Origin: Oligoflexales bacterium | GTDB lineage: Bacteria > Bdellovibrionota_B > Oligoflexia > Oligoflexales > RGVZ01 | DNA: 64,000 bases | Direction of reading: 5' to 3' | NCBI GenBank assembly: GCA_947494335.1 | Contig: CANLUT010000001.1 | Coordinates: 1,240,001-1,304,000, forward strand | In this document: piece by piece, positions 1 to 64,000 of the stretch | How the letters are laid out: every line of letters starts with the position of its first letter | How positions within the stretch are numbered: the stretch's first letter is position 1 | Program-made: the position numbers and the translations under genes | The notes under the pieces: model-generated | Seen by the model: only the letters and a program-made list of their open reading frames with translations | The model's database searches: none | What the model was told of the DNA's origin: nothing

Positions 1-2562
1 CAACGGACATGCCTGTGACACACCCATTGCCACTCTGTTGCTCGCGCTATTGACGTTTGCCACCAAGTTCGGTGTCGCAGCACTGGATGCAAAGGCTGGG
101 TGCAAGTGATGAATAGTTCCACGCTTAATGATCAATTTGTCAGACGTATGGGCATGTGGAGTGGCGCGACTTACGATATCGCCCAATGGACCCGTAAATG
201 TCAGACCCGAACCGCGAGACGCTATAGCAGGCTGTTGTGTACCAATAGCCTTCAAGTCAACCTGCAAGAATCTCCAGTCTTGAGGGTTGCCCGAACTAAA
301 TGTATCTGTATTTTGACCAGAGTAGAGGCATAACTGTCCAGGAACGTCGATGACACCGCCAGAGGTCAACATCAACTTGGAATACCAATCCTTGATCGGC
401 AGACCAGAGCCGGACCCATCATCGTATGCGTAGCCACCACCATCGCTAGCAACTGCTCCAGGGATCACAAAGGATGGACTGTATGGACCTGGATAATCAG
501 GCTTGTTGTGATTTAGGTAATAATCACGTGACTGCATGCCTTCTGCCATAGCTGTGATGAAATCGAAATCCATTGCTTTTAAGTCTGCAACACCGGATGG
601 ATTCGCATTATTTGCTTTAATGAGTTTTAAAGCGACGATGTTTGAGCTTGGATAATTGCTCACCAAATTGTGCTTGCGGTCGTGGAGGAAAATCTTGACC
701 TTATTACACACTCCAGCCGTAATGTTTGAATTATTTACCGTAGCATCTGACGCATTATAAACTTTTGTCTCAACGTGTTCGACCAAACCCGGCACGATTT
801 GGAACCACGGTGAAGGCCAGCTAATCCATGCTGGATTGTTTTGCGAACGAACCACTGCATATCCCTGTCCCACGCGATTTTGCGGCACATAAACCGCTGT
901 ATAGAGAAACGGTGTTGCCTTGAATGCTGAGGTTTCGATGATTGATGCATCAGTGGCATCTTTCGGATTGTAGAATTTCTTAGGCGTAGCCAACAAGCCT
1001 GCCGCTGGTGATGCGTTCGCAACAAACAAATCATCCACAGCATAGGAGTATCCCGAAGCCCAGTTTCCGATTTCTTGATCGTAAATTCCCTCAAGGCTAT
1101 TGCTGCTGTTGCTAAATCCTTCAAAAATCAGCTGATCGTTCGTGATATCAGCATTGCGCAGATAGTTTCCAGCAATGTCGGTTACGGCTACTGCAAGAGC
1201 GATTTCCTCGGTAGCTTTCTTTTCCCCAAATCCAGTCGGACGTTTTGTGGCCGTCTCTACAACAGCCCCTTGTGTCGGTCCACCTATCTTACTTGCAAAG
1301 AACAGGCGCGCCGCCACCGTATCTGCAACGACATCAAATATTTGATTATTCGACGACAACCCGCCCTCACCAGGCAGCACAACTGCCATGGTAGGTTCCG
1401 ATAAGGCGTCGGTGAAATAATAGTCGTTTGGAAGTGAACAGACACCCTCATTGAATGTACACGTGAAGGTTCCGTTGGGCACGCTTGCTTTGACATAGCC
1501 CCAGCTGCGCTCTGCTGCAGTTGTAAACGTCAAACTTCGAGCACCTGAATAAGTACGAGAGTCTACCCCTGCATCATCAACAGCATGGACAAACACCTTA
1601 AATGTCTTACCTGCGGTGACGGCAGCTGGTATAGTTGTGATACCGTTCGACTCACGAAGCTCAATAACAAATCTCGTTGCAATACCTGAAAGGAAAGAAA
1701 TCTCGGGAGACAGTGCCGTGCTAATCGCAATTGAATCAGGAATTGCCAACACGCGACCAGTGCCAGAGATACCAGCTGACTTCAAGATTGTGCTTGCTCC
1801 TGCTTTAGTCTGCAAGCTTCTATGAGTTCCGCAATATAACCGGTTACCCACAGGCTGATTCGTTGGTCCAACGTCAGGCACTGGACAATCCTGTGCTGTT
1901 GCGTAAGAAGACGTCTCAGCCCTTAAAAGATCAATCGCTGCTGTCAGTCCAGATCCGGCTGCGTCTGCATCATTGAAGGACGATCTGACACCCCAGAACT
2001 TCGATGGAATATCGGCTGTGTAGTTAGCACCCGCATCGTATCCTGCGACAAAAAACGAATACTGCTGGTCATTGGATAGCTCTTGAGGCGACGTTAAAGA
2101 CTTCCAAATGGTTCCTTTTCCACCGGCCTCCTGACGGAGTAATGACTGCGACGTTGGGCCTGGGACAATCGTTAACTGTATTGGTTTGCGCATATTGAGA
2201 GCGCCGTCTGTATCACTAACCAACATAATCTTCGGATGAAGTTCAGCTGGGCCTGCTGTCACATCAGGAACTTTAGAGACCACAAAAGATCCTGGGGTCG
2301 TACCCGTTCCGTTCGTGATAGTCATGCCCGTCGATGTATAATCCAAGGTCTTAACGATCGTAACGGAATTTGTTACGCCTACAGGCGGAGCTGGCGTGTA
2401 GGTGTTATCCAACTCAAGCTTAACTTTAATCGTTCCTGAGAAACTATTGACTGGATTGTATTTGTCGTCGAATAAGCTGACAAGCCCCTTAAATGGCACT
2501 GTCGCCTGCTCAACCATTACCGTGCCAACGGCGTGCTCTGGCTTGACTTCGATGACTGCGGG
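1..2562 (-). repeat. Giant lipoprotein repeat unit 4 (cut by window edge)
   Basis: This is the N-terminal 854 codons of a further unit, opening with the HGVP landmark at 2560 and ending at the window edge. It contains the histidine cluster at 100-156 (PHAH and HHLH). The expected YWHTHD motif would lie just beyond base 1, so the total number of units is unknown. Confidence 0.8.
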
Positions 2563-5500
2563 CACACCGTGCAGCGCGGTCAGATTCAATGTTGCACTCA
2601 CCGACTGAACACCAGATCCCGCTGGCGAGGCACATGCATTTGCCAAACCACAGATTGGCATCGTAGATGTGTCTGTTAGCTTGAATGTGATACTTACTGC
2701 CTCATCTGACTTGACAATCTTTGTGTGATCACTCGCCATGGTTGGACTTAGAGTATAATCAAAGTCGCTACTACCTGTAAGAGCGACCAACCTCTTCGCT
2801 GCATTCGCCACGGTCGTGCGGTTCGTTCCAGCAAAACCCATCAACGTAGGAACCGTTCCATCTGGCGAGTTACTTGGAGATACTGACTCATTGGTCTTTG
2901 TCCAGTACAATGCCAACTCGCGGTCAGCTGGGTAATAATCCTTGTTCCCGGTGATGTTGCCATACTGATCACGAAGCTTGACCGTAAAGCCGATTGAGTC
3001 GTCTGTCGTGAAATTTGGCTTAGCAGGATCAACGATCCTTGCCACATCCAAAGTTTTGCCCGGACCTGGAATTCCGGTGAAATACAAGGCACTCGTTCCC
3101 ATGGCCACCTGGTCATTGGCGATGGTAACACTCTGAGTACCCGACGTGCGAATGGACGCATCATAGATTTTTGTCGCCAGAGAACGCAGTGTTGTAGTGT
3201 TATTCGTAACTTGTGTAATCTGTCCAGATGGCAGCGAGCTATTTAAAGTAATTCCGGACGCCGATCCTGGAGAAATGTAGTTATGAGCGGAGTCGTGTGT
3301 ATGCCAGTAAACAGTTTGGATGCCGCAACGGCCAATTCCTGTGTGACAAACGTTTTCAACACCAATTTTGACAGGAGCCTTTTGAGCATCGTTATAGTTT
3401 GCGACGAGATCAGGCGTCATCATGTCGTTATCAGTAAATGTCGCATGCAAGTGGTGTTTTGCACCACGAAGAATCGTAAACTTATCACCATGGCTATGCG
3501 CTGTCGCAACACTGCCGCGGTCCGCATTTCCTGGACCCTTATAGACAATGCCTGCACCACGGGACGTCAGTGCTGGGAAGTTACCGGCGGTAAATGCATT
3601 ACTTGGCAGGTCAACCTGAAGAATCCGCTGCGTCGATGGATTTAGCTGCGGCTGATTGGCCGCTGTCTGGCCCGAATAGAGACAAACTGAGCCAGGCATG
3701 ACGATCTCACCAGCAGATGCCGCCACTTGACCAGACCACCAGTCTTTGATCTCTAGACCCGTGAATGCAGGATGTGTGAATATGAAATTACCACCGGAAT
3801 TGGCGGCAGCACCGACAATCTTAAACGCGGAGTTGAAAGGACCTGGGATTTCCGGAGCGTTACGTGTTTTGTAATAGTCACGAGCAGCATCATCACCCGA
3901 TTGCATGGTCGAGATATACGAGAAATCACCGGCATAGGGGTCATCCATGCCCGTTGGATTCGCCGCGTCTATTTTGAAAAGTTTCAATCCAACTTGTGTG
4001 GTGCCGGTATAATCAGTTCGCAAGTTATGCTTTTTATCATGCACGAACACACGCACTTTGTTACATTCGCCAGCAACAACGTTACCGTTATTGCGGGCCG
4101 CATTGTTTGGATCAAATAAAACCGTCTCAACGTGCTCAATAGCACCCGCAGTCACTGTTATCAAAGGAGATGGCCAGGTTTTGAGAGTTCCTGACTTCAC
4201 GACAGCGAAACCGCTGCCGATTCTATTTTGAGGGACATAAACTGTATTGTACGCTCCAGTGACCTTAAATGCAGCAGTTGCTATCGATGCCCCCTCGGTC
4301 GACGGATCGTAAAACTTCTTGGCCGTTGGCAAGAGACCAGAAAGTGGACTTGAATTAGCCACAAAAAGATCACTCACAGTGTATGGCGTCAACCAATCTC
4401 CGGTTGCAGCGTCGAATAGACCTGAAAGATTACTGGATGACGCACTCAAGCCCTCATAGACAAGGTTGTCGTCCGATGTTGCTTCTCCGATATAGTTACC
4501 ACCAGCGTCTGTAATGACGACGACGAATGCTTTCTCCTGATCCGCTGTTAAGGAAATACCACCAGGCACGGTGCCAGGCGTTTGAACTTTAGCTCCTGCG
4601 TTCGGACCACCATTCTTATCCGCAAAATAAATTCGTGCGGCAGCCGACGCAGTGGCAGGAACTGCTGTCGAGGCAGAAGGAATCGTGGTTGTGGGGCTAG
4701 TCTGGGTCACCCGCACCGTTGCATCGTTCACGACGGGGGTTACGGTTGTATTTTTTATAGTCGTAACGACATAACTGCCTGGCAGCGTACAAACACCACT
4801 TGCGAATGTACAACTAAGAGATCCAGTTGGCAGCGTCGGTGAAAGTTGACCAAAACTCTGCGGTCCAGAGGATTCGACATTGAATGTCTTCGAACCCGTA
4901 TAAGTCACAGCAATGGTCTCTGTGCTATCGCGCGCCTGAATGCGAATATTAAACGGCGTACCGGCTGGAATTCCACTTGCATAAATTGAATCTGTCGTCG
5001 CATCGCGGAACTCAAAGGTGAAATGATCAGCGGCACCAGCCTCAAAGCTCATCAATGGAGACAGCGTGGCTTTCGCGCCACTATTAGGAATAGCGATGAT
5101 TTTACCCGGGCCAAAGTTTCCTACTGACTTGAACTGGGACATAGTACCGGTGCTTGTCAACAATCCACGATGGATGCCACAGAAAATCGTCGCAAACAGA
5201 GCCGCAGGCTCGCCAGGATCGGGGCATTCTTCAGGCGTTAAATAATTTCCTGGTACTTTTCCGCTCAGCAACGTGACCGCAGCATTGAAGCCCGACCCGA
5301 CTGGGTCATTGTCATCGAGATTTTGATTCACACCAAAGAATTTACCCTCGACATCTTGTTTGAAGTTTGCAGCTGCGTCGTAGCCGGCCAAATACCAACG
5401 GTAGTTCGCGTCATTGTTAATTGTTATCTGTCCCAAATCTTTCAGGATTGATCCCTGACCACTCCCTGCGTCTCGCAGGACCGTCTGTGTCACTGGACCT

Positions 5501-8500
5501 GGAACGATGGTCACTATTGTTGGATTTCTTAGGGTTAGGCCTGCCGACACGTTTCCAAGAACAATCTTCGGATGCTGTTCGCCTGCACCAGCATTAGGAA
5601 CTTTAAGAACCGTGAACTCTTGTGTGGTTGTACCCTGGCCGCCTGCAATTGTGATCGGCGTACCGGTGTGATCAAGCTCAGAATTAGCCGTGGCAGTAAC
5701 GCTAAGACCCGTTGGAGGTACAGGTGTGTAAATCTGGTCGAGCTTAATCTTCACGCTAAGCGGATCATTGTAGGCGTCTGCTAAATTGTACTTCTCATCA
5801 AATAGGGCCACCTTAACTTTGAATGGAACTGTCGCCTCCTCGATGGCAATTGCTCCATTGATATGCTCGGGCTTCAGCTCGACCACACTTGGCACACCGT
5901 GCTTAGCCGTTAGCGCGATCGATGTGGACACTGCCATCACTCCACCACTTGGAGCCGATGGACATGCGTTAGCCGTTGAACACAGAGTGACGGCTGCCGA
6001 ATCGGTCAACTTGAAGTTCAAAGTGACTGGCTCATTTGTTTTCGCCAACTGCGTTGCATCACCGGCAACGGTGCCGCTGAGAGTGTAATCAAACTCAAAT
6101 CCCGGATCCAACGCGACAGACTTCATCACGGCATTTGAGAGTCCTGCGCGGTTACCGCCAACTTGCCCCAGCAATGTTGGCTTTGAACCGTCTGGAGAAT
6201 TTGAAGGGTTTGCCGTCCAATAAGCGGCGATCGTGCGATCAACAGGGTAGTACTCTTTGTTACCAGTGATATTGCCGTATGCATCAAGCAACTCAAGTTT
6301 AAAGCCAATCTTCTCATCAGTGGTGAAGTTCGGCATCGAACCACCAACACGAGTCACCCTTAAGCTTGCGCCGGGTCCCGGAATACCTTTAATGTGCACG
6401 GTTCCAGGATTTGCAGTCGTTGCAGTGTTGCGCGCGGTAATCGAGTGACTTCCAGCCGTGTGAGCTCCGCTTGTATTGTAATAAATCTCTGAATAGGGAG
6501 AACCACCGCCATTGGTTATACTTCTGAATTCTGCTGCAGGAAGAGTGCCAGGAGAGGACGTAAAGCCCAAATCCGAGGTTGCTCCAAAATAGTTGTGCGC
6601 AATATCGTGCGTATGCCAGTAGACCTTTTGGAGACCGCATTTGCCGATTGAAGCAACGCATGGATCGGTCACACCAATTTTCAGAGGATTTTTTGCGGCA
6701 TCATTGTGACTATCAACAAGCACCGCACTGACTGCATTGTCCACGAACGTCGCGTGTAAGTGGTGGGCAGACGTGCGTTTATAGACTGTGAATTTGTCTT
6801 GATGCAGCACATGGGCGGTGGCGGTACTACCGACAGTCGCGCCATTCTTACCAACGAACGTAACGCCCGGTCCGCGAGATACTAGAGCCCGGAAGTTAAC
6901 ACTACCCATGGTGTTTGCTGGCAAATCAACCTGAAGGAATCGCTCAGCAAACGGCTCAGCAGCAACATAGTTAGCAGCGGTTTGGCCGTCGTATAAACAA
7001 ACCGAGCCAGGAACAGCAAATTCGCCAGAGGCGACTGTTACATCACCCGACCACCAGTCTTTGATCGGTAGACTTATGAAATTTGGATGCGTGAAGATAA
7101 AGTTACCACCCGAGCTCGCTACAGCATTCGGAATATCAAATGCCGGGCTGTATGGTCCAGGTAGCTCAGGTGCGTTGTGGGTTGCATAGTAGTCGCGCGC
7201 AGCAGCGTCGCCAGCTTGCATCGCCGTGATCGCCGCAAAGTCACCAGCCTGTGCGTCAGCCACACCTGGCTTCATTAACTTGAGAGCCACTTTCGTAAGG
7301 CCCGAGTAATTTGTAAGGATGTTATGTTTGCGGTCGTGAATAATTACTTTTACTTTATTACACTCGCCAGCAAGGACGTTGGCGTTGTTTCGCGTCGCAT
7401 CTGTGGCGCTGTAAAGAACGGTCTCGGTATGCTCAATCGCACCCGGGGTGACCGTGATCCGCGGTGATGGCCAAGAAATCAGTGAATTAGATTTTACTAC
7501 AGCGTACCCGCTACCTAGGCGATTCTGTGGTACGTACACCGCATCATACAGCGCACCATCTTGCAACGCTGTTGTTTGGATGGCAGGCAAATCAGCAGCG
7601 TCACTCGGGTTGTAGAACTTTTTAGGGGTCGGCACAGCACCATTGGCCGTTGATGGGTCTGCGATAAACAAGTCACTGGCCGTATAGGTACCGGTCCACT
7701 GACCTTGAATACTATCGAAGAGGGACGCGATGTTAGCTGTATCAGATTTATACCCTTCAATGCGTACGAAATCAGCCGCTGTTGCCGCGCGGAGATAGTT
7801 ACCACCAATGTCCGTAACAGCGAGGGCGAAGCCCTTCTCCTCATCAGCTGTAATGGTATATCCTGCCGGAACCGTGTCTGGCGTGAGGACGGTTGCACCA
7901 TCTGCAGGAGCCCCTAGCTTACTTACAAAATAAATTCGAGCGGGATCACTCCTCTGTGTGAATATGTCAAAGGACCAGTCTCCCGGAACACCGCCCGCCG
8001 TGGATTCAGCAACGGTGATCGTTTCCTTTTGATCAAAGTTAGCCACTTTATAACCAACACCGGCAGCCGGACCAGGAATCTCACATACACCGGCGGCAAA
8101 TGTACAGGTCTTCAAACCATTGGGGAGAAAAGCTTTGATTTTACCCCAGCTTGCTACTGGCGTATTTGAAAAATTGAGAACTTTGATTCCATTATAGCTA
8201 ACAGCATCAGCGTTGTTTGAATCCTTCGCATGGACAATAATCCTAAATTGCAGACCAGCAGGAATCGGAGACGACAACGCCTCACCCGTCATCTTCTTAT
8301 ACTCAAGAGTGAAATGAGTCGGCATACCCGTAAAGTCAAAAATTGGTGAGAGTGCAACTGCGATTGAACTTGTCGTAGGAATCGCAAGCAAACGCCCTGG
8401 GCCCTTGTCACCAATCGATACGAATTCAGCCGAGTCGCCTTCGAAATTAATCAAACTTCGGTGCACACCGCAGAACAACTGATTACTTAGCGGCTGGTTG

Positions 8501-11500
8501 GTTGGGTTCGAAGCTGAGTCAGGGTCAGGGCATTGAGCCAGAGGGCCATAATATGCAGGACCGTTTGTATTACCACGCAATGACTGTGCAAAAATATTTA
8601 AGTTGGATAGCCCTGCGGAGTCGTCATTGAATGATGGGGCAATACCCCAGAATTTTGCGGGGACATCCGCATTGTAGTTACCTGCAGCGTCAAATCCAGC
8701 AACATAGAAACGATAGTTCGTGCTCGGAGAGATCGCTAGTCGATCACTGTTCGCAATCGACTTCAAGATGTTGCCACCATTGCGAGCAGCATTACGCAGA
8801 ACGGTCTGAGTGATAGGACCTGGTACAATCGTCACGCGCGTCGGGTTGAGTAGTGTGTAGCCGGCCGTCACATCACCCAACAATATCTGTGGGTGAACTT
8901 CGTTCTGAGCTGCATTCGGAACTTTCTTCACAGTGAATTGTCCCCCGGACAATCCATATCCATTGGATATTGTCATCGGTATCGCAGAGTGATCGATGAC
9001 ATCGACGAGTGAGCTGGTATCCGTGATTCCAGTGACAGACGTGAGGTTTGGCTGGTAAACTGGGTCTAACTTGAATTTGATCGCAAGACTACCCGAGTAT
9101 GTCGTTGCAGGGTTATATTTCGCATCAAACACATTTACATGAACTTTGAACGGGACTGTGGCTTGCTCTTCAAACTTGCTTCCGACCCTATTCTCCGGTT
9201 GAACTTCGATAACCTTGGGCACACCGTGACCCGCATTTAGATTCAGAGATTTTGTAAAGCTCTGTGGACCCGGGTTGTCATCAAGCTTAAAGTTTAAAGT
9301 CAGATTTTCTCCGGCCTTGGCGATTTTGGTCCAATCGGTAGATAACGTTGGACTAAGAGACAGCTCCATCAATTGACCCGTGGTCAGCACAATATTTCGC
9401 GTCACTGGCGAGCTGATGGTGTGCACGCCGCCAACCTCGCCAACCAGAACAGGGGTTACACCGCCAGGCGAGTTTTGCGGATTGGTCGTCCAATAAGCCG
9501 AAAGTCTGCGATCGACAGAGTAATACGTTTTATCACCAGTTACGTTCTCAAACTCGTCGTAAAGCTTGATATCAAATCCCAGAGAGTGATCTGTAGTCAA
9601 TGTCTCGCCTTGTGGGACACCGGTCATGACAGCATCAATGTGATGGCCGGCACCAGCAATACCCTCAAAGTAAAATTTATTTTCTTTAGCACCGAGGGCT
9701 GCATTTTTGACTGTCACATCATGCAGACCTGACTTTCTGGATGCGCCACTATAGATGACCGTCGAGGGTGAACCAAGCACCCCAGGGGCACCCGTAGCCG
9801 CTTGTCCTGCGGGGAGACTAGTCGTTAGATTTAAAGTCCCAGCTGCGGGTCCAATTAAGTTATGGGCCTCGTCGTGACTGTGCCAGTATAGGGTCTGCGA
9901 TCCGCAAATACCACCAGCTGTTGTAATTGACGCAGCACATGACTGATCAACACCAATCTTGACGCGGTGGTTGGTCGCATTGTTGTGACTATCGACCAGC
10001 TTTGGATCAGCTACATCGTCCTGGAAAGCAGCGTGCAGGTGATCTATAGCCTTTCTGAACACCTTGAATGTATCGCCGTTGTTATGCGTGTGGGCCGTCG
10101 CAGAACTTCCCATCTGCACATTACCAGCACCCGTGAAGGTCACACCTGCACCACGAGAAACCAGTTTTGAAAACGCTACCCCGTTAAGCGTCACAGCAGG
10201 TAGTTCAACCTGAAGGACCCGTTCGGTAAATGGAGAAACAGCCCCTGCTGCGTAGCTAGACTGGCCAGAGTACAAACAAACATCTCCCGGCAATTGGAGT
10301 TCACCTTCCACCACCTGGGTAGCCCCAGTCCAGAAGTCTTTTATCGGTAAAGACGTAAATGACGGATGATTGAAGATAAAGTTACCGCCCGACGATGGGT
10401 CAGGATCGACGACGCTAAAGGCGCTATTGTATGGACCAGGAACCTCAGATTTGTTCTGGTCTGCATATAGATCACGAGCCGCAGAGGTGCTCTGCTTCAG
10501 ACCGTAAATAAAATCAATGTCTCCACCTTTGGTATCAGCAGCACCAACTTTAAAGAGTTTAAACACAACCTTTGACACTGGGGTCGTATAGGTTGTGATG
10601 ACGTTGTGCTTTTTGTCGTGAAGAAAGACTTTAACCTTGCTGCATGAGCCAGCCTGGATTGCACTGTTGTTGGGTGTCGCATCCGATGGACTGGTCATCG
10701 CAATCGTCTCAATATGCTCAACATCACCAAAGTTGATCGTGATCAGTGGCGACGGCCAGGCAATGAATGTAGGATTCGCCGTCGATTTAATGACTGCAAA
10801 TCCGCGACCTGTGCGATTTTGTGGAATCAAAACTGTTGAGTATAAATTTACATTTTCATAAGCTGAATTTTCGATGATCGCTTGATCGGCTGTGACGGCC
10901 GGATCATAAAACTTCTTGGGCGTCGCAGCGCCTGCCACAAACAAGTCACTTTCTGTAAACTGAGGCACGCTATTATCGTATGCCTTCCAATCGCCTGTCA
11001 GATAGTTGAATTGATCGGCATAGGTTCCGTTTGTGGTGGCAAATCCAGAGTAGGATAGACCGTCACCGCCATCGGCGTTCCGAAGGAAGTTACCTGCGAT
11101 ATCCGTCACCGCAACGGCAAAAGGCATTTCCTCGGTTGTCTTCATAGACAAGCCAGCAGCAGTCGTCTCGGGTGTCAGAGCTTTCGCGCCGGCATCTGGG
11201 CCACCTTTTTTATCGGCGAAGAAATAGCGGCCAGCCACACCAACTTGCACAGGGACCAAGTCACTGTATGCTCCGCCCGGGGACGGGTTAACTCCAGCAT
11301 CCCATGATAAAAGCTGAACCGTGACTGATGTGTCCGGCGTGGTTGGAAAGGTTGCTGCAGGGTGGCTTGCGGCCGAGAACCAGTAAGGGCCGCCCGGCAA
11401 GGTACATTTACCGTTTTCAAAGGTACATTCCAAATCACCATTGGGAAGCTTTGGCGCCATACCAGCCCAGCTCTTTGGCAAGGTGCTCACAACTTTAATT

Positions 11501-13977
11501 TTACGCGCCTTACCGTAGGTCGGATGAGCATCGGGATAAGAAGGAACATCGATATTACTTCCGTCTTTTGCGTGAAGCACAATTTGGAATGCTTCACCCG
11601 CTGTGATCGGGAATCTGGCTGGTGTCGCTGTGTCTGGACGCACCGCCTCGCGCAACGTAGAGCTGTCTGAGGCTTTCACAAACTCGATAGCTAATTTCTC
11701 AGCGCGACCAGCTGTCGTCGAAAGTGGACGCGACACGTTCCATGCGACGGTCGGATAAGCAAGCGGCAGGGCGATAACTCGTCCGCTACCCGCTACACCC
11801 GCGGAGTTGTAAGTTGAGTTCTTTCCTGCTTTGACGGCTAGACCAAGGTGAATGGCGCAAGCCATGACATCTGAGTTGACAGTAGCTCCATTGCCCGGAC
11901 AATTACTGGTCGACGTAAAGGCTGAAGGGTTGCCAGGAATAAGTTGGGCCACGGCCGACTCGATGGCTCCATCGGGCAGAGTGTCATCGAAGACGTGTGC
12001 ATCGTTCAAAGCATCGCTGATGCCCCAAAACTCACTATCCACATCTTCTTTGTAGTTTCCGCCTGCATCATAGCCGGCGTTGAAGAATGTAAATGTCTGA
12101 TCGTTTGGCAGAGGCTTTACGTCGGCACCACGCCAAGTTTCGCCCTTACCATCTGTCGCCGTTCTCAAGACGGTCTGCGTTACAGGACCAGGAGACAATG
12201 AGATCGTTAGGGGATCCCGAACTTGGACTTCAGATACTGGAGCTGACGTATTCGCTAATATGAACGAATTGTTGACAAGGTTGATCTTCGGACCTTGCTG
12301 AGGCGTTCCGAGAACTGAATCATTCACGGCGGGATCAGGAACTCTTAACACGTTGAATTTCTCAACAGTCTGTGCCCTACCCGCAACAATGACTAATGGA
12401 TTTGTATCGTGATCGATGATGCTATTGGCCTCTGCCATTACGCGCAAGCCTGCAAGAGTCATAACCTCCTTAGCGGGAGGAGCGTAAACTGGAGATAACT
12501 GCAACTTCAACTTGATATCGCCATTAAAGTTGTCGCAAAGGTTACCATTTTTATCGTACAGCACCACGTTTGCTGCAAAGGGGACGGTCGCCTTTTCAGC
12601 GGCAACGCTTCCAACGGTATTCTCCGAGGTGATATTAATCGCTGCGGGTGAACCAGGGTAGACCATGTAAGTGATGGTCCGTTCAATAATCGGGATGGAC
12701 GTGGTTTTGATAATCACTGTTCCTGGCCCAGACAAGATAGGATCGATTGTTTGCATACTTTGACGCAAATTCACCGCGCCGAGACGACCGCTTAAGCGAC
12801 CGCTGTCAACCCAGTCTGTATCCATCGTGCTGACAAAGTTGCCACCCGCATCCACCAAAACAGGATAGTATTTGTAAGAGTCGCCGGAAACCATAGAGAG
12901 ACACTCGCGCGACGCGTCGTTGATCTCGTTACAAACGTCTTGGATCGGCTGATCTGGTGGATTTTTAGATAAGACAATTCGCGATGCGTCACCAGTAACG
13001 ACCGGAATTCTGATAGAGGCCGTCTTGACCGGCAGTTTCGGATTTGTCGGCTTGGCGGTAATCGTGATGATCGTTGGCTTTAGAACTTTGAACGGCGCAC
13101 CCGGAACGAGACACTGATCGTTGAAGAAGTCACAGGAGATATCACTGCCTGTCGCTCCGCCGGGCACGATGACTAATTTGCCATCGACAACGTCGTTGAC
13201 ATTCTCCGTCTTGAAGTTAAAAGAAAATCCTTTTCCAACTTCTGTGTTCGGGATGCCAGGTGCCGTTAACACCACACTGAAAGGTGTGCCGGCTTTGATG
13301 ACTTGTTTGCCGTCTTTGTCGTAAAGAGCAGGCAGGATCATAATGGCAGAATCGAGAGGATCGATACCGCTATTGATGAACTCTTCATTAGAGGTGATAT
13401 CAATTTTGTAATACTGGATAAGATCTGAAGCGAGCGATCCCTGAGGAACCCGCATCGCAACCGCAATTTTTGCCGCTGGCATGTTCGGAGTTGTGAAACC
13501 CACGTGGGCCTGGCCGAACTGGTTGGAAATCGCTGAGCCACCAACGAGAATACCAACACAGTTTTCGCGGTAAGCTCCCGCCATGCAGGTTGTTCCAGCT
13601 AAGGTGCCATCTGCTTGCATGACAAAATCACCGCCGTTCCAGCCGGCAAGAATTTTCTCTTTAATCACATTCTCCGGAAGACCTGCGTTGACTGCGTCTG
13701 TAATTAAGAAAGCTTTAAACTCAGCCTGTACGCCTGGAATCGCCTGTCCTGATTTACTTTTGACTGTGTAGTAAAGATTTTTCGTGAGTTTAAAATTCGG
13801 CGGATACGGATTTTGTAATTCCGTTGTCTCAGCTTTAAATTCAGAACCTGATTTTGCCTGATTTGCCGTCTTTGTTCCTTTGGAGCAGGCAGCAGATACA
13901 AACATGACCCCAGCCAACGCCGCCACAAAGGACACGCGAAGTCCTAACATGCTAAAGATGTTAAGTTTTTGCCCCAT
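1..13977 (-). CDS. Giant repeat-containing surface lipoprotein (partial, C-terminus off the left edge)
   Basis: A single open frame of 4659 codons starts at the ATG at 13977-13975 and is still open at base 1. I checked the frame line by line at the left end and by sampling elsewhere. AAGG lies a few bases upstream of the start. The N-terminus is a signal peptide ending in a lipobox-like SAAC (Cys at about residue 31), so a lipid-anchored exported protein is predicted. After about 440 N-terminal residues the protein consists of tandem units of about 1110 residues. Each unit holds several beta-rich, bacterial-Ig/invasin-like segments, such as recurring FFVAGYDAGANY-type and VPQNRIGSGFAVVKS-type strings. 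Each complete unit also holds three His-rich motifs (AHxH, HHLH or HLH, and YWHTHDxAHN). A giant adhesin, stalk or envelope-spanning filament is the natural inference; no catalytic domain was recognised. It is divergent from the PEGA lipoprotein gene. Translation from raw sequence was manual, so isolated residues may be wrong. Confidence 0.9.
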   Translation of the reverse strand, partial: MGQKLNIFSMLGLRVSFVAALAGVMFVSAACSKGTKTANQAKSGSEFKAETTELQNPYPPNFKLTKNLYYTVKSKSGQAIPGVQAEFKAFLITDAVNAGLPENVIKEKILAGWNGGDFVMQADGTLAGTTCMAGAYRENCVGILVGGSAISNQFGQAHVGFTTPNMPAAKIAVAMRVPQGSLASDLIQYYKIDITSNEEFINSGIDPLDSAIMILPALYDKDGKQVIKAGTPFSVVLTAPGIPNTEVGKGFSFNFKTENVNDVVDGKLVIVPGGATGSDISCDFFNDQCLVPGAPFKVLKPTIITITAKPTNPKLPVKTASIRIPVVTGDASRIVLSKNPPDQPIQDVCNEINDASRECLSMVSGDSYKYYPVLVDAGGNFVSTMDTDWVDSGRLSGRLGAVNLRQSMQTIDPILSGPGTVIIKTTSIPIIERTITYMVYPGSPAAINITSENTVGSVAAEKATVPFAANVVLYDKNGNLCDNFNGDIKLKLQLSPVYAPPAKEVMTLAGLRVMAEANSIIDHDTNPLVIVAGRAQTVEKFNVLRVPDPAVNDSVLGTPQQGPKINLVNNSFILANTSAPVSEVQVRDPLTISLSPGPVTQTVLRTATDGKGETWRGADVKPLPNDQTFTFFNAGYDAGGNYKEDVDSEFWGISDALNDAHVFDDTLPDGAIESAVAQLIPGNPSAFTSTSNCPGNGATVNSDVMACAIHLGLAVKAGKNSTYNSAGVAGSGRVIALPLAYPTVAWNVSRPLSTTAGRAEKLAIEFVKASDSSTLREAVRPDTATPARFPITAGEAFQIVLHAKDGSNIDVPSYPDAHPTYGKARKIKVVSTLPKSWAGMAPKLPNGDLECTFENGKCTLPGGPYWFSAASHPAATFPTTPDTSVTVQLLSWDAGVNPSPGGAYSDLVPVQVGVAGRYFFADKKGGPDAGAKALTPETTAAGLSMKTTEEMPFAVAVTDIAGNFLRNADGGDGLSYSGFATTNGTYADQFNYLTGDWKAYDNSVPQFTESDLFVAGAATPKKFYDPAVTADQAIIENSAYENVNLYSTVLIPQNRTGRGFAVIKSTANPTFIAWPSPLITINFGDVEHIETIAMTSPSDATPNNSAIQAGSCSKVKVFLHDKKHNVITTYTTPVSKVVFKLFKVGAADTKGGDIDFIYGLKQSTSAARDLYADQNKSEVPGPYNSAFSVVDPDPSSGGNFIFNHPSFTSLPIKDFWTGATQVVEGELQLPGDVCLYSGQSSYAAGAVSPFTERVLQVELPAVTLNGVAFSKLVSRGAGVTFTGAGNVQMGSSATAHTHNNGDTFKVFRKAIDHLHAAFQDDVADPKLVDSHNNATNHRVKIGVDQSCAASITTAGGICGSQTLYWHSHDEAHNLIGPAAGTLNLTTSLPAGQAATGAPGVLGSPSTVIYSGASRKSGLHDVTVKNAALGAKENKFYFEGIAGAGHHIDAVMTGVPQGETLTTDHSLGFDIKLYDEFENVTGDKTYYSVDRRLSAYWTTNPQNSPGGVTPVLVGEVGGVHTISSPVTRNIVLTTGQLMELSLSPTLSTDWTKIAKAGENLTLNFKLDDNPGPQSFTKSLNLNAGHGVPKVIEVQPENRVGSKFEEQATVPFKVHVNVFDAKYNPATTYSGSLAIKFKLDPVYQPNLTSVTGITDTSSLVDVIDHSAIPMTISNGYGLSGGQFTVKKVPNAAQNEVHPQILLGDVTAGYTLLNPTRVTIVPGPITQTVLRNAARNGGNILKSIANSDRLAISPSTNYRFYVAGFDAAGNYNADVPAKFWGIAPSFNDDSAGLSNLNIFAQSLRGNTNGPAYYGPLAQCPDPDSASNPTNQPLSNQLFCGVHRSLINFEGDSAEFVSIGDKGPGRLLAIPTTSSIAVALSPIFDFTGMPTHFTLEYKKMTGEALSSPIPAGLQFRIIVHAKDSNNADAVSYNGIKVLNFSNTPVASWGKIKAFLPNGLKTCTFAAGVCEIPGPAAGVGYKVANFDQKETITVAESTAGGVPGDWSFDIFTQRSDPARIYFVSKLGAPADGATVLTPDTVPAGYTITADEEKGFALAVTDIGGNYLRAATAADFVRIEGYKSDTANIASLFDSIQGQWTGTYTASDLFIADPSTANGAVPTPKKFYNPSDAADLPAIQTTALQDGALYDAVYVPQNRLGSGYAVVKSNSLISWPSPRITVTPGAIEHTETVLYSATDATRNNANVLAGECNKVKVIIHDRKHNILTNYSGLTKVALKLMKPGVADAQAGDFAAITAMQAGDAAARDYYATHNAPELPGPYSPAFDIPNAVASSGGNFIFTHPNFISLPIKDWWSGDVTVASGEFAVPGSVCLYDGQTAANYVAAEPFAERFLQVDLPANTMGSVNFRALVSRGPGVTFVGKNGATVGSTATAHVLHQDKFTVYKRTSAHHLHATFVDNAVSAVLVDSHNDAAKNPLKIGVTDPCVASIGKCGLQKVYWHTHDIAHNYFGATSDLGFTSSPGTLPAAEFRSITNGGGSPYSEIYYNTSGAHTAGSHSITARNTATTANPGTVHIKGIPGPGASLRVTRVGGSMPNFTTDEKIGFKLELLDAYGNITGNKEYYPVDRTIAAYWTANPSNSPDGSKPTLLGQVGGNRAGLSNAVMKSVALDPGFEFDYTLSGTVAGDATQLAKTNEPVTLNFKLTDSAAVTLCSTANACPSAPSGGVMAVSTSIALTAKHGVPSVVELKPEHINGAIAIEEATVPFKVKVALFDEKYNLADAYNDPLSVKIKLDQIYTPVPPTGLSVTATANSELDHTGTPITIAGGQGTTTQEFTVLKVPNAGAGEQHPKIVLGNVSAGLTLRNPTIVTIVPGPVTQTVLRDAGSGQGSILKDLGQITINNDANYRWYLAGYDAAANFKQDVEGKFFGVNQNLDDNDPVGSGFNAAVTLLSGKVPGNYLTPEECPDPGEPAALFATIFCGIHRGLLTSTGTMSQFKSVGNFGPGKIIAIPNSGAKATLSPLMSFEAGAADHFTFEFRDATTDSIYASGIPAGTPFNIRIQARDSTETIAVTYTGSKTFNVESSGPQSFGQLSPTLPTGSLSCTFASGVCTLPGSYVVTTIKNTTVTPVVNDATVRVTQTSPTTTIPSASTAVPATASAAARIYFADKNGGPNAGAKVQTPGTVPGGISLTADQEKAFVVVITDAGGNYIGEATSDDNLVYEGLSASSSNLSGLFDAATGDWLTPYTVSDLFVANSSPLSGLLPTAKKFYDPSTEGASIATAAFKVTGAYNTVYVPQNRIGSGFAVVKSGTLKTWPSPLITVTAGAIEHVETVLFDPNNAARNNGNVVAGECNKVRVFVHDKKHNLRTDYTGTTQVGLKLFKIDAANPTGMDDPYAGDFSYISTMQSGDDAARDYYKTRNAPEIPGPFNSAFKIVGAAANSGGNFIFTHPAFTGLEIKDWWSGQVAASAGEIVMPGSVCLYSGQTAANQPQLNPSTQRILQVDLPSNAFTAGNFPALTSRGAGIVYKGPGNADRGSVATAHSHGDKFTILRGAKHHLHATFTDNDMMTPDLVANYNDAQKAPVKIGVENVCHTGIGRCGIQTVYWHTHDSAHNYISPGSASGITLNSSLPSGQITQVTNNTTTLRSLATKIYDASIRTSGTQSVTIANDQVAMGTSALYFTGIPGPGKTLDVARIVDPAKPNFTTDDSIGFTVKLRDQYGNITGNKDYYPADRELALYWTKTNESVSPSNSPDGTVPTLMGFAGTNRTTVANAAKRLVALTGSSDFDYTLSPTMASDHTKIVKSDEAVSITFKLTDTSTMPICGLANACASPAGSGVQSVSATLNLTALHGVPAVIEVKPEHAVGTVMVEQATVPFKGLVSLFDDKYNPVNSFSGTIKVKLELDNTYTPAPPVGVTNSVTIVKTLDYTSTGMTITNGTGTTPGSFVVSKVPDVTAGPAELHPKIMLVSDTDGALNMRKPIQLTIVPGPTSQSLLRQEAGGKGTIWKSLTSPQELSNDQQYSFFVAGYDAGANYTADIPSKFWGVRSSFNDADAAGSGLTAAIDLLRAETSSYATAQDCPVPDVGPTNQPVGNRLYCGTHRSLQTKAGASTILKSAGISGTGRVLAIPDSIAISTALSPEISFLSGIATRFVIELRESNGITTIPAAVTAGKTFKVFVHAVDDAGVDSRTYSGARSLTFTTAAERSWGYVKASVPNGTFTCTFNEGVCSLPNDYYFTDALSEPTMAVVLPGEGGLSSNNQIFDVVADTVAARLFFASKIGGPTQGAVVETATKRPTGFGEKKATEEIALAVAVTDIAGNYLRNADITNDQLIFEGFSNSSNSLEGIYDQEIGNWASGYSYAVDDLFVANASPAAGLLATPKKFYNPKDATDASIIETSAFKATPFLYTAVYVPQNRVGQGYAVVRSQNNPAWISWPSPWFQIVPGLVEHVETKVYNASDATVNNSNITAGVCNKVKIFLHDRKHNLVSNYPSSNIVALKLIKANNANPSGVADLKAMDFDFITAMAEGMQSRDYYLNHNKPDYPGPYSPSFVIPGAVASDGGGYAYDDGSGSGLPIKDWYSKLMLTSGGVIDVPGQLCLYSGQNTDTFSSGNPQDWRFLQVDLKAIGTQQPAIASRGSGLTFTGPLGDIVSRATPHAHTSDKLIIKRGTIHHLHPAFASSAATPNLVANVNSASNRVAMGVSQACPL
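2563..5892 (-). repeat. Giant lipoprotein repeat unit 3 (1110 codons)
   Basis: This complete unit has a 3330 bp period to the following unit. Histidine motifs lie at 3445-3498 (AHSH and HHLH) and 3283-3303 (WHTHDSAHN). Unit 3 resembles unit 2 most closely in order and spacing of motifs. Confidence 0.85.
5893..9219 (-). repeat. Giant lipoprotein repeat unit 2 (1109 codons)
   Basis: This complete unit is bounded by HGVP landmark codons. The period to the next unit is 3327 bp, an exact multiple of three. Histidine motifs lie at 6754-6813 (AHVLH and HHLH) and 6595-6618 (WHTHDIAHN). Protein-level similarity to units 3 and 4 is high (for example AGECNKVK, HDxKHN, KKFYxPS and WPSPxI strings), while the DNA has diverged considerably. 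Confidence 0.85.
9220..12648 (-). repeat. Giant lipoprotein repeat unit 1 (about 1143 codons)
   Basis: This is the first complete coding repeat unit, phased on the conserved (H)GVP/GSP proline codon: 12646-12648 here and 9217-9219 in the next unit. It differs most from the others, is about 33 codons longer, and carries GSP instead of HGVP at the landmark. Its histidine motifs lie at 10033-10092 (AHTH and HLH) and 9862-9885 (YWHSHDEAHN). The unit phase is arbitrary. Confidence 0.8.
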
Positions 13978-14094
13978 TCTTACCTTCTGCGAGCTCCAAA
14001 ACTCCTTTGACACCAGCGACTTAGAGCCTTTTCGGGCACTAATCCGCCATGTAATGATGCTCGGTTCAGCTTTAAAGTAACTTTAGCCCGGGGG

Positions 14095-14130
14095 TTGAAT
14101 TAGGGCGTAACCATGTGTTAGTATTATAAA
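14095..14130 (+). promoter_or_regulatory. Candidate sigma70-type promoter for the PEGA lipoprotein gene
   Basis: TTGAAT at 14095-14100 is followed after 18 bases by TAGTAT (14119-14124), with an adjoining TATTATAAA stretch that gives alternative -10 boxes. It lies in the 218 bp divergent spacer between the giant lipoprotein and the PEGA lipoprotein. Judged by eye only. Confidence 0.35.
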
Positions 14131-14195
14131 AGTTAGCAAAAAAATTTTTGGTGATTTCTAAAGTTTTTGCGGGGTTACCCGAGGGGGCGCAACCG

Positions 14196-14792
14196 ATGGC
14201 TAAGGGGTTAGTCTCAAAGTTACTTTTGCCGGCCTTTATTATTTTTGCCAACGCCTGTGCGGGCACTCTCAATGTCCGAACAAACCCGAGTGAGGCGGAA
14301 CTTGTACTGGTCCAACCGGGAAAAGTCGACTCCAAGCCGCTTGGTAAAACTCCCTACACTGCCAAAATCAGTGACCTGGGTTCTGCGGCTAATGGCGGAC
14401 CCATCGTGCTGCAGGTCTCAAAAAAGGGCTTTATGCCGCAGAGCCTTTACATACCGAATGCCGCGGGCTCAAAACTTGATTTCGATGTGAATCTTAAACC
14501 AGTCAGCCCGGGTAGCTTTGATGAGATGAATCGTATCATTAAACTGGTTTTGGCTGCCGAGCGACAAATCATGCTCAAACAAGTCGATGAAGCCATCAAG
14601 ACAGCCGACGCGATCAAAGCGATCAACGACAACATTGCCATGGCCTACGAAATTGAGGCGGCTGCTCAATTTGTCAAAGGTGATTTGCAAAAAGCACGTG
14701 TTGCTTGGAATCGGTCACTAGCGATCGACCCGGAAAATCCCGATGCAGCGCGCATGATTAAAACTATCGACGAAAAGCTTGGAACTAAATAA
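14196..14792 (+). CDS. PEGA-domain lipoprotein with helical (TPR-like) C-terminus
   Basis: I chose the ATG at 14196 because a GAGGGGG Shine-Dalgarno sits just upstream and the product (198 aa) then begins with a proper signal peptide ending FANAC, a weak lipobox. Residues 25-105 match the PEGA pattern: GTLNVRTNPSEAELVL, a LGKTPYTAKI turn, and QVSKKGFMPQS. PEGA is a small beta domain common in exported proteins of delta-proteobacteria-like bacteria. The last 90 residues are helical, containing AMAYEIEAAAQFVKGDLQKA and a SLAIDPENPDA segment typical of a TPR helix pair. It is divergent from the giant lipoprotein and co-directional with the barrel protein gene 18 bp downstream. It may be an envelope scaffold; its partner is unknown. 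Confidence 0.75.
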   Translation: MAKGLVSKLLLPAFIIFANACAGTLNVRTNPSEAELVLVQPGKVDSKPLGKTPYTAKISDLGSAANGGPIVLQVSKKGFMPQSLYIPNAAGSKLDFDVNLKPVSPGSFDEMNRIIKLVLAAERQIMLKQVDEAIKTADAIKAINDNIAMAYEIEAAAQFVKGDLQKARVAWNRSLAIDPENPDAARMIKTIDEKLGTK

Positions 14793-14810
14793 TTCAGCTA
14801 AGGTCATGAC

Positions 14811-15461
14811 GTGAGTTATACCCATAAAAACTGCCGAAAGATTGCGATTCGTGCTCTTGTGAGCTTTTCGGTCGCAACGGCGCTTATCACAGCTCGCCCC
14901 TCTATGGCTGCAAGTTTGGTGGGAGAATTCCACGACTCCCATGGGACACTCCGCTTTGGAACAATGAGCTACACTGTCACAGACGGCGCAACTCCCAAAG
15001 CCGGTGGGGGTATGGCCCTGAACTATGAATACTCCAGACAGCTCAATATGAGTTCAGCACTCATCGTTGGATGGCGTCAGGTCACTGACTCTGCTAGTCA
15101 GCGCGACGGGCATCACGCGGCCTACGCTGGCATGCGGATATTCCCGCTGGGACTAGGAATACCGCTCACGTCGTCAATTGGTGACGCAACAATCAGTATG
15201 GACAGCAGTTACAAATATTACGGAGAAGCCTCTCTGGGGCTTGGTCGCCTGCTCTATGAGCCCCAGGGCTCAGCTGATTTGTCGGGTGAAAGCCTTTCAA
15301 TCACTTTTGGCGGCGGAGTATTAATGCACTTCTTCTCGCGGTGGGGTGTGGATTTACAAGTTTTATACCACATAATTCAGGGCCGCGGAGGAACCGCAGA
15401 ATCGATAGCTGTTTCCGGTAGTGGCATATCGATTTTGATCGGAAACAGTTATTTGTTTTAG
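14811..15461 (+). CDS. Predicted outer-membrane beta-barrel protein
   Basis: This 216-residue product is read from a GTG start. It has a signal peptide of about 33 residues ending PSMAA, then alternating amphipathic strands rich in Gly and aromatics (MALNYEYS, SALIVGWR, YYGEASLGLGRLLYE). It ends in Phe (IGNSYLF), the usual C-terminal BAM recognition feature of outer-membrane barrels. At about 180 mature residues it would form an eight-stranded barrel of the OmpA/OmpW size class, but I do not recognise a named family. It sits 18 bp after the PEGA lipoprotein gene and 15 bp before the carbonic-anhydrase-like gene, so an operon is likely. Confidence 0.65.
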   Translation: MSYTHKNCRKIAIRALVSFSVATALITARPSMAASLVGEFHDSHGTLRFGTMSYTVTDGATPKAGGGMALNYEYSRQLNMSSALIVGWRQVTDSASQRDGHHAAYAGMRIFPLGLGIPLTSSIGDATISMDSSYKYYGEASLGLGRLLYEPQGSADLSGESLSITFGGGVLMHFFSRWGVDLQVLYHIIQGRGGTAESIAVSGSGISILIGNSYLF

Positions 15462-15476
15462 GAGAGTAGGTTTCCC

Positions 15477-16430
15477 GTGGATATTAAGTTTAAAGGCTTC
15501 GATCAAATCACAGCCTGGGTGGGCGGAATCGGTATTTCCGCACTAATTTTCACGGGGATTTGGTACACCGGAAAAAATATTGCAAAGAACATCACCGCAT
15601 CCGAAGAGAAACGACTTGAAAACGTGCAGAAAGATCTCGAGAAGCTTTCACTTGAACAGCAAAAGGCTGATACAGAAAAGTTAGAAACATCCGAGGCCAA
15701 TTCTGAGAATAAATCAACGTCACACCTCACCCCCGGTCAACCCATTGCTACCGAGGATAGGTGGGGATACAGCGGCAACCTAGCGCCATGGTACTGGGCC
15801 TCGATAAATCCCGAGTGGTCCAATTGTGGCTCAAAAGTAAACCAGTCACCAATTGATATCAGCGGCTCAAGGCTGGACGAAAAGCTCAAGACACTGAAGT
15901 TCAATTACAATCATGGTGAGGCCAGCCTCACATTACGTAACGCTACAGTTCAAGGCGACATTCAATCTGGAAGCTTCATAGAGTGGGATGGTGAGCGATT
16001 TGATCTCACGAGAGTCTTTTTCCGAACTCCCTCTGAACACAGGGTTAATGGACTCCCATGGGAAATGGAAATTCAGCTTGAGCACAAATCAGCGCGCGAT
16101 CAATTGCTCATGGTTTCCGTGCTCGTCACAACCGGCAAGTCCTCTTCGATAATTGCAAACGTTGCGGGCAACCTCCCCCGCTTTCGAGATGACATCAAGG
16201 ACTTTTCCCAACTAAATTGGCATGATTTGCTACCCGGAAAAAAAACCTACTGGAAATACCTCGGAACCTCGACAACGCCTCCTTGCGACCCCAATGTCAC
16301 ATGGGTGGTCATGACCGAACCTGTCACCACAAAAGCCAGCGACATCGACCGATTCGTTAAAATACAGAAGTCAAATGTTCGTCCTGTTTTCTCTCTCGGT
16401 AAGCGCGCGCTCGGGCGAAGTAACCGCTGA
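15477..16430 (+). CDS. Membrane-anchored alpha-carbonic-anhydrase homologue lacking zinc ligands
   Basis: The protein has 317 residues: one membrane anchor (about 12-30), a charged coiled coil (40-75), then an alpha-carbonic-anhydrase fold (93-310). Family hallmarks are clear: WGYSGNLAPWYW, NQSPIDIS, TPSEHRVNG and GTSTTPPCDPNVTWVVM. Aligned by eye to the FHFH and ELHLVH motifs, the three zinc-binding histidines are replaced by Phe181, Arg183 and Gln200. The protein therefore should not bind zinc or hydrate CO2, and resembles eukaryotic carbonic-anhydrase-related proteins, which act as binding scaffolds. The fold would be periplasmic if the anchor is N-in. It overlaps the downstream EamA gene by one base (TGATG), suggesting coupled translation. 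The family call is firm; the loss of activity is inferred. Confidence 0.85.
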   Translation: MDIKFKGFDQITAWVGGIGISALIFTGIWYTGKNIAKNITASEEKRLENVQKDLEKLSLEQQKADTEKLETSEANSENKSTSHLTPGQPIATEDRWGYSGNLAPWYWASINPEWSNCGSKVNQSPIDISGSRLDEKLKTLKFNYNHGEASLTLRNATVQGDIQSGSFIEWDGERFDLTRVFFRTPSEHRVNGLPWEMEIQLEHKSARDQLLMVSVLVTTGKSSSIIANVAGNLPRFRDDIKDFSQLNWHDLLPGKKTYWKYLGTSTTPPCDPNVTWVVMTEPVTTKASDIDRFVKIQKSNVRPVFSLGKRALGRSNR

Positions 16431-17293
16431 TGGGAATCGCCTACCTTCTCTGCGCAGCCTGCCTTTGGGGCATGATCGGCCCCATCAGTAAAGTCGTTTT
16501 TGCCGCTGGGTTTACACCCCTTGAGACAGCATTTTGGCGCGGAGTGATCGCTGGAATTGCATTCATCGTTCATTGGTTGTTTAAGCGTTATGACGTACCA
16601 ACGGATCGTAAGCAAATTTTTGGTATCACCGTCTTTGGGATCTTCGGCGTGGCGTTGCTCGAGGGCAGCTATGTTTATGCTGTACACTACGGCGGCGCTG
16701 CTTTGGCGTCGGTGCTGCTCTACAGTGCCCCCATCTGGGTGAATTTAGCGTCATGGCTCATCTTCAAAGAATCAATCCCCGCCAGGCGATGGATGGCACT
16801 CTCGATTACAATGCTCGGGGTGATTGGAGTTTGCTTTTGGGGCGCGACCGCAAAATTTTCAAGCGAGGCCATTTTTTGGGGGCTGATGTCTGGACTTAGT
16901 TACGCAGGTTTTTATCTAGCGGGAAAAATATACTTTGACCGCACCAATCCAGTTGTCGTTTATATGATTGCCTTTCCAGTAGGATCCATTGCTATTTGGC
17001 CATTTATGACGTCCGTTGCTGGATTATCAACAGCAGGTCTTCTTGGTAATGTTGCTAACGCCGAACCTAGCACCGTCGGCGCACTAACCGCGATCGGACT
17101 TCTCTGTACCTATGTGGCGTACTGGCTTTACAGTAAAGGCCTACAGTTGGTTGACGCCGGTAAAGCCGCCATTATCACCATGATTGAACCGCTGGTTTCT
17201 GTGACTTTAGCTGCCATTATGTTCGGCGAAATGTTTTCGATTGCAGGCTACTTTTTTGCTGCGATGGTCATCTTGGGCGTCACCCTGGCGTGA
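16430..17293 (+). CDS. EamA/DMT-superfamily transporter
   Basis: This 287-residue hydrophobic protein has about ten predicted membrane helices in two related halves of five, the usual EamA (drug/metabolite transporter) duplication. The first half opens with AYLLCAACLWGMIGPISKVVF, a typical EamA helix 1, followed by ETAFWRGVIAG. The second half contains YSKGLQLVDAGKAAIITMIEPLVSV, the conserved EamA loop near helix 9. The substrate cannot be deduced; family members export amino acids, purines or other metabolites. The start overlaps the stop of the carbonic-anhydrase-like gene. Its stop lies 3 bp from the convergent 2OG oxygenase stop, with no visible terminator between them. Confidence 0.85.
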   Translation: MGIAYLLCAACLWGMIGPISKVVFAAGFTPLETAFWRGVIAGIAFIVHWLFKRYDVPTDRKQIFGITVFGIFGVALLEGSYVYAVHYGGAALASVLLYSAPIWVNLASWLIFKESIPARRWMALSITMLGVIGVCFWGATAKFSSEAIFWGLMSGLSYAGFYLAGKIYFDRTNPVVVYMIAFPVGSIAIWPFMTSVAGLSTAGLLGNVANAEPSTVGALTAIGLLCTYVAYWLYSKGLQLVDAGKAAIITMIEPLVSVTLAAIMFGEMFSIAGYFFAAMVILGVTLA

Positions 17294-17296
17294 CAA

Positions 17297-17902
17297 CTAT
17301 TTAAACCAGCCTGTAAAACTTCTACGCTCAGCATGCGCCAATAAAACTTCATGCTCGAAATCCCGGGAACGAAAAAGCACGATCGTCCCCCCTAATGGCT
17401 CCAAGTCGACTCGACTCGATGTGGTCGTATATAACCGCAGGGCACCTCCATCTGCCGAAGACCACGATGGATTTAAATATAGTATCAGCGACATACTACG
17501 AGCATCGTCATCGCGAAATGTATCAATATGCCGGTGATAAAAACCGCCAGGAGGATAGACTGCAAAATGCCCCTCAAACTCTGATACTGCGGCAAAAAGC
17601 TCACGATTCAGGGTGACACGAATGTGATCCACGAGCTCACTTACAAAGGGAGGGCCGCTGTTCGACTCTTCTCCTTCAAGCCATAAAATCTTGTCACCGC
17701 GAATCTCGATATTCGTTTGCTGACGCCCACCCCGACCGATCCCAGCTTGATGAAAATCACCTTGCCGCTGATCAATCCAACTATTTATTTGGTCAATAAT
17801 CTCGGCGTCGATGACCTGTTGGCCGCAGTACCAGCCTTGTTCGGCCAAGGCATGGGCCGCGTCTTTGAGCCATTTCCACCGCTGTGCGGGAAGAGATCCC
17901 AA
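17297..17902 (-). CDS. 2OG-Fe(II) oxygenase (prolyl-4-hydroxylase/SM-20-like)
   Basis: The protein has 201 residues. The iron triad is visible as HID in YHRHIDTFRDD and the distal His in FEHEVLLAHAERRSF, followed by the Arg that binds 2-oxoglutarate. The strand pattern (SLILYLNPSW, GALRLY, GGTIVLFRS) fits the double-stranded beta helix of prolyl 4-hydroxylases. No signal peptide is seen, so it is likely cytoplasmic. The start appears to be TTG at 17902: an in-frame TAA directly precedes it and no suitable internal Met exists. The msrBA stop is four bases upstream, so translational coupling is likely. The substrate could be a protein proline or another side chain. Confidence 0.8.
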   Translation of the reverse strand: MGSLPAQRWKWLKDAAHALAEQGWYCGQQVIDAEIIDQINSWIDQRQGDFHQAGIGRGGRQQTNIEIRGDKILWLEGEESNSGPPFVSELVDHIRVTLNRELFAAVSEFEGHFAVYPPGGFYHRHIDTFRDDDARSMSLILYLNPSWSSADGGALRLYTTTSSRVDLEPLGGTIVLFRSRDFEHEVLLAHAERRSFTGWFK

Positions 17903-17906
17903 TTAT

Positions 17907-18968
17907 TTAGTCTCTCAAAAAATGGCAGGTATAACCGTTCGGATTTTTCTGCAGATAGTCTTGGTGATAGTCTTCCGCAGGCCAAAAGGTACCGGCCTTT
18001 TCAATCGCGGTCACGACAGGCTTTTTCCATTTACCGCTTTTATCTGTGAGCTCGATACGACGTTCGGCAACTTTTTTCTGAACGTCATCATAAAAGAAAA
18101 CAGCAGAGCGATACTGGGTGCCTATATCATTACCTTGGCGATTCATGGTCGTTGGATCGTGCATGCGGAAAAAGAAGATCAGCAGATCGTCGTAACTGGT
18201 TTTTTGGGGATCAAATAAAATTTGCACAGCCTCAGCGTGACCGGTGCGGCCAGTTTTTACGTCTTCGTAACGAGGAGATGTACCAGAGCCCCCGGTGTAT
18301 CCCACCTGAGTCTGAACAACCCCCTTAATGCCGCGAATTATTTCTTCCATGCCCCAGAAGCAGCCACCTGCAAGCGTTGCCACCTCCAGTCCCGCGGGAA
18401 TTTTTTTAGCAAAATCACCGATGACGTTGTTTGACACTTCAGACCTCTCTTTCTTAATCGGTTCCACCGACATAAACAGCTTTTTATAGTCTCCGTAACC
18501 TTCCGCGTCTAGTTTTTCAGTCGGGATGAAGCGGAGTGATGCCGAGTTCACACAGTAACGCCTGCCCGTGGGCTTCGGTCCATCATCAAAAAGGTGTCCT
18601 AAGTGCGACTCACCATGCTTGCTGCGAATCTCGGTTCTAACCATGCCGTGGGAGCGATCCGGTCGGGTCACAATGTTGTTATCAACCAAAGGCCTGGTAA
18701 AGCTTGGCCACCCCGATCCTGAATCAAATTTATCGAGGCTAGAAAATAACGGTTCACCGGAAACTATGTCGACATAAATTCCTGGTCGTTTGTTGTTCCA
18801 ATATTCATTTTCAAAGGGGCGCTCTGTAGCACCGTCCTGGGTCACCTGACACTGTAAGGGGGAAAGCTTTTTTTCGATTTCTGCGCGCGACGGCTTTTTC
18901 CATGCAGATCCACCAGCGAACGCAACCGAGCCCATAATTGCCCACAAGATTATGCCTAAATGAATCAC
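17907..18968 (-). CDS. msrBA: Exported bifunctional methionine sulfoxide reductase MsrB-MsrA
   Basis: I chose the GTG at 18968 because a perfect AAGGAGGT lies six bases upstream and the 353-residue product then starts with a clean signal peptide ([13 protein letters not shown]). The domain order is MsrB then MsrA. The MsrB part (about 30-165) has [16 protein letters not shown] and the catalytic RYCVNSASL; the CxxC zinc pairs of some MsrB proteins are absent. The MsrA part (about 190-350) has catalytic [19 protein letters not shown] and the EDYHQDYL segment. It would repair oxidised methionines (S and R forms) in envelope proteins. The 2OG oxygenase gene follows after 4 bp. Confidence 0.92.
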
Positions 18969-18974
18969 GGCCAG

Positions 18975-18982
18975 ACCTCCTT
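18975..18982 (-). promoter_or_regulatory. Consensus Shine-Dalgarno fixing the msrBA start
   Basis: On the minus strand this reads AAGGAGGT, six bases before GTG 18968. Longer in-frame starts up to 19028 lack such a site and would bury the signal peptide. Confidence 0.75.
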
Positions 18983-19040
18983 GATGTCCCATCAAAGATT
19001 TCATGGCCGAGATCAGTTTGCAAACCAAAATAAGGCCTAA

Positions 19041-19490
19041 TTAATATAGAACTCGACTGGTTTCGCAAGTCACGGGGGTAAACTTGTTTCCCTCAACAAC
19101 CCGCGGCATCTCTGCATTTGGGGGAATAAACCCTGCCACCATGCTGCGGACTAGCATACCGGTAGCCGAAAGCATGGGCTTGTTATCGTTCAAAACAACA
19201 TGGGGCACGATTAAGGTGTATTTCAATGTGGCATCAGCAATTTCAACAAATTCACCGGTCACCTGGTAGCCCATGGCTGTCTCAATAACATCAATCTTTT
19301 CAAGTCGACCACCGGGAGTGTTTTCAGACTCTGTGGTGGTCGCGTCAACCTTAAGTGCTGGCTGACCAGAAAAGCTTGAAAGGGTCAGCCGCACGGAAAC
19401 CCCTTCGCCTTTGCACTTGTAAATGTTGGCTTCAGCCGCCATGAGAGCGGGGGCGATGAGAAACATTGCTACTGATATAAATTTAATCAT
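19041..19490 (-). CDS. Small exported protein of unknown function
   Basis: This 149-residue protein has a signal peptide of about 18 residues ending ALMAAEA. The mature part is predicted to be mostly beta strand, with one Cys near the start (IYKCKGEG) and one near the end (PVTCETSR), which could form a disulfide closing a small barrel. No family was recognised. It lies about 70 bp upstream of the msrBA start on the same strand, so co-transcription with msrBA and the 2OG oxygenase gene is possible. Confidence 0.6.
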   Translation of the reverse strand: MIKFISVAMFLIAPALMAAEANIYKCKGEGVSVRLTLSSFSGQPALKVDATTTESENTPGGRLEKIDVIETAMGYQVTGEFVEIADATLKYTLIVPHVVLNDNKPMLSATGMLVRSMVAGFIPPNAEMPRVVEGNKFTPVTCETSRVLY

Positions 19491-19678
19491 GATCGGTTCT
19501 CCTTACTGTAGAATATTATTAGAACCTTAAGAAACGAGGCTTAGTATCAAAAATAGTTAATAGATTCCATAGGTCTTTTCTTTAAATAAGCTCCCCCAAC
19601 CATGTATGGATCGACAAGGGGAAAATAAGGTGTAATATACTGAAATTAATGAATTTATCTCAAAGGATGGCTGCGCCT

Positions 19679-20518
19679 ATGTCCTCGTCCCTCGTCCCAG
19701 GACCCCGCTTTATGTACGGAACAGCCTGGAAAGATCAGCAAACAAAAGACCTGACACTGATGGCTTTAAAGGCTGGGTGCCGCGCCATAGATACGGCAAA
19801 TCAAAGAAAACACTACTTTGAAGCTGGTGTTGGGGAAGCATTATGCGAGGCATACGAAACAAATCTTGTGCGTCGTGAGGACCTGTTTCTGCAGACCAAG
19901 TTTACATACCAACGTGGACAGGATCATCGACTTCCCTATGACCCAACAAAACCAATCGACGTTCAGGTTGAACAATCATTTGCAAGCTCTCTGGAGCATT
20001 TGCGCACAGATCTGATTGACTCCTACGTTCTCCATGGACCAGCATCAGGCTATGGCTTAAGTGCAGATGATCACATCGTTTGGCGCACGATGGAATCTCT
20101 CCACAAGAGGAACTGCGTGCGTTTTATTGGACTCAGCAACGTCAGCCTTGCTCAGCTAAAAGGGTTTTACGAGTTCGCGAGCGTCAAGCCATCGTTTGTT
20201 CAAAACCGTTGCTACGCCAGCACCAAGTGGGACTATGACATCCGTCAATTCTGCCGCGACAATAACATCACATATCAGGGATTTTCTCTTCTAACCGCAA
20301 ATATAGAATACTTGGGCCACCCTGCCGTCAAAGCTTTAGCCGAAGCAAAACACTGCACAATTGCGCAGCTTGTGTTTCGCTTCTCTCAACTTGTAGGCAT
20401 GCTACCATTGACAGGGACCACAAATGCGAAACATCTCGCCAGTGATCTGAACGCAGCCACGATTGACCTTGAAGAGGGCGACCTTCACTTAATGGAAAAC
20501 ATCGCTTGGCTAGCGTAA
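19679..20518 (+). CDS. Aldo/keto reductase
   Basis: The 279-residue product is read from the ATG at 19679, which has AAAGGA 11 bases upstream; an ATG at 19649 is also open. The NADPH-dependent TIM-barrel family is shown by DTANQRKHYFEAGVGEAL (Asp and Tyr of the tetrad), LQTKFT (Lys) and YVLHGP (His), with FIGLSNVS and a cofactor-binding tail LTGTTNAKHLASDL. All four catalytic residues are present. The spaced D..Y arrangement resembles bacterial relatives of plant AKRs. The substrate is unknown: small aldehydes or ketones. It precedes ppa by 45 bp. Confidence 0.88.
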   Translation: MSSSLVPGPRFMYGTAWKDQQTKDLTLMALKAGCRAIDTANQRKHYFEAGVGEALCEAYETNLVRREDLFLQTKFTYQRGQDHRLPYDPTKPIDVQVEQSFASSLEHLRTDLIDSYVLHGPASGYGLSADDHIVWRTMESLHKRNCVRFIGLSNVSLAQLKGFYEFASVKPSFVQNRCYASTKWDYDIRQFCRDNNITYQGFSLLTANIEYLGHPAVKALAEAKHCTIAQLVFRFSQLVGMLPLTGTTNAKHLASDLNAATIDLEEGDLHLMENIAWLA

Positions 20519-20563
20519 TTTCTTCGTAAATGACCAGTAGAACAAGACAACTAGGAGTAACCG

Positions 20564-21109
20564 ATGAATCCATGGCATGACGTGACAATTGGGGACAAAG
20601 CACCAGAAGAATTCTCCGCCATTATCGAAATCCCAAAGGGCTCAAAAGTAAAATATGAACTCGACAAGGCCAGCGGGTTAATCAAAGTTGACCGCATCCT
20701 CTACTCCAGCGTCCATTATCCTGCAAATTATGGCTTTATTCCCCAAACCTACTGCGAAGATAAGGACCCATTGGATGTTTTAGTCCTTGGCCAGGAGATC
20801 TTTGTGCCCCTCTGCATTGCGCAAGCCAAACCAATTGGGGTTATGCGTATGCTTGATCAGGGCGAAGCCGATGATAAAATCATCGCCGTTCACGCCAATG
20901 ATCCAGAATTTAGCCATTTAAATTCTATCAAGGAACTGCCACCTCACCGCATGCGGGAGATTAAGCGCTTCTTCGAAGATTACAAAACCCTTGAAAACAA
21001 AAAGGTCACGATCGAAGACTTTCACGATCGTGACCTGGCCTTAAAAATAATTTCTGAGGCCATAGATTTTTACAAAAAGAATAAAAGCACGCTCATCAGC
21101 AAAAAATAG
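20564..21109 (+). CDS. ppa: Family I inorganic pyrophosphatase
   Basis: This 181-residue soluble enzyme hydrolyses diphosphate to two phosphates and so drives biosynthetic reactions. Family I hallmarks are present: [42 protein letters not shown] (containing the Mg-binding DxDPxD signature) and EADDKIIAV. The length matches bacterial hexameric PPases. AGGAG lies seven bases upstream of the ATG. It converges with the VWA lipoprotein gene 20 bp away. Confidence 0.96.
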
Positions 21110-21129
21110 TTCCTCTAAGTAACGCTAAA

Positions 21130-23109
21130 TCACTCAACAGTAAACGGAACTGATCCCAAAGCTACATCCTTAAGACACGCATCGAACTTTCCAGCTTTAG
21201 CTGCTGCCTTGGAAAAGCAGCAATTGGATACCATAATCTGTGCTGGACCCGCTTCCAGTGCGGCATATTGGTCATCCGACAACGTTTTAGCAATCACCTG
21301 AGACTGACCAGACTCGAGAAGGCGAAAGCTACCCGCGTAGTCGCTCAAGTTGTGTGTAAACATTTCTGACCCATCGACAGTCAATGTGGCCTTGGTATTC
21401 AAACAAGCAAGTTCAATATCAGGATTGACGCGCTCCAGCATCGCAACCACATCATTGACCAAATTTTTATTGGCAAATGGCCACGCAATAAGGCCTCCGC
21501 GGGCCGCTACAGTCGATTCTGCTTGTAAGACCTTAGACAACAATGTTGACATCTGTATGGATCCATTCGCAAACCCACTACACGGTGAACCCGTTGTCGG
21601 TGTTGAATAGAACAACTTGAACGTCTTTTGTTCCTCATTTGTTAAGACTGAAAACTGGCCGACAATTGAGTCCAAAGCACAATCAGTCGTGCTACCACCA
21701 TTGTGTCCCGGTTGATCCGTCACCAACATAATGATTTTGATCGCGTCAGGTCTCTGGTCGCCGTTGCGCAGAGCTGTCATTGCAGATCGAATCGCACCTA
21801 AAGACGCTTCGTTAGCATCACCACCACCACTGGCTCTGAGCGTTCCGACAAATCTTTTAACATCCTCTACGTTGTCGGTCAGTTCAAGTCGTCCTTCTGG
21901 CACATCGCCAAGGGCGCTGCCCTCAGGCACTTTGTCCCTGAATGGTATAACTCCAATTTTTGGCGCAAATCCCCTGGTGTGAAGCTGGGTAACAAAATCT
22001 TGAACGCCATCTTTTACGGTCTGAATTTGACCAGCCATACTACCGGTTACGTCCAGGGCAAACATGATAGACACGGGGCGAATTGTTTTATTACCAGCAA
22101 TCTTGTCATAGTACCCAGCACCAAAGCTAAACCTCGTCTGGTACTGAAGCGCAATATTTACTGCTGAGGCGGCATTATTTCCAATGGCATCTTTACAGAT
22201 GGCTTCCAGCCGTTGTGACTTGAGGACAGTGTGGTTTAAGGCGCCAGACAATCCAGCCGCAAGTTTAACCCCATTGGTTAACAACTCGCACTGCTCTGCA
22301 TTCTCACTGGTCCACCTTACATCGATAGATGTATGGCCATTAAGAGTTAAATTATCACGTGATGAGTTAGCGACAAGATCCACCCGAGGCCGTGTCACGG
22401 TCACTCGCACATCATCACGTATGTCGTCAACACCATCTGCAACGCAAATTGCCGAGATCTGTTGATTTTCCGTCACTCTTACATCAATAGTGCCGCTAAT
22501 TCGTCGATCAAGTTCACGATTATTAATAATAAGCCTGCAACTCTCAACATCCTGTGAATCCCAGGTGACTTGCAGATTCTTACCAGCCGGAGATTTTAGT
22601 GAGCCATCCAACACACCATCAATCTTAAGTGTCACTTTCGGATCTTTCGCAACAAATGGTGCGTTGATCTTGACATCTGCTAAGCCAGACGCCTTGTAAT
22701 AAACTGCTTTTACACCAATCGTTCCTGACGCGACCGCTTTTAAATAACCACTTTTACTAACCTCTGCTTTGCTTACATCATTCACACTCCACACTGCTTG
22801 TGACGTCACATCAAAGGAACGACCATCCGAAAGCAGCAAGACGGCCTTTAGGGTCCTTGCGTCACCGACTGTAAGTTCGCTGACAGATGGCTCAACTGAT
22901 AACTGAGCCTTGAAGATCATGCACTGGGTTGGCAAAGCCTCCGCAGAGGCACTCGCCAATGCATCACAGGATTCAGCAGTTAAATCGTCTGAACCCATGA
23001 GCGCGGACGTTAAATCCTTCTCAACAAACTGTGGATCTTGCGAACAGGCCGACAGTGACACCACAACCGTGGCGACCCATGTCGGCATTCCTCTAAATGT
23101 GCCGAGCAT
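21130..23109 (-). CDS. VWA-domain lipoprotein with bacterial Ig-like segment
   Basis: The 659-residue product starts under a strong AGGAGG. It has a signal peptide with lipobox LSAC. Residues about 75-160 look like a BIG2-type Ig domain (DARTLKAVLLLSDGRSFDVT, then ASGTIGVKAVY). Two further beta segments around 160-320 each contain one Cys pair. Residues about 345-560 form a von Willebrand A domain with the MIDAS motif DVTGSM and a conserved downstream VTDQPG strand. A Cys-rich tail (SNCCFSKA) ends the protein. VWA proteins bind ligands through a divalent metal, so a surface or periplasmic adhesion role is likely. Monocistronic by position. Confidence 0.85.
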   Translation of the reverse strand: MLGTFRGMPTWVATVVVSLSACSQDPQFVEKDLTSALMGSDDLTAESCDALASASAEALPTQCMIFKAQLSVEPSVSELTVGDARTLKAVLLLSDGRSFDVTSQAVWSVNDVSKAEVSKSGYLKAVASGTIGVKAVYYKASGLADVKINAPFVAKDPKVTLKIDGVLDGSLKSPAGKNLQVTWDSQDVESCRLIINNRELDRRISGTIDVRVTENQQISAICVADGVDDIRDDVRVTVTRPRVDLVANSSRDNLTLNGHTSIDVRWTSENAEQCELLTNGVKLAAGLSGALNHTVLKSQRLEAICKDAIGNNAASAVNIALQYQTRFSFGAGYYDKIAGNKTIRPVSIMFALDVTGSMAGQIQTVKDGVQDFVTQLHTRGFAPKIGVIPFRDKVPEGSALGDVPEGRLELTDNVEDVKRFVGTLRASGGGDANEASLGAIRSAMTALRNGDQRPDAIKIIMLVTDQPGHNGGSTTDCALDSIVGQFSVLTNEEQKTFKLFYSTPTTGSPCSGFANGSIQMSTLLSKVLQAESTVAARGGLIAWPFANKNLVNDVVAMLERVNPDIELACLNTKATLTVDGSEMFTHNLSDYAGSFRLLESGQSQVIAKTLSDDQYAALEAGPAQIMVSNCCFSKAAAKAGKFDACLKDVALGSVPFTVE

Positions 23110-23249
23110 AAAAACCTCCTGATGCTGGATTTCTCCCCAGCTGGTTCAAGAAGTCTCGTCGACAACGTGGCTGGCCACTTTTAGAGATTTTAATCTATCA
23201 ACACAAGTAATTGGAATATCATAGAAATATCGATGAGACGCGTAGATGA

Positions 23250-24797
23250 TTAAGATGCTGCCTTGTCCGCCTCATGCCCCTGGCGAATGATTGCGCGGAA
23301 TGTGTCAACCAACTCGTCCTTCTGTTGTGAACTAAGGTTGGTGATCATTAAACCATGCAGATAACCTTGAGCAACAGCACGCCCCCAGCGGACCTCAGCA
23401 TGGATGACCAGAGTAGGACCAATGGAAGGGCTCTGCAAAGTGGCTGGAATCATTAGCACCAGATCGAGACCAACACCGTTGCCAATGTACATGGGCAATA
23501 AAGCGCTTAGACCGGAGACACTAAAATCATTTAATCGCGCTCGCCCATAACGCGAATCAAGATAAATCGCAACATCGACGGGTACTGGCCAGCGAGAGTC
23601 TTTTCGTTCGATACCCAAAGACTTCCTGAATGCTTCTGTCACTGCACGAACATCACTCTGACGATCTTCAAAGGGCTCACACTCATAGGCTTCGTACGGA
23701 GCTTCGCTGTGCTTTATTGGAATCAGCTTGCGCGTCAGTTTTGCATGCAATCCCTCTCGCGCGACGAGAAGATCATACGTACTTGCACCTATCATGACAG
23801 AGTAGTGCTGACAAGAAGCCTCAAATCTCTTGGCAAGATTCACACCATTACCAATGACTGTAAAATCAAAATAGTCATGGTCACCGACGTTACCAATAAA
23901 CACTGCAGATGTGTTAATTCCTATTCGTAACGGATAGATCGCCTTGCCCTCTTTGGCGGAGACCAGATTGCGCTCGAGAATTCCTTTCTGAATACTAATG
24001 CCGCACATCAGGGCAGCATCTGCGTGAGCGCGCGATGACTCGATCCCGTCAATACCATATCCAAAATAGGCCAGCATCCCGTCTCCGAGAGTCTTATCGA
24101 CCATACCGCCGTACTTAATGACCTCAGAGCGCATCAGATCAAATAATGATTTCAAATCCATAAACGCTTGGTGAGGAGTTAGGCGCTCGGATATCTGAGA
24201 AAAGCCGACAATGTCTAAAAACATGATCGATACGACCTTACCTGAAGGCACGGCGTCAAGAACACGGGGATTCTGAACAATCCAATCAATTCTTTTTCTT
24301 TCCATACGACCGGACAACGCAACGCGCAACGCCAGTAACCGTTCCCGATCGACACTGAGTCGATACCAAAACGTCAAAAGACCGCCAAACAGTATGTTAC
24401 AGCCCAAAACAGTCCATGGGCCATTCCAAGTAAAGATTAGGCCGACGCATTGCATAAAAACTACGGCGAAAATCGCTGCGGCGATTAAGCTAACGGGAAC
24501 TACGCTCATCGCGATAAACGACGCAAATATCGCACCGATCAGGCCACCCAGAAAGCCAAGGATTCCTAGAAATCCAGCAGACGCTGTATGGTCAATCGAC
24601 CCCATCACGTCTCGATATCCAGAAATATCTCCGACCCAGTTCAAAACTGAACTTCGCAACCCGTGATCCAGCGGTGTTAGAGCACCACTCATAGCGAAAT
24701 ATGCGCCACACGCAGATAAGAAAACCCCGACCGCCATGGTACGTTTCCACGTCGGATCAAAAGCTCTTTTGACACTCATTTCACTGGTCGGACCCAT
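23250..24797 (-). CDS. Membrane class III adenylate cyclase with C-terminal PilZ domain
   Basis: The 515-residue product starts at the ATG at 24797 with GGAG five bases upstream. About four hydrophobic segments (22-40, 74-98, 100-122, 128-145) surround a short extracytoplasmic loop. The class III cyclase domain (about 185-370) has metal Asp195 (FLDIVGFS), Lys235 and Asp239 (VDKTLGDGM), and the NLAKRFEA pair of transition-state residues. The Lys and the FTVIG Thr favour ATP, hence cAMP. Residues about 400-500 resemble PilZ: RYGRARLNDFSVSGL holds the DxSxxG element, with a weaker RxxxR. The protein may couple c-di-GMP sensing to cAMP synthesis. That coupling is inference; the two domains are well supported. 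Confidence 0.85.
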   Translation of the reverse strand: MGPTSEMSVKRAFDPTWKRTMAVGVFLSACGAYFAMSGALTPLDHGLRSSVLNWVGDISGYRDVMGSIDHTASAGFLGILGFLGGLIGAIFASFIAMSVVPVSLIAAAIFAVVFMQCVGLIFTWNGPWTVLGCNILFGGLLTFWYRLSVDRERLLALRVALSGRMERKRIDWIVQNPRVLDAVPSGKVVSIMFLDIVGFSQISERLTPHQAFMDLKSLFDLMRSEVIKYGGMVDKTLGDGMLAYFGYGIDGIESSRAHADAALMCGISIQKGILERNLVSAKEGKAIYPLRIGINTSAVFIGNVGDHDYFDFTVIGNGVNLAKRFEASCQHYSVMIGASTYDLLVAREGLHAKLTRKLIPIKHSEAPYEAYECEPFEDRQSDVRAVTEAFRKSLGIERKDSRWPVPVDVAIYLDSRYGRARLNDFSVSGLSALLPMYIGNGVGLDLVLMIPATLQSPSIGPTLVIHAEVRWGRAVAQGYLHGLMITNLSSQQKDELVDTFRAIIRQGHEADKAAS

Positions 24798-25077
24798 GAA
24801 GCTCCGTGTGCTAGTAAGACAACCTTTAGCATCACAATAGTTTCGGCAATTCTGCGGTTTCTATGAGTCCCCGCTCTCAGGAGCGTCAAGCTGAAAATAG
24901 CCGTTGGAAAGATGGAGGATGCATATATTTCACAATAAAAATAATTTTTTTGTCAAAGATCCCAATAGACTATGAGAGCAATCATCAATCGAATGACTCT
25001 CAGGGCAAAACTTAAATCTCACTGGATTGACTCGTTAAATGTTCACTTTTTTGAGTAACCGAGAAATAATTACAAAA
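24798..25077. other. Intergenic spacer between the cyclase and HEAT-HEPN genes
   Basis: This is 280 bp of AT-rich sequence. I see no ORF with a ribosome-binding site. One weak inverted repeat (TGAGAG/CTCTCA near 24972-25001) is too short to call. It presumably contains the cyclase promoter. Confidence 0.5.
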
Positions 25078-27834
25078 TCAGGCTAGCTGCAAATGGCTAT
25101 CCAGGTCATTGAGCACCGCAGCGCAAAGAGCGCGCATTTCACCCATGTTTCGCATCTCTAAAATTGTGCCTCTGTGAGCTGCCCTGTTTCTAACATCCTG
25201 CAAATCATTCATAGCTCGTGCAATTCTTGCAATGGAATCGCTATGTGGTTTGCTGATTGGAAAAAGAGGTTCCATAAGCTGTCCTCTAAACTTAAATGAT
25301 CTCCCGAAAATCAGAAGCAAGAGCGCCCATGCACGGAGACCGTCGACAACTTTGTACTGGTCTTTCATGATCATCCCTGTCATCACGGATCGACAAACTA
25401 AAGCCAGTTTATGCGCAGGGAACGAGTCGCGCGAAAAATAAAGACTACAGTCAAGATCGGTCACTAAATCGGGACCGAATCCCGAGTCCTCATCAAGCTC
25501 GAGGCGGACAACGCGTGACTGCATCTTCTGTAAAAAGTCAGCGCCCTGCCCTAAGAACATTTGTGAACCAATTTTCTCCTGCAACAGAAGGTCAATTGAT
25601 TTGACGTACTGAACCAATACGGTGCTCTTATCAACTCTCGCGTCAAACAGCTCCGGATGCCGCCATGTCACCTCACCGCTGCGCAATACAGACTTGATGA
25701 CTTCCGAATATCGACCATACCCTTTTAGGTCGCGTATCAAAGTCTCATCAATCGCATGATTTTCGGGAATCTGTATACCACCTTTGCGCGAGCTGATTCC
25801 TGTGCCTACACCCGTCACAACAAACACCATCAGATTATCACGTAAATTAATTGCCGACTGCAGGACCTCCGGATGCTTCATTGCCCCTGGTTTATCTGCA
25901 ATAAGCTTATCCACCAAGGCCGTCACCGCTTCGTATGAATCACCCAGCCTTGGCGTCAGGCTACGGAACACTTTCCGACAGAAAGCTTCATCTGAAATCC
26001 TGCCGCTGATATCTTTGAATAAACGGATATGCTCGTCGAGTCCACCGCTGGTCGTTATCGTGTCCAAAGCTCGACCAGATATGCTGGCATTCGGATGATC
26101 CAGTAATCCAAACAATTGATTCCACACATCCTGAGTGGCATGAGTTTTAGCGGCAACAATAGCCAGAATGCGAGTCTGGAAGTCCTGCTCCGAAATTGAT
26201 TGCGATATGAACGCTCGCCATTCCGGAACTGTCGAACCACAGAGAATCTTCAACAGCGCTGGTTTTAGCTCTATCTTCATGTCGTCTGGTAACTGATTAA
26301 GACAGGATGCATCGCTAACAACGTCACACTTAGCCAAGGCCCGAATAGCACTGGCGACTTCAAGACGATGCTCGGGTAGCGTGATGATCTGTCGCAAACG
26401 TTTACAGATGATTTTCGTCCCTTCATCTGAATTGCAAAGAGCCAAAGCCGCATAAGCAGCGTCCGTGACTGCACTTGGCGCCTTCAAACACTCACGTAAA
26501 AAATTAGCAGCATCAGGACCCAGGTAGCGAATTTGGCCCAAAGCACGCACCATCCGAGCTTTAACAGGCTCATGGCTCTCAGCCTCGATCAGCCGTACCA
26601 GTCGCTTGCCATATGACGTGCGAACGTCAGGTGCCATTGGCTGAATGGCAATGAAACTGACACCCTGCATCAGTGATTGCGCCACTAGAGCATTTACAGC
26701 TGCAAAGCGAATGTCATTAGTAACACCTTTATCCGCCAGCATTGGGAATAAAATCTCATCTGCCTTTTCTAAACGCACACAGCTCAAAACACGAACCAGA
26801 AATTGTGCGCCTTGTGCGGAAACGGTTTTAACAAACTCATCACGAGGATGACTCATTGAATATTCTCGAAGAACACCTGCAAATATTTCTAGGGGAATAT
26901 TTGCAAAGTGCTTGGCAAGAAACGCAATGTCGTCTTGAAAAGCTTCCTTTCTGAAACAAACGAGACGTTCCATCGCATAAAATGCAGGTGTTGCATCCGT
27001 AGCGAGAACCTGAATCGCCTCTTTGCGGGAATCCTCGGAGAATGAAGAAAGAATCTGCCACGCCTGACGCATCGCATGTGGACTAGCCGCATTGAGTGCT
27101 GCACCTACGGCGTCTTCAATCGTGAATCCTAGTCGCAATCTGATGTGTTCGATAGCCGACAGCTTGAGTTGGTGTGCAAACGCTCTATAACGTGTATCAA
27201 GTCTTTCAAGTGCACTGAGAGTATCGGCGTTTCCCAATCGACCCAAGGCCATCACCGCGGTATTGAACATCGGTCCGGATGGCTCTGTAAACGCGGTTTC
27301 TGTGATCATCTTAAGGCAGCGTCGATACCCTCGAAGACCTGCAGCGATCACAGCACTTTGAATGACAGAAACCGGAATGTTCTGGCGCTTACCGGTGAGA
27401 AAACTTGCCACTTCTGCTTCGCATGGAAAAAAATTCATATTACCAAGGGCTGCCAACGCTTCACGCAAAAGTGGATGGTCAGGTGTTCTGATGATGGCGC
27501 ACAAAAACTCGCCTGCAACCGGGTCATCAGACTGGCCCATTGCGAGAACAGCTTCGGCAGCCATCGCAAAATCATCGATAGCCATCGCTGTCTGGCATAA
27601 AAACTCGGTTGCGCGATCGTGACGGACTTTTCCGAGGGCCTGAATGATCGAAATCTTCGTTGTTCGCCACATTGTCCGATCAAATGTTTCAATCAGGATT
27701 CTAGCCGCGTTCATACCTCCACGGTCGGCGAGATCAAAAATAGCAACCCTACGGCGTTCCTCTTCATCGCAAGACTCCAGAATGTTCAGGAGCTTCAACG
27801 TTTCTTGGTCGAGTTGATATCGCTTGATCGCCAT
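25078..27834 (-). CDS. HEAT-repeat protein with HEPN-like C-terminal domain
   Basis: The protein has 918 residues with no signal peptide or membrane segment, so it is cytoplasmic. Residues about 1-620 are tandem helical hairpins of HEAT type (for example ATEFLCQTAM, EAVLAMGQSDDPVAGEFL, TDAAYAALALCNSDEG), making a long solenoid for protein or nucleic-acid contacts. After a linker, the last 200 residues form an all-helical domain ending in VRNRAAHRG. Arg882 and His887 match the RxxxxH (R-N-x3-H) signature of HEPN domains, many of which are RNases in toxin-antitoxin and abortive-infection systems. It stands alone: no antitoxin or nucleotidyltransferase partner is visible. The HEPN call is inferred from the motif and helical context, not an alignment. 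Confidence 0.7.
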   Translation of the reverse strand: MAIKRYQLDQETLKLLNILESCDEEERRRVAIFDLADRGGMNAARILIETFDRTMWRTTKISIIQALGKVRHDRATEFLCQTAMAIDDFAMAAEAVLAMGQSDDPVAGEFLCAIIRTPDHPLLREALAALGNMNFFPCEAEVASFLTGKRQNIPVSVIQSAVIAAGLRGYRRCLKMITETAFTEPSGPMFNTAVMALGRLGNADTLSALERLDTRYRAFAHQLKLSAIEHIRLRLGFTIEDAVGAALNAASPHAMRQAWQILSSFSEDSRKEAIQVLATDATPAFYAMERLVCFRKEAFQDDIAFLAKHFANIPLEIFAGVLREYSMSHPRDEFVKTVSAQGAQFLVRVLSCVRLEKADEILFPMLADKGVTNDIRFAAVNALVAQSLMQGVSFIAIQPMAPDVRTSYGKRLVRLIEAESHEPVKARMVRALGQIRYLGPDAANFLRECLKAPSAVTDAAYAALALCNSDEGTKIICKRLRQIITLPEHRLEVASAIRALAKCDVVSDASCLNQLPDDMKIELKPALLKILCGSTVPEWRAFISQSISEQDFQTRILAIVAAKTHATQDVWNQLFGLLDHPNASISGRALDTITTSGGLDEHIRLFKDISGRISDEAFCRKVFRSLTPRLGDSYEAVTALVDKLIADKPGAMKHPEVLQSAINLRDNLMVFVVTGVGTGISSRKGGIQIPENHAIDETLIRDLKGYGRYSEVIKSVLRSGEVTWRHPELFDARVDKSTVLVQYVKSIDLLLQEKIGSQMFLGQGADFLQKMQSRVVRLELDEDSGFGPDLVTDLDCSLYFSRDSFPAHKLALVCRSVMTGMIMKDQYKVVDGLRAWALLLLIFGRSFKFRGQLMEPLFPISKPHSDSIARIARAMNDLQDVRNRAAHRGTILEMRNMGEMRALCAAVLNDLDSHLQLA

Positions 27835-28118
27835 GGGAGCCTGTGATGGTTGGGGTGTGTGGTCCTAATATCCTATCATGACAGGCAAATTCTGGTGAAA
27901 GCTCGACGGTTATGGTTAGTTTCACTGACCTCAGCTAGAGGGAACAATCAGCAAAACATCCGAACGGCTAGAGATTTGATTTACAAATGCTGCACGAGGG
28001 GGCATGCCAAGCCTCGAATATGACGATTTTTTTTCGGTGGTTTGTAACGTCCTTCGAAATAATTCAAGAATTTGCTCAAAAACTCCGATACCCGAGTACT
28101 TATGTGGAGAACGAGTCC
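27835..28118. other. Divergent spacer between HEAT-HEPN and CAP lipoprotein genes
   Basis: This 283 bp spacer must hold two divergent promoters. No convincing -35/-10 pair or small gene could be fixed by eye. An open frame from 27987 runs into the CAP lipoprotein but lacks a ribosome-binding site. Confidence 0.4.
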
Positions 28119-29819
28119 ATGCACAACGATTCATTGAGACTGATCGTAGGTTTACTCATTGGTCTGAGCATCTCCGGATGCCGCGAGCCTGGACCAAACT
28201 CATCGCTCAGAACTCTCGATAACATCGCTACTGCAAGGCCACAATTTGAGGCCTGCACTGGCTCCGGCGACGTGCATCGCAAAGTCGACCCGACAATACC
28301 ATCCCATCTGCGCCTAGCACTTGCAGCCGTTCCCATACAGATTCAAAACGCCTTTTTCGATGACCTTGGAGGAAAAATCCGCGTCGTTGATGATCCATCA
28401 CTCAAGGACTGTGGCCCTTTAGGCGCGCGCACTGACGATCGACTTTCATGTTGGCGCAGACTACCGAACCAAACATCATCAATCGAAATCATCGTCAAAA
28501 AAAGCAACGCAACCATAGAACAATATGCTCTGGTCCGCACATTTGGTTTTGTTTATGGAGATATCCTCATTCATCGAGTGATGCCTGCTAGTCTCAATGC
28601 TCCTGTGCTTATCAGCGAACGTCCACAGGGCCATTTAAAGGACTATAAGGCACATTTAGCCTCAGTGTTTTTAGGTGACCTCATAGCGACGGCTAGTGGT
28701 CAGCAGGAGAAAGAAGCGATTGAAACGCTTGCTGAGCTCGGGATTCCTAAATCCGTAGCATCTGAGCCAAACTTTGAAAAACGCTGGCTGGAGTTTTCAA
28801 GGTTACCTGTATCAACTCAAGACAGCTTTTCATCCAGAGTCTTTGCCGAGGCATTTCATAGTCAGTTCTGTTCTGAAAAATCTGCGGAGCGAGCCTGCAA
28901 ACTCTTTGGACAAACCATGCGCGCGTTTGCTCCTTTTGCAGAAGATGTAACCTCCAAGTCTTGGATGCAAAAACATGCCACCTGCGCTGTCAACAGTACA
29001 AGTCTTGCTGCGCCGACGGCATCAGCGTCTTCCAGTCGCAAAGAATGGTTTGCCAGCCATAGAGGCACTATAAACGAAAGGCAAAACCGAGGACTTGAAA
29101 ATGGAACTCTCGTGAATGCAAAAATTGCCGAATACGCACTGAGTGCAACGAATCAAGCAAGACAAGGGACCCAAACATCAGCATTTAATTTATCTGGCGA
29201 CCTTCTCTCTATGCTCCAAAATCTTTTATCTGGCGGACTGTCTCTAGGGGGCGGTGGCGGTGGTCTCGGAGGAGTTTTGAATCAAATCCTCGGCGGCATC
29301 GGTGGCGGCGGCGGCGGACTTGGAGGTCTATCGGGTCTTCTATCAAACTTGGGTCTTGGTGGACCCATGGGAAACAACCTTGGCGGTGGTGCTGGAGGGG
29401 GAGAGCCGATCAATAACACGCCTCCTCAAACGACACCGATCGACGCTGGCGGAAATAATGCGCCTGGGCCCTCAGGAGGCTCTGGAAGTGGGATCGCATC
29501 CGCAGAGGAAAAGGCCGGCATGGACGCCACAAATCGCTATCGCCAAAGCCAGGGCAAAGAACCGCTACAGATTGACGACCAGATGATCGCCGACTGCCGC
29601 AAGCAAGCACAGGCACAGGTAGCACAAGGACTGCAGCACTGGCTGGTTCCCGCGGGCATCGCTCGGGGAGAGAACATCGCGTATGGGTCCAAGTCGGGGG
29701 AATACACCGTGATGCAGCAATGGGTAAAATCACCAGGCCACCACGCAAACATCATGGGAAATTATCGCTATATCGGCATTGGAAACGTAGGAAATCAGTG
29801 GTGTCAACGCTTTCGTTAA
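28119..29819 (+). CDS. CAP (SCP/PR-1) domain lipoprotein with shared N-terminal domain
   Basis: I chose the ATG at 28119 because GGAGA precedes it and a signal peptide with lipobox ISGC follows at once; the product has 566 residues. Residues about 20-260 form an unnamed domain shared with the lipoprotein at 60791-63232 (compare SLRTLDNIA with RLKSLENFA, and LVRTFGFVYGDIL with VVRTMGYMLADAL). Residues about 365-450 form a glycine-rich linker with runs of GGGGG. The C-terminal 115 residues are a CAP domain: NRYRQSQG, LQHWLVPAG, GENIAYGS and SPGHHANIMG carry the conserved His/Glu cleft residues. CAP proteins are secreted, with roles ranging from lipid binding to proteolysis; the substrate is unknown. 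Patatin follows 90 bp downstream. Confidence 0.85.
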   Translation: MHNDSLRLIVGLLIGLSISGCREPGPNSSLRTLDNIATARPQFEACTGSGDVHRKVDPTIPSHLRLALAAVPIQIQNAFFDDLGGKIRVVDDPSLKDCGPLGARTDDRLSCWRRLPNQTSSIEIIVKKSNATIEQYALVRTFGFVYGDILIHRVMPASLNAPVLISERPQGHLKDYKAHLASVFLGDLIATASGQQEKEAIETLAELGIPKSVASEPNFEKRWLEFSRLPVSTQDSFSSRVFAEAFHSQFCSEKSAERACKLFGQTMRAFAPFAEDVTSKSWMQKHATCAVNSTSLAAPTASASSSRKEWFASHRGTINERQNRGLENGTLVNAKIAEYALSATNQARQGTQTSAFNLSGDLLSMLQNLLSGGLSLGGGGGGLGGVLNQILGGIGGGGGGLGGLSGLLSNLGLGGPMGNNLGGGAGGGEPINNTPPQTTPIDAGGNNAPGPSGGSGSGIASAEEKAGMDATNRYRQSQGKEPLQIDDQMIADCRKQAQAQVAQGLQHWLVPAGIARGENIAYGSKSGEYTVMQQWVKSPGHHANIMGNYRYIGIGNVGNQWCQRFR

Positions 29820-29909
29820 TATCCGTAGCCTGCAACTAACCCGCAAATAAATTATTTTTAGTTTCTAGTAAAACAGAGTATCACTCACCTCGTCGTGAGG
29901 AGACTCATC

Positions 29910-31043
29910 ATGCCAAGCACATCATCCAGTCCTACATCAGCCATCGGACTGGTTTTGTCAGGTGGCGGTGCGCGCGGAGCTTACCAGGCGGGAGTTCTAA
30001 AGGCTGTCGGTGAAATCTGTCAAATCAGAAACATTAGCTGGCCATTTACAGTGATGACTGGACTCAGCGCAGGCGCAATCAACATCACGTATCTTGCTAG
30101 CAGTCGAACAGACCTCTATAAAACTACAAATTTACTTGCAGAAATATGGTCTGCCATCTGCTCTAGTGATGTATTTCGAACTGATCCAGCATCGTTATCC
30201 GCAATAGGTTCACGATGGATTGCATCGATGATGAGCGGCGGGTGGACGCTTTCAAGTAAGCCACAATCTTTGGTTGATACTTCACCGTTGCGCAAGCTCA
30301 TTACACGCTATTTGGACACAAGTGGCATTACAGAAAACATTAAAAAAGGTAAGTTTCGCGCGGTTTCCGTTTCTGCGACCGACTATGCAACATCACGCGG
30401 GGTTTCTTTTGTTCAATCTGGTCATGATCAAACATCTTGGAACAAACCTCGAAACTACTCTGTAGCAAGCTCCTTAGGACCAGACCATGTTCTGGCGTCT
30501 TCCGCAATCCCAGTGTTATTTCCGGCGGTAAAAATCCACGGTAAATTTTATGGCGATGGTTGCCTACGTAATCTCAATCCACTCAGTCCAGCGATCCGGC
30601 TGGGAGCACAAAAACTCTTCATTATTGGTGTTAGACAAGCGCCGAGTGAACATGATGGGCTCGCGAAAGATGGTGCTACAGCCGGCCGCATTCTCAGCGT
30701 TCTGTTAAATGCTGTTTTGATGGACGGCCTTGAGTCAGACGTGGATCATCTCCAAACTATTAATCAAATCGTTGGGAGTAGCGACCAAAAGCAAGGGCAA
30801 CCAAGATTTATCCCCACTTTTGTAATGACCCCATCGAAGAACATCGCCGATCTTGCAGTCACGTTTAGCGACTCGATTTCGCCGTTTATTCATTTTCTGA
30901 CTAGAGGACTCGGCCCATTCGAACAAACCGCTGAAATGATCAGTTACTTGCTGTTCGAGCCGCTATTCTGTTCAGCCCTGATTCAGCTTGGACATCAGGA
31001 CGCCATGATCCGTGCCCGGGAGATTGCCGACTTTTTGACCTGA
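29910..31043 (+). CDS. Patatin-like phospholipase
   Basis: I chose the ATG at 29910 because AGGAG lies about seven bases upstream; a GTG at 29895 is also open. The product has 377 residues. The patatin fold is shown by the oxyanion loop LSGGGARGAYQAG, the nucleophile elbow GLSAG (catalytic Ser), and YGDGCLRN, where the Asp completes the Ser-Asp dyad (DG-C in place of the usual DG-G or DG-A). There is no signal peptide, so it may act on the inner leaflet or be secreted by another route. It would hydrolyse phospholipid acyl chains. Neighbours do not include CD-NTase genes, so a CBASS effector role is unsupported. Confidence 0.9.
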   Translation: MPSTSSSPTSAIGLVLSGGGARGAYQAGVLKAVGEICQIRNISWPFTVMTGLSAGAINITYLASSRTDLYKTTNLLAEIWSAICSSDVFRTDPASLSAIGSRWIASMMSGGWTLSSKPQSLVDTSPLRKLITRYLDTSGITENIKKGKFRAVSVSATDYATSRGVSFVQSGHDQTSWNKPRNYSVASSLGPDHVLASSAIPVLFPAVKIHGKFYGDGCLRNLNPLSPAIRLGAQKLFIIGVRQAPSEHDGLAKDGATAGRILSVLLNAVLMDGLESDVDHLQTINQIVGSSDQKQGQPRFIPTFVMTPSKNIADLAVTFSDSISPFIHFLTRGLGPFEQTAEMISYLLFEPLFCSALIQLGHQDAMIRAREIADFLT

Positions 31044-31050
31044 GTACCGC

Positions 31051-32361
31051 TTAACTGCGCTGATTTTTACGGTCAGCTGTCAATGGGCTAAGATCTAGTG
31101 GCGCCACAAGCAACGCGCCCACCGCAAAAAACAGTACCAACAAAAGTATGCTGCCGCGTCCACTTCCAGTACCCTGGGCCATCAGACCAAAGATAAGCGG
31201 GCCTAAGACTCCAGCAAACTTGGAACTAACGCTGAAGAATGAGAAAAACTCTGCCGAACGTCCCTTTGGAATCATACCGGAAAAAATTGAGCGGCTCAGT
31301 GCCTGAGATCCCCCTTGAACGAAGGCAATCATGATTGCCAGCCCCCAAAAATGAGCTGCTGATGTCATAAAAAACGCAAGCACAGAGATTAGACTGTAGA
31401 TCGCTAGTGATATTAAAAGGCCCGTTTTTGCCGAAAACCTTGATACGATAGGACTATAGAGAAACGTAAAAGGCAAACCCAGTAGCTGCGTTGCCAGCAT
31501 TGCGGCAATTAAACTTGATTGATCAATACCGATCTCACGACCATACGTGGTCGCCATTTTGATGATGGTACCAATCCCATCAGAATAAACCCAAAAAGCG
31601 ATTAGAAATAACAATACACGCCTATATGACCGGATTTCACGAAACGTGATCCTCAAGCTTTTAAATGCCGCACTGAAAGCTTCCGACCAGGTTTTAGATG
31701 CTGCATCTCCCACACTTGGCTCATCCACCCAAATGAGTAATGGCATCGTAAATACAAACCACCACACTCCTACACTGACAAATGAAGCCCTGACTGCGTC
31801 GCCTTTTCCGGCAAAGCCCCAAAACTCAGGATTCGAGATCCATGCGAGATTTAAAGCAAGCAGGATCCCACCTCCCAAGTAACCAAGGGCATAACCCGCA
31901 AGCGACACATGATCGGACTGATCGTGATGAGTAATGTGCGGCAGTAAGCTGTCATAAAAAATCAATGCGCCTGAAAATCCAATGTTACCAAAAATATAGG
32001 CCGTCATAGCCAAAGGCCAATCACCTTCACCCACAAACCACAGTGCCGCACTCGATACACAGCCCAAAACTGTGAAGGCAAGGATAAAAAATTTCTTCTT
32101 TCCGAATGAGTCTGCAGCCGCTCCCAATAACGGAGACATTAAAGCTACAAACAGAAGTGAGATCCCAGCGCCGTATCCCCAATAGGCCGTGCGAATATTT
32201 TCAGGAAGGTGCTTGGCCGCGACGTCAAAGAAATAAATCGGCAGCAGTACTGCCATGATTGTTGTTGCAAAACCTGAGTTTCCAAAATCATAGAGGGCCC
32301 AAGACCAATGCTTTCTGTCACCTAAGCCAATGCGTCTCAATAATCCGGAAATTCCACTCAT
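31051..32361 (-). CDS. MFS transporter, UMF1/Atg22-like family
   Basis: The 436-residue product has about twelve predicted membrane helices. The N-terminus WSWALYDFGNSGFATTIMAVLLPIYF is characteristic of the UMF1 (Atg22-like) branch of the major facilitator superfamily. A further family-like segment is QALSRSIFSGMIPKGRSAEFF. Characterised relatives include fungal vacuolar amino-acid effluxers; the bacterial substrate is unknown. GGGAGGG precedes the start. The stop is 7 bp from the convergent patatin stop. Confidence 0.88.
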   Translation of the reverse strand: MSGISGLLRRIGLGDRKHWSWALYDFGNSGFATTIMAVLLPIYFFDVAAKHLPENIRTAYWGYGAGISLLFVALMSPLLGAAADSFGKKKFFILAFTVLGCVSSAALWFVGEGDWPLAMTAYIFGNIGFSGALIFYDSLLPHITHHDQSDHVSLAGYALGYLGGGILLALNLAWISNPEFWGFAGKGDAVRASFVSVGVWWFVFTMPLLIWVDEPSVGDAASKTWSEAFSAAFKSLRITFREIRSYRRVLLFLIAFWVYSDGIGTIIKMATTYGREIGIDQSSLIAAMLATQLLGLPFTFLYSPIVSRFSAKTGLLISLAIYSLISVLAFFMTSAAHFWGLAIMIAFVQGGSQALSRSIFSGMIPKGRSAEFFSFFSVSSKFAGVLGPLIFGLMAQGTGSGRGSILLLVLFFAVGALLVAPLDLSPLTADRKNQRS

Positions 32362-32593
32362 TCATCCCTCCCTGAGCGCCGAAACAAAGCTACAAGCCAT
32401 TCGTCGTCGCAAGCATAGAATCTTCATACGACCGTTTAACCCATAAACAGTGTCCAAAGTGGCAACAGGCGAACCGCTATGGAGCACCTCTATTATACTG
32501 TAATGACAGGATAAAAATAAGCTGTCCGATTGGCAAATTTCTTGCTGCACCAAAAGGGTTACCGCCAAAAAAACCGGTCCGATCAGGTGCAGC

Positions 32594-33649
32594 ATGAATA
32601 GCCTTGGAATCTTTAGTCAGATCCAATACGCCCTTCCGGCAGTCCTAGCTCTCCTTTGGGCAACAGCGTGTGGCAGTCAAGGCACGATCCCTGACTCCGT
32701 GCGCGCACGCAAGCCTGCACAATCCCAAAATGATGGTCCACGTACTGGATCAAGCAACTCCCAAGCAGGCGAGACGCAGACGACCAGTGCGGATCCTACG
32801 ATCAAGCGCTTCGCTTATGATGCAAATCAATTACGATCTACGACGCAAAGAGTGAGTGGAATTGACTTTGATTACGCGTTCGGTATTGCCTCGATTCATC
32901 CAACCAGTCCAAACATACGAGTTAAACTAACAAACCCTGAACTCACAAAACTTGGATCTAATTTAGGCGTTGTGATTGGTGGTTACCCCATGAGCGAGTC
33001 CTCTAGTTTCATTTCATCTAATACGGCTGTTTCTCTGGATAACAATGGGCTCGCCACGATTAAAGGTGAAAACTTTAAGCCTGCTACAGTCTATAAATTG
33101 CGCATGCACTTTTTTGATTTGACCGTAATGGACCAGACTCAAAATCAACCGAGATATCTGGGTGCGTCGACGCAGTCATACCAAATGGTCACAGACGGCG
33201 AAAATGATCCCTTAGCTTCGTCAAGAGCGCGAATGGTCATGCGCGGTTTTGGTGAAGTCCATGACTGGTCTCTTGGCCGTTATGATCGCCAGAAGGGCTA
33301 TACGCAGCATTCCGGGGGTGGTTGGTGTCATATCTTTTACAATTGGGTTATCAAAAACGATTTAAAAACGAGGTCTGGTAGTCAGAATACCCACTACGAC
33401 TCCAACTATTGGAGCAGCTTAAAAGCGAGAATTTCAGGAAATGAGCTGCTAAGCCTCAGCCAAAAAGAAATGATTCACGGTGACTATTTCCATGTCGGCA
33501 GTCACGCGGCTATGATTATTGCCTACGACAAATCAAGGAGCGAATTTGTAACTCTCGAGGGGAATTTTAACAATAGTGTTCAGATGTATAGGCGCCGTGC
33601 AAACGACATGTCATGGGTCGGTCATATTACAAAGGATATGCTGCGGTGA
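32594..33649 (+). CDS. Lipoprotein with NlpC/CHAP-like cysteine peptidase C-terminus
   Basis: The 351-residue product starts with AGGTG five bases upstream. The signal peptide has lipobox-like ATAC (Cys about 26), followed by a low-complexity linker. A beta-rich middle domain (about 70-210) precedes a papain-like C-terminus: WCHIFYNWV gives the candidate catalytic Cys, VGSHAAMIIAYD the His, and FVTLEGNFNN the polar third residue. That order and spacing match NlpC/P60 and CHAP domains, which cleave peptidoglycan peptides or amide bonds. Named-family assignment is uncertain. It converges with the next lipoprotein gene, 42 bp away. Confidence 0.7.
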   Translation: MNSLGIFSQIQYALPAVLALLWATACGSQGTIPDSVRARKPAQSQNDGPRTGSSNSQAGETQTTSADPTIKRFAYDANQLRSTTQRVSGIDFDYAFGIASIHPTSPNIRVKLTNPELTKLGSNLGVVIGGYPMSESSSFISSNTAVSLDNNGLATIKGENFKPATVYKLRMHFFDLTVMDQTQNQPRYLGASTQSYQMVTDGENDPLASSRARMVMRGFGEVHDWSLGRYDRQKGYTQHSGGGWCHIFYNWVIKNDLKTRSGSQNTHYDSNYWSSLKARISGNELLSLSQKEMIHGDYFHVGSHAAMIIAYDKSRSEFVTLEGNFNNSVQMYRRRANDMSWVGHITKDMLR

Positions 33650-33691
33650 TCCATTCGCGTATATGACCGCACATCAATCAATTGACATGTA

Positions 33692-34408
33692 CTAGTTCTT
33701 AATCAGCTTGAGCGAATGCTTACAACCTTCTTGAAGAGACTTGTAAGTTCCTGACACGGTAAACCACATCGACCAATAAGTGTGCTTATTAAAGGACTCG
33801 ACGTAGAGTTCGTTAGTTCCCGCCTTCAGATGCTGACCTAGATCAAAATTGAACTTACTTACCCTAGGGCCAGGTCCACCAGCTGTACAGTCTTTTTTCT
33901 CATTCCGATTACAGCCAATCACTTTACCATTCAGTTTCGTACATGGATTCCAATCATCTACCCCGTACTGGGTAATCTTAACATCTATTTCTGTTGCATC
34001 ACCAGGAAGGACAATCGCGTCGGGGATCGTCATCGTTTCGAGTTTGCATCGCCAGTTTGATCCCATCAGTTTCGCGCTGACACCAACATTCGTTGGCGGG
34101 ATGGTACAAACTCCATCTGTTGAGGGAGCTATCGTTGGTGTGCTCGACGGACCGATCGATATATTGACTTTGGCTTTGCCTGCGTCATTGGTCAAAGTTC
34201 CATTTGGATCTGAGCCTTTGGTCTCACCTGTGGTCTCCGGCAAACTTTCTACAGGTTCTCCGAGCTCGAGACCTTTTTTGCAGCCCTCGTCTCCGGGTTT
34301 GCAGTCTTGTTTCTTGAAGGCACGCTGGTTGCCGGAAAAATCACCGTCGGCGCAAGCGGCGACCATCAAAACCATAACCAACGAATTGAATTTGATTGAA
34401 CGCATCAT
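33692..34408 (-). CDS. Lipoprotein of unknown function
   Basis: The 238-residue product has GGAGGG before tandem ATGs. The signal peptide has lipobox VAAC. The mature N-terminus ADGDFSG resembles that of the lipoprotein at 49302-50033 (ANSEFSG). A Pro/Thr/Ser linker (35-95) leads to a C-terminal beta domain with four to six Cys, likely disulfide-bonded, and a strand pattern FNFDLGQHLKAGTNELYVESF that resembles carbohydrate-binding or jelly-roll modules. No family was recognised with confidence. Confidence 0.6.
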   Translation of the reverse strand: MMRSIKFNSLVMVLMVAACADGDFSGNQRAFKKQDCKPGDEGCKKGLELGEPVESLPETTGETKGSDPNGTLTNDAGKAKVNISIGPSSTPTIAPSTDGVCTIPPTNVGVSAKLMGSNWRCKLETMTIPDAIVLPGDATEIDVKITQYGVDDWNPCTKLNGKVIGCNRNEKKDCTAGGPGPRVSKFNFDLGQHLKAGTNELYVESFNKHTYWSMWFTVSGTYKSLQEGCKHSLKLIKN

Positions 34409-34590
34409 AGGACCCTCCGAGCCTGTCCCAAAGGAGAGCGGAAGAAAGAAGAGGAACCTTGAGGAAAACGTATATTATTCAATAAAATTAGATCTTTAAA
34501 GATGCGTCTTGGCATCCTGTCGAAACCATAAATATTCAAATCCGCCATGTGTCGCGAGGGGGTGGTTTTTACCCAATGTAACAGCCACGA

Positions 34591-34596
34591 TATAAT
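34591..34596 (+). promoter_or_regulatory. Candidate -10 box for the M48-type lipoprotein gene
   Basis: A perfect TATAAT lies 42 bp upstream of the M48 lipoprotein start. The -35 region 17 bases further upstream (TTTACC) is weak. Judged by eye only. Confidence 0.35.
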
Positions 34597-34632
34597 CATA
34601 AATATAATAACAATGCGTTAAGGAGCTCCCAG

Positions 34633-35865
34633 ATGCGTTTGATCAGTCTCGGCATTGCGTTGGGTCTTCTGGAAGTCACCTTGGCCTGCAAACCTCGTAG
34701 TGACGCCGGCACAAAGTTGAAACACACCTTTGGACATACGTCTGTATCACGCACCAAGGCCCCCGAACCTTGCAAGAATTCAGGCGAGGATACACCAGAG
34801 TTTCGTTACGCGAGTGCTTTGATTGACTACATTACGTCAAAAAATCCGAACACATTTACCGGCAACCTGTCTCGCAAATATCTTTGTGTTCAAATCATGA
34901 AGACTGACGGACTGAACGCTTCAATGGAGGCCGCGACCGGTACGATGCGATTTTTCAAAAAAATCCTGCATCCACTACCTGGACTTGAAAGTGACGCTGC
35001 TAAAGCAGCCACGATCGCCCATGAGCTAGCACACTTCAGCATGAGCCACCACGAGTCCAGTCGTGACAATGCACCTCCTGGATATGATCGTGCGAAGGAG
35101 GCGAAACTGAAAACCAAGGTCGATCAAGTTCGAAAAAGATTGGACGACGCAAACTTCAAGGCCATTCAAAGCTTCGTCAAAGCAAATAACAATGAAGTAT
35201 CTAGAACTATCGATCAGGTGGTCACAAACCAAGGTATGATCGACAAATTCAAGATGTCCTTTCCCAAGTACTTAATGGAAGCTCATCAACAATTTAGACA
35301 AGGACCAAGTCTCGAAAGCGGTGAATCCCTGTTGTTGGAGATTGATACCTGGATTGTAGAGGCCGATAAACTTACTGCAAAAAAAGGAGGACTCATATCA
35401 GCCGACCTGGCAAAACAGATTAAGTCGGTATTGTCACGCCGAGAGTTGATCAGAGACCCCGACTCTGGAATCAGTAATGATTTGGCTAAAGCCCAGCTGG
35501 AGTTAGAAAGACATAGACTTCCAATTCTGCAATTTGAAGAGCAGGAGGCCGATGAAGTTGGCTTTGAATTGTACCTGCGGGCTGGGTTTGACCCAGATAT
35601 TTTCCCACAGTCATTTATTCACTTAGCCAAGGCCGTACGAGCCGACTACGAGTGTGATCCAATGAACCCGTTATCGCCGGAGCCATCCAGATACCGCGAA
35701 GGAATTAGTTTTAACAAAGTGCATCCTGATATTTGCTGGCGCTATTGGGATACAAAATATATCGAACGCAGAAAACACGCTGCGGACTATAAACCGTTAA
35801 TCAGCAAAAACCCGATCGTTAATCTTCCCGAACTGGATAAGCTCAGGGCAGCATTAGCTAACTGA
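34633..35865 (+). CDS. M48-type zinc metallopeptidase lipoprotein
   Basis: The 410-residue product has AAGGAG eight bases upstream. The signal peptide ends in lipobox TLAC. The zinc motif is IAHELAHFSMSHHE (HExxH), and EEQEADEVGFELYLRAGFDP supplies the third ligand Glu in the ExxAD context typical of M48 peptidases. A long helical insert of about 150 residues separates the two, more than in BepA or LoiP-like M48 proteins. It likely acts in the periplasm at the outer membrane, in quality control or degradation of envelope proteins. It converges with the following lipoprotein gene 8 bp away. Confidence 0.85.
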   Translation: MRLISLGIALGLLEVTLACKPRSDAGTKLKHTFGHTSVSRTKAPEPCKNSGEDTPEFRYASALIDYITSKNPNTFTGNLSRKYLCVQIMKTDGLNASMEAATGTMRFFKKILHPLPGLESDAAKAATIAHELAHFSMSHHESSRDNAPPGYDRAKEAKLKTKVDQVRKRLDDANFKAIQSFVKANNNEVSRTIDQVVTNQGMIDKFKMSFPKYLMEAHQQFRQGPSLESGESLLLEIDTWIVEADKLTAKKGGLISADLAKQIKSVLSRRELIRDPDSGISNDLAKAQLELERHRLPILQFEEQEADEVGFELYLRAGFDPDIFPQSFIHLAKAVRADYECDPMNPLSPEPSRYREGISFNKVHPDICWRYWDTKYIERRKHAADYKPLISKNPIVNLPELDKLRAALAN

Positions 35866-35873
35866 AGATTGCA

Positions 35874-36851
35874 TCACCAGAAGACCCACCAAGGCTTTTG
35901 AGAGTCTTCGTGGGCTTCGACACGTTTCTTGAGTTCGTTTTCAGACAGGTTATAGATTCGAATTAAACGCGTGACGAGGCTCTCTCTGTTATCGACATTG
36001 CTGTACTCAATGACACGCTTTTGGTCCGGGCTGTGATTCCGTAGATCACGCATTTTTTCTTCGTATCTGATCGCAGCTGCCTCGTCACCGATCGTCATGG
36101 CTCTAATCCATGCGTTGCGTACAGAAATAGCCTCACCCACAAGACGGATCGCCGAGTTTTCGATGGGGAGAGTCGAAAGTTTGTTCTTACTCCAGGCGTA
36201 CACCTCGTCCGCAGATTTACCCTCCCAGACTTTGCCAATTTTGTCGAAGTCCACAAGTTCCTTGTAAACAACGCGGGCCTTGATGGATGCCATGATGTTG
36301 GGGTCTTTGAAAAACGCGCCCGACTTCACCGCGGCGAAAATTTCCGCAGCAATGCGTGTCACATCAATACAGGTTCGCTCAATGTCCCAGTTGTTGGCTG
36401 CCAATTCATAAACGCAAAAAATCGGCTTATTTTCTTTTACGAACTTAACGAGGTCGACATTTTCCTTAAACTTGGTGTCTGCCAAAATATTGGAGATAAA
36501 CTGAAGTTCTTTGTCAGCTGCCTCAAAGTCCATAACAAAATCGATATTGATGTCACCACGAGCAGCTGCCCCACGCAACGCTTGTATCTTCTGTAAAAGA
36601 AGTTTTTTTACTTCCTGCCCCATCGTGTCATCTGTCTGAATGGCTTTTACTGCGGCCGATAGATCCCCTTTGTGCTCTGCATAGATTGCCGCAAACGTTT
36701 GTGCGAGGGCATTACCGATAGCATCTTGGTTTTCTGGGGCTGGCGCCGTCGTGTCGTCCATCAGACGCGATGAACTTTGAGGGTCCCTGTGTTTACAACT
36801 GGCAAAAGTGCACAGAGTTAAGATCAAAAGACCTGCAACCTTTGAACGCAT
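35874..36851 (-). CDS. Helical lipoprotein of unknown function
   Basis: The 325-residue product starts after GGGGG. The signal peptide has lipobox-like FASC; the mature N-terminus KHRDPQSSSRL carries the SSRL string seen in other lipoproteins here. The remainder is almost entirely predicted helix, with many charged residues and few Cys, and ends in WWVFW. No family was recognised. It may be a periplasmic scaffold or binding protein. Confidence 0.6.
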   Translation of the reverse strand: MRSKVAGLLILTLCTFASCKHRDPQSSSRLMDDTTAPAPENQDAIGNALAQTFAAIYAEHKGDLSAAVKAIQTDDTMGQEVKKLLLQKIQALRGAAARGDINIDFVMDFEAADKELQFISNILADTKFKENVDLVKFVKENKPIFCVYELAANNWDIERTCIDVTRIAAEIFAAVKSGAFFKDPNIMASIKARVVYKELVDFDKIGKVWEGKSADEVYAWSKNKLSTLPIENSAIRLVGEAISVRNAWIRAMTIGDEAAAIRYEEKMRDLRNHSPDQKRVIEYSNVDNRESLVTRLIRIYNLSENELKKRVEAHEDSQKPWWVFW

Positions 36852-36956
36852 AAGAGCCCCCTATCAACAGATTGAGTACTCTTAATAGATTAGCAGGAGA
36901 CGTGGATGATTGCCAAAATCGCAGGACGCGTCAGGAAAATCCTGGTGAACGAGGAG

Positions 36957-37039
36957 TGCTCCCGGCCAGACTTGAACTGGCACAGCTTGTGGCCGGGGGA
37001 TTTTAAATCCCCTGTGTCTACCGATTCCACCACGGGAGC
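36957..37039 (-). tRNA. tRNA-Leu, anticodon TAA
   Basis: The minus strand folds as a class II (long variable arm) tRNA of 83 bases. The acceptor pairs GCTCCCG with CGGGAGC. The anticodon stem GGGGA/TCCCC encloses the loop TTTAAAA with anticodon TAA. The T arm is GCCAG-TTCAAGT-CTGGC. The discriminator is A, and CCA is not encoded. It reads the TTA codon, with wobble to TTG. Confidence 0.95.
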
Positions 37040-37049
37040 GTCCGAATGT

Positions 37050-37077
37050 TGTATAGTATTTTCTATGGAAATGTCAA
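37050..37077 (-). promoter_or_regulatory. Consensus promoter of tRNA-Leu
   Basis: On the minus strand TTGACA (37077-37072) is separated by 16 bases from TATACA (37055-37050), with the tRNA 5' end 11 bases after the -10 box. The first codons of the divergent DCC-family gene overlie this promoter, so the two transcripts start face to face. Confidence 0.75.
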
Positions 37078-37454
37078 AAAACACTCATGATGATCAAGCG
37101 ATGCAGAATTATGCAGCCGCCAGCACCAGGCCGGCGGTGGTTCGTTATGATGCCGACTGCTCACTGTGCCGTTCGTTGGCTGACTTTATGGCAAAACGCG
37201 TACCGTCAGAGCAAATTGTCTTCGCTGCGAGTGTTGAAAATAGGCCTGCAAATCTCGAAGTCGAGGTTTCTGAAGGGGGCGCCCGCAAGACTTTGCTCGG
37301 TGCTGAGGCGTGGCAATGGCTATTAGAGCATCATCCAACCTTAGAGGAGATGAACTGGATTGCTCAAAAACTGGGCATAGCAGTTGTCGCCAGTCGATCC
37401 ATGATGCGCGGAGCCGATGTTCTGAGACGGCTCTGTTTTCGCTGCCGCCGATGA
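37065..37454 (+). CDS. DCC-family (DUF393) thiol-disulfide oxidoreductase-like protein
   Basis: The product is about 129 residues from the ATG at 37065. The start is uncertain: 37071 and 37101 are alternatives and no Shine-Dalgarno is visible. The signature VRYDADCSLCRSLADFM is the DxDCxxC motif of the DCC family, thioredoxin-like redox proteins named for that motif. The rest follows family layout, with a TLLGAEAW segment where the conserved G.dA... helix begins. The last 114 bp overlap the 3' end of the convergent rlmJ-like gene. Confidence 0.75.
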   Translation: MEMSKNTHDDQAMQNYAAASTRPAVVRYDADCSLCRSLADFMAKRVPSEQIVFAASVENRPANLEVEVSEGGARKTLLGAEAWQWLLEHHPTLEEMNWIAQKLGIAVVASRSMMRGADVLRRLCFRCRR

Positions 37455-38261
37455 CCTCAAATCAAATCGACCGCCTAGCCGTTCAGCAAGACTCGCAAGC
37501 CAGCCAGATCGTTGTTGCAGAATCTTGGCAGACGCTGGATCCATCAATAAACCGCAGCCTTTCATGACCCAGCCCGGAGCGTCCTCGGCCCACGATAGTT
37601 CAAATGATGCACCACCTGACATGGCGATTAAGGCATCGGGCTCTTGTCTGCGAAATAGCGGATACCAAACCATCCAGTGCCGAGCCATGGACTTGACCCG
37701 CGCCAGGGCGTTCATGACTTTGTCCCAGTCATCTGCTGTGCCGTCACTGCTGCGATACGGTGGATCAACTAAGACTAGATCTGCTTTTTCAACCTTCTGT
37801 AGTGCGTCATAGCCACTTTTGGGCTCGAGCGTGACCCATTGAGATAACTGCCCCTTACGGATTGCACTTCCTGCCATCTTGAGGGTATCGGCGTTCACCT
37901 CGTGAACAGTCAGCTTGAAATTCGGATGTCCCACATTTCGTAAAAACTCTGCTGCAAGAACCCAAGAACCTTTATAGAGGAAATTGGCATTCATTGCTGG
38001 AAGCACAAGATTAAAATAATAATGATCGAGTAGCTCAGCAGTCCCATCCATAAACCTACCAATGCCGCGCCGCCAATCGCCGTTCTCGCCCAATCGAGCG
38101 TATCCAGGTCCAGCATGGGTTTCTACATAATGAAAAGACTTCGGGGACTCAGACGACAACGTCCTGAGAGCGTCAATGAGAAGAATATGTTTCCATACAT
38201 CGCCGATATTTCCGGCGTAGCGGCAGTGGTTGTAAGGTCTTCGGGCAGTGTTCTGCTGCAT
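37341..38261 (-). CDS. rlmJ: RlmJ-like 23S rRNA adenine-N6 methyltransferase
   Basis: I chose the ATG at 38261 (306 residues) because RlmJ proteins begin only a few residues before the H/YAGN motif; an upstream GTG at 38315 adds 18 residues. Hallmarks are RYAGNIGDVWKHILLI, YVETHAGPGYARLG and the N6-methyltransferase motif VLVDPPYRSSDG. E. coli RlmJ methylates A2030 of 23S rRNA. The C-terminal tail of about 40 residues past the normal end is antisense to the DCC gene. Confidence 0.85.
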   Translation of the reverse strand: MQQNTARRPYNHCRYAGNIGDVWKHILLIDALRTLSSESPKSFHYVETHAGPGYARLGENGDWRRGIGRFMDGTAELLDHYYFNLVLPAMNANFLYKGSWVLAAEFLRNVGHPNFKLTVHEVNADTLKMAGSAIRKGQLSQWVTLEPKSGYDALQKVEKADLVLVDPPYRSSDGTADDWDKVMNALARVKSMARHWMVWYPLFRRQEPDALIAMSGGASFELSWAEDAPGWVMKGCGLLMDPASAKILQQRSGWLASLAERLGGRFDLRSSAAAKTEPSQNIGSAHHGSTGDNCYAQFLSNPVHLL

Positions 38262-38422
38262 AGGACTTCGCAAGCCCTCCTCTCCAGTGAACTGCCCGTT
38301 TAGCACAGGTCCCACCCCGTCTCAAGTCACAAAATCTTACATCTTATAGGCATAATTAACCCATTGTTATTAGCGTGTTAGAGCCGGATAATCGGAGATG
38401 AGCCTGCAGCTCGGAGGTTATT

Positions 38423-39319
38423 GTGAAACTAGCCATTTTGTCCCAAGACGCCAGCCTTTATTCCACTTCGAGATTGAAGGCGGCTGCCGATGCGCGCGGT
38501 CACCATGTCAAGGTGGTCGACTACATGCGCTGCTACATCAACGTCTCATCTGATGATCCGTGTGTGATGTATGCGGGTAAGCACCTCGAACACTACGATG
38601 CCATCATTCCGCGCGTCGGCGCCTCCAATACATTTTACGGCACTGCTATAGTTCGGCAGTTTGAACTAACCAACACACTCACAGCCAATGGTTCTCAAGC
38701 CATCGCTCGGTCACGCGATAAACTGCGCTGCATGCAAATCCTGGCCAAGGAAAAAGTCGGTCTTCCCGTCACCGGATTTGCCCACAGCACACAAGATACT
38801 GACGGACTGATTAACATGGTCGGTGGCCCCCCAGTTGTCATCAAGCTAATTGAAGGGACTCAAGGTATTGGTGTGGTTCTCGCAGAAACATATGCATCCG
38901 CCAAATCCATGATTGAGGCTTTCCGCGGTCTATCGGCGCATATTCTTGTTCAAGAATATATTCAAGAAGCTCAGGGCGAAGATATCCGCGCATTTGTCGT
39001 CGGCGACAAGGTGATTGCGGCCATGCGAAGAAAAGCAGCCAAGGGTGAATTTAGGGCCAACATTCACCGCGGCGCAAAATCAGAAAGCGTCGAACTAACA
39101 GACGAAGAAATTCAAACCGCACTGATGGCTTGTCGCGCAGTGGGCTTGAAAGTCGCAGGCGTGGACATGCTTCGCTCTAAAAGCGGACCCAAGGTCCTTG
39201 AAATTAACTCATCACCCGGTTTGCAGGGCATCGAATCCGCGACAGGAATCGACGTTGCAGGAGCCATCATTCATTATCTGGAGGAAAATCTTGATTCCGT
39301 CCGGGCATTTGAGGGATAG
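38423..39319 (+). CDS. rimK: RimK-type ATP-grasp ligase
   Basis: The 298-residue product is read from GTG 38423 with GGAGG six bases upstream. The N-terminal domain (1-95) and ATP-grasp domain match Rim[29 protein letters not shown] (phosphate-binding loop), [19 protein letters not shown], and the Mg-binding [10 protein letters not shown]. RimK adds glutamate residues to the C-terminus of ribosomal protein S6. The next gene starts 4 bp later and is the usual RimK-associated amidohydrolase, so an operon is near certain. Confidence 0.93.
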
Positions 39320-39322
39320 AGC

Positions 39323-40315
39323 ATGAGCCGGTTCAAAAGACCTTCTGAAGATAAGCCAATCAAAATCGGCTCGGAACTCATTGACCGTGGGGAACAGATA
39401 CGGGTTGAAATCCCCATCACCATGCTTGCGACGCAAGGCGCCCTGAGCATGCCGATTGAAGTTATTGCAGGAGACGAAGACGGACCCGTACTAGCCGTGA
39501 CAAGCACGATTCACGGTGACGAGTTAAACGGGATTGAAATTATTCGACAGCTTTTGCCGCTTTTATCTCCGTCAATACTTGCTGGAACTCTAATTGCAAT
39601 TCCTATCGTCAACGTACCGGCATTCATGACGCAGAGCCGCTATCTTCCGGATCGTCGAGACCTCAATCGTTCCTTTCCTGGTAAAAAATCTGGGAGCCAA
39701 GCGTCACGCATTGCGTTCACTGTCATGGAAGATGTCATTAAACATTGCACGCATCTGGTGGACATTCACTCTGCCAGTGCTCATCGCAGCAACGCACCGC
39801 AGGTACGCGCCAGTCTTAACAAACCAGAGGCTGCTGCCTGTGCGAAGTCATTTGGAGCACCATTCATTATCCACTCCGCAGAACGCGATGGGTCTCTACG
39901 CTGGGCTGCGTCAAACATCGGACTTACCAGCATCGTCTATGAAGCTGGCGATGCAGGGCGATTTGATCGTGATGCTATTGACACGGGTTTGTGGGGGTTA
40001 CTCGGGGTGATGGATCATCTCGGCATGATTTCAGCGCGCGACCTCCACATCAAAAAACTACGTCGCCATAAACCAGAACCATCCAAGATCTATGAATCGA
40101 CTAAGTGGATCCGCGCTACCAAGGGTGGACTATTTCGCAGCCAGGTGGAGACAGGTCAAACTGTTGAGCGGGATCAATTTCTGGGATTTATAGCCGACGC
40201 TTTTGGCGAGGGCATGACTGTGCTCAAAGCTCCCAGGGCTGGCTCTGTTATCGGCATTACCCGTAACCCAGTGGTCGGGCATGGAGACGCACTGGTTCAT
40301 ATTGCTTACAATTAA
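39323..40315 (+). CDS. Succinylglutamate desuccinylase/aspartoacylase-family protein linked to RimK
   Basis: The 330-residue product is an M14-type zinc hydrolase fold. STIHGDELNGIEI gives the HxxE zinc pair and HLVDIHSASAHRSN the third His; PDRRDLNRSFPG is the substrate-binding Arg loop. The C-terminal 90 residues form the beta domain typical of the aspartoacylase branch (lipoyl-like, VLKAPRAGSVIG). The pairing with rimK recurs in many proteobacteria, where the partner may remove or process the glutamate modification; that role is inference. Starts 4 bp after rimK. Confidence 0.88.
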   Translation: MSRFKRPSEDKPIKIGSELIDRGEQIRVEIPITMLATQGALSMPIEVIAGDEDGPVLAVTSTIHGDELNGIEIIRQLLPLLSPSILAGTLIAIPIVNVPAFMTQSRYLPDRRDLNRSFPGKKSGSQASRIAFTVMEDVIKHCTHLVDIHSASAHRSNAPQVRASLNKPEAAACAKSFGAPFIIHSAERDGSLRWAASNIGLTSIVYEAGDAGRFDRDAIDTGLWGLLGVMDHLGMISARDLHIKKLRRHKPEPSKIYESTKWIRATKGGLFRSQVETGQTVERDQFLGFIADAFGEGMTVLKAPRAGSVIGITRNPVVGHGDALVHIAYN

Positions 40316-40375
40316 GGTCGCAAGACTAGACGTCAGACCTAAACAAACACAAATTTAAAAAGAGCGAAACCTTCA

Positions 40376-41206
40376 CTACGTTTTTGCGACTTCAACGCGC
40401 ACGGTCTGATTGGGTTGAAAACTAAGTGTCCTCTGTGGAAACGGTAACTCGATCTTAGCTTGCTCCAGCGCCTTCTTTACAGCATCGGCTGCCGTATTTT
40501 GAGCCTCTAGCAAACGCTCACGATCAACCCAAAACTCAGCTCCTAGTACGACAGCATTATCACCAAACGACTTAAAATGAACGATGGACGCAGGATCTTT
40601 ACGCGTCAAAGGTAGAGAGCTTAGCACGTTCATGACCAATGCACGCACACTAGCGATATCAGCCGTATAGGGAATTCCAATTAACAACTCAACACGACGA
40701 TGAGCAAACCTCGTGGTGTTCACGATTTCCGACTTCATCAAAGTCTCGTTGGGAATCCGTACCATCGTGTTCTCTGGAGTTCTCAAAATTGTTGAAAGAA
40801 GGCCTAACGATGAAACCTCACCAGTGGTGGAGCCAATCTTTATCACGTCACCAATGGTAAACGGACGCTCGAGCAGCATAAAAAGACCGCTAATCACATT
40901 GGACATGGTCGTTTGACTTGCAAAGCCGATGGCAACCGATGCGATACCAGCCGCTCCCACCAGAACGCTGAGGTTGATGCCAGCCTCATCCAGTCCCGTC
41001 AAAACACAGAGGACAAAAACTCCATAAAAAATCAGTCGCCTGGCAACACCAATCTGATGCTGTGCCAGAGCTCTGGAGAGAGCTCGCCCGAGAGCCCTAC
41101 TCGCAACATTACCCAGGAGATACCCAAACATCACACCAAGTAAGACGATGAGAAGTTTCGTAACTGGCCCTTCTTTAACCAAGTCTGATAACATATCCAT
41201 GTTCAT
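40376..41206 (-). CDS. mscS: MscS-family small-conductance mechanosensitive channel
   Basis: The 276-residue protein has three N-terminal membrane helices; the third, VLVGAAGIASVAIGFASQTTMSNVISGLFML, has the Gly/Ala packing of the MscS pore. RPFTIGDVIKIG begins the cytoplasmic beta domain, and IPNETLMKSEIVN is the conserved continuation. The channel opens on membrane tension to release osmolytes during hypo-osmotic shock. The length equals E. coli MscS (286 aa). The start is within 20 bp of the divergent small secreted protein gene. Confidence 0.93.
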   Translation of the reverse strand: MNMDMLSDLVKEGPVTKLLIVLLGVMFGYLLGNVASRALGRALSRALAQHQIGVARRLIFYGVFVLCVLTGLDEAGINLSVLVGAAGIASVAIGFASQTTMSNVISGLFMLLERPFTIGDVIKIGSTTGEVSSLGLLSTILRTPENTMVRIPNETLMKSEIVNTTRFAHRRVELLIGIPYTADIASVRALVMNVLSSLPLTRKDPASIVHFKSFGDNAVVLGAEFWVDRERLLEAQNTAADAVKKALEQAKIELPFPQRTLSFQPNQTVRVEVAKT

Positions 41207-41222
41207 GAACAGGATTCACCTC

Positions 41223-41558
41223 ATGCAAAAAAGCCGCTATCTGAAATTGAGAGTTTTTACTGTGGCAACAGGCGTCATGATGATGCTTGCTCAAAGCGGC
41301 ATTGGTGAACTTTATGCACAGAACCAGAACGTTACAACACCAAAAGATTGCACTGCGGAGAACCAACTTGGTAGCGCTTGCTTGAATGGCACAAAAAGCG
41401 GCAAATCAACGCGAAAAAAGCCCAAAAATAAGAACAGTAGAAAAAAGAAGATACCGAATTCGGAGTCCCAATCTCCACCGCCAGGGTCAAAACGTGAAAG
41501 CTCTACCCCTGGTGTACCAGTGGATGACTTACCGGTCCGACCTGATGATAAGTTTTAG
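41223..41558 (+). CDS. Small basic exported protein
   Basis: I chose the ATG at 41223, preceded by AGGA; an ATG at 41205 is also open. The 111-residue product has a signal peptide (about 1-35, ending ELYAQN). The mature chain holds two Cys, a strongly basic Lys-rich stretch (about 60-75) and a Pro/Ser-rich acidic tail ending DDKF. It looks disordered and no family was recognised. It is divergent from mscS and converges on apt. Confidence 0.5.
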   Translation: MQKSRYLKLRVFTVATGVMMMLAQSGIGELYAQNQNVTTPKDCTAENQLGSACLNGTKSGKSTRKKPKNKNSRKKKIPNSESQSPPPGSKRESSTPGVPVDDLPVRPDDKF

Positions 41559-41583
41559 CAAGCAAACAAATAAATTTTTTTGA

Positions 41584-42120
41584 TTAGTGGCCTTCGAATT
41601 CCATGAGCCAGCTGAGATCGTAGCGTGACAAGCGGGAAGCCCCTTGGAGCTCCGGAAGGTTCACCACAAAATGACAACCCACAACCTGACCACCCATCTT
41701 TTCGACAAGAGCCGCCACAGCGCCGGCTGTACCGCCAGTCGCCAGCAGGTCATCAATCACGAGACACCGCTCGGTAGGCTCGATGGCGTCATTATGAATC
41801 TGAATGCAGTCCTTACCATACTCAAGATCATATTCGATCTCTACGGTTGCTCCCGGCAGTTTGCCTTTTTTGCGGGCTAAAACCATTCCGCAACCAAGGC
41901 GCTCCGCAACAGCAGCACCGAAAATAAATCCCCGCGACTCAATCGCAACGATCTTCTGGGGTTTGAGTTTGAAGGCACGTTCAGCTAGCAATTCAACAGA
42001 CTTTTTTAGGCCCCAAGGATCAAGGATTAAACTGCTGACATCCCGAAACATGATTCCTTGCTTCGGAAAATGTGGAATCGTTCGGACCAGAGATTTTAAA
42101 CGAACGAGATCCTGAGTCAT
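41584..42120 (-). CDS. apt: Adenine phosphoribosyltransferase
   Basis: The 178-residue enzyme converts adenine and PRPP to AMP in purine salvage. APRTase features are clear: IPHFPKQGIMFRDVSSLI, IVAIESRGFIFGAAVA, LARKKGKLPG, and the PRPP-binding CLVIDDLLATGGTAGA. It follows the PBP gene by 79 bp on the same strand. The ATG directly abuts a hairpin whose loop holds the ribosome-binding site. Confidence 0.95.
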   Translation of the reverse strand: MTQDLVRLKSLVRTIPHFPKQGIMFRDVSSLILDPWGLKKSVELLAERAFKLKPQKIVAIESRGFIFGAAVAERLGCGMVLARKKGKLPGATVEIEYDLEYGKDCIQIHNDAIEPTERCLVIDDLLATGGTAGAVAALVEKMGGQVVGCHFVVNLPELQGASRLSRYDLSWLMEFEGH

Positions 42121-42150
42121 GGGCTCTCTCCTAGCTGAAGTTTAGAGCCC
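42121..42150 (-). promoter_or_regulatory. Hairpin abutting the apt start codon, with the ribosome-binding site in its loop
   Basis: A perfect 7-bp stem (GGGCTCT 42121-42127 with AGAGCCC 42144-42150) encloses a 16-base loop. On the apt strand the loop carries AGGAG, seven bases before the ATG, and the stem ends at the base preceding ATG. On the plus strand the stem is followed one base later by GTTTTT, so it could instead terminate plus-strand transcription. Confidence 0.5.
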
Positions 42151-42199
42151 CGTTTTTGTCAGAAAAACATCTTTAGCACAAGAGTTTTGACGGCATCAC

Positions 42200-45100
42200 C
42201 TACCACAAGTCGCCGTTATCAGGCTTTCCTTGGCCATCAGTATCTGTTTTCATTTGGCCACCGCCATCGCGTGCGCCCTCATCGGGAGCCCCGTTGGCCG
42301 CCCGACCTGTTTTTGATTCATTATCTTCACCTTTAATAACGCGCCCTTCATCGTCGAGAACATCGTCTGACTGTTTGGAAAGCTCGTTAGGCTTAAGCCC
42401 AGGAAGAAGCTGCGCATTAGCTGGTCCTTCGCCCTGATCCTGCGAAACGTTGGCCTTATCGGAGACCTCAACTTTCGTGGGTGCTGCGGGCAAAGCAGAA
42501 TCCTTCAACTCAGCCTTGAAGTTAAATGGGCTATAGAGACGCGCAACTCCGCCCTTGCCATCTCCCGGAACCCTGATGATGCCGCGCACCGTGTTGCCCA
42601 CCGCAAATTCATTTTCAAAAGACTCTCCAGTCTTATCGATGTTGGTGGTGGCGAACACTTCATCGCCGTTCTCATTACCAGAGAAGACAATTCCCCGCGG
42701 TAAATCGACGTTGAGGGCTGCTGCTTTGTTGTCATATTTAATTGGCCACTCGCCTCGCTTGACGACATTGATATCCAATTCATCAAGTTGATCACGATAC
42801 TTCATGATATCAATCATGCCCTTGGCGTACTCAATCCAAGCCGGCAGCGCCCCTATGGCACCTGACACCTTGATTGCCCCGCGGCGCATCATCTTGTTCA
42901 AATCGTAGCCGACATACGACGCGATCGAATGGTAATGGCTGAAATCAAGGGGAGCGCCCTTGGCGGGAGGCACCGGAAAGAACCCCGCGAAATAAGCATT
43001 TGTATAATCGTTTGTGGTCCCTGTTTTCCCAAAGGCCTGAACGCGAACTTTGGCAGATTCCGAAGACTTCACAGGACCTTTAGCTTGAGGATCCGCTGGA
43101 GCTGCCAAATCCACGTAAAGTTCACCGCGGGCACGACGACCGGTACCGTGAGTGACAACACGCTTCAAAATTTCCCGCATTTGATCCGAATACTCTGGAA
43201 TGGAAACCATAGCTTCGCGACGCTTTGGTTCAAAGACCACCTCACCGAGACGATCTTCTATACGGCGAATGAAATTGATCTGATTCGGTGGGCCATTCTC
43301 GTAGAAACGGTAAATTTTACCCTCAACAAACGTCTGATAGATCTTTGCAACTTCAGCCGCAGTAACGTCATTGGTCCCAAGAGGAAATGACTGGACGGGA
43401 TCCACTTTGCTTGTGACGCCCATCGCTTTGACCATCTCCGTTAAGTAGTTTAGGCCAAGGGCTATACGGAAGTCATGATGTTCGAAATATCGATTGAGAT
43501 CATATGGTGTCGCTGCGTTCATGACAGACTGAAAATGATCCTCGACACTCTTCTCAAGTCTCGTAAAATCCGCGGCCGGGAGAGTCCCATTCAGGCGAAT
43601 TTCGCCCTTCTGAACCATTTCGTTGAGCCAAATCGCCTCCACATCAAGGGCATTGAGAGCCCGACCTTGAATGGTGGCTAATTTCTCAATGTAATCAAAT
43701 CGCTCGGTGACAATCTTGGGACGTTCACCCTCCAGAACTGGCAGGTATCCCAAAGCTGGCTTACTACCTTGAGTTGGCAAAACCCGGAAATTGGACCATG
43801 CTGCTTTCAGAGTCGGATCTGCCAGCGCACCCTCAGCTCCTTTTGACTGCACCCTAGCAGCGATCGCGTCAAAATCCGCCTCTGCCATTGAAGACAGAGT
43901 TTTCATACGTAAAAAATTGTTTTTCACGAGATTGATGCGAAGCGCATTCTCTAAAGGCGGCATATCTGCAGTGCCCTGCCGTGAATGCAATGCTTGCAGC
44001 TCGCCAATGTAGCCTTTACCCCACCACATTTTTTCGAGGGCGCGGATCACATCGTTACCGCCTTTGAAGACGAGATCAGGCGTGACGTCTTCAATGGCTC
44101 GCTTGAGTTGGAACTCCTTCACGCCATCGTTGTCCAGCTGAACTCCAGTAGCCTTGGCAACACGAAAGTGAAAATCGGGGGCGCTTTCTCCAGGCTTCGG
44201 AGCAAGGTCCATCTGCGCCATCAAGTCTTTGAATTGCTCCAAATTCAGCTTATCGACAAGGCGATTGGCCAAGGCAACAGATGCCAAGTTTTCCGACGTC
44301 GTGCCGGACCATACCATACTGGCACTTCGGTAGGGGCTGATATGATCAGGACGAGGGAAATAAAATCTAGCCTGATAAGGGAAAATTTGACGTTCGTTGT
44401 CGACGATATCCAATATGTTCCAACCAAGCTGCATCGCTGCATAGTAAACAACTGACTTAAATACGGATCCCGGCTGACGACGAGCAAATACGGCTCGGTT
44501 AAATCCAATAGTGTCAAACCCGCTAACGGCGACCCGAACTTCTCCTTTGTCCAAAGCAACTAATCCACCATTGACCTTTGGTGTTTTCTGCAGCTCAAGG
44601 ATCGCTTCGTGCTTGTCCTTGTCGTATTCTTTGACCTCAACAAAGATCACATCGTCGCGCTTGATAGTTTGAAGTAATTTTTTGAGCTGAACTTCATGTC
44701 CTTGCTGCAATGGCAAATCCAACAACTTGGCATAACGAACCAGAGCCTCGTAAGGCACAATACCGGAGCTCAATCCGAAGGACACTTTCAGATGCGCATC
44801 CTTCTTTTCGTTTCCTTTGATCTCCTCGACCTTCCCGTAGTAGAACTGGTTGACCTCGAGATCACGCAGACGCCTGAAGTTCTCTGCCTTTTCCGGCTGA
44901 AAACCAGCTAGAATTGTCTCCAGTCGGCTCAGGTTACGCCGCATGCCAAGCTGAGCGCGCTCCTGCAATTTGCAATCGATGGTTGTGAAAATTTTTAGAC
45001 CCGCATTATTAAGTTCATCCACCGTTTCAATGCCCAGGATGTCCATCACTTCCTTCTGGCTCACCTGATTGCGAATCAAACTAACCAGCGCCACCTCACT

Positions 45101-45934
45101 TGAGCGAAAGCTTCCGCGATTAAACGGAACGGGCCGCTCAAAGGCCTCTTTGAACTCTTCTTGAGATAACCAGCCTTGTTCATACATGCGCTTTAACACG
45201 TAGTTTTTTCGATCAAAAGCGTCGCGAACCGCTTGTTCACGGCGCTCTTTCGTATACTTCAAGTACGGGTCGTACTTGGATGGGCCCTTCACGCTACCCG
45301 CAATAAAGGCCGACTCGACGACATCCAAATCTGCAACTTCCTTGTTGAAGTAGTACTTCGCCGCAATTCCGATTCCGGAGCCGTTGCCTGAGACGTGAAA
45401 TTGGTTCAAATAAAACTCAAGAATTTGCTGTTTGCTGTAAAGCTTTTCTAGCTGTAGCGCTGCAATCGCCTCGTTAATTTTACGACGCAGAGAGTATTCC
45501 CAGTCATCCATAATGTTTTTAACAGTCTGCTGGGTCAGTGTTGACCCTCCGCGGAACTTTCCAGTCTTTAAGCCTTCAGCAATGGCTTTGAAAATTGCCT
45601 GTGGATCAACTCCTCCGTGGGAGAAAAAGTTTTTATCCTCTGCGGCCACAAGAGCGTTCACCATGTGCTTAGGAATTTCTTCGATACTGACATAGCGCCG
45701 GTGCTCGTTACTGAAAAAGCTACCGATGGGTGTTGACTCATCGAGACAGTAAACTGTCGTTTCCTCATTGATGCGCGCCATAATAGTGGTCTTCTTCAGG
45801 TGCGAATCATCGCCAAACCAAACACTGAACAAAATGACTGACGTAACGCCCAGACCACCACCAATGGCCCCCACCACACCCGTGATGGCCGTCCACGCAG
45901 AAACATTTAAGAATTTGTTTTCAAAAATGCGCAT
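42200..45934 (-). CDS. Class A penicillin-binding protein (oversized PBP1-type)
   Basis: I chose the ATG at 45934 (GGAG six bases upstream), giving 1244 residues. There is one membrane anchor (about 14-40). The GT51 glycosyltransferase domain (about 75-260) has EDKNFFSHGGVD with the catalytic Glu and RGGSTLTQQTVKN. The transpeptidase domain has SVFK (nucleophile Ser), SEN and KTGTTND. An insert of roughly 300 mostly helical residues lies between the SEN and KTG motifs, so the protein is far longer than the usual 720-850. The last 120 residues are acidic, Gly/Asp-rich and probably disordered. It polymerises and cross-links peptidoglycan from the periplasmic side. Confidence 0.93.
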   Translation of the reverse strand: MRIFENKFLNVSAWTAITGVVGAIGGGLGVTSVILFSVWFGDDSHLKKTTIMARINEETTVYCLDESTPIGSFFSNEHRRYVSIEEIPKHMVNALVAAEDKNFFSHGGVDPQAIFKAIAEGLKTGKFRGGSTLTQQTVKNIMDDWEYSLRRKINEAIAALQLEKLYSKQQILEFYLNQFHVSGNGSGIGIAAKYYFNKEVADLDVVESAFIAGSVKGPSKYDPYLKYTKERREQAVRDAFDRKNYVLKRMYEQGWLSQEEFKEAFERPVPFNRGSFRSSEVALVSLIRNQVSQKEVMDILGIETVDELNNAGLKIFTTIDCKLQERAQLGMRRNLSRLETILAGFQPEKAENFRRLRDLEVNQFYYGKVEEIKGNEKKDAHLKVSFGLSSGIVPYEALVRYAKLLDLPLQQGHEVQLKKLLQTIKRDDVIFVEVKEYDKDKHEAILELQKTPKVNGGLVALDKGEVRVAVSGFDTIGFNRAVFARRQPGSVFKSVVYYAAMQLGWNILDIVDNERQIFPYQARFYFPRPDHISPYRSASMVWSGTTSENLASVALANRLVDKLNLEQFKDLMAQMDLAPKPGESAPDFHFRVAKATGVQLDNDGVKEFQLKRAIEDVTPDLVFKGGNDVIRALEKMWWGKGYIGELQALHSRQGTADMPPLENALRINLVKNNFLRMKTLSSMAEADFDAIAARVQSKGAEGALADPTLKAAWSNFRVLPTQGSKPALGYLPVLEGERPKIVTERFDYIEKLATIQGRALNALDVEAIWLNEMVQKGEIRLNGTLPAADFTRLEKSVEDHFQSVMNAATPYDLNRYFEHHDFRIALGLNYLTEMVKAMGVTSKVDPVQSFPLGTNDVTAAEVAKIYQTFVEGKIYRFYENGPPNQINFIRRIEDRLGEVVFEPKRREAMVSIPEYSDQMREILKRVVTHGTGRRARGELYVDLAAPADPQAKGPVKSSESAKVRVQAFGKTGTTNDYTNAYFAGFFPVPPAKGAPLDFSHYHSIASYVGYDLNKMMRRGAIKVSGAIGALPAWIEYAKGMIDIMKYRDQLDELDINVVKRGEWPIKYDNKAAALNVDLPRGIVFSGNENGDEVFATTNIDKTGESFENEFAVGNTVRGIIRVPGDGKGGVARLYSPFNFKAELKDSALPAAPTKVEVSDKANVSQDQGEGPANAQLLPGLKPNELSKQSDDVLDDEGRVIKGEDNESKTGRAANGAPDEGARDGGGQMKTDTDGQGKPDNGDLW

Positions 45935-46118
45935 AGCCACTCCAAACATGTACCCAACATTGCTCTTACATTCTATCACCACCCGCCGTGGAACTACTAG
46001 TTTCCCATCAAGAATTTCAGGGTGTTAGACCTCTTAACAAGGGCACTCCTGCCTTGATTTTGCCCTTTACGGGTGCGGCTGGTCATCGTATAAGAAGCAC
46101 CTCTTTGAGGTGACTCCA

Positions 46119-46829
46119 ATGCTATTTCCAAGCCTTACAAACCGTGAGGGACGCCCATTTGATCAGGTACAGCTGACAGGCATGCTGATGAGCTGTGTGA
46201 TTGGCATTTACCCATCGGAGCGAACCCGCAAGCAACCGGTAACCGTCGATATGTGCCTATATCTCGACACCAGGCGGGCTGCCGAGAGCGCCAACATTCA
46301 TGACACCATTGATTACGGCGGCGCCGTCAAAGAAATTGCTTTTATCCTTGAGTACTGCGAGTTTCAGCTTATTGAGACCGCCGTAGAGGCGGTTTGCCGG
46401 CATTTTTTGAGGACTTATCAAGCGGATCACTGCCTGCCCACGGTTGACGCCGTAATGGTTCGAATCAGTAAGCCCAGCGCCCTGACTCACGGCATCGTCC
46501 CATCCGTACAAGTCTTGCGCCGTCGTGATGATTACCCCATGCAATCCGAGAAAGTCTCATGCGGCAGCATTTACAAGATTCACAGCGCTTCCGACTCCAG
46601 TCTGCACATGCTTTTAGCGAGTGGCGACGCCCCAATTATTGTGAGGGATCTGCTTCCAAATGCCGAGACCATCCTGCCCTTTGGCCGATGGACCTTGGAT
46701 GGCACACCCATCAAAAGCAGAACCCCTGTCACCTTAGCTGACGCTACATCCAAAGTATTGCAAGACACCTCGGCTGGCGCCAATCAGCCACGGTTGCTAC
46801 TCATTCAAGGTCGCCCCCCCGTTAGGTAG
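46119..46829 (+). CDS. folB: FolB-like dihydroneopterin aldolase with extra C-terminal domain
   Basis: I chose the ATG at 46119, with GAGG eight bases upstream; a GTG at 46110 is open. The 236-residue product has residues about 10-130 matching FolB: VQLTGMLMSCVIGIYPSERTR, DTIDYGGAVKEI, the ETAVEAVCRHFL helix, and VRISKPSAL. The enzyme makes 6-hydroxymethyl-dihydropterin in folate synthesis. About 100 extra residues follow (DAPIIVRDLLPNAETILPFG onwards), which stand-alone FolB (about 120 aa) lacks; I do not recognise them. Divergent from the PBP gene. Confidence 0.75.
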   Translation: MLFPSLTNREGRPFDQVQLTGMLMSCVIGIYPSERTRKQPVTVDMCLYLDTRRAAESANIHDTIDYGGAVKEIAFILEYCEFQLIETAVEAVCRHFLRTYQADHCLPTVDAVMVRISKPSALTHGIVPSVQVLRRRDDYPMQSEKVSCGSIYKIHSASDSSLHMLLASGDAPIIVRDLLPNAETILPFGRWTLDGTPIKSRTPVTLADATSKVLQDTSAGANQPRLLLIQGRPPVR

Positions 46830-46913
46830 ACTGTGCCCATTTCTGCGAAGTTTCCGGCCTTTTAAAATTTAAGAGTGAGTCACCACACTCTTGTGCAAGG
46901 CAGGACAGTCATC

Positions 46914-48005
46914 ATGCGGCAAGTTCGAACAACTTGGTTATTAGCCATTACGGCCATCATCAATCTATTTTCCCATTCAAACATTTCTTACGCGCGAAGC
47001 TTGATCTCAGTAGCTGATATCGCAGAGCAATCCATACCAGGTGTTGTTAACATTCGGACTACGCAGTATGTCCCAAACAAGGATCCCGCTCTGGATCTCT
47101 ATCAATTTTTTTTGAACGGAAGGCCGCCACAGAATCAGTCAACGCACGCCGTTGGTAGTGGTGTCATCATCAACAAGCAAGGACACGTTCTTACCAACGC
47201 ACACGTTATTGAAAACGCCAGTGTCATTGAAATATTGCTGGCAAAGAACAAGCAAAAACTTCGCGCCAAAGTGCTGGGCGTGGACCCAAAGACAGACCTA
47301 GCCCTGCTAAAAATGGACGGTAATGTCCCCGTGACGCCCCTTGATCTTGGCGATAGTGATGCCTTGCGCGTGGGTGATGCCGTAATCGCCATTGGAAATC
47401 CTTTTGGTTACTCCCACACAGTGACCTCCGGAATTATCTCGGCCAAAGGACGAGTCATTGGAACAGGCCCCTACGACAACTTTTTGCAAACGGACGCCTC
47501 TATTCACCCCGGCAATAGCGGCGGCCCACTACTGGATATTCGCGGACGCGTGATCGGTATCAATACCGCTGTCAGCAGCGAGGGATCAGGAATTGGGTTT
47601 GCCATTCCCATCAACATTGCAAAACAAATCTCGAAGGACCTTGTAGCCTATGGAAAGCCAAAGCGCCCCTGGCTTGGTATGGTCGGAAAAAATATATTAT
47701 CTGCGGACGAAATCGAATCAGGTCGAGCTGGTGATGGAGGCGTCCACGGCATCATCGTCTCAAATCTTGTGGTTGATGCACCAGCTCACCGCGCAGGCCT
47801 CAGAATTGGCGATATCGTACTCAATGCAGACGACAGAAAGATTACTGACCTCAACCAATTCCAAAGACTACTAGGCACCAAGCAACCCAACGGCAAGGTA
47901 AAGCTAAAGATTTACCGCCGTGGTAAAGGCTACCTGCATGCCACCGTCGCCCTGGAAGAAACCCCGAAGGCAGATGAGCTACCACAGGAGCGAGATTTAT
48001 TTTAA
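46914..48005 (+). CDS. HtrA/Deg-type periplasmic serine protease
   Basis: I chose the ATG at 46914, with AGGA eight bases upstream; the 363-residue product starts with a signal peptide ending SYARS. The chymotrypsin-like triad is visible: LTNAHVIE (His), DLALLK (Asp) and HPGNSGGPLL (Ser). One PDZ domain follows (GLRIGDIVLNADDRKI). With one PDZ it resembles DegS, but has a cleavable-looking signal. It degrades or senses misfolded envelope proteins. The glycosyltransferase gene lies 87 bp downstream. Confidence 0.93.
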   Translation: MRQVRTTWLLAITAIINLFSHSNISYARSLISVADIAEQSIPGVVNIRTTQYVPNKDPALDLYQFFLNGRPPQNQSTHAVGSGVIINKQGHVLTNAHVIENASVIEILLAKNKQKLRAKVLGVDPKTDLALLKMDGNVPVTPLDLGDSDALRVGDAVIAIGNPFGYSHTVTSGIISAKGRVIGTGPYDNFLQTDASIHPGNSGGPLLDIRGRVIGINTAVSSEGSGIGFAIPINIAKQISKDLVAYGKPKRPWLGMVGKNILSADEIESGRAGDGGVHGIIVSNLVVDAPAHRAGLRIGDIVLNADDRKITDLNQFQRLLGTKQPNGKVKLKIYRRGKGYLHATVALEETPKADELPQERDLF

Positions 48006-48092
48006 CGAGCTGGATAAGCCAGTGCTTCACCCAAATTTTTGCGCTACACTCCGGCCTTACATAGATGTCTGCGGAGCAAAGAGTCATTTTTC

Positions 48093-49250
48093 ATGGAAAA
48101 ACCTCGAGTCGATTTTTTGGTTCAATGGCAGAGCCTTGTTGCTCCGCCCTATAGAACCATCTGGCGGCAGCTGCAAAATCACGCTGGCTGGCGCGTCACC
48201 ATGATCGCACCAGAAAAATTTCGCGAAGGAGGCATGCAGGAACTCTTATGTGCGCCTAATGACCAGCGCAATCCTCCGTTGATCACACTGCCCGTAAAAC
48301 GCTGGCACACGCAGGTCGTTTGGTTTCAAGGCCTATCCGCACAGCTAAGTAAGTGGCTAAAGACACCGGCTCAGAAAAAATTATTCCTGTGTTTTGCAGA
48401 ACCCTATGCTGTCACAGCATTATTTGGCTGGCTCTCGTTGGTGATGGCACGCTTTTTCTCATTCAGCAGATCTTCGCGTCCATTGTTTTTACTGTTCGCA
48501 TTTCAGAACATCTACAAACACTTTCCCTGGCCAATCCGCCTTGTTCAGTCGTTAATGTTTAGAGTCTGTGATGCTATTTTTGTACCGGGCGTAGAGCACG
48601 AGGATGTCTTGCGCAAGCACGGCTATCGCGGGCGCTGCATTCGCTTTCCGATGTGGGTTGATGAGTCTTTATATTACTCTGCTTCAAAGTCTAATGACGC
48701 AAAAATCAGGATTGGCTACGCAGGAAGTTTTCTTCCAGAAAAAGGAATCACACAGGTTCTAGACGCTTTATTAAAGCATCCAGAAGCAATTCAAGATTGC
48801 GCATTCGACATTGCCGGCGGCGGCCAGCTGCGTGACGAAATTGTTCTAAAAGTTGATCAGCTTAAAAACGTGGGCGTTGATGCAAATTTTCTCGGCTCAG
48901 TCGCGATCGAAAAAATGCCTGATTTTTATCGCTCTCTTGATCTCCTTATTGTCCCGAGTTTGACGGCAAGCCACTGGAAGGAACAATTTGGCCGCGTCAT
49001 CATTGAAGCGATGGCTTGTGGCTGTTTAGTCATTGGCTCTAACTCAGGAGAGATACCTTTCGTCATTGCCGATGAGCGGCGGATATTTCCCGAAGGAAAC
49101 ATGAAAGCCATGCTCACAGTTATGCAGCGGGCTTTGCTAGATATCAAAGGAGAGCGTCATTTAATTCGCGAGCAGGTGTCAGCAATAGCGAGCAAGAAAT
49201 ATGGTGACTACAATGTGGCATCAGCGTTGGCTGCAAGTCTTGAGACTTAA
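48093..49250 (+). CDS. GT4-like glycosyltransferase
   Basis: I chose the ATG at 48093 (385 residues), since it directly precedes the Rossmann-like KPRVDFLVQWQS strand. The GT-B fold of family 4 is shown by IRIGYAGSFLPEKGI (start of the donor domain), FDIAGGG, and the nucleotide-sugar motif FGRVIIEAMACGCLVIGSNSGEIP (EX7E-like). It transfers a sugar from an NDP donor to an unknown acceptor, probably in envelope polysaccharide or lipid synthesis. It stands alone, not within a polysaccharide cluster. Confidence 0.85.
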   Translation: MEKPRVDFLVQWQSLVAPPYRTIWRQLQNHAGWRVTMIAPEKFREGGMQELLCAPNDQRNPPLITLPVKRWHTQVVWFQGLSAQLSKWLKTPAQKKLFLCFAEPYAVTALFGWLSLVMARFFSFSRSSRPLFLLFAFQNIYKHFPWPIRLVQSLMFRVCDAIFVPGVEHEDVLRKHGYRGRCIRFPMWVDESLYYSASKSNDAKIRIGYAGSFLPEKGITQVLDALLKHPEAIQDCAFDIAGGGQLRDEIVLKVDQLKNVGVDANFLGSVAIEKMPDFYRSLDLLIVPSLTASHWKEQFGRVIIEAMACGCLVIGSNSGEIPFVIADERRIFPEGNMKAMLTVMQRALLDIKGERHLIREQVSAIASKKYGDYNVASALAASLET

Positions 49251-49261
49251 AGTAAATTTTA

Positions 49262-49292
49262 AGGGGCTACGATCCCGGATCAGGTGGCCCCT
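49262..49292. terminator. Possible bidirectional terminator between convergent genes
   Basis: The stem AGGGGCTAC (49262-49270) pairs with GTGGCCCCT (49284-49292), nine pairs with one wobble, between the glycosyltransferase stop and the convergent lipoprotein stop. The following T-tract is short. Confidence 0.45.
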
Positions 49293-49301
49293 ATTTCTGA
49301 A

Positions 49302-50033
49302 TCATTTAAACATCTCAATTGCAGAGCCGTCTGCTTTGCGTAGGGTCATCGCATCCTGATCACTACATTCCCTACCTTTCTGACTAACCGATAAACTTCC
49401 CCAGGGGAAGTTCCAACAACCATCCGACCCCATTATACGTGAGCTAATTGCACTGAATGCCGGGGGGACTTGTCCCTTTGTTGAGCAGCGTGGCGCTGAT
49501 CCTTGACCACTTGCCCCGTCACCAAAGTAGCAAACACTGGCAGGCACTAACTTATATTTGGCGACGTTGATTGCACGGCAAGTCAGTTGGCCATTTTTAT
49601 TACCAATCAAAATTTCGTTAGCTCCACAGCTTCCATTACGCTCTACTTCCGCTCCCTGCAAGATGTCGTTAGCTGGAAGCGGACAACACGCCATGGTACC
49701 GAAGGTGACCCTGCTGGTGGGATCGTCGATGCCAAACACGCCATAATTTTCTGGACAATTTTTGGCACCGGAAGCTCCCTCAAGAGTTTGCGCATTACAC
49801 TTTTTAGGTACAAGTTGACCGGTTCCGCCACCATCACTAGTCAAGCCCGGTTGATTTGGCGGAGTTTCCCCACCAGTCGGAGGCACCCCAGTGGGAGGTG
49901 GGTCTTTTTTAGGTGGAACTTTTTTTGTGAAGTTGGAGCCCGAGTCGCCACTGAATTCCGAATTTGCACATGAATAAACTCCGGCAGACAAAAGACTTAA
50001 AGCAAGAAACATAATGTTAAATGACGGCTTCAT
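49302..50033 (-). CDS. Cysteine-rich lipoprotein of unknown function
   Basis: The 243-residue product has GGAGG seven bases upstream. The signal peptide has lipobox-like VYSC and a mature N-terminus ANSEFSG close to that of the lipoprotein at 33692-34408. A Pro/Gly-rich linker (about 38-75) precedes a domain with about ten Cys (for example MACCPLPAND, GSCGANEILIG, LTCRAINV), probably disulfide-linked. I recall no named family. It may be a surface-exposed binding module. Confidence 0.6.
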   Translation of the reverse strand: MKPSFNIMFLALSLLSAGVYSCANSEFSGDSGSNFTKKVPPKKDPPPTGVPPTGGETPPNQPGLTSDGGGTGQLVPKKCNAQTLEGASGAKNCPENYGVFGIDDPTSRVTFGTMACCPLPANDILQGAEVERNGSCGANEILIGNKNGQLTCRAINVAKYKLVPASVCYFGDGASGQGSAPRCSTKGQVPPAFSAISSRIMGSDGCWNFPWGSLSVSQKGRECSDQDAMTLRKADGSAIEMFK

Positions 50034-50176
50034 ACGGCGTCCTCCAACAAAACGTATCGGCAGCTACCAAGGCGTACTTGAAGAAATGTGAGGAATCCCG
50101 AATTTTCCATTAATTTTAGAAGCTTGTGAACGTATTCTGGCGCTCTTTAGCAATCAAAAGCTATCAAGTGCTTTTT
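50034..50176. other. Spacer upstream of the Cys-rich lipoprotein gene
   Basis: This spacer lies between the end of the disrupted gene and the lipoprotein start. Besides the GGAGG ribosome-binding site, nothing specific is seen. Confidence 0.4.
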
Positions 50177-51072
50177 TCAAGGCTGAAAACTGACGCACGC
50201 AACCAATGCCGCTTGCGCCCCCGGCGTGCGAAAGCGCTCCGGCAACCACGCTGCCGCCACTTGCGCATCCTCAACCACCCTAGACTCACTGTAAGTCATG
50301 AGAACGGCATCTCGACAAACGATGTCTTTGACCCGAAGAAACCAGCCCAATCCGGCCAACTAAGACCTGAGCGATTTGTCCCATCGATGGATACCGCGGC
50401 AAGTAAGGAAAACCATTTGTAGCGCGCGTAAAGCCAGACTTGGACTGCCATCATTTCAGGGTCTGGGTGCTGAAATAGCGGGTTTGCCAGAAGGCGTCCC
50501 TTGCGACGAAAGCGTGCCCGATTAGTTACTCCGTTATAGCGCGGACTACTGAAGTACCATGATCGTTGCATATTCGTGTCTTGCCCCCAAGCCGCTAGGG
50601 AGCCACGCCAGCTGTCATAAACAATTTGAGCGTAGGCCGACTTTCTTGCTGACGCCGGTGCTGATGTTCCGCCATTTCTAAACATCGTCGGCAGACGGGC
50701 GTTGTCTAAATCCGCAGCTATTCCTAGTTTACCATCGCATGTTTGGATAATAAAATTCGTCATACCTTCTGGTGATAGATTGTAATCAGCTAGTAGTTGT
50801 TGGTGTGTAGCTATGGTCATCCCCAAAATCCTGGATGAGGCGTTTCCTGAACCAAAATAACTGGGACACATCGGAATATCATAGCCACCATCTGAAACCA
50901 GAGAGCCAGGATTTGAAAAATTGAGAATCCTCCCTGTGAGGGCATCTTTCTGGAATTGGTTATTTTGAAAATGTGCCAGTTTAATCCACAAGTCATTTTG
51001 CCCGCAGACCACTTGAGCAAACCATTTTTTGCCGATGGGATGTACTCTCACTAACCTGATCATCGTCGACAA
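50177..51072 (-). pseudogene. Probable frameshifted gene of unknown function
   Basis: The longer frame (51072-50296, 258 codons, TTG or ATG at 51063) ends in GFFGSKTSFVEMPFS, which looks out of character. A second frame, overlapping by 64 bp, continues with a protein-like chain (GWFLRVKDIVCRDAVLMTYS) to 50177. A one-base indel near 50335-50345 would join them into about 295 residues. The 5' end is also unconvincing: no signal peptide and no ribosome-binding site, in a region otherwise full of exported proteins. No family was recognised. Alternatively the 258-residue protein is intact and the second frame is chance. Confidence 0.45.
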
Positions 51073-51376
51073 TGAATATTTTCTTGGGGTTCACCGGGGC
51101 TCATCTCCCCTATGAATATCCCTATTATCGCATATCTTGGGGCTAGCCCTTCAAAAATCACTTCTGCAAAAAAATCAGACCTTCCATTGATTGCAACTTT
51201 CATCTCCAACCCTTTGCAATAACAGACCATCTAAATTAAATTGATCCTATGCAAATGACGCCCCCAAAAGCCCACCTGTCGCGTAACCCGCCATATTCCC
51301 CTTAGATTTCGAGTGCTTTTTCTTAGTTGTAAAGAAAAAAATTTATTTTCCGATATCTCCTCAGGAGGCACAGGGA
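51073..51376. other. Intergenic spacer with possible remnant
   Basis: This 304 bp spacer is AT-rich near 51310-51350, just upstream of the STTP-repeat lipoprotein, where the promoter probably lies. At its left end (about 51059-51103, minus strand) a short frame reads NPKKIFIVDDDQ, resembling the first strand and acidic pocket of a response-regulator receiver domain, then loses any resemblance. Confidence 0.35.
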
Positions 51377-53092
51377 ATGAACATGCGTATCGCCACTTTC
51401 GTTTTTATCGCACTGAGCATTCTTTCATGCGGCCGCTCGACGGATCTACAACCCGCTTCGCGACTTTTATCGTCACCAATAGATAAGAATGGGAATCACT
51501 CTGATAACAAGAAATCTGAGCTGAATTTTATTTCGACTAATTTAACAATTGGTGCTGAAGGTGCTGCTCTACCTGGGGACGCGCTTCATGTCGAACTTGA
51601 TCTCAAGGTGGAAGGCTCCGACACTGGCTTTGAAAATTCACCTTATTTTTTGATCCACAACCAAGCTGGACAGACCTTAATTTCCGCCGTCGATCTCAAA
51701 TCGCTGGTCAAAGGTAGACGACTGACGATTTCACCTGGGACGAACGATAACGAGAAAGTTGTAACTCCTGACGACACATCCTTATCTCTTTCACTGATAA
51801 ACAGCGGGCCTTCAAACTTTACAGTGACCGTATATGCCGTGAAATTATATGCGATTCGCCAGGGTAAACGTGTGGACATAAATTTACCCCCGCTCGCAAA
51901 GTGGTCGATGCCAGAAGGCACTGGGCTCCAAATGGATCCAGACATGGGATATATCTTGCACGGTAAAGATACTCCATCTACCACTCCATCTACCACTCCA
52001 TCTACCACTTCATCTACCACTTCATCTACCACTCCATCTACCACTCCATCTACCACTCCATCTACCACTTCATCTACCACTTCATCTACCACTTCATCTA
52101 CCACTTCATCTACCACTTCATCTACCACTTCATCTACCACTCCATCTACCACTTCATCTACCACTTCATCTACCACTTCATCTACCACTTCATCTACCAC
52201 TTCATCTACCACTTCATCTACCACTTCATCTACCACTTCATCTACCACTTCATCTACCGCTCCATCTGGCAATGCTTTGCCAGAATGTGGAAGCATAGGA
52301 AATAGTTGTTATGACAATGCATCCGCTATGGCAGCTGGGCACGCTCGCTTAAAAGATGGTGCAAAGATATCGCTAGTGGCGACCGTCAGTGGATTTAAAG
52401 TCTGGAAGGATGATTCTAGCGACAAAATTATTAAGGCTTCCGGACTTTATTCCACGGCAGGAGACTGGCAGAGAAAATTAAAAAAATACGGTTCAGACTA
52501 TGACGACTATTTCTTAGGTTACAATTCCCTCGCTGGAAGGGCTTGCCCAGAAATGATCTTTCCGGCTGATTGGTCGACAGTGACAGAAAGCAAAGAAGAC
52601 AAGTGCTTATACTACGATCGCGGGACGCGCGGCGTTCGCCTCGGTCTAGACATGCCGAGATTTAAAAACGTTGGCGTTGATAAAGTCGACTTTATGTGGA
52701 TTTGGGGCTCCCCCTGGGGAGATTTTTGTCAGTTCAGATGTAGGACGCCTTTGTACTTTCAGGGCAATATCAAGACTTGCAATGTCAAAGGCATGAGGCT
52801 ACCGACGATATATGAGGCCGAGGTGCAACTAGATTACGCTCCGTTCTCAAAAAAATATGGTTTACCTAAGAGGCCAGGTTACGTGGATCAATGGTTAACG
52901 CAGGGCGGGGCCACATATCCGGCTCCAGGCAAGGGCGTCCCTGCGGTACCAGGAGGTGGCTATACTTATACCGCAAGCGGTGTGTGGCAGCCTACATTCG
53001 CCTCCCAGTACTTTGTGTACGATAATCAAAGACGTCCAGAAAAGTCCTCTTTTGATACTTTGCAGAACGTGCGCTGCGTCTTGCCACCTTAA
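51377..53092 (+). CDS. Lipoprotein with Ser/Thr/Pro repeat stalk and lectin-like C-terminal domain
   Basis: The 571-residue product starts nine bases after AGGAGG. The signal peptide has lipobox ILSC; the mature N-terminus contains ASRL, like other lipoproteins here. A beta domain (about 50-195) is followed by 24 tandem four-residue units (STTP or STTS) at about 200-295, then a Cys-rich domain of about 275 residues. That domain (CNVKGMRLPTIYEAE, and FVYDNQRRPEKSSFDTLQNV near the C-terminus) resembles the C-type-lectin-like fold of Fib_succ_major/Lcl-type modules. The Ser/Thr repeat would act as an extended, possibly glycosylated stalk holding the head away from the membrane. Confidence 0.75.
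   Translation: MNMRIATFVFIALSILSCGRSTDLQPASRLLSSPIDKNGNHSDNKKSELNFISTNLTIGAEGAALPGDALHVELDLKVEGSDTGFENSPYFLIHNQAGQTLISAVDLKSLVKGRRLTISPGTNDNEKVVTPDDTSLSLSLINSGPSNFTVTVYAVKLYAIRQGKRVDINLPPLAKWSMPEGTGLQMDPDMGYILHGKDTPSTTPSTTPSTTSSTTSSTTPSTTPSTTPSTTSSTTSSTTSSTTSSTTSSTTSSTTPSTTSSTTSSTTSSTTSSTTSSTTSSTTSSTTSSTTSSTAPSGNALPECGSIGNSCYDNASAMAAGHARLKDGAKISLVATVSGFKVWKDDSSDKIIKASGLYSTAGDWQRKLKKYGSDYDDYFLGYNSLAGRACPEMIFPADWSTVTESKEDKCLYYDRGTRGVRLGLDMPRFKNVGVDKVDFMWIWGSPWGDFCQFRCRTPLYFQGNIKTCNVKGMRLPTIYEAEVQLDYAPFSKKYGLPKRPGYVDQWLTQGGATYPAPGKGVPAVPGGGYTYTASGVWQPTFASQYFVYDNQRRPEKSSFDTLQNVRCVLPP
51973..52260 (+). repeat. 12-bp tandem repeat, 24 copies
   Basis: Units are TCCATCTACCAC or TTCATCTACCAC, differing only at position 2, in phase with the reading frame. 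There are 8 TCC-type and 16 TTC-type units, with the last TTC-type unit ending CGC. Because 12 is divisible by three, copy-number slippage lengthens or shortens the stalk without frameshift. The opposite strand is also open throughout (a shadow). Confidence 0.95.
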
Positions 53093-53434
53093 GTTGACAA
53101 AAGGCTTACCCGAACGGTTTACCTCGACTTTATAAAGACCCTCAAGTGAGGTTATCAAATGACTCTCGTTAAGCTGCAAGCAACGATTGGAAAAAAATAA
53201 CGCCGAAGACACCATGATCGAACAGCTCATGATTCGGTGACGATTAAGCTTTCCAGCCTGGCACCTATAGTCTTTTGCCTTGGTATTTTCAGGATAGTAT
53301 CACACCTGCTGCTGAGGTCTGACAGGAAGACTGCAGGGCAGCATCGGAAACAACCCCTTTCTTTCTAACTCCACATCACAGAGTGAAGACCAAATCCGGC
53401 CAAATGAAATTGACTTACCGTTGTTATCTCAACA
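53093..53434. other. Intergenic spacer between convergent genes
   Basis: These 342 bp lie between the STTP-repeat lipoprotein and the HupE-like gene. I see no ORF with a ribosome-binding site, no strong terminator hairpin and no RNA gene. Confidence 0.45.
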
Positions 53435-54577
53435 TTAAAAAAACAGCACAAAATTACCTGAAATCTGCTCGTACATCCACAAGCCCGCCAGTCCGGCTGT
53501 GATCGTAGAGCCACCGATTAAGAATACGAAATAGTAAAAATTGGTCCGGCGCAATGCAAACGCCAGAGGTAGAAAAAGACCTATAATCATGATCTGCGCC
53601 AATTCAACGCCGAGATTAAAGCCAATAAGTGGTTTGGCTAATGACCATCCCGATAGACCCAGGTCATTGAGTACAGATGCATATCCGACGCCATGGATCA
53701 GACCGAAGCAAAAACCTACGAGCCAAAAATTATGACTGACGAGTGGACGCAAGTTGTTGATGGCGGTGAGCAGAATTGTCAGAGCCACCAAGACCTCTAC
53801 CACCCTCAGCGGAGGCGGTGAAATGACGGAAAAAGAGGTTAAACAAAGAGTGATCGTATGCGCGACCGTGAATGCAGTCACCACCTTCAAAGCCGACAAA
53901 ACCACATCAGTCAATTTCTCCTGCGGATGATATCTTTTGCCACGACTGACGTACACCGCGGGAAGCACAAGAGCGACTAAAAACAACATATGGTCAATGC
54001 CGCGGAATATATGACTGATTCCCTCAGTAATGAATTGAGTGATTTTAGTCGATGCGTTTCTCGAGGCAAGGTCATACTCAAAGGTCTGACTTGATTTGGA
54101 AAAGACCGCGGACTCCGTCTTGTCGCGAAAAAAAATACTGAGCAACCCTCGATGCTGCGCGTCTTCGTCAAACATGCCAGAGTAACGAACCAATAGCTTT
54201 GAGATCGGCTTTGCGTCACATGAGGTTTCAAAAATTACACTCGCGAATGCGCCTCCAGATAACTCGCTGACTTGCAGGTCAATCGGCATGATCGCGCAGG
54301 CTTCGTCTCCGTTACGTAGCTCAAGATGTCCGACTAAGTACGAGAAAATTTCAGACTGGTGAGCCGTTAACTCCCCCCAGGTGATTTTTCCATCTTGGTT
54401 TTGGTCCAAGCCGATGATCACCTCAAGATCCTGCAACGCAACGTCATATTGTCCTGATAAGGCCTGCCCTTCGATATCGAGCGCAATAAAGCCGTCACTG
54501 GTAGTGTGGGCTAATACTGCTGTAGAAGTGAGGACTGAGCACAGTGAAAGGACCAAAAAAACTAAAAACTCTTTCAT
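53435..54577 (-). CDS. HupE/UreJ-like membrane protein
   Basis: The 380-residue protein has a signal peptide (ending VLAHTT), then a periplasmic domain (about 25-175) containing an EF-hand-like loop DQNQDGKITWGEL, and a C-terminal block of about seven membrane helices. ITEGISHIFRGIDHMLFLVALVLP is the HupE/UreJ_2 signature with its His/Asp metal-binding residues, and FGLIHGVGYASVL is the second His motif. Family members are linked to nickel or other divalent metal uptake. It follows the TPR gene by 5 bp, an operon. Confidence 0.88.
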   Translation of the reverse strand: MKEFLVFLVLSLCSVLTSTAVLAHTTSDGFIALDIEGQALSGQYDVALQDLEVIIGLDQNQDGKITWGELTAHQSEIFSYLVGHLELRNGDEACAIMPIDLQVSELSGGAFASVIFETSCDAKPISKLLVRYSGMFDEDAQHRGLLSIFFRDKTESAVFSKSSQTFEYDLASRNASTKITQFITEGISHIFRGIDHMLFLVALVLPAVYVSRGKRYHPQEKLTDVVLSALKVVTAFTVAHTITLCLTSFSVISPPPLRVVEVLVALTILLTAINNLRPLVSHNFWLVGFCFGLIHGVGYASVLNDLGLSGWSLAKPLIGFNLGVELAQIMIIGLFLPLAFALRRTNFYYFVFLIGGSTITAGLAGLWMYEQISGNFVLFF

Positions 54578-54582
54578 TATTT

Positions 54583-55839
54583 TTATACACCCTGCATTTT
54601 GTTTTTAAGCCATACAAACCGGCCGTGCAAATATCCTGTGGACTTCATCCAATCAAGGGCGGGCTTGGCAGCCTTGAAATCTTTAGCGGCGTATGCAGAC
54701 TCAAGAAGCAATCTGGCGTCAATGGGTTCACGTTGAGTGCGGAAATTCTGCTCCGCAGCAACTAAAGCCTCTTGTGGACTATCTTTTAAGTAAAGGAAAA
54801 AATACGCAGCTTCTCTTAGATGGATATTTGAGTCCCGACGACTCTCGGATTCTCGGTCGAGTTCAATCAAGTGCATGAGCTCGCTGAATCTTAATGAATC
54901 TAGCTGACGCATAGCCCTGGCACAGCGCAAGACCGCACCTTGAATTTTTTCAAATGGACAGGCGATTTGACTAGCCTCAGTATATCGCCCTGCGTCTAGA
55001 TGCAAGTCACTCAGATTAATCGCCGTAAAACGATCCTGAGGATCCCCTGCATAAAGACTCATTAATTCCGACTGACCTGCTTGAAGATCGTTCAATTGAA
55101 GCGACATGTCTGACGTCACAGTCTTGATATACTTATCAAGCTCTGAAATCTTAGTAGAATTTTTCTGACCCGCGCTTTGCTGCGAGGACGCCGGGACGGA
55201 GTACATCGTTTTCATGATGGTGAGACTGGCTTGAGCCTCACCCAGCATAGACCTCGCCGCGAGTTCGCAAACCGCCCTCACCACCCGCGTCTCATCATTG
55301 CTGCGCTGCGGTAGTGCCTGACATGATTCCCGTGCATCGGTGTAGCGGCCTAGGACCATAAAAATGGTCGCTTCCATGATCCTTGCGTTACCATCTTCGG
55401 GCGTCGCTTTTAAGTAAGCACCCAGATCCTGCAACGCTAGTTCAAATTGATGGTTAAACTGGTAAATATCAGCCCTTCGCAGTAGCACAGCCGTAGGCGG
55501 CGATTTTTGCGACCACCAAGGCGATAATGCCGCCTCAGCTTCGCCGTAAAATCGAGGTGCACCGGATAAGCGACCCAATTTCAAAAGTTCATCCGTTAGG
55601 GCTAAAACAGCTCGGATGTCGCTAGGATCTTTGCGCCGCTCAGCTCGAAGTTTTCGTAAATGCGCGGGAACTCTGGGATCCTCGCTGGACGCAGGAAGCG
55701 TTGCGATAATCTGGTCAGAAGATTGCGGCTTAAACGTAACCGCCAATAAGCTAGACAAGGGCGCAAGAAACAGTGCGCTCGCAATCACTAGTCGAGATAG
55801 TAAGATTGATACATCCAAAACTGCACCTCGGAGCATCAT
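54583..55839 (-). CDS. Exported TPR protein paired with HupE-like protein
   Basis: The 418-residue product has an N-terminal hydrophobic segment (about 15-33, ending SSLLA) consistent with export. The rest is helical with repeated TPR-like pairs (ALQDLGAYLKATPEDGNARI, MEATIFMVLGRYTDARESC). The start is uncertain: TTG downstream of CGAGGT is an alternative to the ATG at 55839. TPR solenoids mediate protein contacts; coupling to the HupE-like protein is implied by the 5 bp gap. Confidence 0.75.
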   Translation of the reverse strand: MMLRGAVLDVSILLSRLVIASALFLAPLSSLLAVTFKPQSSDQIIATLPASSEDPRVPAHLRKLRAERRKDPSDIRAVLALTDELLKLGRLSGAPRFYGEAEAALSPWWSQKSPPTAVLLRRADIYQFNHQFELALQDLGAYLKATPEDGNARIMEATIFMVLGRYTDARESCQALPQRSNDETRVVRAVCELAARSMLGEAQASLTIMKTMYSVPASSQQSAGQKNSTKISELDKYIKTVTSDMSLQLNDLQAGQSELMSLYAGDPQDRFTAINLSDLHLDAGRYTEASQIACPFEKIQGAVLRCARAMRQLDSLRFSELMHLIELDRESESRRDSNIHLREAAYFFLYLKDSPQEALVAAEQNFRTQREPIDARLLLESAYAAKDFKAAKPALDWMKSTGYLHGRFVWLKNKMQGV

Positions 55840-55902
55840 TTGTGGTAGCCTATCTATAAGTTTCGAGTCCCAAATTATTTACATTTTTTTTGGAGGTTGC
55901 AA

Positions 55903-56196
55903 ATGAAAATAAACTTTATTGCTGTAATCGTAGCGTTCATTGGATACGCATCACCATCTTTTGCCCATAAATCAAAAGATACCCATTCGCATTGCATTGT
56001 TGACGGCAAGGGCGTCAAGGTTTCCGGAAAGACCGATGCGGCGCGTAAAAAAGCCTGTGGCAAAATTGCAGGCTCTGCATGGGATGAGCAAAACCCAAAG
56101 CCAATTGAAACATCAGCGGCACCATCAGCGGCACCGGCAGAGACTAAGTCCCCTGACGCGAGCCAGCCAGCGCCTGCTGCTGGCGAAACTAAATAA
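55903..56196 (+). CDS. Small exported protein with His/Cys motif
   Basis: I chose the ATG at 55903, with GGAGG six bases upstream. The 97-residue product has a signal peptide ending SFAHK. The mature chain begins HKSKDTHSHCIVDGKG with three His and a Cys in ten residues, plus a second Cys (KKACGK); this could be a metal or redox site. An Ala/Pro-rich tail follows. No family was recognised. It is divergent from the TPR/HupE operon and ends at the bidirectional terminator. Confidence 0.6.
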   Translation: MKINFIAVIVAFIGYASPSFAHKSKDTHSHCIVDGKGVKVSGKTDAARKKACGKIAGSAWDEQNPKPIETSAAPSAAPAETKSPDASQPAPAAGETK

Positions 56197-56216
56197 AAAT
56201 ACCCGATAAATTTAAA

Positions 56217-56249
56217 CCCCCGCAGTCGTTAAGAACTGCGGGGGTTTTT
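56217..56249. terminator. Strong bidirectional intrinsic terminator
   Basis: A perfect 10-bp stem (CCCCCGCAGT 56217-56226 with ACTGCGGGGG 56235-56244) has an 8-base loop and T5 on the plus strand. A-runs on the other side serve the minus strand. It ends both the small plus-strand gene and the four-gene minus-strand operon. Confidence 0.92.
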
Positions 56250-56278
56250 CTTTGGTAACCAGAGCACAAAAACTAACT

Positions 56279-57037
56279 TTAATTAGCCGGCTTCTTTGGT
56301 TCTTTTTGCGCCTTGCCACGGGGCTTTTTGGTGGCTTTTGACGCTGGTTGATCAGTAGTCTTCTTTGGACGGTCACTAGACTTCGTCTCTGGCTCAACAG
56401 CAGCCTTGGGAGCAACCCCACTCTCAGCTGCGGGCGCTGACACAGCAGCAGGAGCTGCACTTGGCGATGGCTGCGTCACGGCCGAGCTTCCGCCCGTATC
56501 GTTCTGAAGCTCATCCAAAGTCTCAGCACTCCAGACCGCATCAAATGCAGGGTCAACATCTCTTGCAATCGAGCGGACTTTAAGTTCTGGATCAATAATA
56601 AAGGTCGTGCGACGCGCCACTCCAATCACAGGCACTTTCACGCCGTATTTCTCCAGTGCCTCACCCTTTGGATCAGCAAGAAGATCGAATGATAAGCGAT
56701 GCTTCGCGTGAAATTCTTTTTGAGTCGACTGTGTATCGGACGAAATACCAACCAACACAGCGTTTCGCTCCTCGATCTTGCGGATCGCATCGCGAAACGC
56801 ACACGCTTGCTCCGTGCATCCTGGCGAACCAGCCTTGGGGTAGAAATACACAACTGTCCACTTGCCTTTGCGGTCAGACAGTTTGAATACCTTACCATCC
56901 TGGTTGGGAAGCTCGATGTTCGGTGCGTCCTGATTTAAAGCCACCTCAGCCGCACTGACGCTGCTGACCACAGCCTTTGGAGCGGCGCCAAGGATCAGCG
57001 CCAGCCCTGTGGTTATACCTATCACTAATTTTTTCAT
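56279..57037 (-). CDS. Exported PrxQ/BCP-type peroxiredoxin with Ala/Pro/Lys tail
   Basis: The 252-residue product has GAGAGGA before the ATG and a signal peptide (about 1-30, ending VSAAE). The AhpC/TSA fold has the peroxidatic Cys in YPKAGSPGCTEQACAFRD; the second Cys five residues later matches the C-x4-C of PrxQ. FIIDPELKVRSI is the conserved late strand. It reduces peroxides in the periplasm and needs an unknown thiol donor. The last 75 residues are low-complexity (Ala/Pro/Lys), perhaps a cell-wall-contacting tail. Final gene of the operon. Confidence 0.9.
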   Translation of the reverse strand: MKKLVIGITTGLALILGAAPKAVVSSVSAAEVALNQDAPNIELPNQDGKVFKLSDRKGKWTVVYFYPKAGSPGCTEQACAFRDAIRKIEERNAVLVGISSDTQSTQKEFHAKHRLSFDLLADPKGEALEKYGVKVPVIGVARRTTFIIDPELKVRSIARDVDPAFDAVWSAETLDELQNDTGGSSAVTQPSPSAAPAAVSAPAAESGVAPKAAVEPETKSSDRPKKTTDQPASKATKKPRGKAQKEPKKPAN

Positions 57038-57096
57038 GGAGTCCTCTCTTAGACTTTTATGCAGTTATGCCATCACCGTCAGCAAGTGGCGTGGAA

Positions 57097-58641
57097 TCAA
57101 TCCCACGCACTCCATGGAACATCGACATAGGGGAACTTGGCTGAATCGTAAACGCCTGCGCCTCCAGTAGTAGCCGTTTCAGCACCAGCAAAACTATCCA
57201 ACAAACAGTTAATAGGAACTTGTAAAGCTCTATTAGACACCGTGTGGTTTGTAAATCCAGCTGCAGCAAGGTCAACTTGACCATCTAGCGCGCCCACACC
57301 CGTACCTTCGAGAGTTTTACATTCAGCAAGGAACGTCAGCGCGGTTTTGACGACGTTGTTAGTTAGTGTACGACCATTTAGCGGCCATGCTTCCGCTGCA
57401 TATCCGCGGTTCACACGCAGCATGTCGCCAGCGCCTTTTGCATCTGGGTACTGTGAAATACCCTTGATACCTGTCACAAAAACTGTGACAAGATCTGTAC
57501 GGTTAGTTTTGCCGATGTCGGTAATCCCACCCTGCACTGTGAGACCACTGCTGCCGTACAATGCATTTAGAAGAACTGCAAGCTGCGGATCGGTCACATA
57601 GGATGCGAAATTCGACACATCGTCTTTTGGCTCTGTCGCATTGAATTTATCTTTATCTTTGTAGCCAATCACCACTTCGTTAACGAGTGGGTTGCCCAAA
57701 CGTGAAACCTGAACGTATCCACCGCCAGCTGTTGGATCTTTGCCTTTTAAGCCACGCACCATGCCTTGAGGGCGACTTGTGGTAGCCCAAACGCCAAAAT
57801 ATGGTTTTGAGGCGTCCGGAACGATATCCCCGACCGGAACTTCAACGACAATAGAAAGAACATTTGAACTCGCCAAAGAATCTTTTGCCCCACTCGGTAG
57901 TCCAAGTACCCCTGGACGAACATTTATGGCATTAAAGATACCGCCAAGGTCCACATTGAATGGATCATTACGGGGACCAGCAAAGACTTTATAACCACCA
58001 GAAGTCGTCACAATCGCGTTGTCTGCGAGGGATTTGTAAGCAGCATATAGCTGAGCGGCAGTTGCTGACGTACTTGTTCCATCGGTAGTACCCGGCCCAA
58101 TACGTGGCGGTGCTACCGGAAAGTCCGCCATATCTGTTGGCGTGATCTTCGTTGCCGCTCCTTTGCGACGTCCACCCGTCACCTTCGTGACTGTGTAGGT
58201 CTGACGAAGTGGCAACGCCCCAAGGGCTCCGCCAAATTGGGTGTACTTTTTGGCAGAGCTATCCCAAGCCACGCCCGGGAGAAATCCAATCACGTTCGCG
58301 TTGGTCTTCTCGTCTTTATCATTGTGAGTTGTGAATTTAAACTGATAGGTCACATCTTCCACAGCGTCGCCGTTGTTATCAATGTGCAATTCATAGAGGA
58401 CATCATCATCAAAACGGTACCAGTTTGGACCCGCTGCAGGAACGTAAGCTGGAGACACGTTCATTATAAACGCTTGGTGCGTTGTGCCGCGCTCGCCTTT
58501 GAAGGTGTAAAGATCTGTGATATCAGCCGCAGGGTCATTGGCAAGACCTGGGGCCTCACGGTGACTTGACGCGACCAAAGGGCTGCTCATCACAAGGGCT
58601 GCCACCATGGAAAGCTTCAAAACTTTAAATTCTTTCTTCAT
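57097..58641 (-). CDS. DUF4331-family exported protein
   Basis: The 514-residue product has AAAGGT upstream and a signal peptide of about 24 residues. The mature start SSHREAPGLANDPAADITDLYTF is the DUF4331 hallmark, with FIMNVSPAYVPAAGPNWYRF and ELHIDNNGDAVEDVTYQF following; the DNNGD element may bind calcium. Family function is unknown. It lies between a small lipoprotein and the peroxiredoxin in a minus-strand operon. DUF4331 genes near HupE-like and TPR genes are, as I recall, a recurrent arrangement in other bacteria. Confidence 0.9.
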   Translation of the reverse strand: MKKEFKVLKLSMVAALVMSSPLVASSHREAPGLANDPAADITDLYTFKGERGTTHQAFIMNVSPAYVPAAGPNWYRFDDDVLYELHIDNNGDAVEDVTYQFKFTTHNDKDEKTNANVIGFLPGVAWDSSAKKYTQFGGALGALPLRQTYTVTKVTGGRRKGAATKITPTDMADFPVAPPRIGPGTTDGTSTSATAAQLYAAYKSLADNAIVTTSGGYKVFAGPRNDPFNVDLGGIFNAINVRPGVLGLPSGAKDSLASSNVLSIVVEVPVGDIVPDASKPYFGVWATTSRPQGMVRGLKGKDPTAGGGYVQVSRLGNPLVNEVVIGYKDKDKFNATEPKDDVSNFASYVTDPQLAVLLNALYGSSGLTVQGGITDIGKTNRTDLVTVFVTGIKGISQYPDAKGAGDMLRVNRGYAAEAWPLNGRTLTNNVVKTALTFLAECKTLEGTGVGALDGQVDLAAAGFTNHTVSNRALQVPINCLLDSFAGAETATTGGAGVYDSAKFPYVDVPWSAWD

Positions 58642-58691
58642 GTCGATTTACCTTTCTGGAAGTAAGATCCGTCAGTTCTTCAATGTATTTC

Positions 58692-59030
58692 TTAGTTAAT
58701 GTCTGCTGGCTCTTTGGTCGTCGACACGCCATCCGTAAAACCGGCCTGATTTAGACCGCGACAAACCTTGGATAAATTGTCCAGATTCACTGCTGCCGCC
58801 ATCCAACCGACAAATTCTGCGATTTCGCCTGAAGGCAAGTTAAAACAGCTTTCAAAAAACTCTACGGAGGACCGTCCTGGACTAAAAACGGATCCTCGAT
58901 CCGCAAAATTGGGCTGAGTTTCACGGCTACCAGAGCCGCTTTTACTGCCACAGTTACTGACTGCAATACTAGTGCCGGCTACAGCTACTAGAATCAGAGC
59001 CCGATAAGATTTCAAATTCTTAAATTTCAT
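58692..59030 (-). CDS. Small lipoprotein
   Basis: The 112-residue product has AGGAGG six bases upstream. The signal peptide ends VSNC (weak lipobox). The mature chain has two further Cys (FESCFNL and LSKVCRGL) and a helical core, ending PADIN. No family was recognised. It sits 50 bp upstream of the DUF4331 gene and 40 bp downstream of the barrel gene. Confidence 0.6.
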   Translation of the reverse strand: MKFKNLKSYRALILVAVAGTSIAVSNCGSKSGSGSRETQPNFADRGSVFSPGRSSVEFFESCFNLPSGEIAEFVGWMAAAVNLDNLSKVCRGLNQAGFTDGVSTTKEPADIN

Positions 59031-59070
59031 TGTCTGCCTCCTGGGAAGTACGGGTTGCCGTTTGCCACTT

Positions 59071-60444
59071 TCATAGCGCCATACCTGCTTGCACGCCTAT
59101 ACCCATGGCGCTTGTCTTGTAGGTCGGACTTGTGGACCCACCGGTCTCTTCGCTTGATTTGAAATTAAATTCCAAACCCGCATAGGGAGCATTGCGGTCT
59201 CCGAGAATCGTTCTCGCACCTAATGTCAACAACCCCATTTTGCCACTGCGGCATCCAAATGAAACTCTCTGCATTTCATAAGCAAAACGCGGAAGTAACT
59301 TAAGAGCTGACATTCCTAGTTCAGACTGCCAGTCAAAATTTGTCACCTTGGTCGTTAGACTGCCAGACGAGTACTTATCTGCAGACGATGCGTAATCAAG
59401 CACGATTCGTGAAGGCAATCCTGCAACCTTTGTCACAACCGCTGCGCCAAAGGCGCTTTTCTTGTGATCTACATCCTTTTTGGACTTCTCAGTGATTTTG
59501 CCACCAAGCACCATCTGAACGTAAACGCTTGCTTTCACAGCGTCCGTCGAACCACTGACTTCAAGACGCGGACCATTTTCTTTAGTGACGACTGGTGAGT
59601 GTTCACCCTCGACCCCAGCAATTTTTACGGAGCGGTCATTTTCTTTGTTTTCAATATTGTAGCCAAGAGCGACACCTAAACCGCCAGAGGACTTGAAAGC
59701 CACGTACGGCAGCATGCTGAAGCTTTTAGTTTTTTCAGAAATGGAATCTGAGTCTTTCGTCCCTGATGACGACGTCGTAATATCAGCTTTTGCCTGAGAC
59801 GTACCATTGAGGTAGTCAACTTGCAAACCACCGCCGAAAGCTCCCTGCAGGTAGCCGACCCTCGCATTGAGGCCCATTTCACGCTCAGAAAGCTCAAACG
59901 TTGCGCTTTCCTTGGCGCTTCCGCCCGAAGATTTGAGAGTTCCATTTGTCATACCTAAACTGAGCTGACCTAATCCATTTAAGCCCTCACGATTCAGGTC
60001 ATCCAGCATCAGATCGCTCTGCCATAATGTAGCGCCACTTGTTGAGGACACCTTGACGTCCTCGCCTTCGCTTCCTTGCTCAAGAATGGTAAACGTCAAG
60101 GCATTGGCCGTGGTCTCAGGAATTGGTGCGGCGGTCCTGATAATCGCACTGCCTTTAGACGATACTTTGCGGAATGCGCCGTTGATGGTTTTATCCCCGA
60201 TTTTCATCGCAATCCGGGCGCCCGATCGCAGCGTTACGCCGTCATCTAGCTCCAGGAATAATACAGTTCTTTTGGGCGAAACTCGCCGGATGGTAGCCCC
60301 ATACTCAGCTGCCTTAGCTTGTGAGGTATCAGCGGCATAGACCGCACATTCGCCCAGAGGCGACAACACCCACACAGATGCCAAGGCGAAGGCTGCCAAC
60401 ACGCGTCGAAAAAAGCGCCGTTGACTCTGCTCGGTCACAATCAT
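59071..60444 (-). CDS. Predicted outer-membrane beta-barrel protein with N-terminal beta domain
   Basis: The 457-residue product has AAGGAG upstream and a signal peptide ending AVYAAD. Residues about 50-130 form a compact beta domain (TVLFLELDDGVTLRSGARIAMK). The remainder alternates Gly/aromatic strands (LSLGMTNGTL, FSMLPYVAFKSSGGLGVALGYN, SVYVQMVLGG), ending MALWithout the usual terminal Phe: the last residues are QAGMAL. A barrel of 12 or more strands is likely; no named family. First gene of the operon with the small lipoprotein, DUF4331 protein and peroxiredoxin. Confidence 0.65.
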   Translation of the reverse strand: MIVTEQSQRRFFRRVLAAFALASVWVLSPLGECAVYAADTSQAKAAEYGATIRRVSPKRTVLFLELDDGVTLRSGARIAMKIGDKTINGAFRKVSSKGSAIIRTAAPIPETTANALTFTILEQGSEGEDVKVSSTSGATLWQSDLMLDDLNREGLNGLGQLSLGMTNGTLKSSGGSAKESATFELSEREMGLNARVGYLQGAFGGGLQVDYLNGTSQAKADITTSSSGTKDSDSISEKTKSFSMLPYVAFKSSGGLGVALGYNIENKENDRSVKIAGVEGEHSPVVTKENGPRLEVSGSTDAVKASVYVQMVLGGKITEKSKKDVDHKKSAFGAAVVTKVAGLPSRIVLDYASSADKYSSGSLTTKVTNFDWQSELGMSALKLLPRFAYEMQRVSFGCRSGKMGLLTLGARTILGDRNAPYAGLEFNFKSSEETGGSTSPTYKTSAMGIGVQAGMAL

Positions 60445-60642
60445 GGACTCTCCTTGCCTAGATTTGAAAAACTAAATTATTCGAATATGTTTAAGTAGGC
60501 TAGATAATGAAAATATTTTTTGCAAGACCTAGATAGTTTTTTTCTAAACCTTTAAATGTCACAGCCAGCGTGGCTTCGACACCCCATTGACTTGGAGGAT
60601 GCTCTAAGACTTCTGGGCGATCGAGACCCTTGTAAAATCCTT

Positions 60643-60685
60643 ATTAGTGCCACCCGACTGCTTTCCAATTTAGGGTGGCACTAAT
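60643..60685. repeat. Perfect 13-bp inverted repeat
   Basis: ATTAGTGCCACCC (60643-60655) and its exact complement GGGTGGCACTAAT (60673-60685) flank a 17-base loop. No T-tract follows on either strand, so it is not a typical terminator; an operator, RNA structure or remnant is possible. Confidence 0.7.
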
Positions 60686-60741
60686 TAAAGCACCAATTAA
60701 GAAGCAGGATTGTTTCCCTGAAAGCTTAATTTCAAACAAAT

Positions 60742-60771
60742 AAAAAGGAGCCTGAAGTCAGCTCCTTTTTT
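60742..60771 (-). terminator. Intrinsic terminator of the large shared-domain lipoprotein gene
   Basis: The stem AAAAAGGAGC (60742-60751) pairs with GCTCCTTTTT (60761-60770) around a 9-base loop, 20 bp past the stop at 60791. A/T runs on both sides make it workable in either direction. Confidence 0.8.
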
Positions 60772-60790
60772 GTTTGCTGGTAATCAGGAA

Positions 60791-63232
60791 TTAGTCGCTA
60801 CTATCACCGCCAACGCCTTGGTCTCGACTCTCCCAATACTGGACATGTGCATCCGCATTGCTCGATCCAAAGCTGCTTCCGCTGCTGGAGGGTGCACTCA
60901 ATGTGCCGCTTGAGGTGGGCTGTGCGAAGGAAGGAGAATAAGAATACTGTTTGCTCGTGAATGGCGAACTGTCATTAAGATTACCTGAGTCCATCGGAGT
61001 GAGTGTTGGTTGCATGGTGGGGGCCCGCGGCGGTGAGTTTTCGGATTTTCCCCAATTACTAACAGAAGCTGTTGCAGCAGCCAATGCTGACGTTGGGAGT
61101 TTGTTGTCATCAATGACATCGATGACTTTCTGGGCGCGTTCCCAGCCTTGCTCCGCAAAATTTATCGCTCCAACAGCTTTCTTCATGGCAGAAAAGCTGG
61201 AATCACTCTCCGATGAGACAAATGGCGTAACTCCGTTGACGATCATACCCTTGACTTGGTGATTCAAATATTCTCCCGGCCTGTTCAATTCTTCAATGAC
61301 TGGCTTAATATAAGAAGATTCTGCCAGTTCTTTCTTAGCCTGTTTTACCAATGCAGATTGTACATCGCTGATGGACTTACCCGCTGTGTCATATTGAGCC
61401 TGGATCGCAGCTTGCTGCGCTTCCGGAGTTGTAGCCGTTGCGTAATTGTAAACATTTTTTCCGGTATTATAGAGCGTGCCTATGCCTGTGGTGTTGGAGA
61501 CAAAGCCGTCAGCCCGCTTCGCAAGCGCGTCAGTGTCTAGGGTCACTAATTCTGTGCCGAATTGTTGGACCGATTCAAGGCGTTTGATGCCGCCGTCAAT
61601 ATATTCTCGGCCCTGCTTGGCCATCGTGCCAACTGGATCTACGGCGAGATCATTTGCAAATTTCTGTGTATCAGTGATTTTTTGACCAAACCCTGAAATG
61701 CCGTCAGTTGTGTTTTTACCAAATGCGCCTAAGACGCCGCCGATACCGTCCCCCACGCCTTCGCCAAACGCTTTTCCTGTTTCACCGGCGACCGCCCCTC
61801 CGACTTTACCTAATACAGCGCCGGAATTTTCACCGTATCTTTTCGCGGTGTCTTGGACGCCCTGGGCCAATTCGGCATTGAAATCAAAGGTTCCAACTTT
61901 CAGGTCGGGAACCTGGAATTGTCCTTGACTCGATGTTGCTGCTCCAGAGCCAACGCGTTTTTGTTCGGCCCGGACCTCCTCGAGCTCTTTCAATAGAGCT
62001 TGCTCCCGCCCTTGGGCAAATGTCAAAGAGCTTTTTGCAGCATCCATTTCGCTTTTTTTGGTGCCCCAGACGTCTGACCATGAACTGTCGTAAGCTTGTT
62101 TCTTCTGCTGGAATTGTTCGTATGACTCTCGGGTGAGTTTTGTGTTCTGGAGGACCATTGCTTCCAATTCTGTAATTCTTGCGCCTACGGATTGGCTGCC
62201 ATTTTCTGCGAGACTAAAACCACCACTACTCTCACCAGCGCTTTTTCCGTTTCTGAATTGAACGGCCGGGAGTTTTGCGGCAAATCCGTTCATGTGCGCT
62301 TCAACAAGTTGGAAAACGGAATATGTTTTTGGGAAGAAATAGCTCATCACGAGTCGAGTATCGGTTAGGTAATTGAATAATGGCGCATCTTTCGGTGTCT
62401 TAATCCGTTCAGCAACATCTTTGGGGAATGCTGACGTGCCACCCACGCGGCAATAGTAAGAGTCAAAAGCTTCGCCAATCACAAGGTTCATGAAGTTATA
62501 GACTTTAGCGCTGTCGGTGTTTGCGCCCTTTAAAATATTGGGCTCCTTATTGGCAATGTTTTTCCGAACCACACCGTCAATTCCCTTGCCTAGTAAGCCC
62601 TCATGAGTAGAAAGGGAGAAAACAGTGGACGATGCCATGTCCGATAAAAATGCTTTGGTCAGCTCAGCTCGCAGCACCGAGAAGCCGGTATCTTTGTCCA
62701 GCGCATCAGCTAGCATATATCCCATGGTTCTTACAACACCGTGGCGAATGGCAGTTCCATCAGGGACAAGCACCAATGTTGATCCTTCCATTGCCTTTTG
62801 GAATTTGCCTGAAGTGGTTCCAAATGGAGTGTAAACTAAACACGAGCTCGCTACGGGGCTGACACCATTAAATTTGACAGCGCCGGCAAAGTTGCATATG
62901 CGTGCGGCGTCAGGGGTTACTAAAACTTTTCCGTTTTTGGCTTGAAAGATGCGAAAAGCTGAATCGGGGACCGCCGATAGCGCGAGAATGAGTTCTGAAC
63001 TCACTTTTTTGGCAAGGCGTGTATCCTTGACGTCAATAAATACGGCCACTTTATTTCGCGGATCTTTTGCTTCCAGCTGTTCTGCAGGTGCACTGCAGGC
63101 GTTGATTCGGACATCTTTACCAAAGGCAAAGTTTTCAAGGGACTTCAATCGCGAGGACGGTTTTTTACAGCCAATACTCGAAAGACCGATGACTAAACCT
63201 ATGATTAAACTGATGCTTTTTTGGCGATTCAT
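60791..63232 (-). CDS. Large lipoprotein sharing its N-terminal domain with the CAP lipoprotein
   Basis: The 813-residue product has GGAGGT upstream. The signal peptide has lipobox-like SIGC, then KKPSSRLKSLENFA. Residues about 40-270 match the corresponding domain of the lipoprotein at 28119-29819. From about 330 the chain is helical with a coiled-coil stretch (RITELEAMVLQNTKLTRE onward), then a Gly/Ala-rich segment (about 470-540, GEGVGDGIGGVLGAFGKN) and another helical part; the last 100 residues are Ser/Pro-rich and disordered. Only two other Cys pairs are seen. No enzymatic motif was recognised. It could be an envelope-spanning or surface structural lipoprotein. Confidence 0.7.
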   Translation of the reverse strand: MNRQKSISLIIGLVIGLSSIGCKKPSSRLKSLENFAFGKDVRINACSAPAEQLEAKDPRNKVAVFIDVKDTRLAKKVSSELILALSAVPDSAFRIFQAKNGKVLVTPDAARICNFAGAVKFNGVSPVASSCLVYTPFGTTSGKFQKAMEGSTLVLVPDGTAIRHGVVRTMGYMLADALDKDTGFSVLRAELTKAFLSDMASSTVFSLSTHEGLLGKGIDGVVRKNIANKEPNILKGANTDSAKVYNFMNLVIGEAFDSYYCRVGGTSAFPKDVAERIKTPKDAPLFNYLTDTRLVMSYFFPKTYSVFQLVEAHMNGFAAKLPAVQFRNGKSAGESSGGFSLAENGSQSVGARITELEAMVLQNTKLTRESYEQFQQKKQAYDSSWSDVWGTKKSEMDAAKSSLTFAQGREQALLKELEEVRAEQKRVGSGAATSSQGQFQVPDLKVGTFDFNAELAQGVQDTAKRYGENSGAVLGKVGGAVAGETGKAFGEGVGDGIGGVLGAFGKNTTDGISGFGQKITDTQKFANDLAVDPVGTMAKQGREYIDGGIKRLESVQQFGTELVTLDTDALAKRADGFVSNTTGIGTLYNTGKNVYNYATATTPEAQQAAIQAQYDTAGKSISDVQSALVKQAKKELAESSYIKPVIEELNRPGEYLNHQVKGMIVNGVTPFVSSESDSSFSAMKKAVGAINFAEQGWERAQKVIDVIDDNKLPTSALAAATASVSNWGKSENSPPRAPTMQPTLTPMDSGNLNDSSPFTSKQYSYSPSFAQPTSSGTLSAPSSSGSSFGSSNADAHVQYWESRDQGVGGDSSD

Positions 63233-63349
63233 GATGACCTCCGAAGCCAGACAGAGACGGTAATCGGCAAAAACCAGAAAGAATTAAGATTTTTTTTTAA
63301 AATCAATTAAAAACGAATAAATACAGTTTTTTGCAACGATCCAACCGCA

Positions 63350-63594
63350 TTATTTTGGGCGGTCTGGGTTGCTGTTTTCTCTCTGAGTGAGCTCCCAGGA
63401 TTCCTTCGCAACCAGCACGTCGTTAAAGCTAGCAGTATCAGTCGGTGATGACTTACCAAACCCAACCAAAATCACGGGCGAAAACTGCGCTGGGCGACTT
63501 AAACTGTAAAGACTAGGAACGATGACATCTGTCTGCTTAAAAGTTTGATCATTAAAAATCATGACAACCAAATCATCAACACAAGTTAAAATTC
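63350..63594 (-). pseudogene. Fragment resembling the middle of a trypsin-like serine protease
   Basis: An open frame of about 80 codons reads VDDLVVMIFNDQTF, then VPSLYSLSR and FSPVILVGFGKSSP. This order resembles the catalytic-Asp strand (NDIALL-type) and the following GWG-type turn of chymotrypsin-fold proteases. The His and Ser regions are missing, and there is no ribosome-binding site. It is probably a decayed fragment; the family assignment is tentative. Confidence 0.3.
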
Positions 63595-63617
63595 AAATTT
63601 ACCGATCTAAATAACAA

Positions 63618-63866
63618 TCAAGGGCGATCAAATGCCGATGCTGGAATGACTGACATGGATTTGTCTCCTGGTTTTCTCCAATAAAGTTTTGCTCCATATC
63701 CACCACAAGGCCCCTGCCAGTAGTTCAACTTGAAAGGCACCAATCCTTTGTTGAGCGTAACAGTCGCCTGATTAATGTCACTGGTAGGCGGATGATATGC
63801 CCAGCATGTGCATCGTCGCCGACGATTTAAGCTAGTTCGATCCTCATCCAGCAGTACAAGCCGCGT
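63618..63866 (-). pseudogene. C-terminal PA14-like domain fragment, frame-shifted from upstream repeats
   Basis: The minus-strand frame reads VTLNKGLVPFKLNYWQG, then GAKLYWRKPGDKSMSVIPAS, ending at TGA 63618. This matches the C-terminal strands of PA14 carbohydrate-binding domains. The frame is closed upstream by TAA at 63867-63869, and the 27-residue repeat gene runs in a different frame. A one-base indel near 63845 could have split one gene into two. Confidence 0.45.
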
Positions 63867-64000
63867 TTAATTGCCCTGCAGACCAGTTTGGGCGTTGACG
63901 CGCCGTGCTCACAACGCACTCTGCGTCTGCTCCGCTACACGCGGCGTTTAGTTGACCGGGGGACCAATTAGGCCTTAGCTCTGCAAGTCGGCCACCACAG
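63844..64000 (-). CDS. C-terminal end of a gene with 27-residue repeats (partial, runs off right edge)
   Basis: The minus-strand frame is open from base 64000 to TGA 63844. It contains RPNWSPGQLNAACSGAD and RPNWSAGQLNAACTAG, 81 bp (27 residues) apart, with the tail of a preceding repeat (CGGRLAELRPNWS). The family is not recognised. The stop lies where the PA14-like frame takes over, so the true protein probably continued into it. Confidence 0.5.
   Translation of the reverse strand, partial: CGGRLAELRPNWSPGQLNAACSGADAECVVSTARQRPNWSAGQLNAACTAG
63863..64000 (-). repeat. 81-bp tandem repeat (27 codons)
   Basis: GCGTTTAATTG at 63863 and GCGTTTAGTTG at 63944 mark successive units, 81 bp apart. 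At protein level the unit spans NAAC to GQL. At least one full unit and parts of two neighbours are visible. Confidence 0.7.

Follow-up and report, generated by a model that had tools for sequence, protein, structure and literature searches.

A giant lipoprotein with five tandem blocks of Ig-like domains and its partial linkage to motor-type genes in the Oligoflexia

A giant open frame and its neighbors

The window analyzed here is a stretch of 64,000 nucleotides from an Oligoflexales bacterium (G000:C1:1240001-1304000). Its left end holds the first part of a giant lipoprotein gene that continues beyond the window. The features considered below are as follows, in window positions unless a contig or locus is given.

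1..13977, minus strand: giant lipoprotein gene, window part; open frame that reaches its stop codon beyond the window edge, at G000:C1:1228334
13885..13977, minus strand: predicted signal peptide and lipobox VSAA-C with Ser at +2, from sequence; Cys codon at 13885-13887
12697..13884, minus strand: N-terminal region, ~400 aa, holding one copy of Ig-like domain D3 (alignment A2; profile search of 58 genomes)
9268..12696, minus strand: unit 1, 1,143 aa
5944..9267, minus strand: unit 2, 1,108 aa
2614..5943, minus strand: unit 3, 1,110 aa
3280..3492, minus strand: His/Cys-rich stretch of unit 3, HHLHA...C...C...YWHTHDxAHN (invariant columns of alignment A1)
1..2613, minus strand: unit 4, first 871 aa; the remainder lies beyond the window, up to G000:C1:1239296
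1300..1734, minus strand: Ig-like domain D3 of unit 4, modelled (pLDDT 75.9, pTM 0.72)
From the end of unit 4 to G000:C1:1235927, minus strand: unit 5, outside the window
14148..14792, plus strand: PEGA/TPR lipoprotein, lipobox ANAC, divergent from the giant; true start probably an ATG inside the ORF
14811..15461, plus strand: small outer membrane protein (OMP)-like product with a signal peptide and C-terminal Phe; weakly similar to the gene at the same place in genome G052
L006:3708-4313 (G000:C1:1227708-1228313), minus strand: secreted FKBP-type prolyl isomerase, 20 bp downstream of the giant

The first-pass annotation had described a lipoprotein signal followed by a frame unbroken to the window edge, and had proposed following that frame leftward to its stop. 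Within the window, the minus-strand frame is open from position 14013 (GTG) or 13977 (ATG, preferred) to base 1. Extension within the same 1.31-Mb contig confirmed the description and showed that the frame continues, with zero internal stops, to a stop codon 11.7 kb outside the window edge. The product comprises 8,559 codons from the GTG or 8,547 aa from the ATG, corresponding to ~896 kDa before processing.

A Cys-Ser pair at the lipobox was present in all 6 of the relatives compared by alignment, and Ser at +2 is expected to direct the protein to the outer membrane. The −3 residue is atypical, being Ser in the giant and Phe in one relative. The N-terminal region that follows is the most widely conserved part of the giant family, as judged from alignment A2 and the profile search of 58 genomes. 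Behind the units comes a diverse Ig-like region, in which self-comparison showed other repeats, some of them detectable at lags of 109, 259, and ~665 residues. Matches in the C-terminal region were below cut-off, with Big_13 at an E value of 4.6e-5 and a weak Lcl_C match (E 0.013) in the last 121 aa.

The downstream FKBP-type isomerase may help fold or export the giant chain; it gave weak matches to BamJ and to the gliding protein GldI, both far below cut-off. As a separate observation, the gene downstream of the OMP-like one, at positions 15477-16430, encodes an alpha-type (eukaryotic-type) carbonic anhydrase whose N terminus has a membrane-type segment.

Five diverged tandem units are kept by selection on the protein

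Self-comparison resolved five tandem units that fill residues ~440-6,030 of the giant, with lengths of 1,106-1,143 aa and offsets of 1,093-1,143 residues. Converted to residues, the periods of 3429, 3327, and 3330 bp read earlier from the DNA agree with spacings between units of 1143, ~1108, and 1110. The units are 40-48% identical to each other over their full length and 34-37% identical to the unit of genome G010, considered below. Between units, identity by codon position was 53-59% at position 1, 60-69% at position 2, and 31-35% at position 3. Because positions 1 and 2 are far better kept than position 3, selection acts on the protein, as had been argued from the retained frame over diverged DNA. 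An assembly artefact was ruled out, since copies are only 40-48% identical and the third codon position is saturated. Thus, neither the artefact nor the in-frame stop that the first-pass annotation had named as evidence against the array was found. A profile match to a characterized family, which it had also named, was likewise not seen: scans of residues 1-4671 against Pfam and NCBIfam gave no model matching the units, and searches of solved structures by sequence gave no match to them.

Alignment A1 showed eight invariant Cys per unit, which fits the expectation for an exported protein. It also showed a His/Cys cluster (HxH, two Cys, WHxHD) that is invariant in six of six units aligned, including the unit of a single-unit orthologue, and that is, by its residue pattern, a possible metal site. 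One explanation is that the unit is a single specialized module of ~1,110 residues with an activity of its own (e.g., metal dependent), multiplied by tandem copying. The invariance of the His/Cys cluster would suit such a module, as would the order of the unit, which all five copies and the single-copy orthologue share. We nevertheless consider it very improbable, as the unit has stretches that show homology to one another and to the N-terminal domain outside the units, and no enzyme family was matched in Pfam, NCBIfam, or solved structures searched by sequence.

The unit is a block of Ig-like domains

Comparison of the unit profile with itself revealed three homologous stretches, at 11-83, 279-349, and 593-665, with E values of 5e-5 to 3e-4. 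Each carries the motif F-x-V-x(4-6)-D-x(2)-x-N, which was counted by eye seven times per unit; the unit is therefore read as a row of about seven Ig-like domains. One of them, D3 of unit 4, was modelled using seven sequences. Structure comparison of this model with VIA-align put Ig domains from GH2 galactosidases at the top (Z 9.0, with 97 residues aligned at rmsd 2.8), followed by complement, macroglobulin, and filamin domains, and Foldseek returned no match with E < 0.001. As modelled, D3 is an Ig-like beta-sandwich. Two further stretches of the unit are homologous to D3, and we infer that the remaining domains are Ig-like as well. Scans with Pfam and NCBIfam placed no curated Big/Ig family above cut-off in the units.

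Overall, we conclude from the internal homology and the one modelled domain that the unit is a higher-order block of about seven diverged, ordinary-size Ig-like domains and not a new ~1,110-aa fold. The tandem unit reported in the first-pass annotation is thus real and in frame, and its interpretation as one unusual repeat did not hold. The structure prediction that had been suggested for a whole unit reached a pLDDT of only 35 (AlphaFold2, five sequences), and it was the single domain D3 that gave an Ig sandwich. The giant as a whole is very likely an exported multi-Ig lipoprotein, in which probably 50-60 Ig-like domains form a chain that ends in a small tip domain.

A single-unit orthologue points to growth by block duplication

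Relatives were sought in 58 genomes of the class, which also made up the whole sample of the phylum. Among the 58 genomes, the unit profile found the full unit only in G000, the genome studied here, and G010, with fragments in G018, G048, G052, and G038, and the N-terminal profile placed the family in 6 genomes of five genera. Since contig ends cut off four of these six genes, failure to find the family in other draft genomes is weak evidence. A scan for named relatives that used a single unit as query found none, and one that used the unit alignment found one, a Lake Erken metagenome-assembled genome (MAG).

The orthologue in G010, a lake MAG from another family of the order (contig CAIMVM010000252.1), carries just one unit, flanked by the same two ends. 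Its residues 33-1496, 460-2658, and 2634-4548 align with residues 28-1490, 4921-7092, and 6138-8139 of the giant. It follows that a one-unit protein either gained four block duplications on the G000 lineage or was reduced on the other lineage. Growth of the giant by tandem duplication of the seven-domain block, from one copy to five, is the best explanation. In a unit tree with weak support, units 1 and 5 fall nearest the G010 unit, as expected for the two outer copies.

The giant is linked to PEGA/TPR genes and, in some genomes, to motor-type genes

The PEGA/TPR and OMP-like pair found next to the giant in the window also stands upstream of the giant in G052, where the PEGA/TPR protein is 34-35% identical and the OMP 24% identical (E 5e-4 to 3e-5). 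There, a single contig carries the PEGA/TPR, OMP, and giant genes (the last an ORF of 6,945 aa) in a tightly packed run with gaps of 17-35 bp, divergent from genes for a FliG_C/MgtE_N membrane protein, MotA, MotB, X6, and a SpoIIE-type protein. The arrangement is the same in G048, whose OMP is 40% identical to that of G052. The contig of G048 carries the giant, OMP, PEGA/TPR, and FliG genes and that of G038 the giant, FliG, and PEGA/TPR genes, both ending at contig ends, and Pfam identified FliG_C in the FliG-like proteins of both. The giant is therefore linked to a PEGA/TPR gene in G000, G048, G052, and G038 and not in G018; in G010, the neighboring position falls at a contig end. Linkage of the giant to FliG_C and MotAB is full in G052 and partial, owing to contig ends, in G048 and G038.

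In G000, the one full-length PEGA/TPR gene adjoins the giant, and the motor-type genes lie elsewhere. MotA, MotB, SpoIIE, and an 840-aa FliG-like protein (E 1.3e-17) are encoded together at C1:712-720k with no PEGA/TPR gene. This genome also encodes an ordinary-looking FliG of 341 aa, so the motor-like system exists alongside a flagellar FliG.

A survey of 34 PEGA/TPR genes found them regularly with genes for MotA, MotB, FliG-like, and SpoIIE proteins. The FliG-like proteins match FliG in their C-terminal part only, and the charges of the torque helix are kept in just some of them, on a weak alignment. The linked MotA scores best with flagellar MotP/PomA/MotA models. In the G010 cluster, Pfam identified MotA_ExbB, MotB_plug with OmpA, FliG_C, and SpoIIE. 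More broadly, a cluster of MotA, MotB, a membrane protein of 580-840 aa with a FliG-like cytoplasmic part, a PEGA/TPR lipoprotein, and a SpoIIE-type phosphatase was observed across the class; examples are L053:2-9476 (G052:C218), L075:6153-14479 (G010:C28), and L109:6587-14258 (G000:C1:712-720k). No flagellar operon was seen around this cluster.

Unrelated large lipoproteins occupy the position beside PEGA/TPR genes

In other genomes, the slot beside the PEGA/TPR gene holds large lipoproteins of other kinds: 2,238 aa with Invasin_D3/Big_1 in G004, which belongs to the genus of G000; 2,202 aa with FN3 and an FGE-sulfatase end in G039; 1,476 aa with Big_13 in G050, 26% identical to residues 7920-8447 of the giant; 1,309 aa with Big_6 and FN3 in G025; and a cadherin-like protein of at least 991 aa in G054. 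An FN3 lipoprotein of 1,059 aa lies two genes from PEGA/TPR in G014. Under strict automatic rules, a large lipoprotein was found within 2 ORFs of 6 of the 34 PEGA/TPR loci compared with 2 of 246 control ORFs, a comparison in which the control is small, the loci are not independent, and the four neighbors per locus lead to about one expected by chance. Adding the loci of G000, G052, and G004, which the rules had missed, by inspection, a step that was not blind, gave 9 of 35. An 834-aa ORF near the PEGA/TPR gene of G055 was rejected, as its N terminus reads by eye as SecA. Other PEGA/TPR-MotAB-FliG loci had no large lipoprotein within the stretch read, and the adhesin may thus be optional. Separately, contig C92 of G004 (L163:1104-11192) was observed to carry the FliG-like, PEGA/TPR, OMP-like, and 2,238-aa invasin-type lipoprotein genes in one run, with MotA divergent.

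These loci bear on two other accounts of the giant. It could be a static Ig-like adhesin or a biofilm or attachment protein that has no functional tie to the MotAB/FliG-like genes, its neighborhood being simply a genomic surface-protein locus. Large multi-Ig surface proteins are common and adhere without motors, and no motor gene adjoins the giant in G000 or G018. Against this stand the single full-length PEGA/TPR copy adjoining the giant in G000, G048, and G052, the regular membership of PEGA/TPR genes in MotAB/FliG-like clusters elsewhere, and the unrelated large lipoproteins that fill the same slot; we therefore regard a static protein as rather unlikely. The second account, in which the giant faces the periplasm as a structural lipoprotein or molecular ruler, spanning or stiffening the envelope within the rotor or stator scaffold of the motor, draws on the N-terminal lipid anchor and on the periplasmic and envelope parts encoded with the giant, as PEGA and OmpA-type domains act in the envelope. 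It appears improbable, since 8,547 aa of Ig-like domains would extend over ~10 times the width of the periplasm, variation from 1,059 to 8,547 aa between genomes is more than a fixed-gap spacer could accommodate, and the far end looks lectin-like (weak Lcl_C in the giant, FGE-sulfatase in G039).

A proposed adhesin of a non-flagellar motor

Taken together, we think it likely that the giant belongs functionally with the PEGA/TPR-MotAB-FliG system, and we lean, with somewhat less assurance, toward its being the surface adhesin of a trans-envelope, non-flagellar MotAB/FliG-like machine. Counted against the latter are the motor genes of G000, which lie apart from the giant, and the giant of G018, which has no adjoining PEGA/TPR gene. 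The parts of such a machine would be the PEGA/TPR lipoprotein, the small outer membrane protein, a MotA/MotB ion-driven stator, a membrane-anchored FliG-like protein, and the SpoIIE-type phosphatase. The lipid anchor would hold the base of the giant in the outer membrane with the chain displayed outside, and the PEGA/TPR lipoprotein and the outer membrane protein would connect the base with the inner membrane unit of MotAB and the FliG-like protein. Ion flow could then move or tense the adhesin, and binding of the tip to a surface or another cell would lead to gliding or force-driven attachment. We put forward gliding as the outcome of giant and motor only tentatively; powered attachment to prey or particles is another use, and the gene set alone cannot tell the two apart.

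In a broader and equally tentative reading, the class may possess an undescribed machine of its own, in which a MotA/MotB stator and a membrane-anchored FliG-like rotor are coupled by PEGA/TPR and OMP components to interchangeable lipoproteins for gliding or powered adhesion. The 8,547-aa giant would be the extreme case among these large surface lipoproteins.

Known adhesins resemble the giant in role, a likeness that rests on the proposed reading, and fail as families. SprB, the gliding adhesin of Flavobacterium johnsoniae, is about 6,500 aa long and forms a ~150 nm filament (PMC13104615). Both are very long repetitive surface proteins, and in the proposed model an ion-driven motor of the MotAB type would move the giant. 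SprB leaves the cell through the type IX secretion system, whereas the giant has a Sec lipoprotein signal, and an NCBIfam scan found no type IX sorting domain in its C-terminal 1,221 aa. CglB is a lipoprotein. In Myxococcus, it serves the Agl-Glt gliding machine as surface adhesin (PMC13104615). The likeness lies in being the adhesin of a machine driven by MotAB/TolQR-type motors; CglB, however, is a von Willebrand A protein, and the giant gave no such match in Pfam scans. The Agl-Glt machine is not known to include a FliG-like protein. Giant RTX adhesins of the LapA and MpAFP type likewise place hundreds of kilodaltons of Ig-like repeats on the cell surface (e.g., PMC4083281). They repeat one ~100-aa domain and carry a C-terminal signal for export through a type I system, whereas the giant repeats a multidomain block behind an N-terminal lipoprotein signal, and Pfam scans of it found no RTX family.

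AglRS, ExbBD, and TolQR are non-flagellar MotAB homologues that act as ion-driven inner membrane stators (PMC12505986). In contrast, the MotA linked to the giant favors flagellar models and is encoded with a FliG_C protein. In the paper on these homologues, FliG comes up a single time, and solely as the rotor of the flagellum (PMC12505986). A review of gliding calls the motor and adhesins of Bdellovibrio unidentified, and we found no published description of the MotAB-FliG-PEGA cluster in the open-access literature.

The giant illustrates a rare mode of growth, in which a whole seven-domain block was duplicated and the single-copy state is preserved in a relative. The locus offers, within a single cluster, candidate genes for a motor and its adhesin, which, if true, would bear on the use of flagellar motor parts outside flagella. 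The gene length of 8,547 codons, the single-block relative, and the motor-type locus are new relative to the first-pass annotation.

Further motor-type genes in the same genome

Another MotAB pair of G000 lies at C2:140-150k (L112:2-10172) with a TPR protein, a methyl-accepting chemotaxis protein, and a large subtilase lipoprotein. The last, at C2:140k beside MotAB, was considered as a second giant of the family and rejected, being a subtilase with weak Big_13. The genome further encodes an 803-aa FliG-type protein with FliG_M and FliG_C (L094:8398-10806; G000:C1:58.4-60.8k) and a second FliG of 339 aa (L114:8798-9814; G000:C6:44.8-45.8k).

Follow-up and report, generated by a model that had tools for sequence, protein, structure and literature searches.

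A HEAT-repeat protein with a very probable C-terminal HEPN domain

The window, by which we mean the whole 64,000-nucleotide stretch of Oligoflexales DNA analysed here, encodes a 918-residue protein that, by computation, consists of a HEAT scaffold followed by a C-terminal HEPN domain. Our preferred reading, to which we assign a probability of about 0.55, is that this protein is an undescribed HEPN endoribonuclease carried on a HEAT solenoid, chromosomally fixed and self-contained, whose task lies in normal RNA processing or the regulation of mRNA and not in defence against phages. In bacteria, HEPN nucleases are familiar chiefly as mobile toxins and effectors of defence. If our reading is correct, a vertically inherited solo HEAT-HEPN protein with fixed catalytic residues would stand as a bacterial equivalent of Las1 and other housekeeping HEPN enzymes, and as an example of a HEPN-class nuclease that is kept safe without an antitoxin. 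The protein, one product of an old inherited gene pair of Bdellovibrio-related bacteria, may cut RNA within normal cell life.

The open reading frame occupies positions 25078..27834, as given in the first-pass annotation; it lies on the minus strand (read from 27834 to 25078), starts with ATG and comprises 918 codons. Full-length relatives at 45-48% identity are found in three other genomes of the same genus and, judged from this conservation, the frame is a genuine gene; it belongs to group A of the two paralogous groups described below. The HEAT solenoid proposed in the same annotation is borne out. It extends over about residues 8-677 (25804..27813; this and all further features of the protein lie on the minus strand), where Pfam HEAT_2 matches in four stretches (E 3.6e-22). 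This is the sole significant Pfam match of the protein, to which NCBIfam adds only a weak HEAT-type match (NblB) below the cut-off. An AlphaFold2 model of the full-length protein, built with 29 relatives in the alignment, has a mean pLDDT of 87 and shows helix pairs over this region that superpose with alphaRep, HEAT and ARM structures at Z 11-15 in VIA-align. The protein thus combines the two marks of a HEAT-repeat protein, a Pfam HEAT match and an alpha-solenoid fold in the model. Residues 675-690 (25765..25812) form a flexible linker that is predicted to be disordered and has a pLDDT below 50, and for this reason the orientation of the HEPN domain relative to the solenoid was left uninterpreted.

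Assignment of the C-terminal domain

Residues 690-918 (25081..25767) very probably constitute a HEPN domain. Modelled in isolation with AlphaFold2, they form a compact unit (pLDDT 89.9, pTM 0.88) with predicted helices at residues 22-36, 48-72, 176-198 and 205-225 in domain numbering. An insert of about 100 residues (75-170), made up of short helices and a beta hairpin, separates helices 2 and 3. HEPN domains are defined by an Rx4-6H motif with a polar residue after the arginine, located at the end of helix 3; helix 2 further bears an acidic residue, in many cases as part of an Ex3[KR] motif, and an insert separates it from helix 3 (PMC3710099). The model shows two helical hairpins flanking the insert, and its match to the RnlA HEPN structure 7aex spans model residues 2-225. 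The predicted catalytic motif, R882-N883-R884-A885-A886-H887 (25174..25191), is of the Rx4H type with a polar asparagine after the arginine, and ends the helix formed by residues 865-887. In domain numbering its R193 and H198 stand at the very end of helix 3, from which a loop leads on to helix 4. The RNRAAH motif had been singled out in the first-pass annotation as a HEPN signature with R882 and H887 as its key residues; the numbering is correct, and both residues lie on one helix rather than apart. Helix 2 carries a second motif, K745-x-x-D748 (25591..25602), which supplies the acidic residue.

A raw Foldseek search of the domain against the PDB returned no significant match. Re-ranking of the Foldseek candidates with VIA-align placed 7aex first (Z 9.5, 130 aligned residues, 3.1 Å), a moderate score for an all-helical domain. 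It was followed by Csm6 (Z 6.8), two entries of a HEPN toxin (Z 6.5 and 6.3), two more Csm6 structures and AbiV, so that HEPN proteins account for seven of the nine top rows. Cytochrome P450, first in the raw Foldseek output with a probability of 0.11, was set aside, as such chains did not head the VIA-align ranks. A viral fold library yielded nothing significant, and the domain profile drew no match at E 10 when searched against PDB sequences. Since the raw Foldseek scores are not significant, the weight of the assignment rests on the rank pattern together with the motif and the profile test.

For the latter we aligned a profile of 70 family sequences with hhalign to Abi_2, represented by only three proteins taken from genomes of the phylum that contains the Bdellovibrionales. 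The match, which spans 109 columns and lays one RN..xH motif over the other, had a probability of 74.6% (P 2.6e-5); a control with the reversed family gave 0.1% (P 0.41). Against six RiboL-PSP HEPN proteins the probability was 6.8%, again with motif on motif; single-sequence hhalign comparisons with RiboL-PSP and DUF4145 members were uninformative. The first-pass annotation had named the lack of a HEPN match in profile searches as grounds for abandoning the assignment. Plain HMM searches came close to that outcome: HMMER found no significant Pfam HEPN match for any family member (best E 0.017 for Abi_2 and 0.036 for RiboL-PSP HEPN). The profile-profile and structural comparisons, on the other hand, spoke for the assignment. 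Sub-significant Pfam matches of single members were to Abi_2, RiboL-PSP, LA2681 and DUF4145 (E 0.02-0.1); several of the top ones come from the HEPN group, which is no more than suggestive. The window domain itself has no Pfam match and falls outside Abi_2 at the curated cut-off of PF07751. Because Pfam searches miss it, the domain looks like an undescribed HEPN family.

Invariant residues and the case for catalysis

A scan of genome contigs for close relatives of the single protein yielded no loci, and an alignment-based scan yielded 29. One of the two scan patterns contains RN-x-AAH, and motif conservation was therefore also judged on relatives selected without it. All 31 relatives found without use of the motif keep RN-x-A-x-H. 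Among 70 non-redundant sequences from both paralogous groups eight columns are fully invariant: R718, K745, D831, Q879, R882, N883, A885 and H887. Residue 748 is acidic in 70/70 sequences, being D in 30/31 of group A and E in 39/39 of group B. All 39 group B domains have a complete Ex3R motif (E748..R752), whereas group A has the acid without the basic residue. Given the 31 motif-blind relatives and the invariance across the 70 sequences, RNRAAH is, at the level of sequence, no chance match.

These residues make it probable that the domain is an RNase. We only infer this activity, since the HEPN domain of AbiA has an intact R-x6-H motif (RNSNPVSH) without detectable RNase activity and acts in dimerisation, for which it is needed (PMC11077055). 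By analogy, the HEPN domain described here could be a non-catalytic module for dimerisation or RNA binding and the protein a scaffold, and the invariant R718, D831 and Q879 could be structural. We consider this unlikely, because neither paralogue shows any variation at R882, N883 or H887 even though group B domains share only 19-23% identity with that of the window gene, and because the helix-2 lysine and D/E are fixed as well.

On the preferred reading, an RNase with a role in normal RNA metabolism, the gene product would be a fixed chromosomal component of Oligoflexia-type and some Bdellovibrio-type bacteria. Its HEPN domain would self-associate like other HEPN nucleases, and a metal-independent active site may be built from R882, N883 and H887, where helix 3 ends, and from K745 and D748 in helix 2; it would cut RNA and leave a 2',3'-cyclic phosphate. 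The solenoid, on its flexible linker, would bind an RNA or RNA-protein target and restrain the nuclease, and no separate antitoxin would then be needed.

Distribution of the family and its two paralogues

Within the phylum of the window, the domain is present in 47/58 genomes (35/39 when good genomes are counted); it also occurs in 19/240 genomes of the phylum that contains the Bdellovibrionales. In a midpoint-rooted tree groups A and B are each monophyletic, with a support of 1.0 for the split. The two groups arose by an ancient duplication, and the distribution of the HEAT-HEPN family is vertical. Group A proteins, which include the product of the window gene, are about 840-970 residues long; those of group B are mostly about 690-1040 residues long and have a weaker HEAT signal. 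The genome from which the window derives has both paralogues (B at locus L061). Group A is patchy, occurring in 15/58 genomes of the phylum by our tally, a pattern that also fits a dispensable or a defence role. The HEPN families used for comparison occur in few of the same or related genomes: RiboL-PSP is found in 2/56 and 6/368, DUF4145 in 3/56 and Abi_2 in 3/368. A sporadic distribution with defence neighbours was not found for the family as a whole; group A alone is patchy.

Gene neighbourhood of group A

The nearest genes to the window gene are a divergent upstream neighbour that starts at 27987 (+) and a downstream neighbour at 23250-24797 (-), 280 nt away. Neither is antitoxin-like, which agrees with the remark in the first-pass annotation that no partner antitoxin is encoded next to the gene. 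The upstream gene (27987-29819, +) encodes a CAP-domain protein with a long glycine-rich stretch. The downstream gene codes for a fusion of PilZ with a membrane nucleotide cyclase, for which the genome has about 10 matches; such cyclase-PilZ proteins are much expanded in the order, with up to 20 matches per genome. We rejected it as a functional partner in view of the roughly 10 genome copies and the lack of a fixed adjacency to the HEAT-HEPN gene.

The annotation had also called for a survey of homologue neighbourhoods, which we carried out. It revealed stable synteny and no recognised antitoxin or defence partner; specifically, no conserved antitoxin-like gene (MNT, RnlB or other) was found beside group A across the loci examined. 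In the Bdellovibrionales, group A lies closely 3' of a HiPIP-like gene in most cases, within a conserved stretch that includes an SNF2 helicase, a tyrosine recombinase, a site-2 protease-like gene, a trpS-like gene and scpA. The small HiPIP-like protein just upstream, of Tat type and assigned to its family by eye, is encoded at L049:9618-9995, L050:8148-8525 and seven more loci. Two same-genus genomes have, downstream of A, a gene with a Pfam match to MATCAP, the microtubule-associated tyrosine carboxypeptidase (L032:12766-14064, where E is 2e-104, and L034:12762-14024). The same two genomes encode, just upstream of A, a 580-residue protein without a Pfam match (L032:8192-9934; L034:8188-9924) that is absent from the window.

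These data bear on an anti-phage or abortive-infection RNase, in which the HEAT solenoid would sense a phage component and release the HEPN nuclease; an anti-phage or stress role was what the first-pass annotation had implied. The nearest HEPN profile is indeed Abi_2 (AbiD/AbiF, abortive infection), structural neighbours of the domain include RnlA, Csm6 and AbiV, fusions of AbiJ-type HEPN proteins with HEAT repeats have been described (PMC3710099), and group A is patchy in the phylum. The family is, however, inherited vertically, near-universal in the phylum and fixed in its synteny, with no recognised defence context. With PADLOC, the HEAT-HEPN protein obtained a weak HEAT match (E 5.4e-07) and nothing specific, and no mobile-element context was seen in the neighbourhoods examined. 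Matches of neighbouring genes to Pycsar, patatin, SNF2 and cyclase components were rejected as a defence system, being generic and at the domain level. We therefore regard a defence function as improbable.

Gene neighbourhood of group B and a possible link to motility

In most of the order the neighbours of group B are fabG-/fabH-like, Omp85/TamA-type and TamB genes. One family (f12) differs: in 11/11 genomes examined, the gene that directly follows B, on the same strand, encodes flagellin. The gaps, counted from coordinates, are 2-30 nt, the flagellin identity was confirmed and the gene order is fixed; B is apparently cotranscribed with flagellin in this family. At these loci (L079, L080 and L098-L106; for example L079:5487-9376) a PTPS/QueD-like gene comes after flagellin, joined at 10 of them by a radical-SAM QueE-like gene, which makes for an odd mixed operon. 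Elsewhere, B lies between csrA-fliW and cheA-cheW-cheR in one genome (G037, L077:2004-12165) and a few genes from csrA-fliW in another (G026, L072:2457-10925). By tally, B is present in 40/48 flagellin-bearing and 2/8 flagellin-lacking genomes (Fisher P 0.002, kinship uncorrected). The two flagellin-less relatives that keep B led us to reject it as an obligate flagellar gene. Motility is the single hint at a substrate, and it concerns paralogue B only; the flagellin link in one family provides a candidate substrate that can be tested directly. A broader proposal, in which the two HEAT-HEPN paralogues form a core regulator of motility genes at the post-transcriptional level, with B cleaving flagellin or other flagellar mRNA and A being a duplicate with another target, appears improbable to us.

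Possible internal control and relation to known HEPN systems

Internal control of the nuclease, which the first-pass annotation had suggested, is plausible, as neither a partner gene nor a conserved adjacent non-coding RNA was found. A toxin of the AbiF kind, its nuclease held by a small RNA encoded nearby in a type III-like manner, is very improbable: RNA-based regulation has been reported for AbiF, a named relative of Abi_2 (PMC12373285), but Rfam gave no match above threshold near the gene, intergenic comparison with eight relatives gave no similarity, and the neighbourhood offers no conserved position for such an RNA.

HEPN domains on alpha-solenoids are already known; what is new is a HEPN family that is unlisted, lineage-core and without a partner. 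In the literature searched, no paper pairs HEPN with Oligoflexia; those that pair HEPN with Bdellovibrio or flagellin do not, judged by titles and the opening lines of abstracts, deal with the HEAT-HEPN family. The likeness to Abi_2 (PF07751; AbiD/AbiF) includes the context of the motif (LQDvRNrAAHrg versus IndlRNRiaHhe) in the hhalign alignment above. The domain described here, in contrast, is 230 residues long with a larger insert, sits on a 680-residue HEAT solenoid and is core to its lineage, whereas Abi_2 is sporadic. RnlA (RNase LS), the best structural match, likewise has a single HEPN domain at the C-terminus of a larger protein, but it differs in its N-terminal domains and in having an antitoxin, RnlB; the protein described here has HEAT repeats and no antitoxin. 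The joining of HEPN to an alpha-solenoid is shared with AbiJ-type HEPN-HEAT and LA2681-HEPN-TPR proteins (PMC3710099). Those types, however, carry other domains or operon partners, and no significant profile match to them was obtained here (LA2681 E 0.096, one member). A precedent for a housekeeping HEPN endoribonuclease is Las1, a HEPN enzyme of eukaryotic rRNA processing (PMC10942766); it differs from the HEAT-HEPN protein in architecture and in its partner, Grc3.
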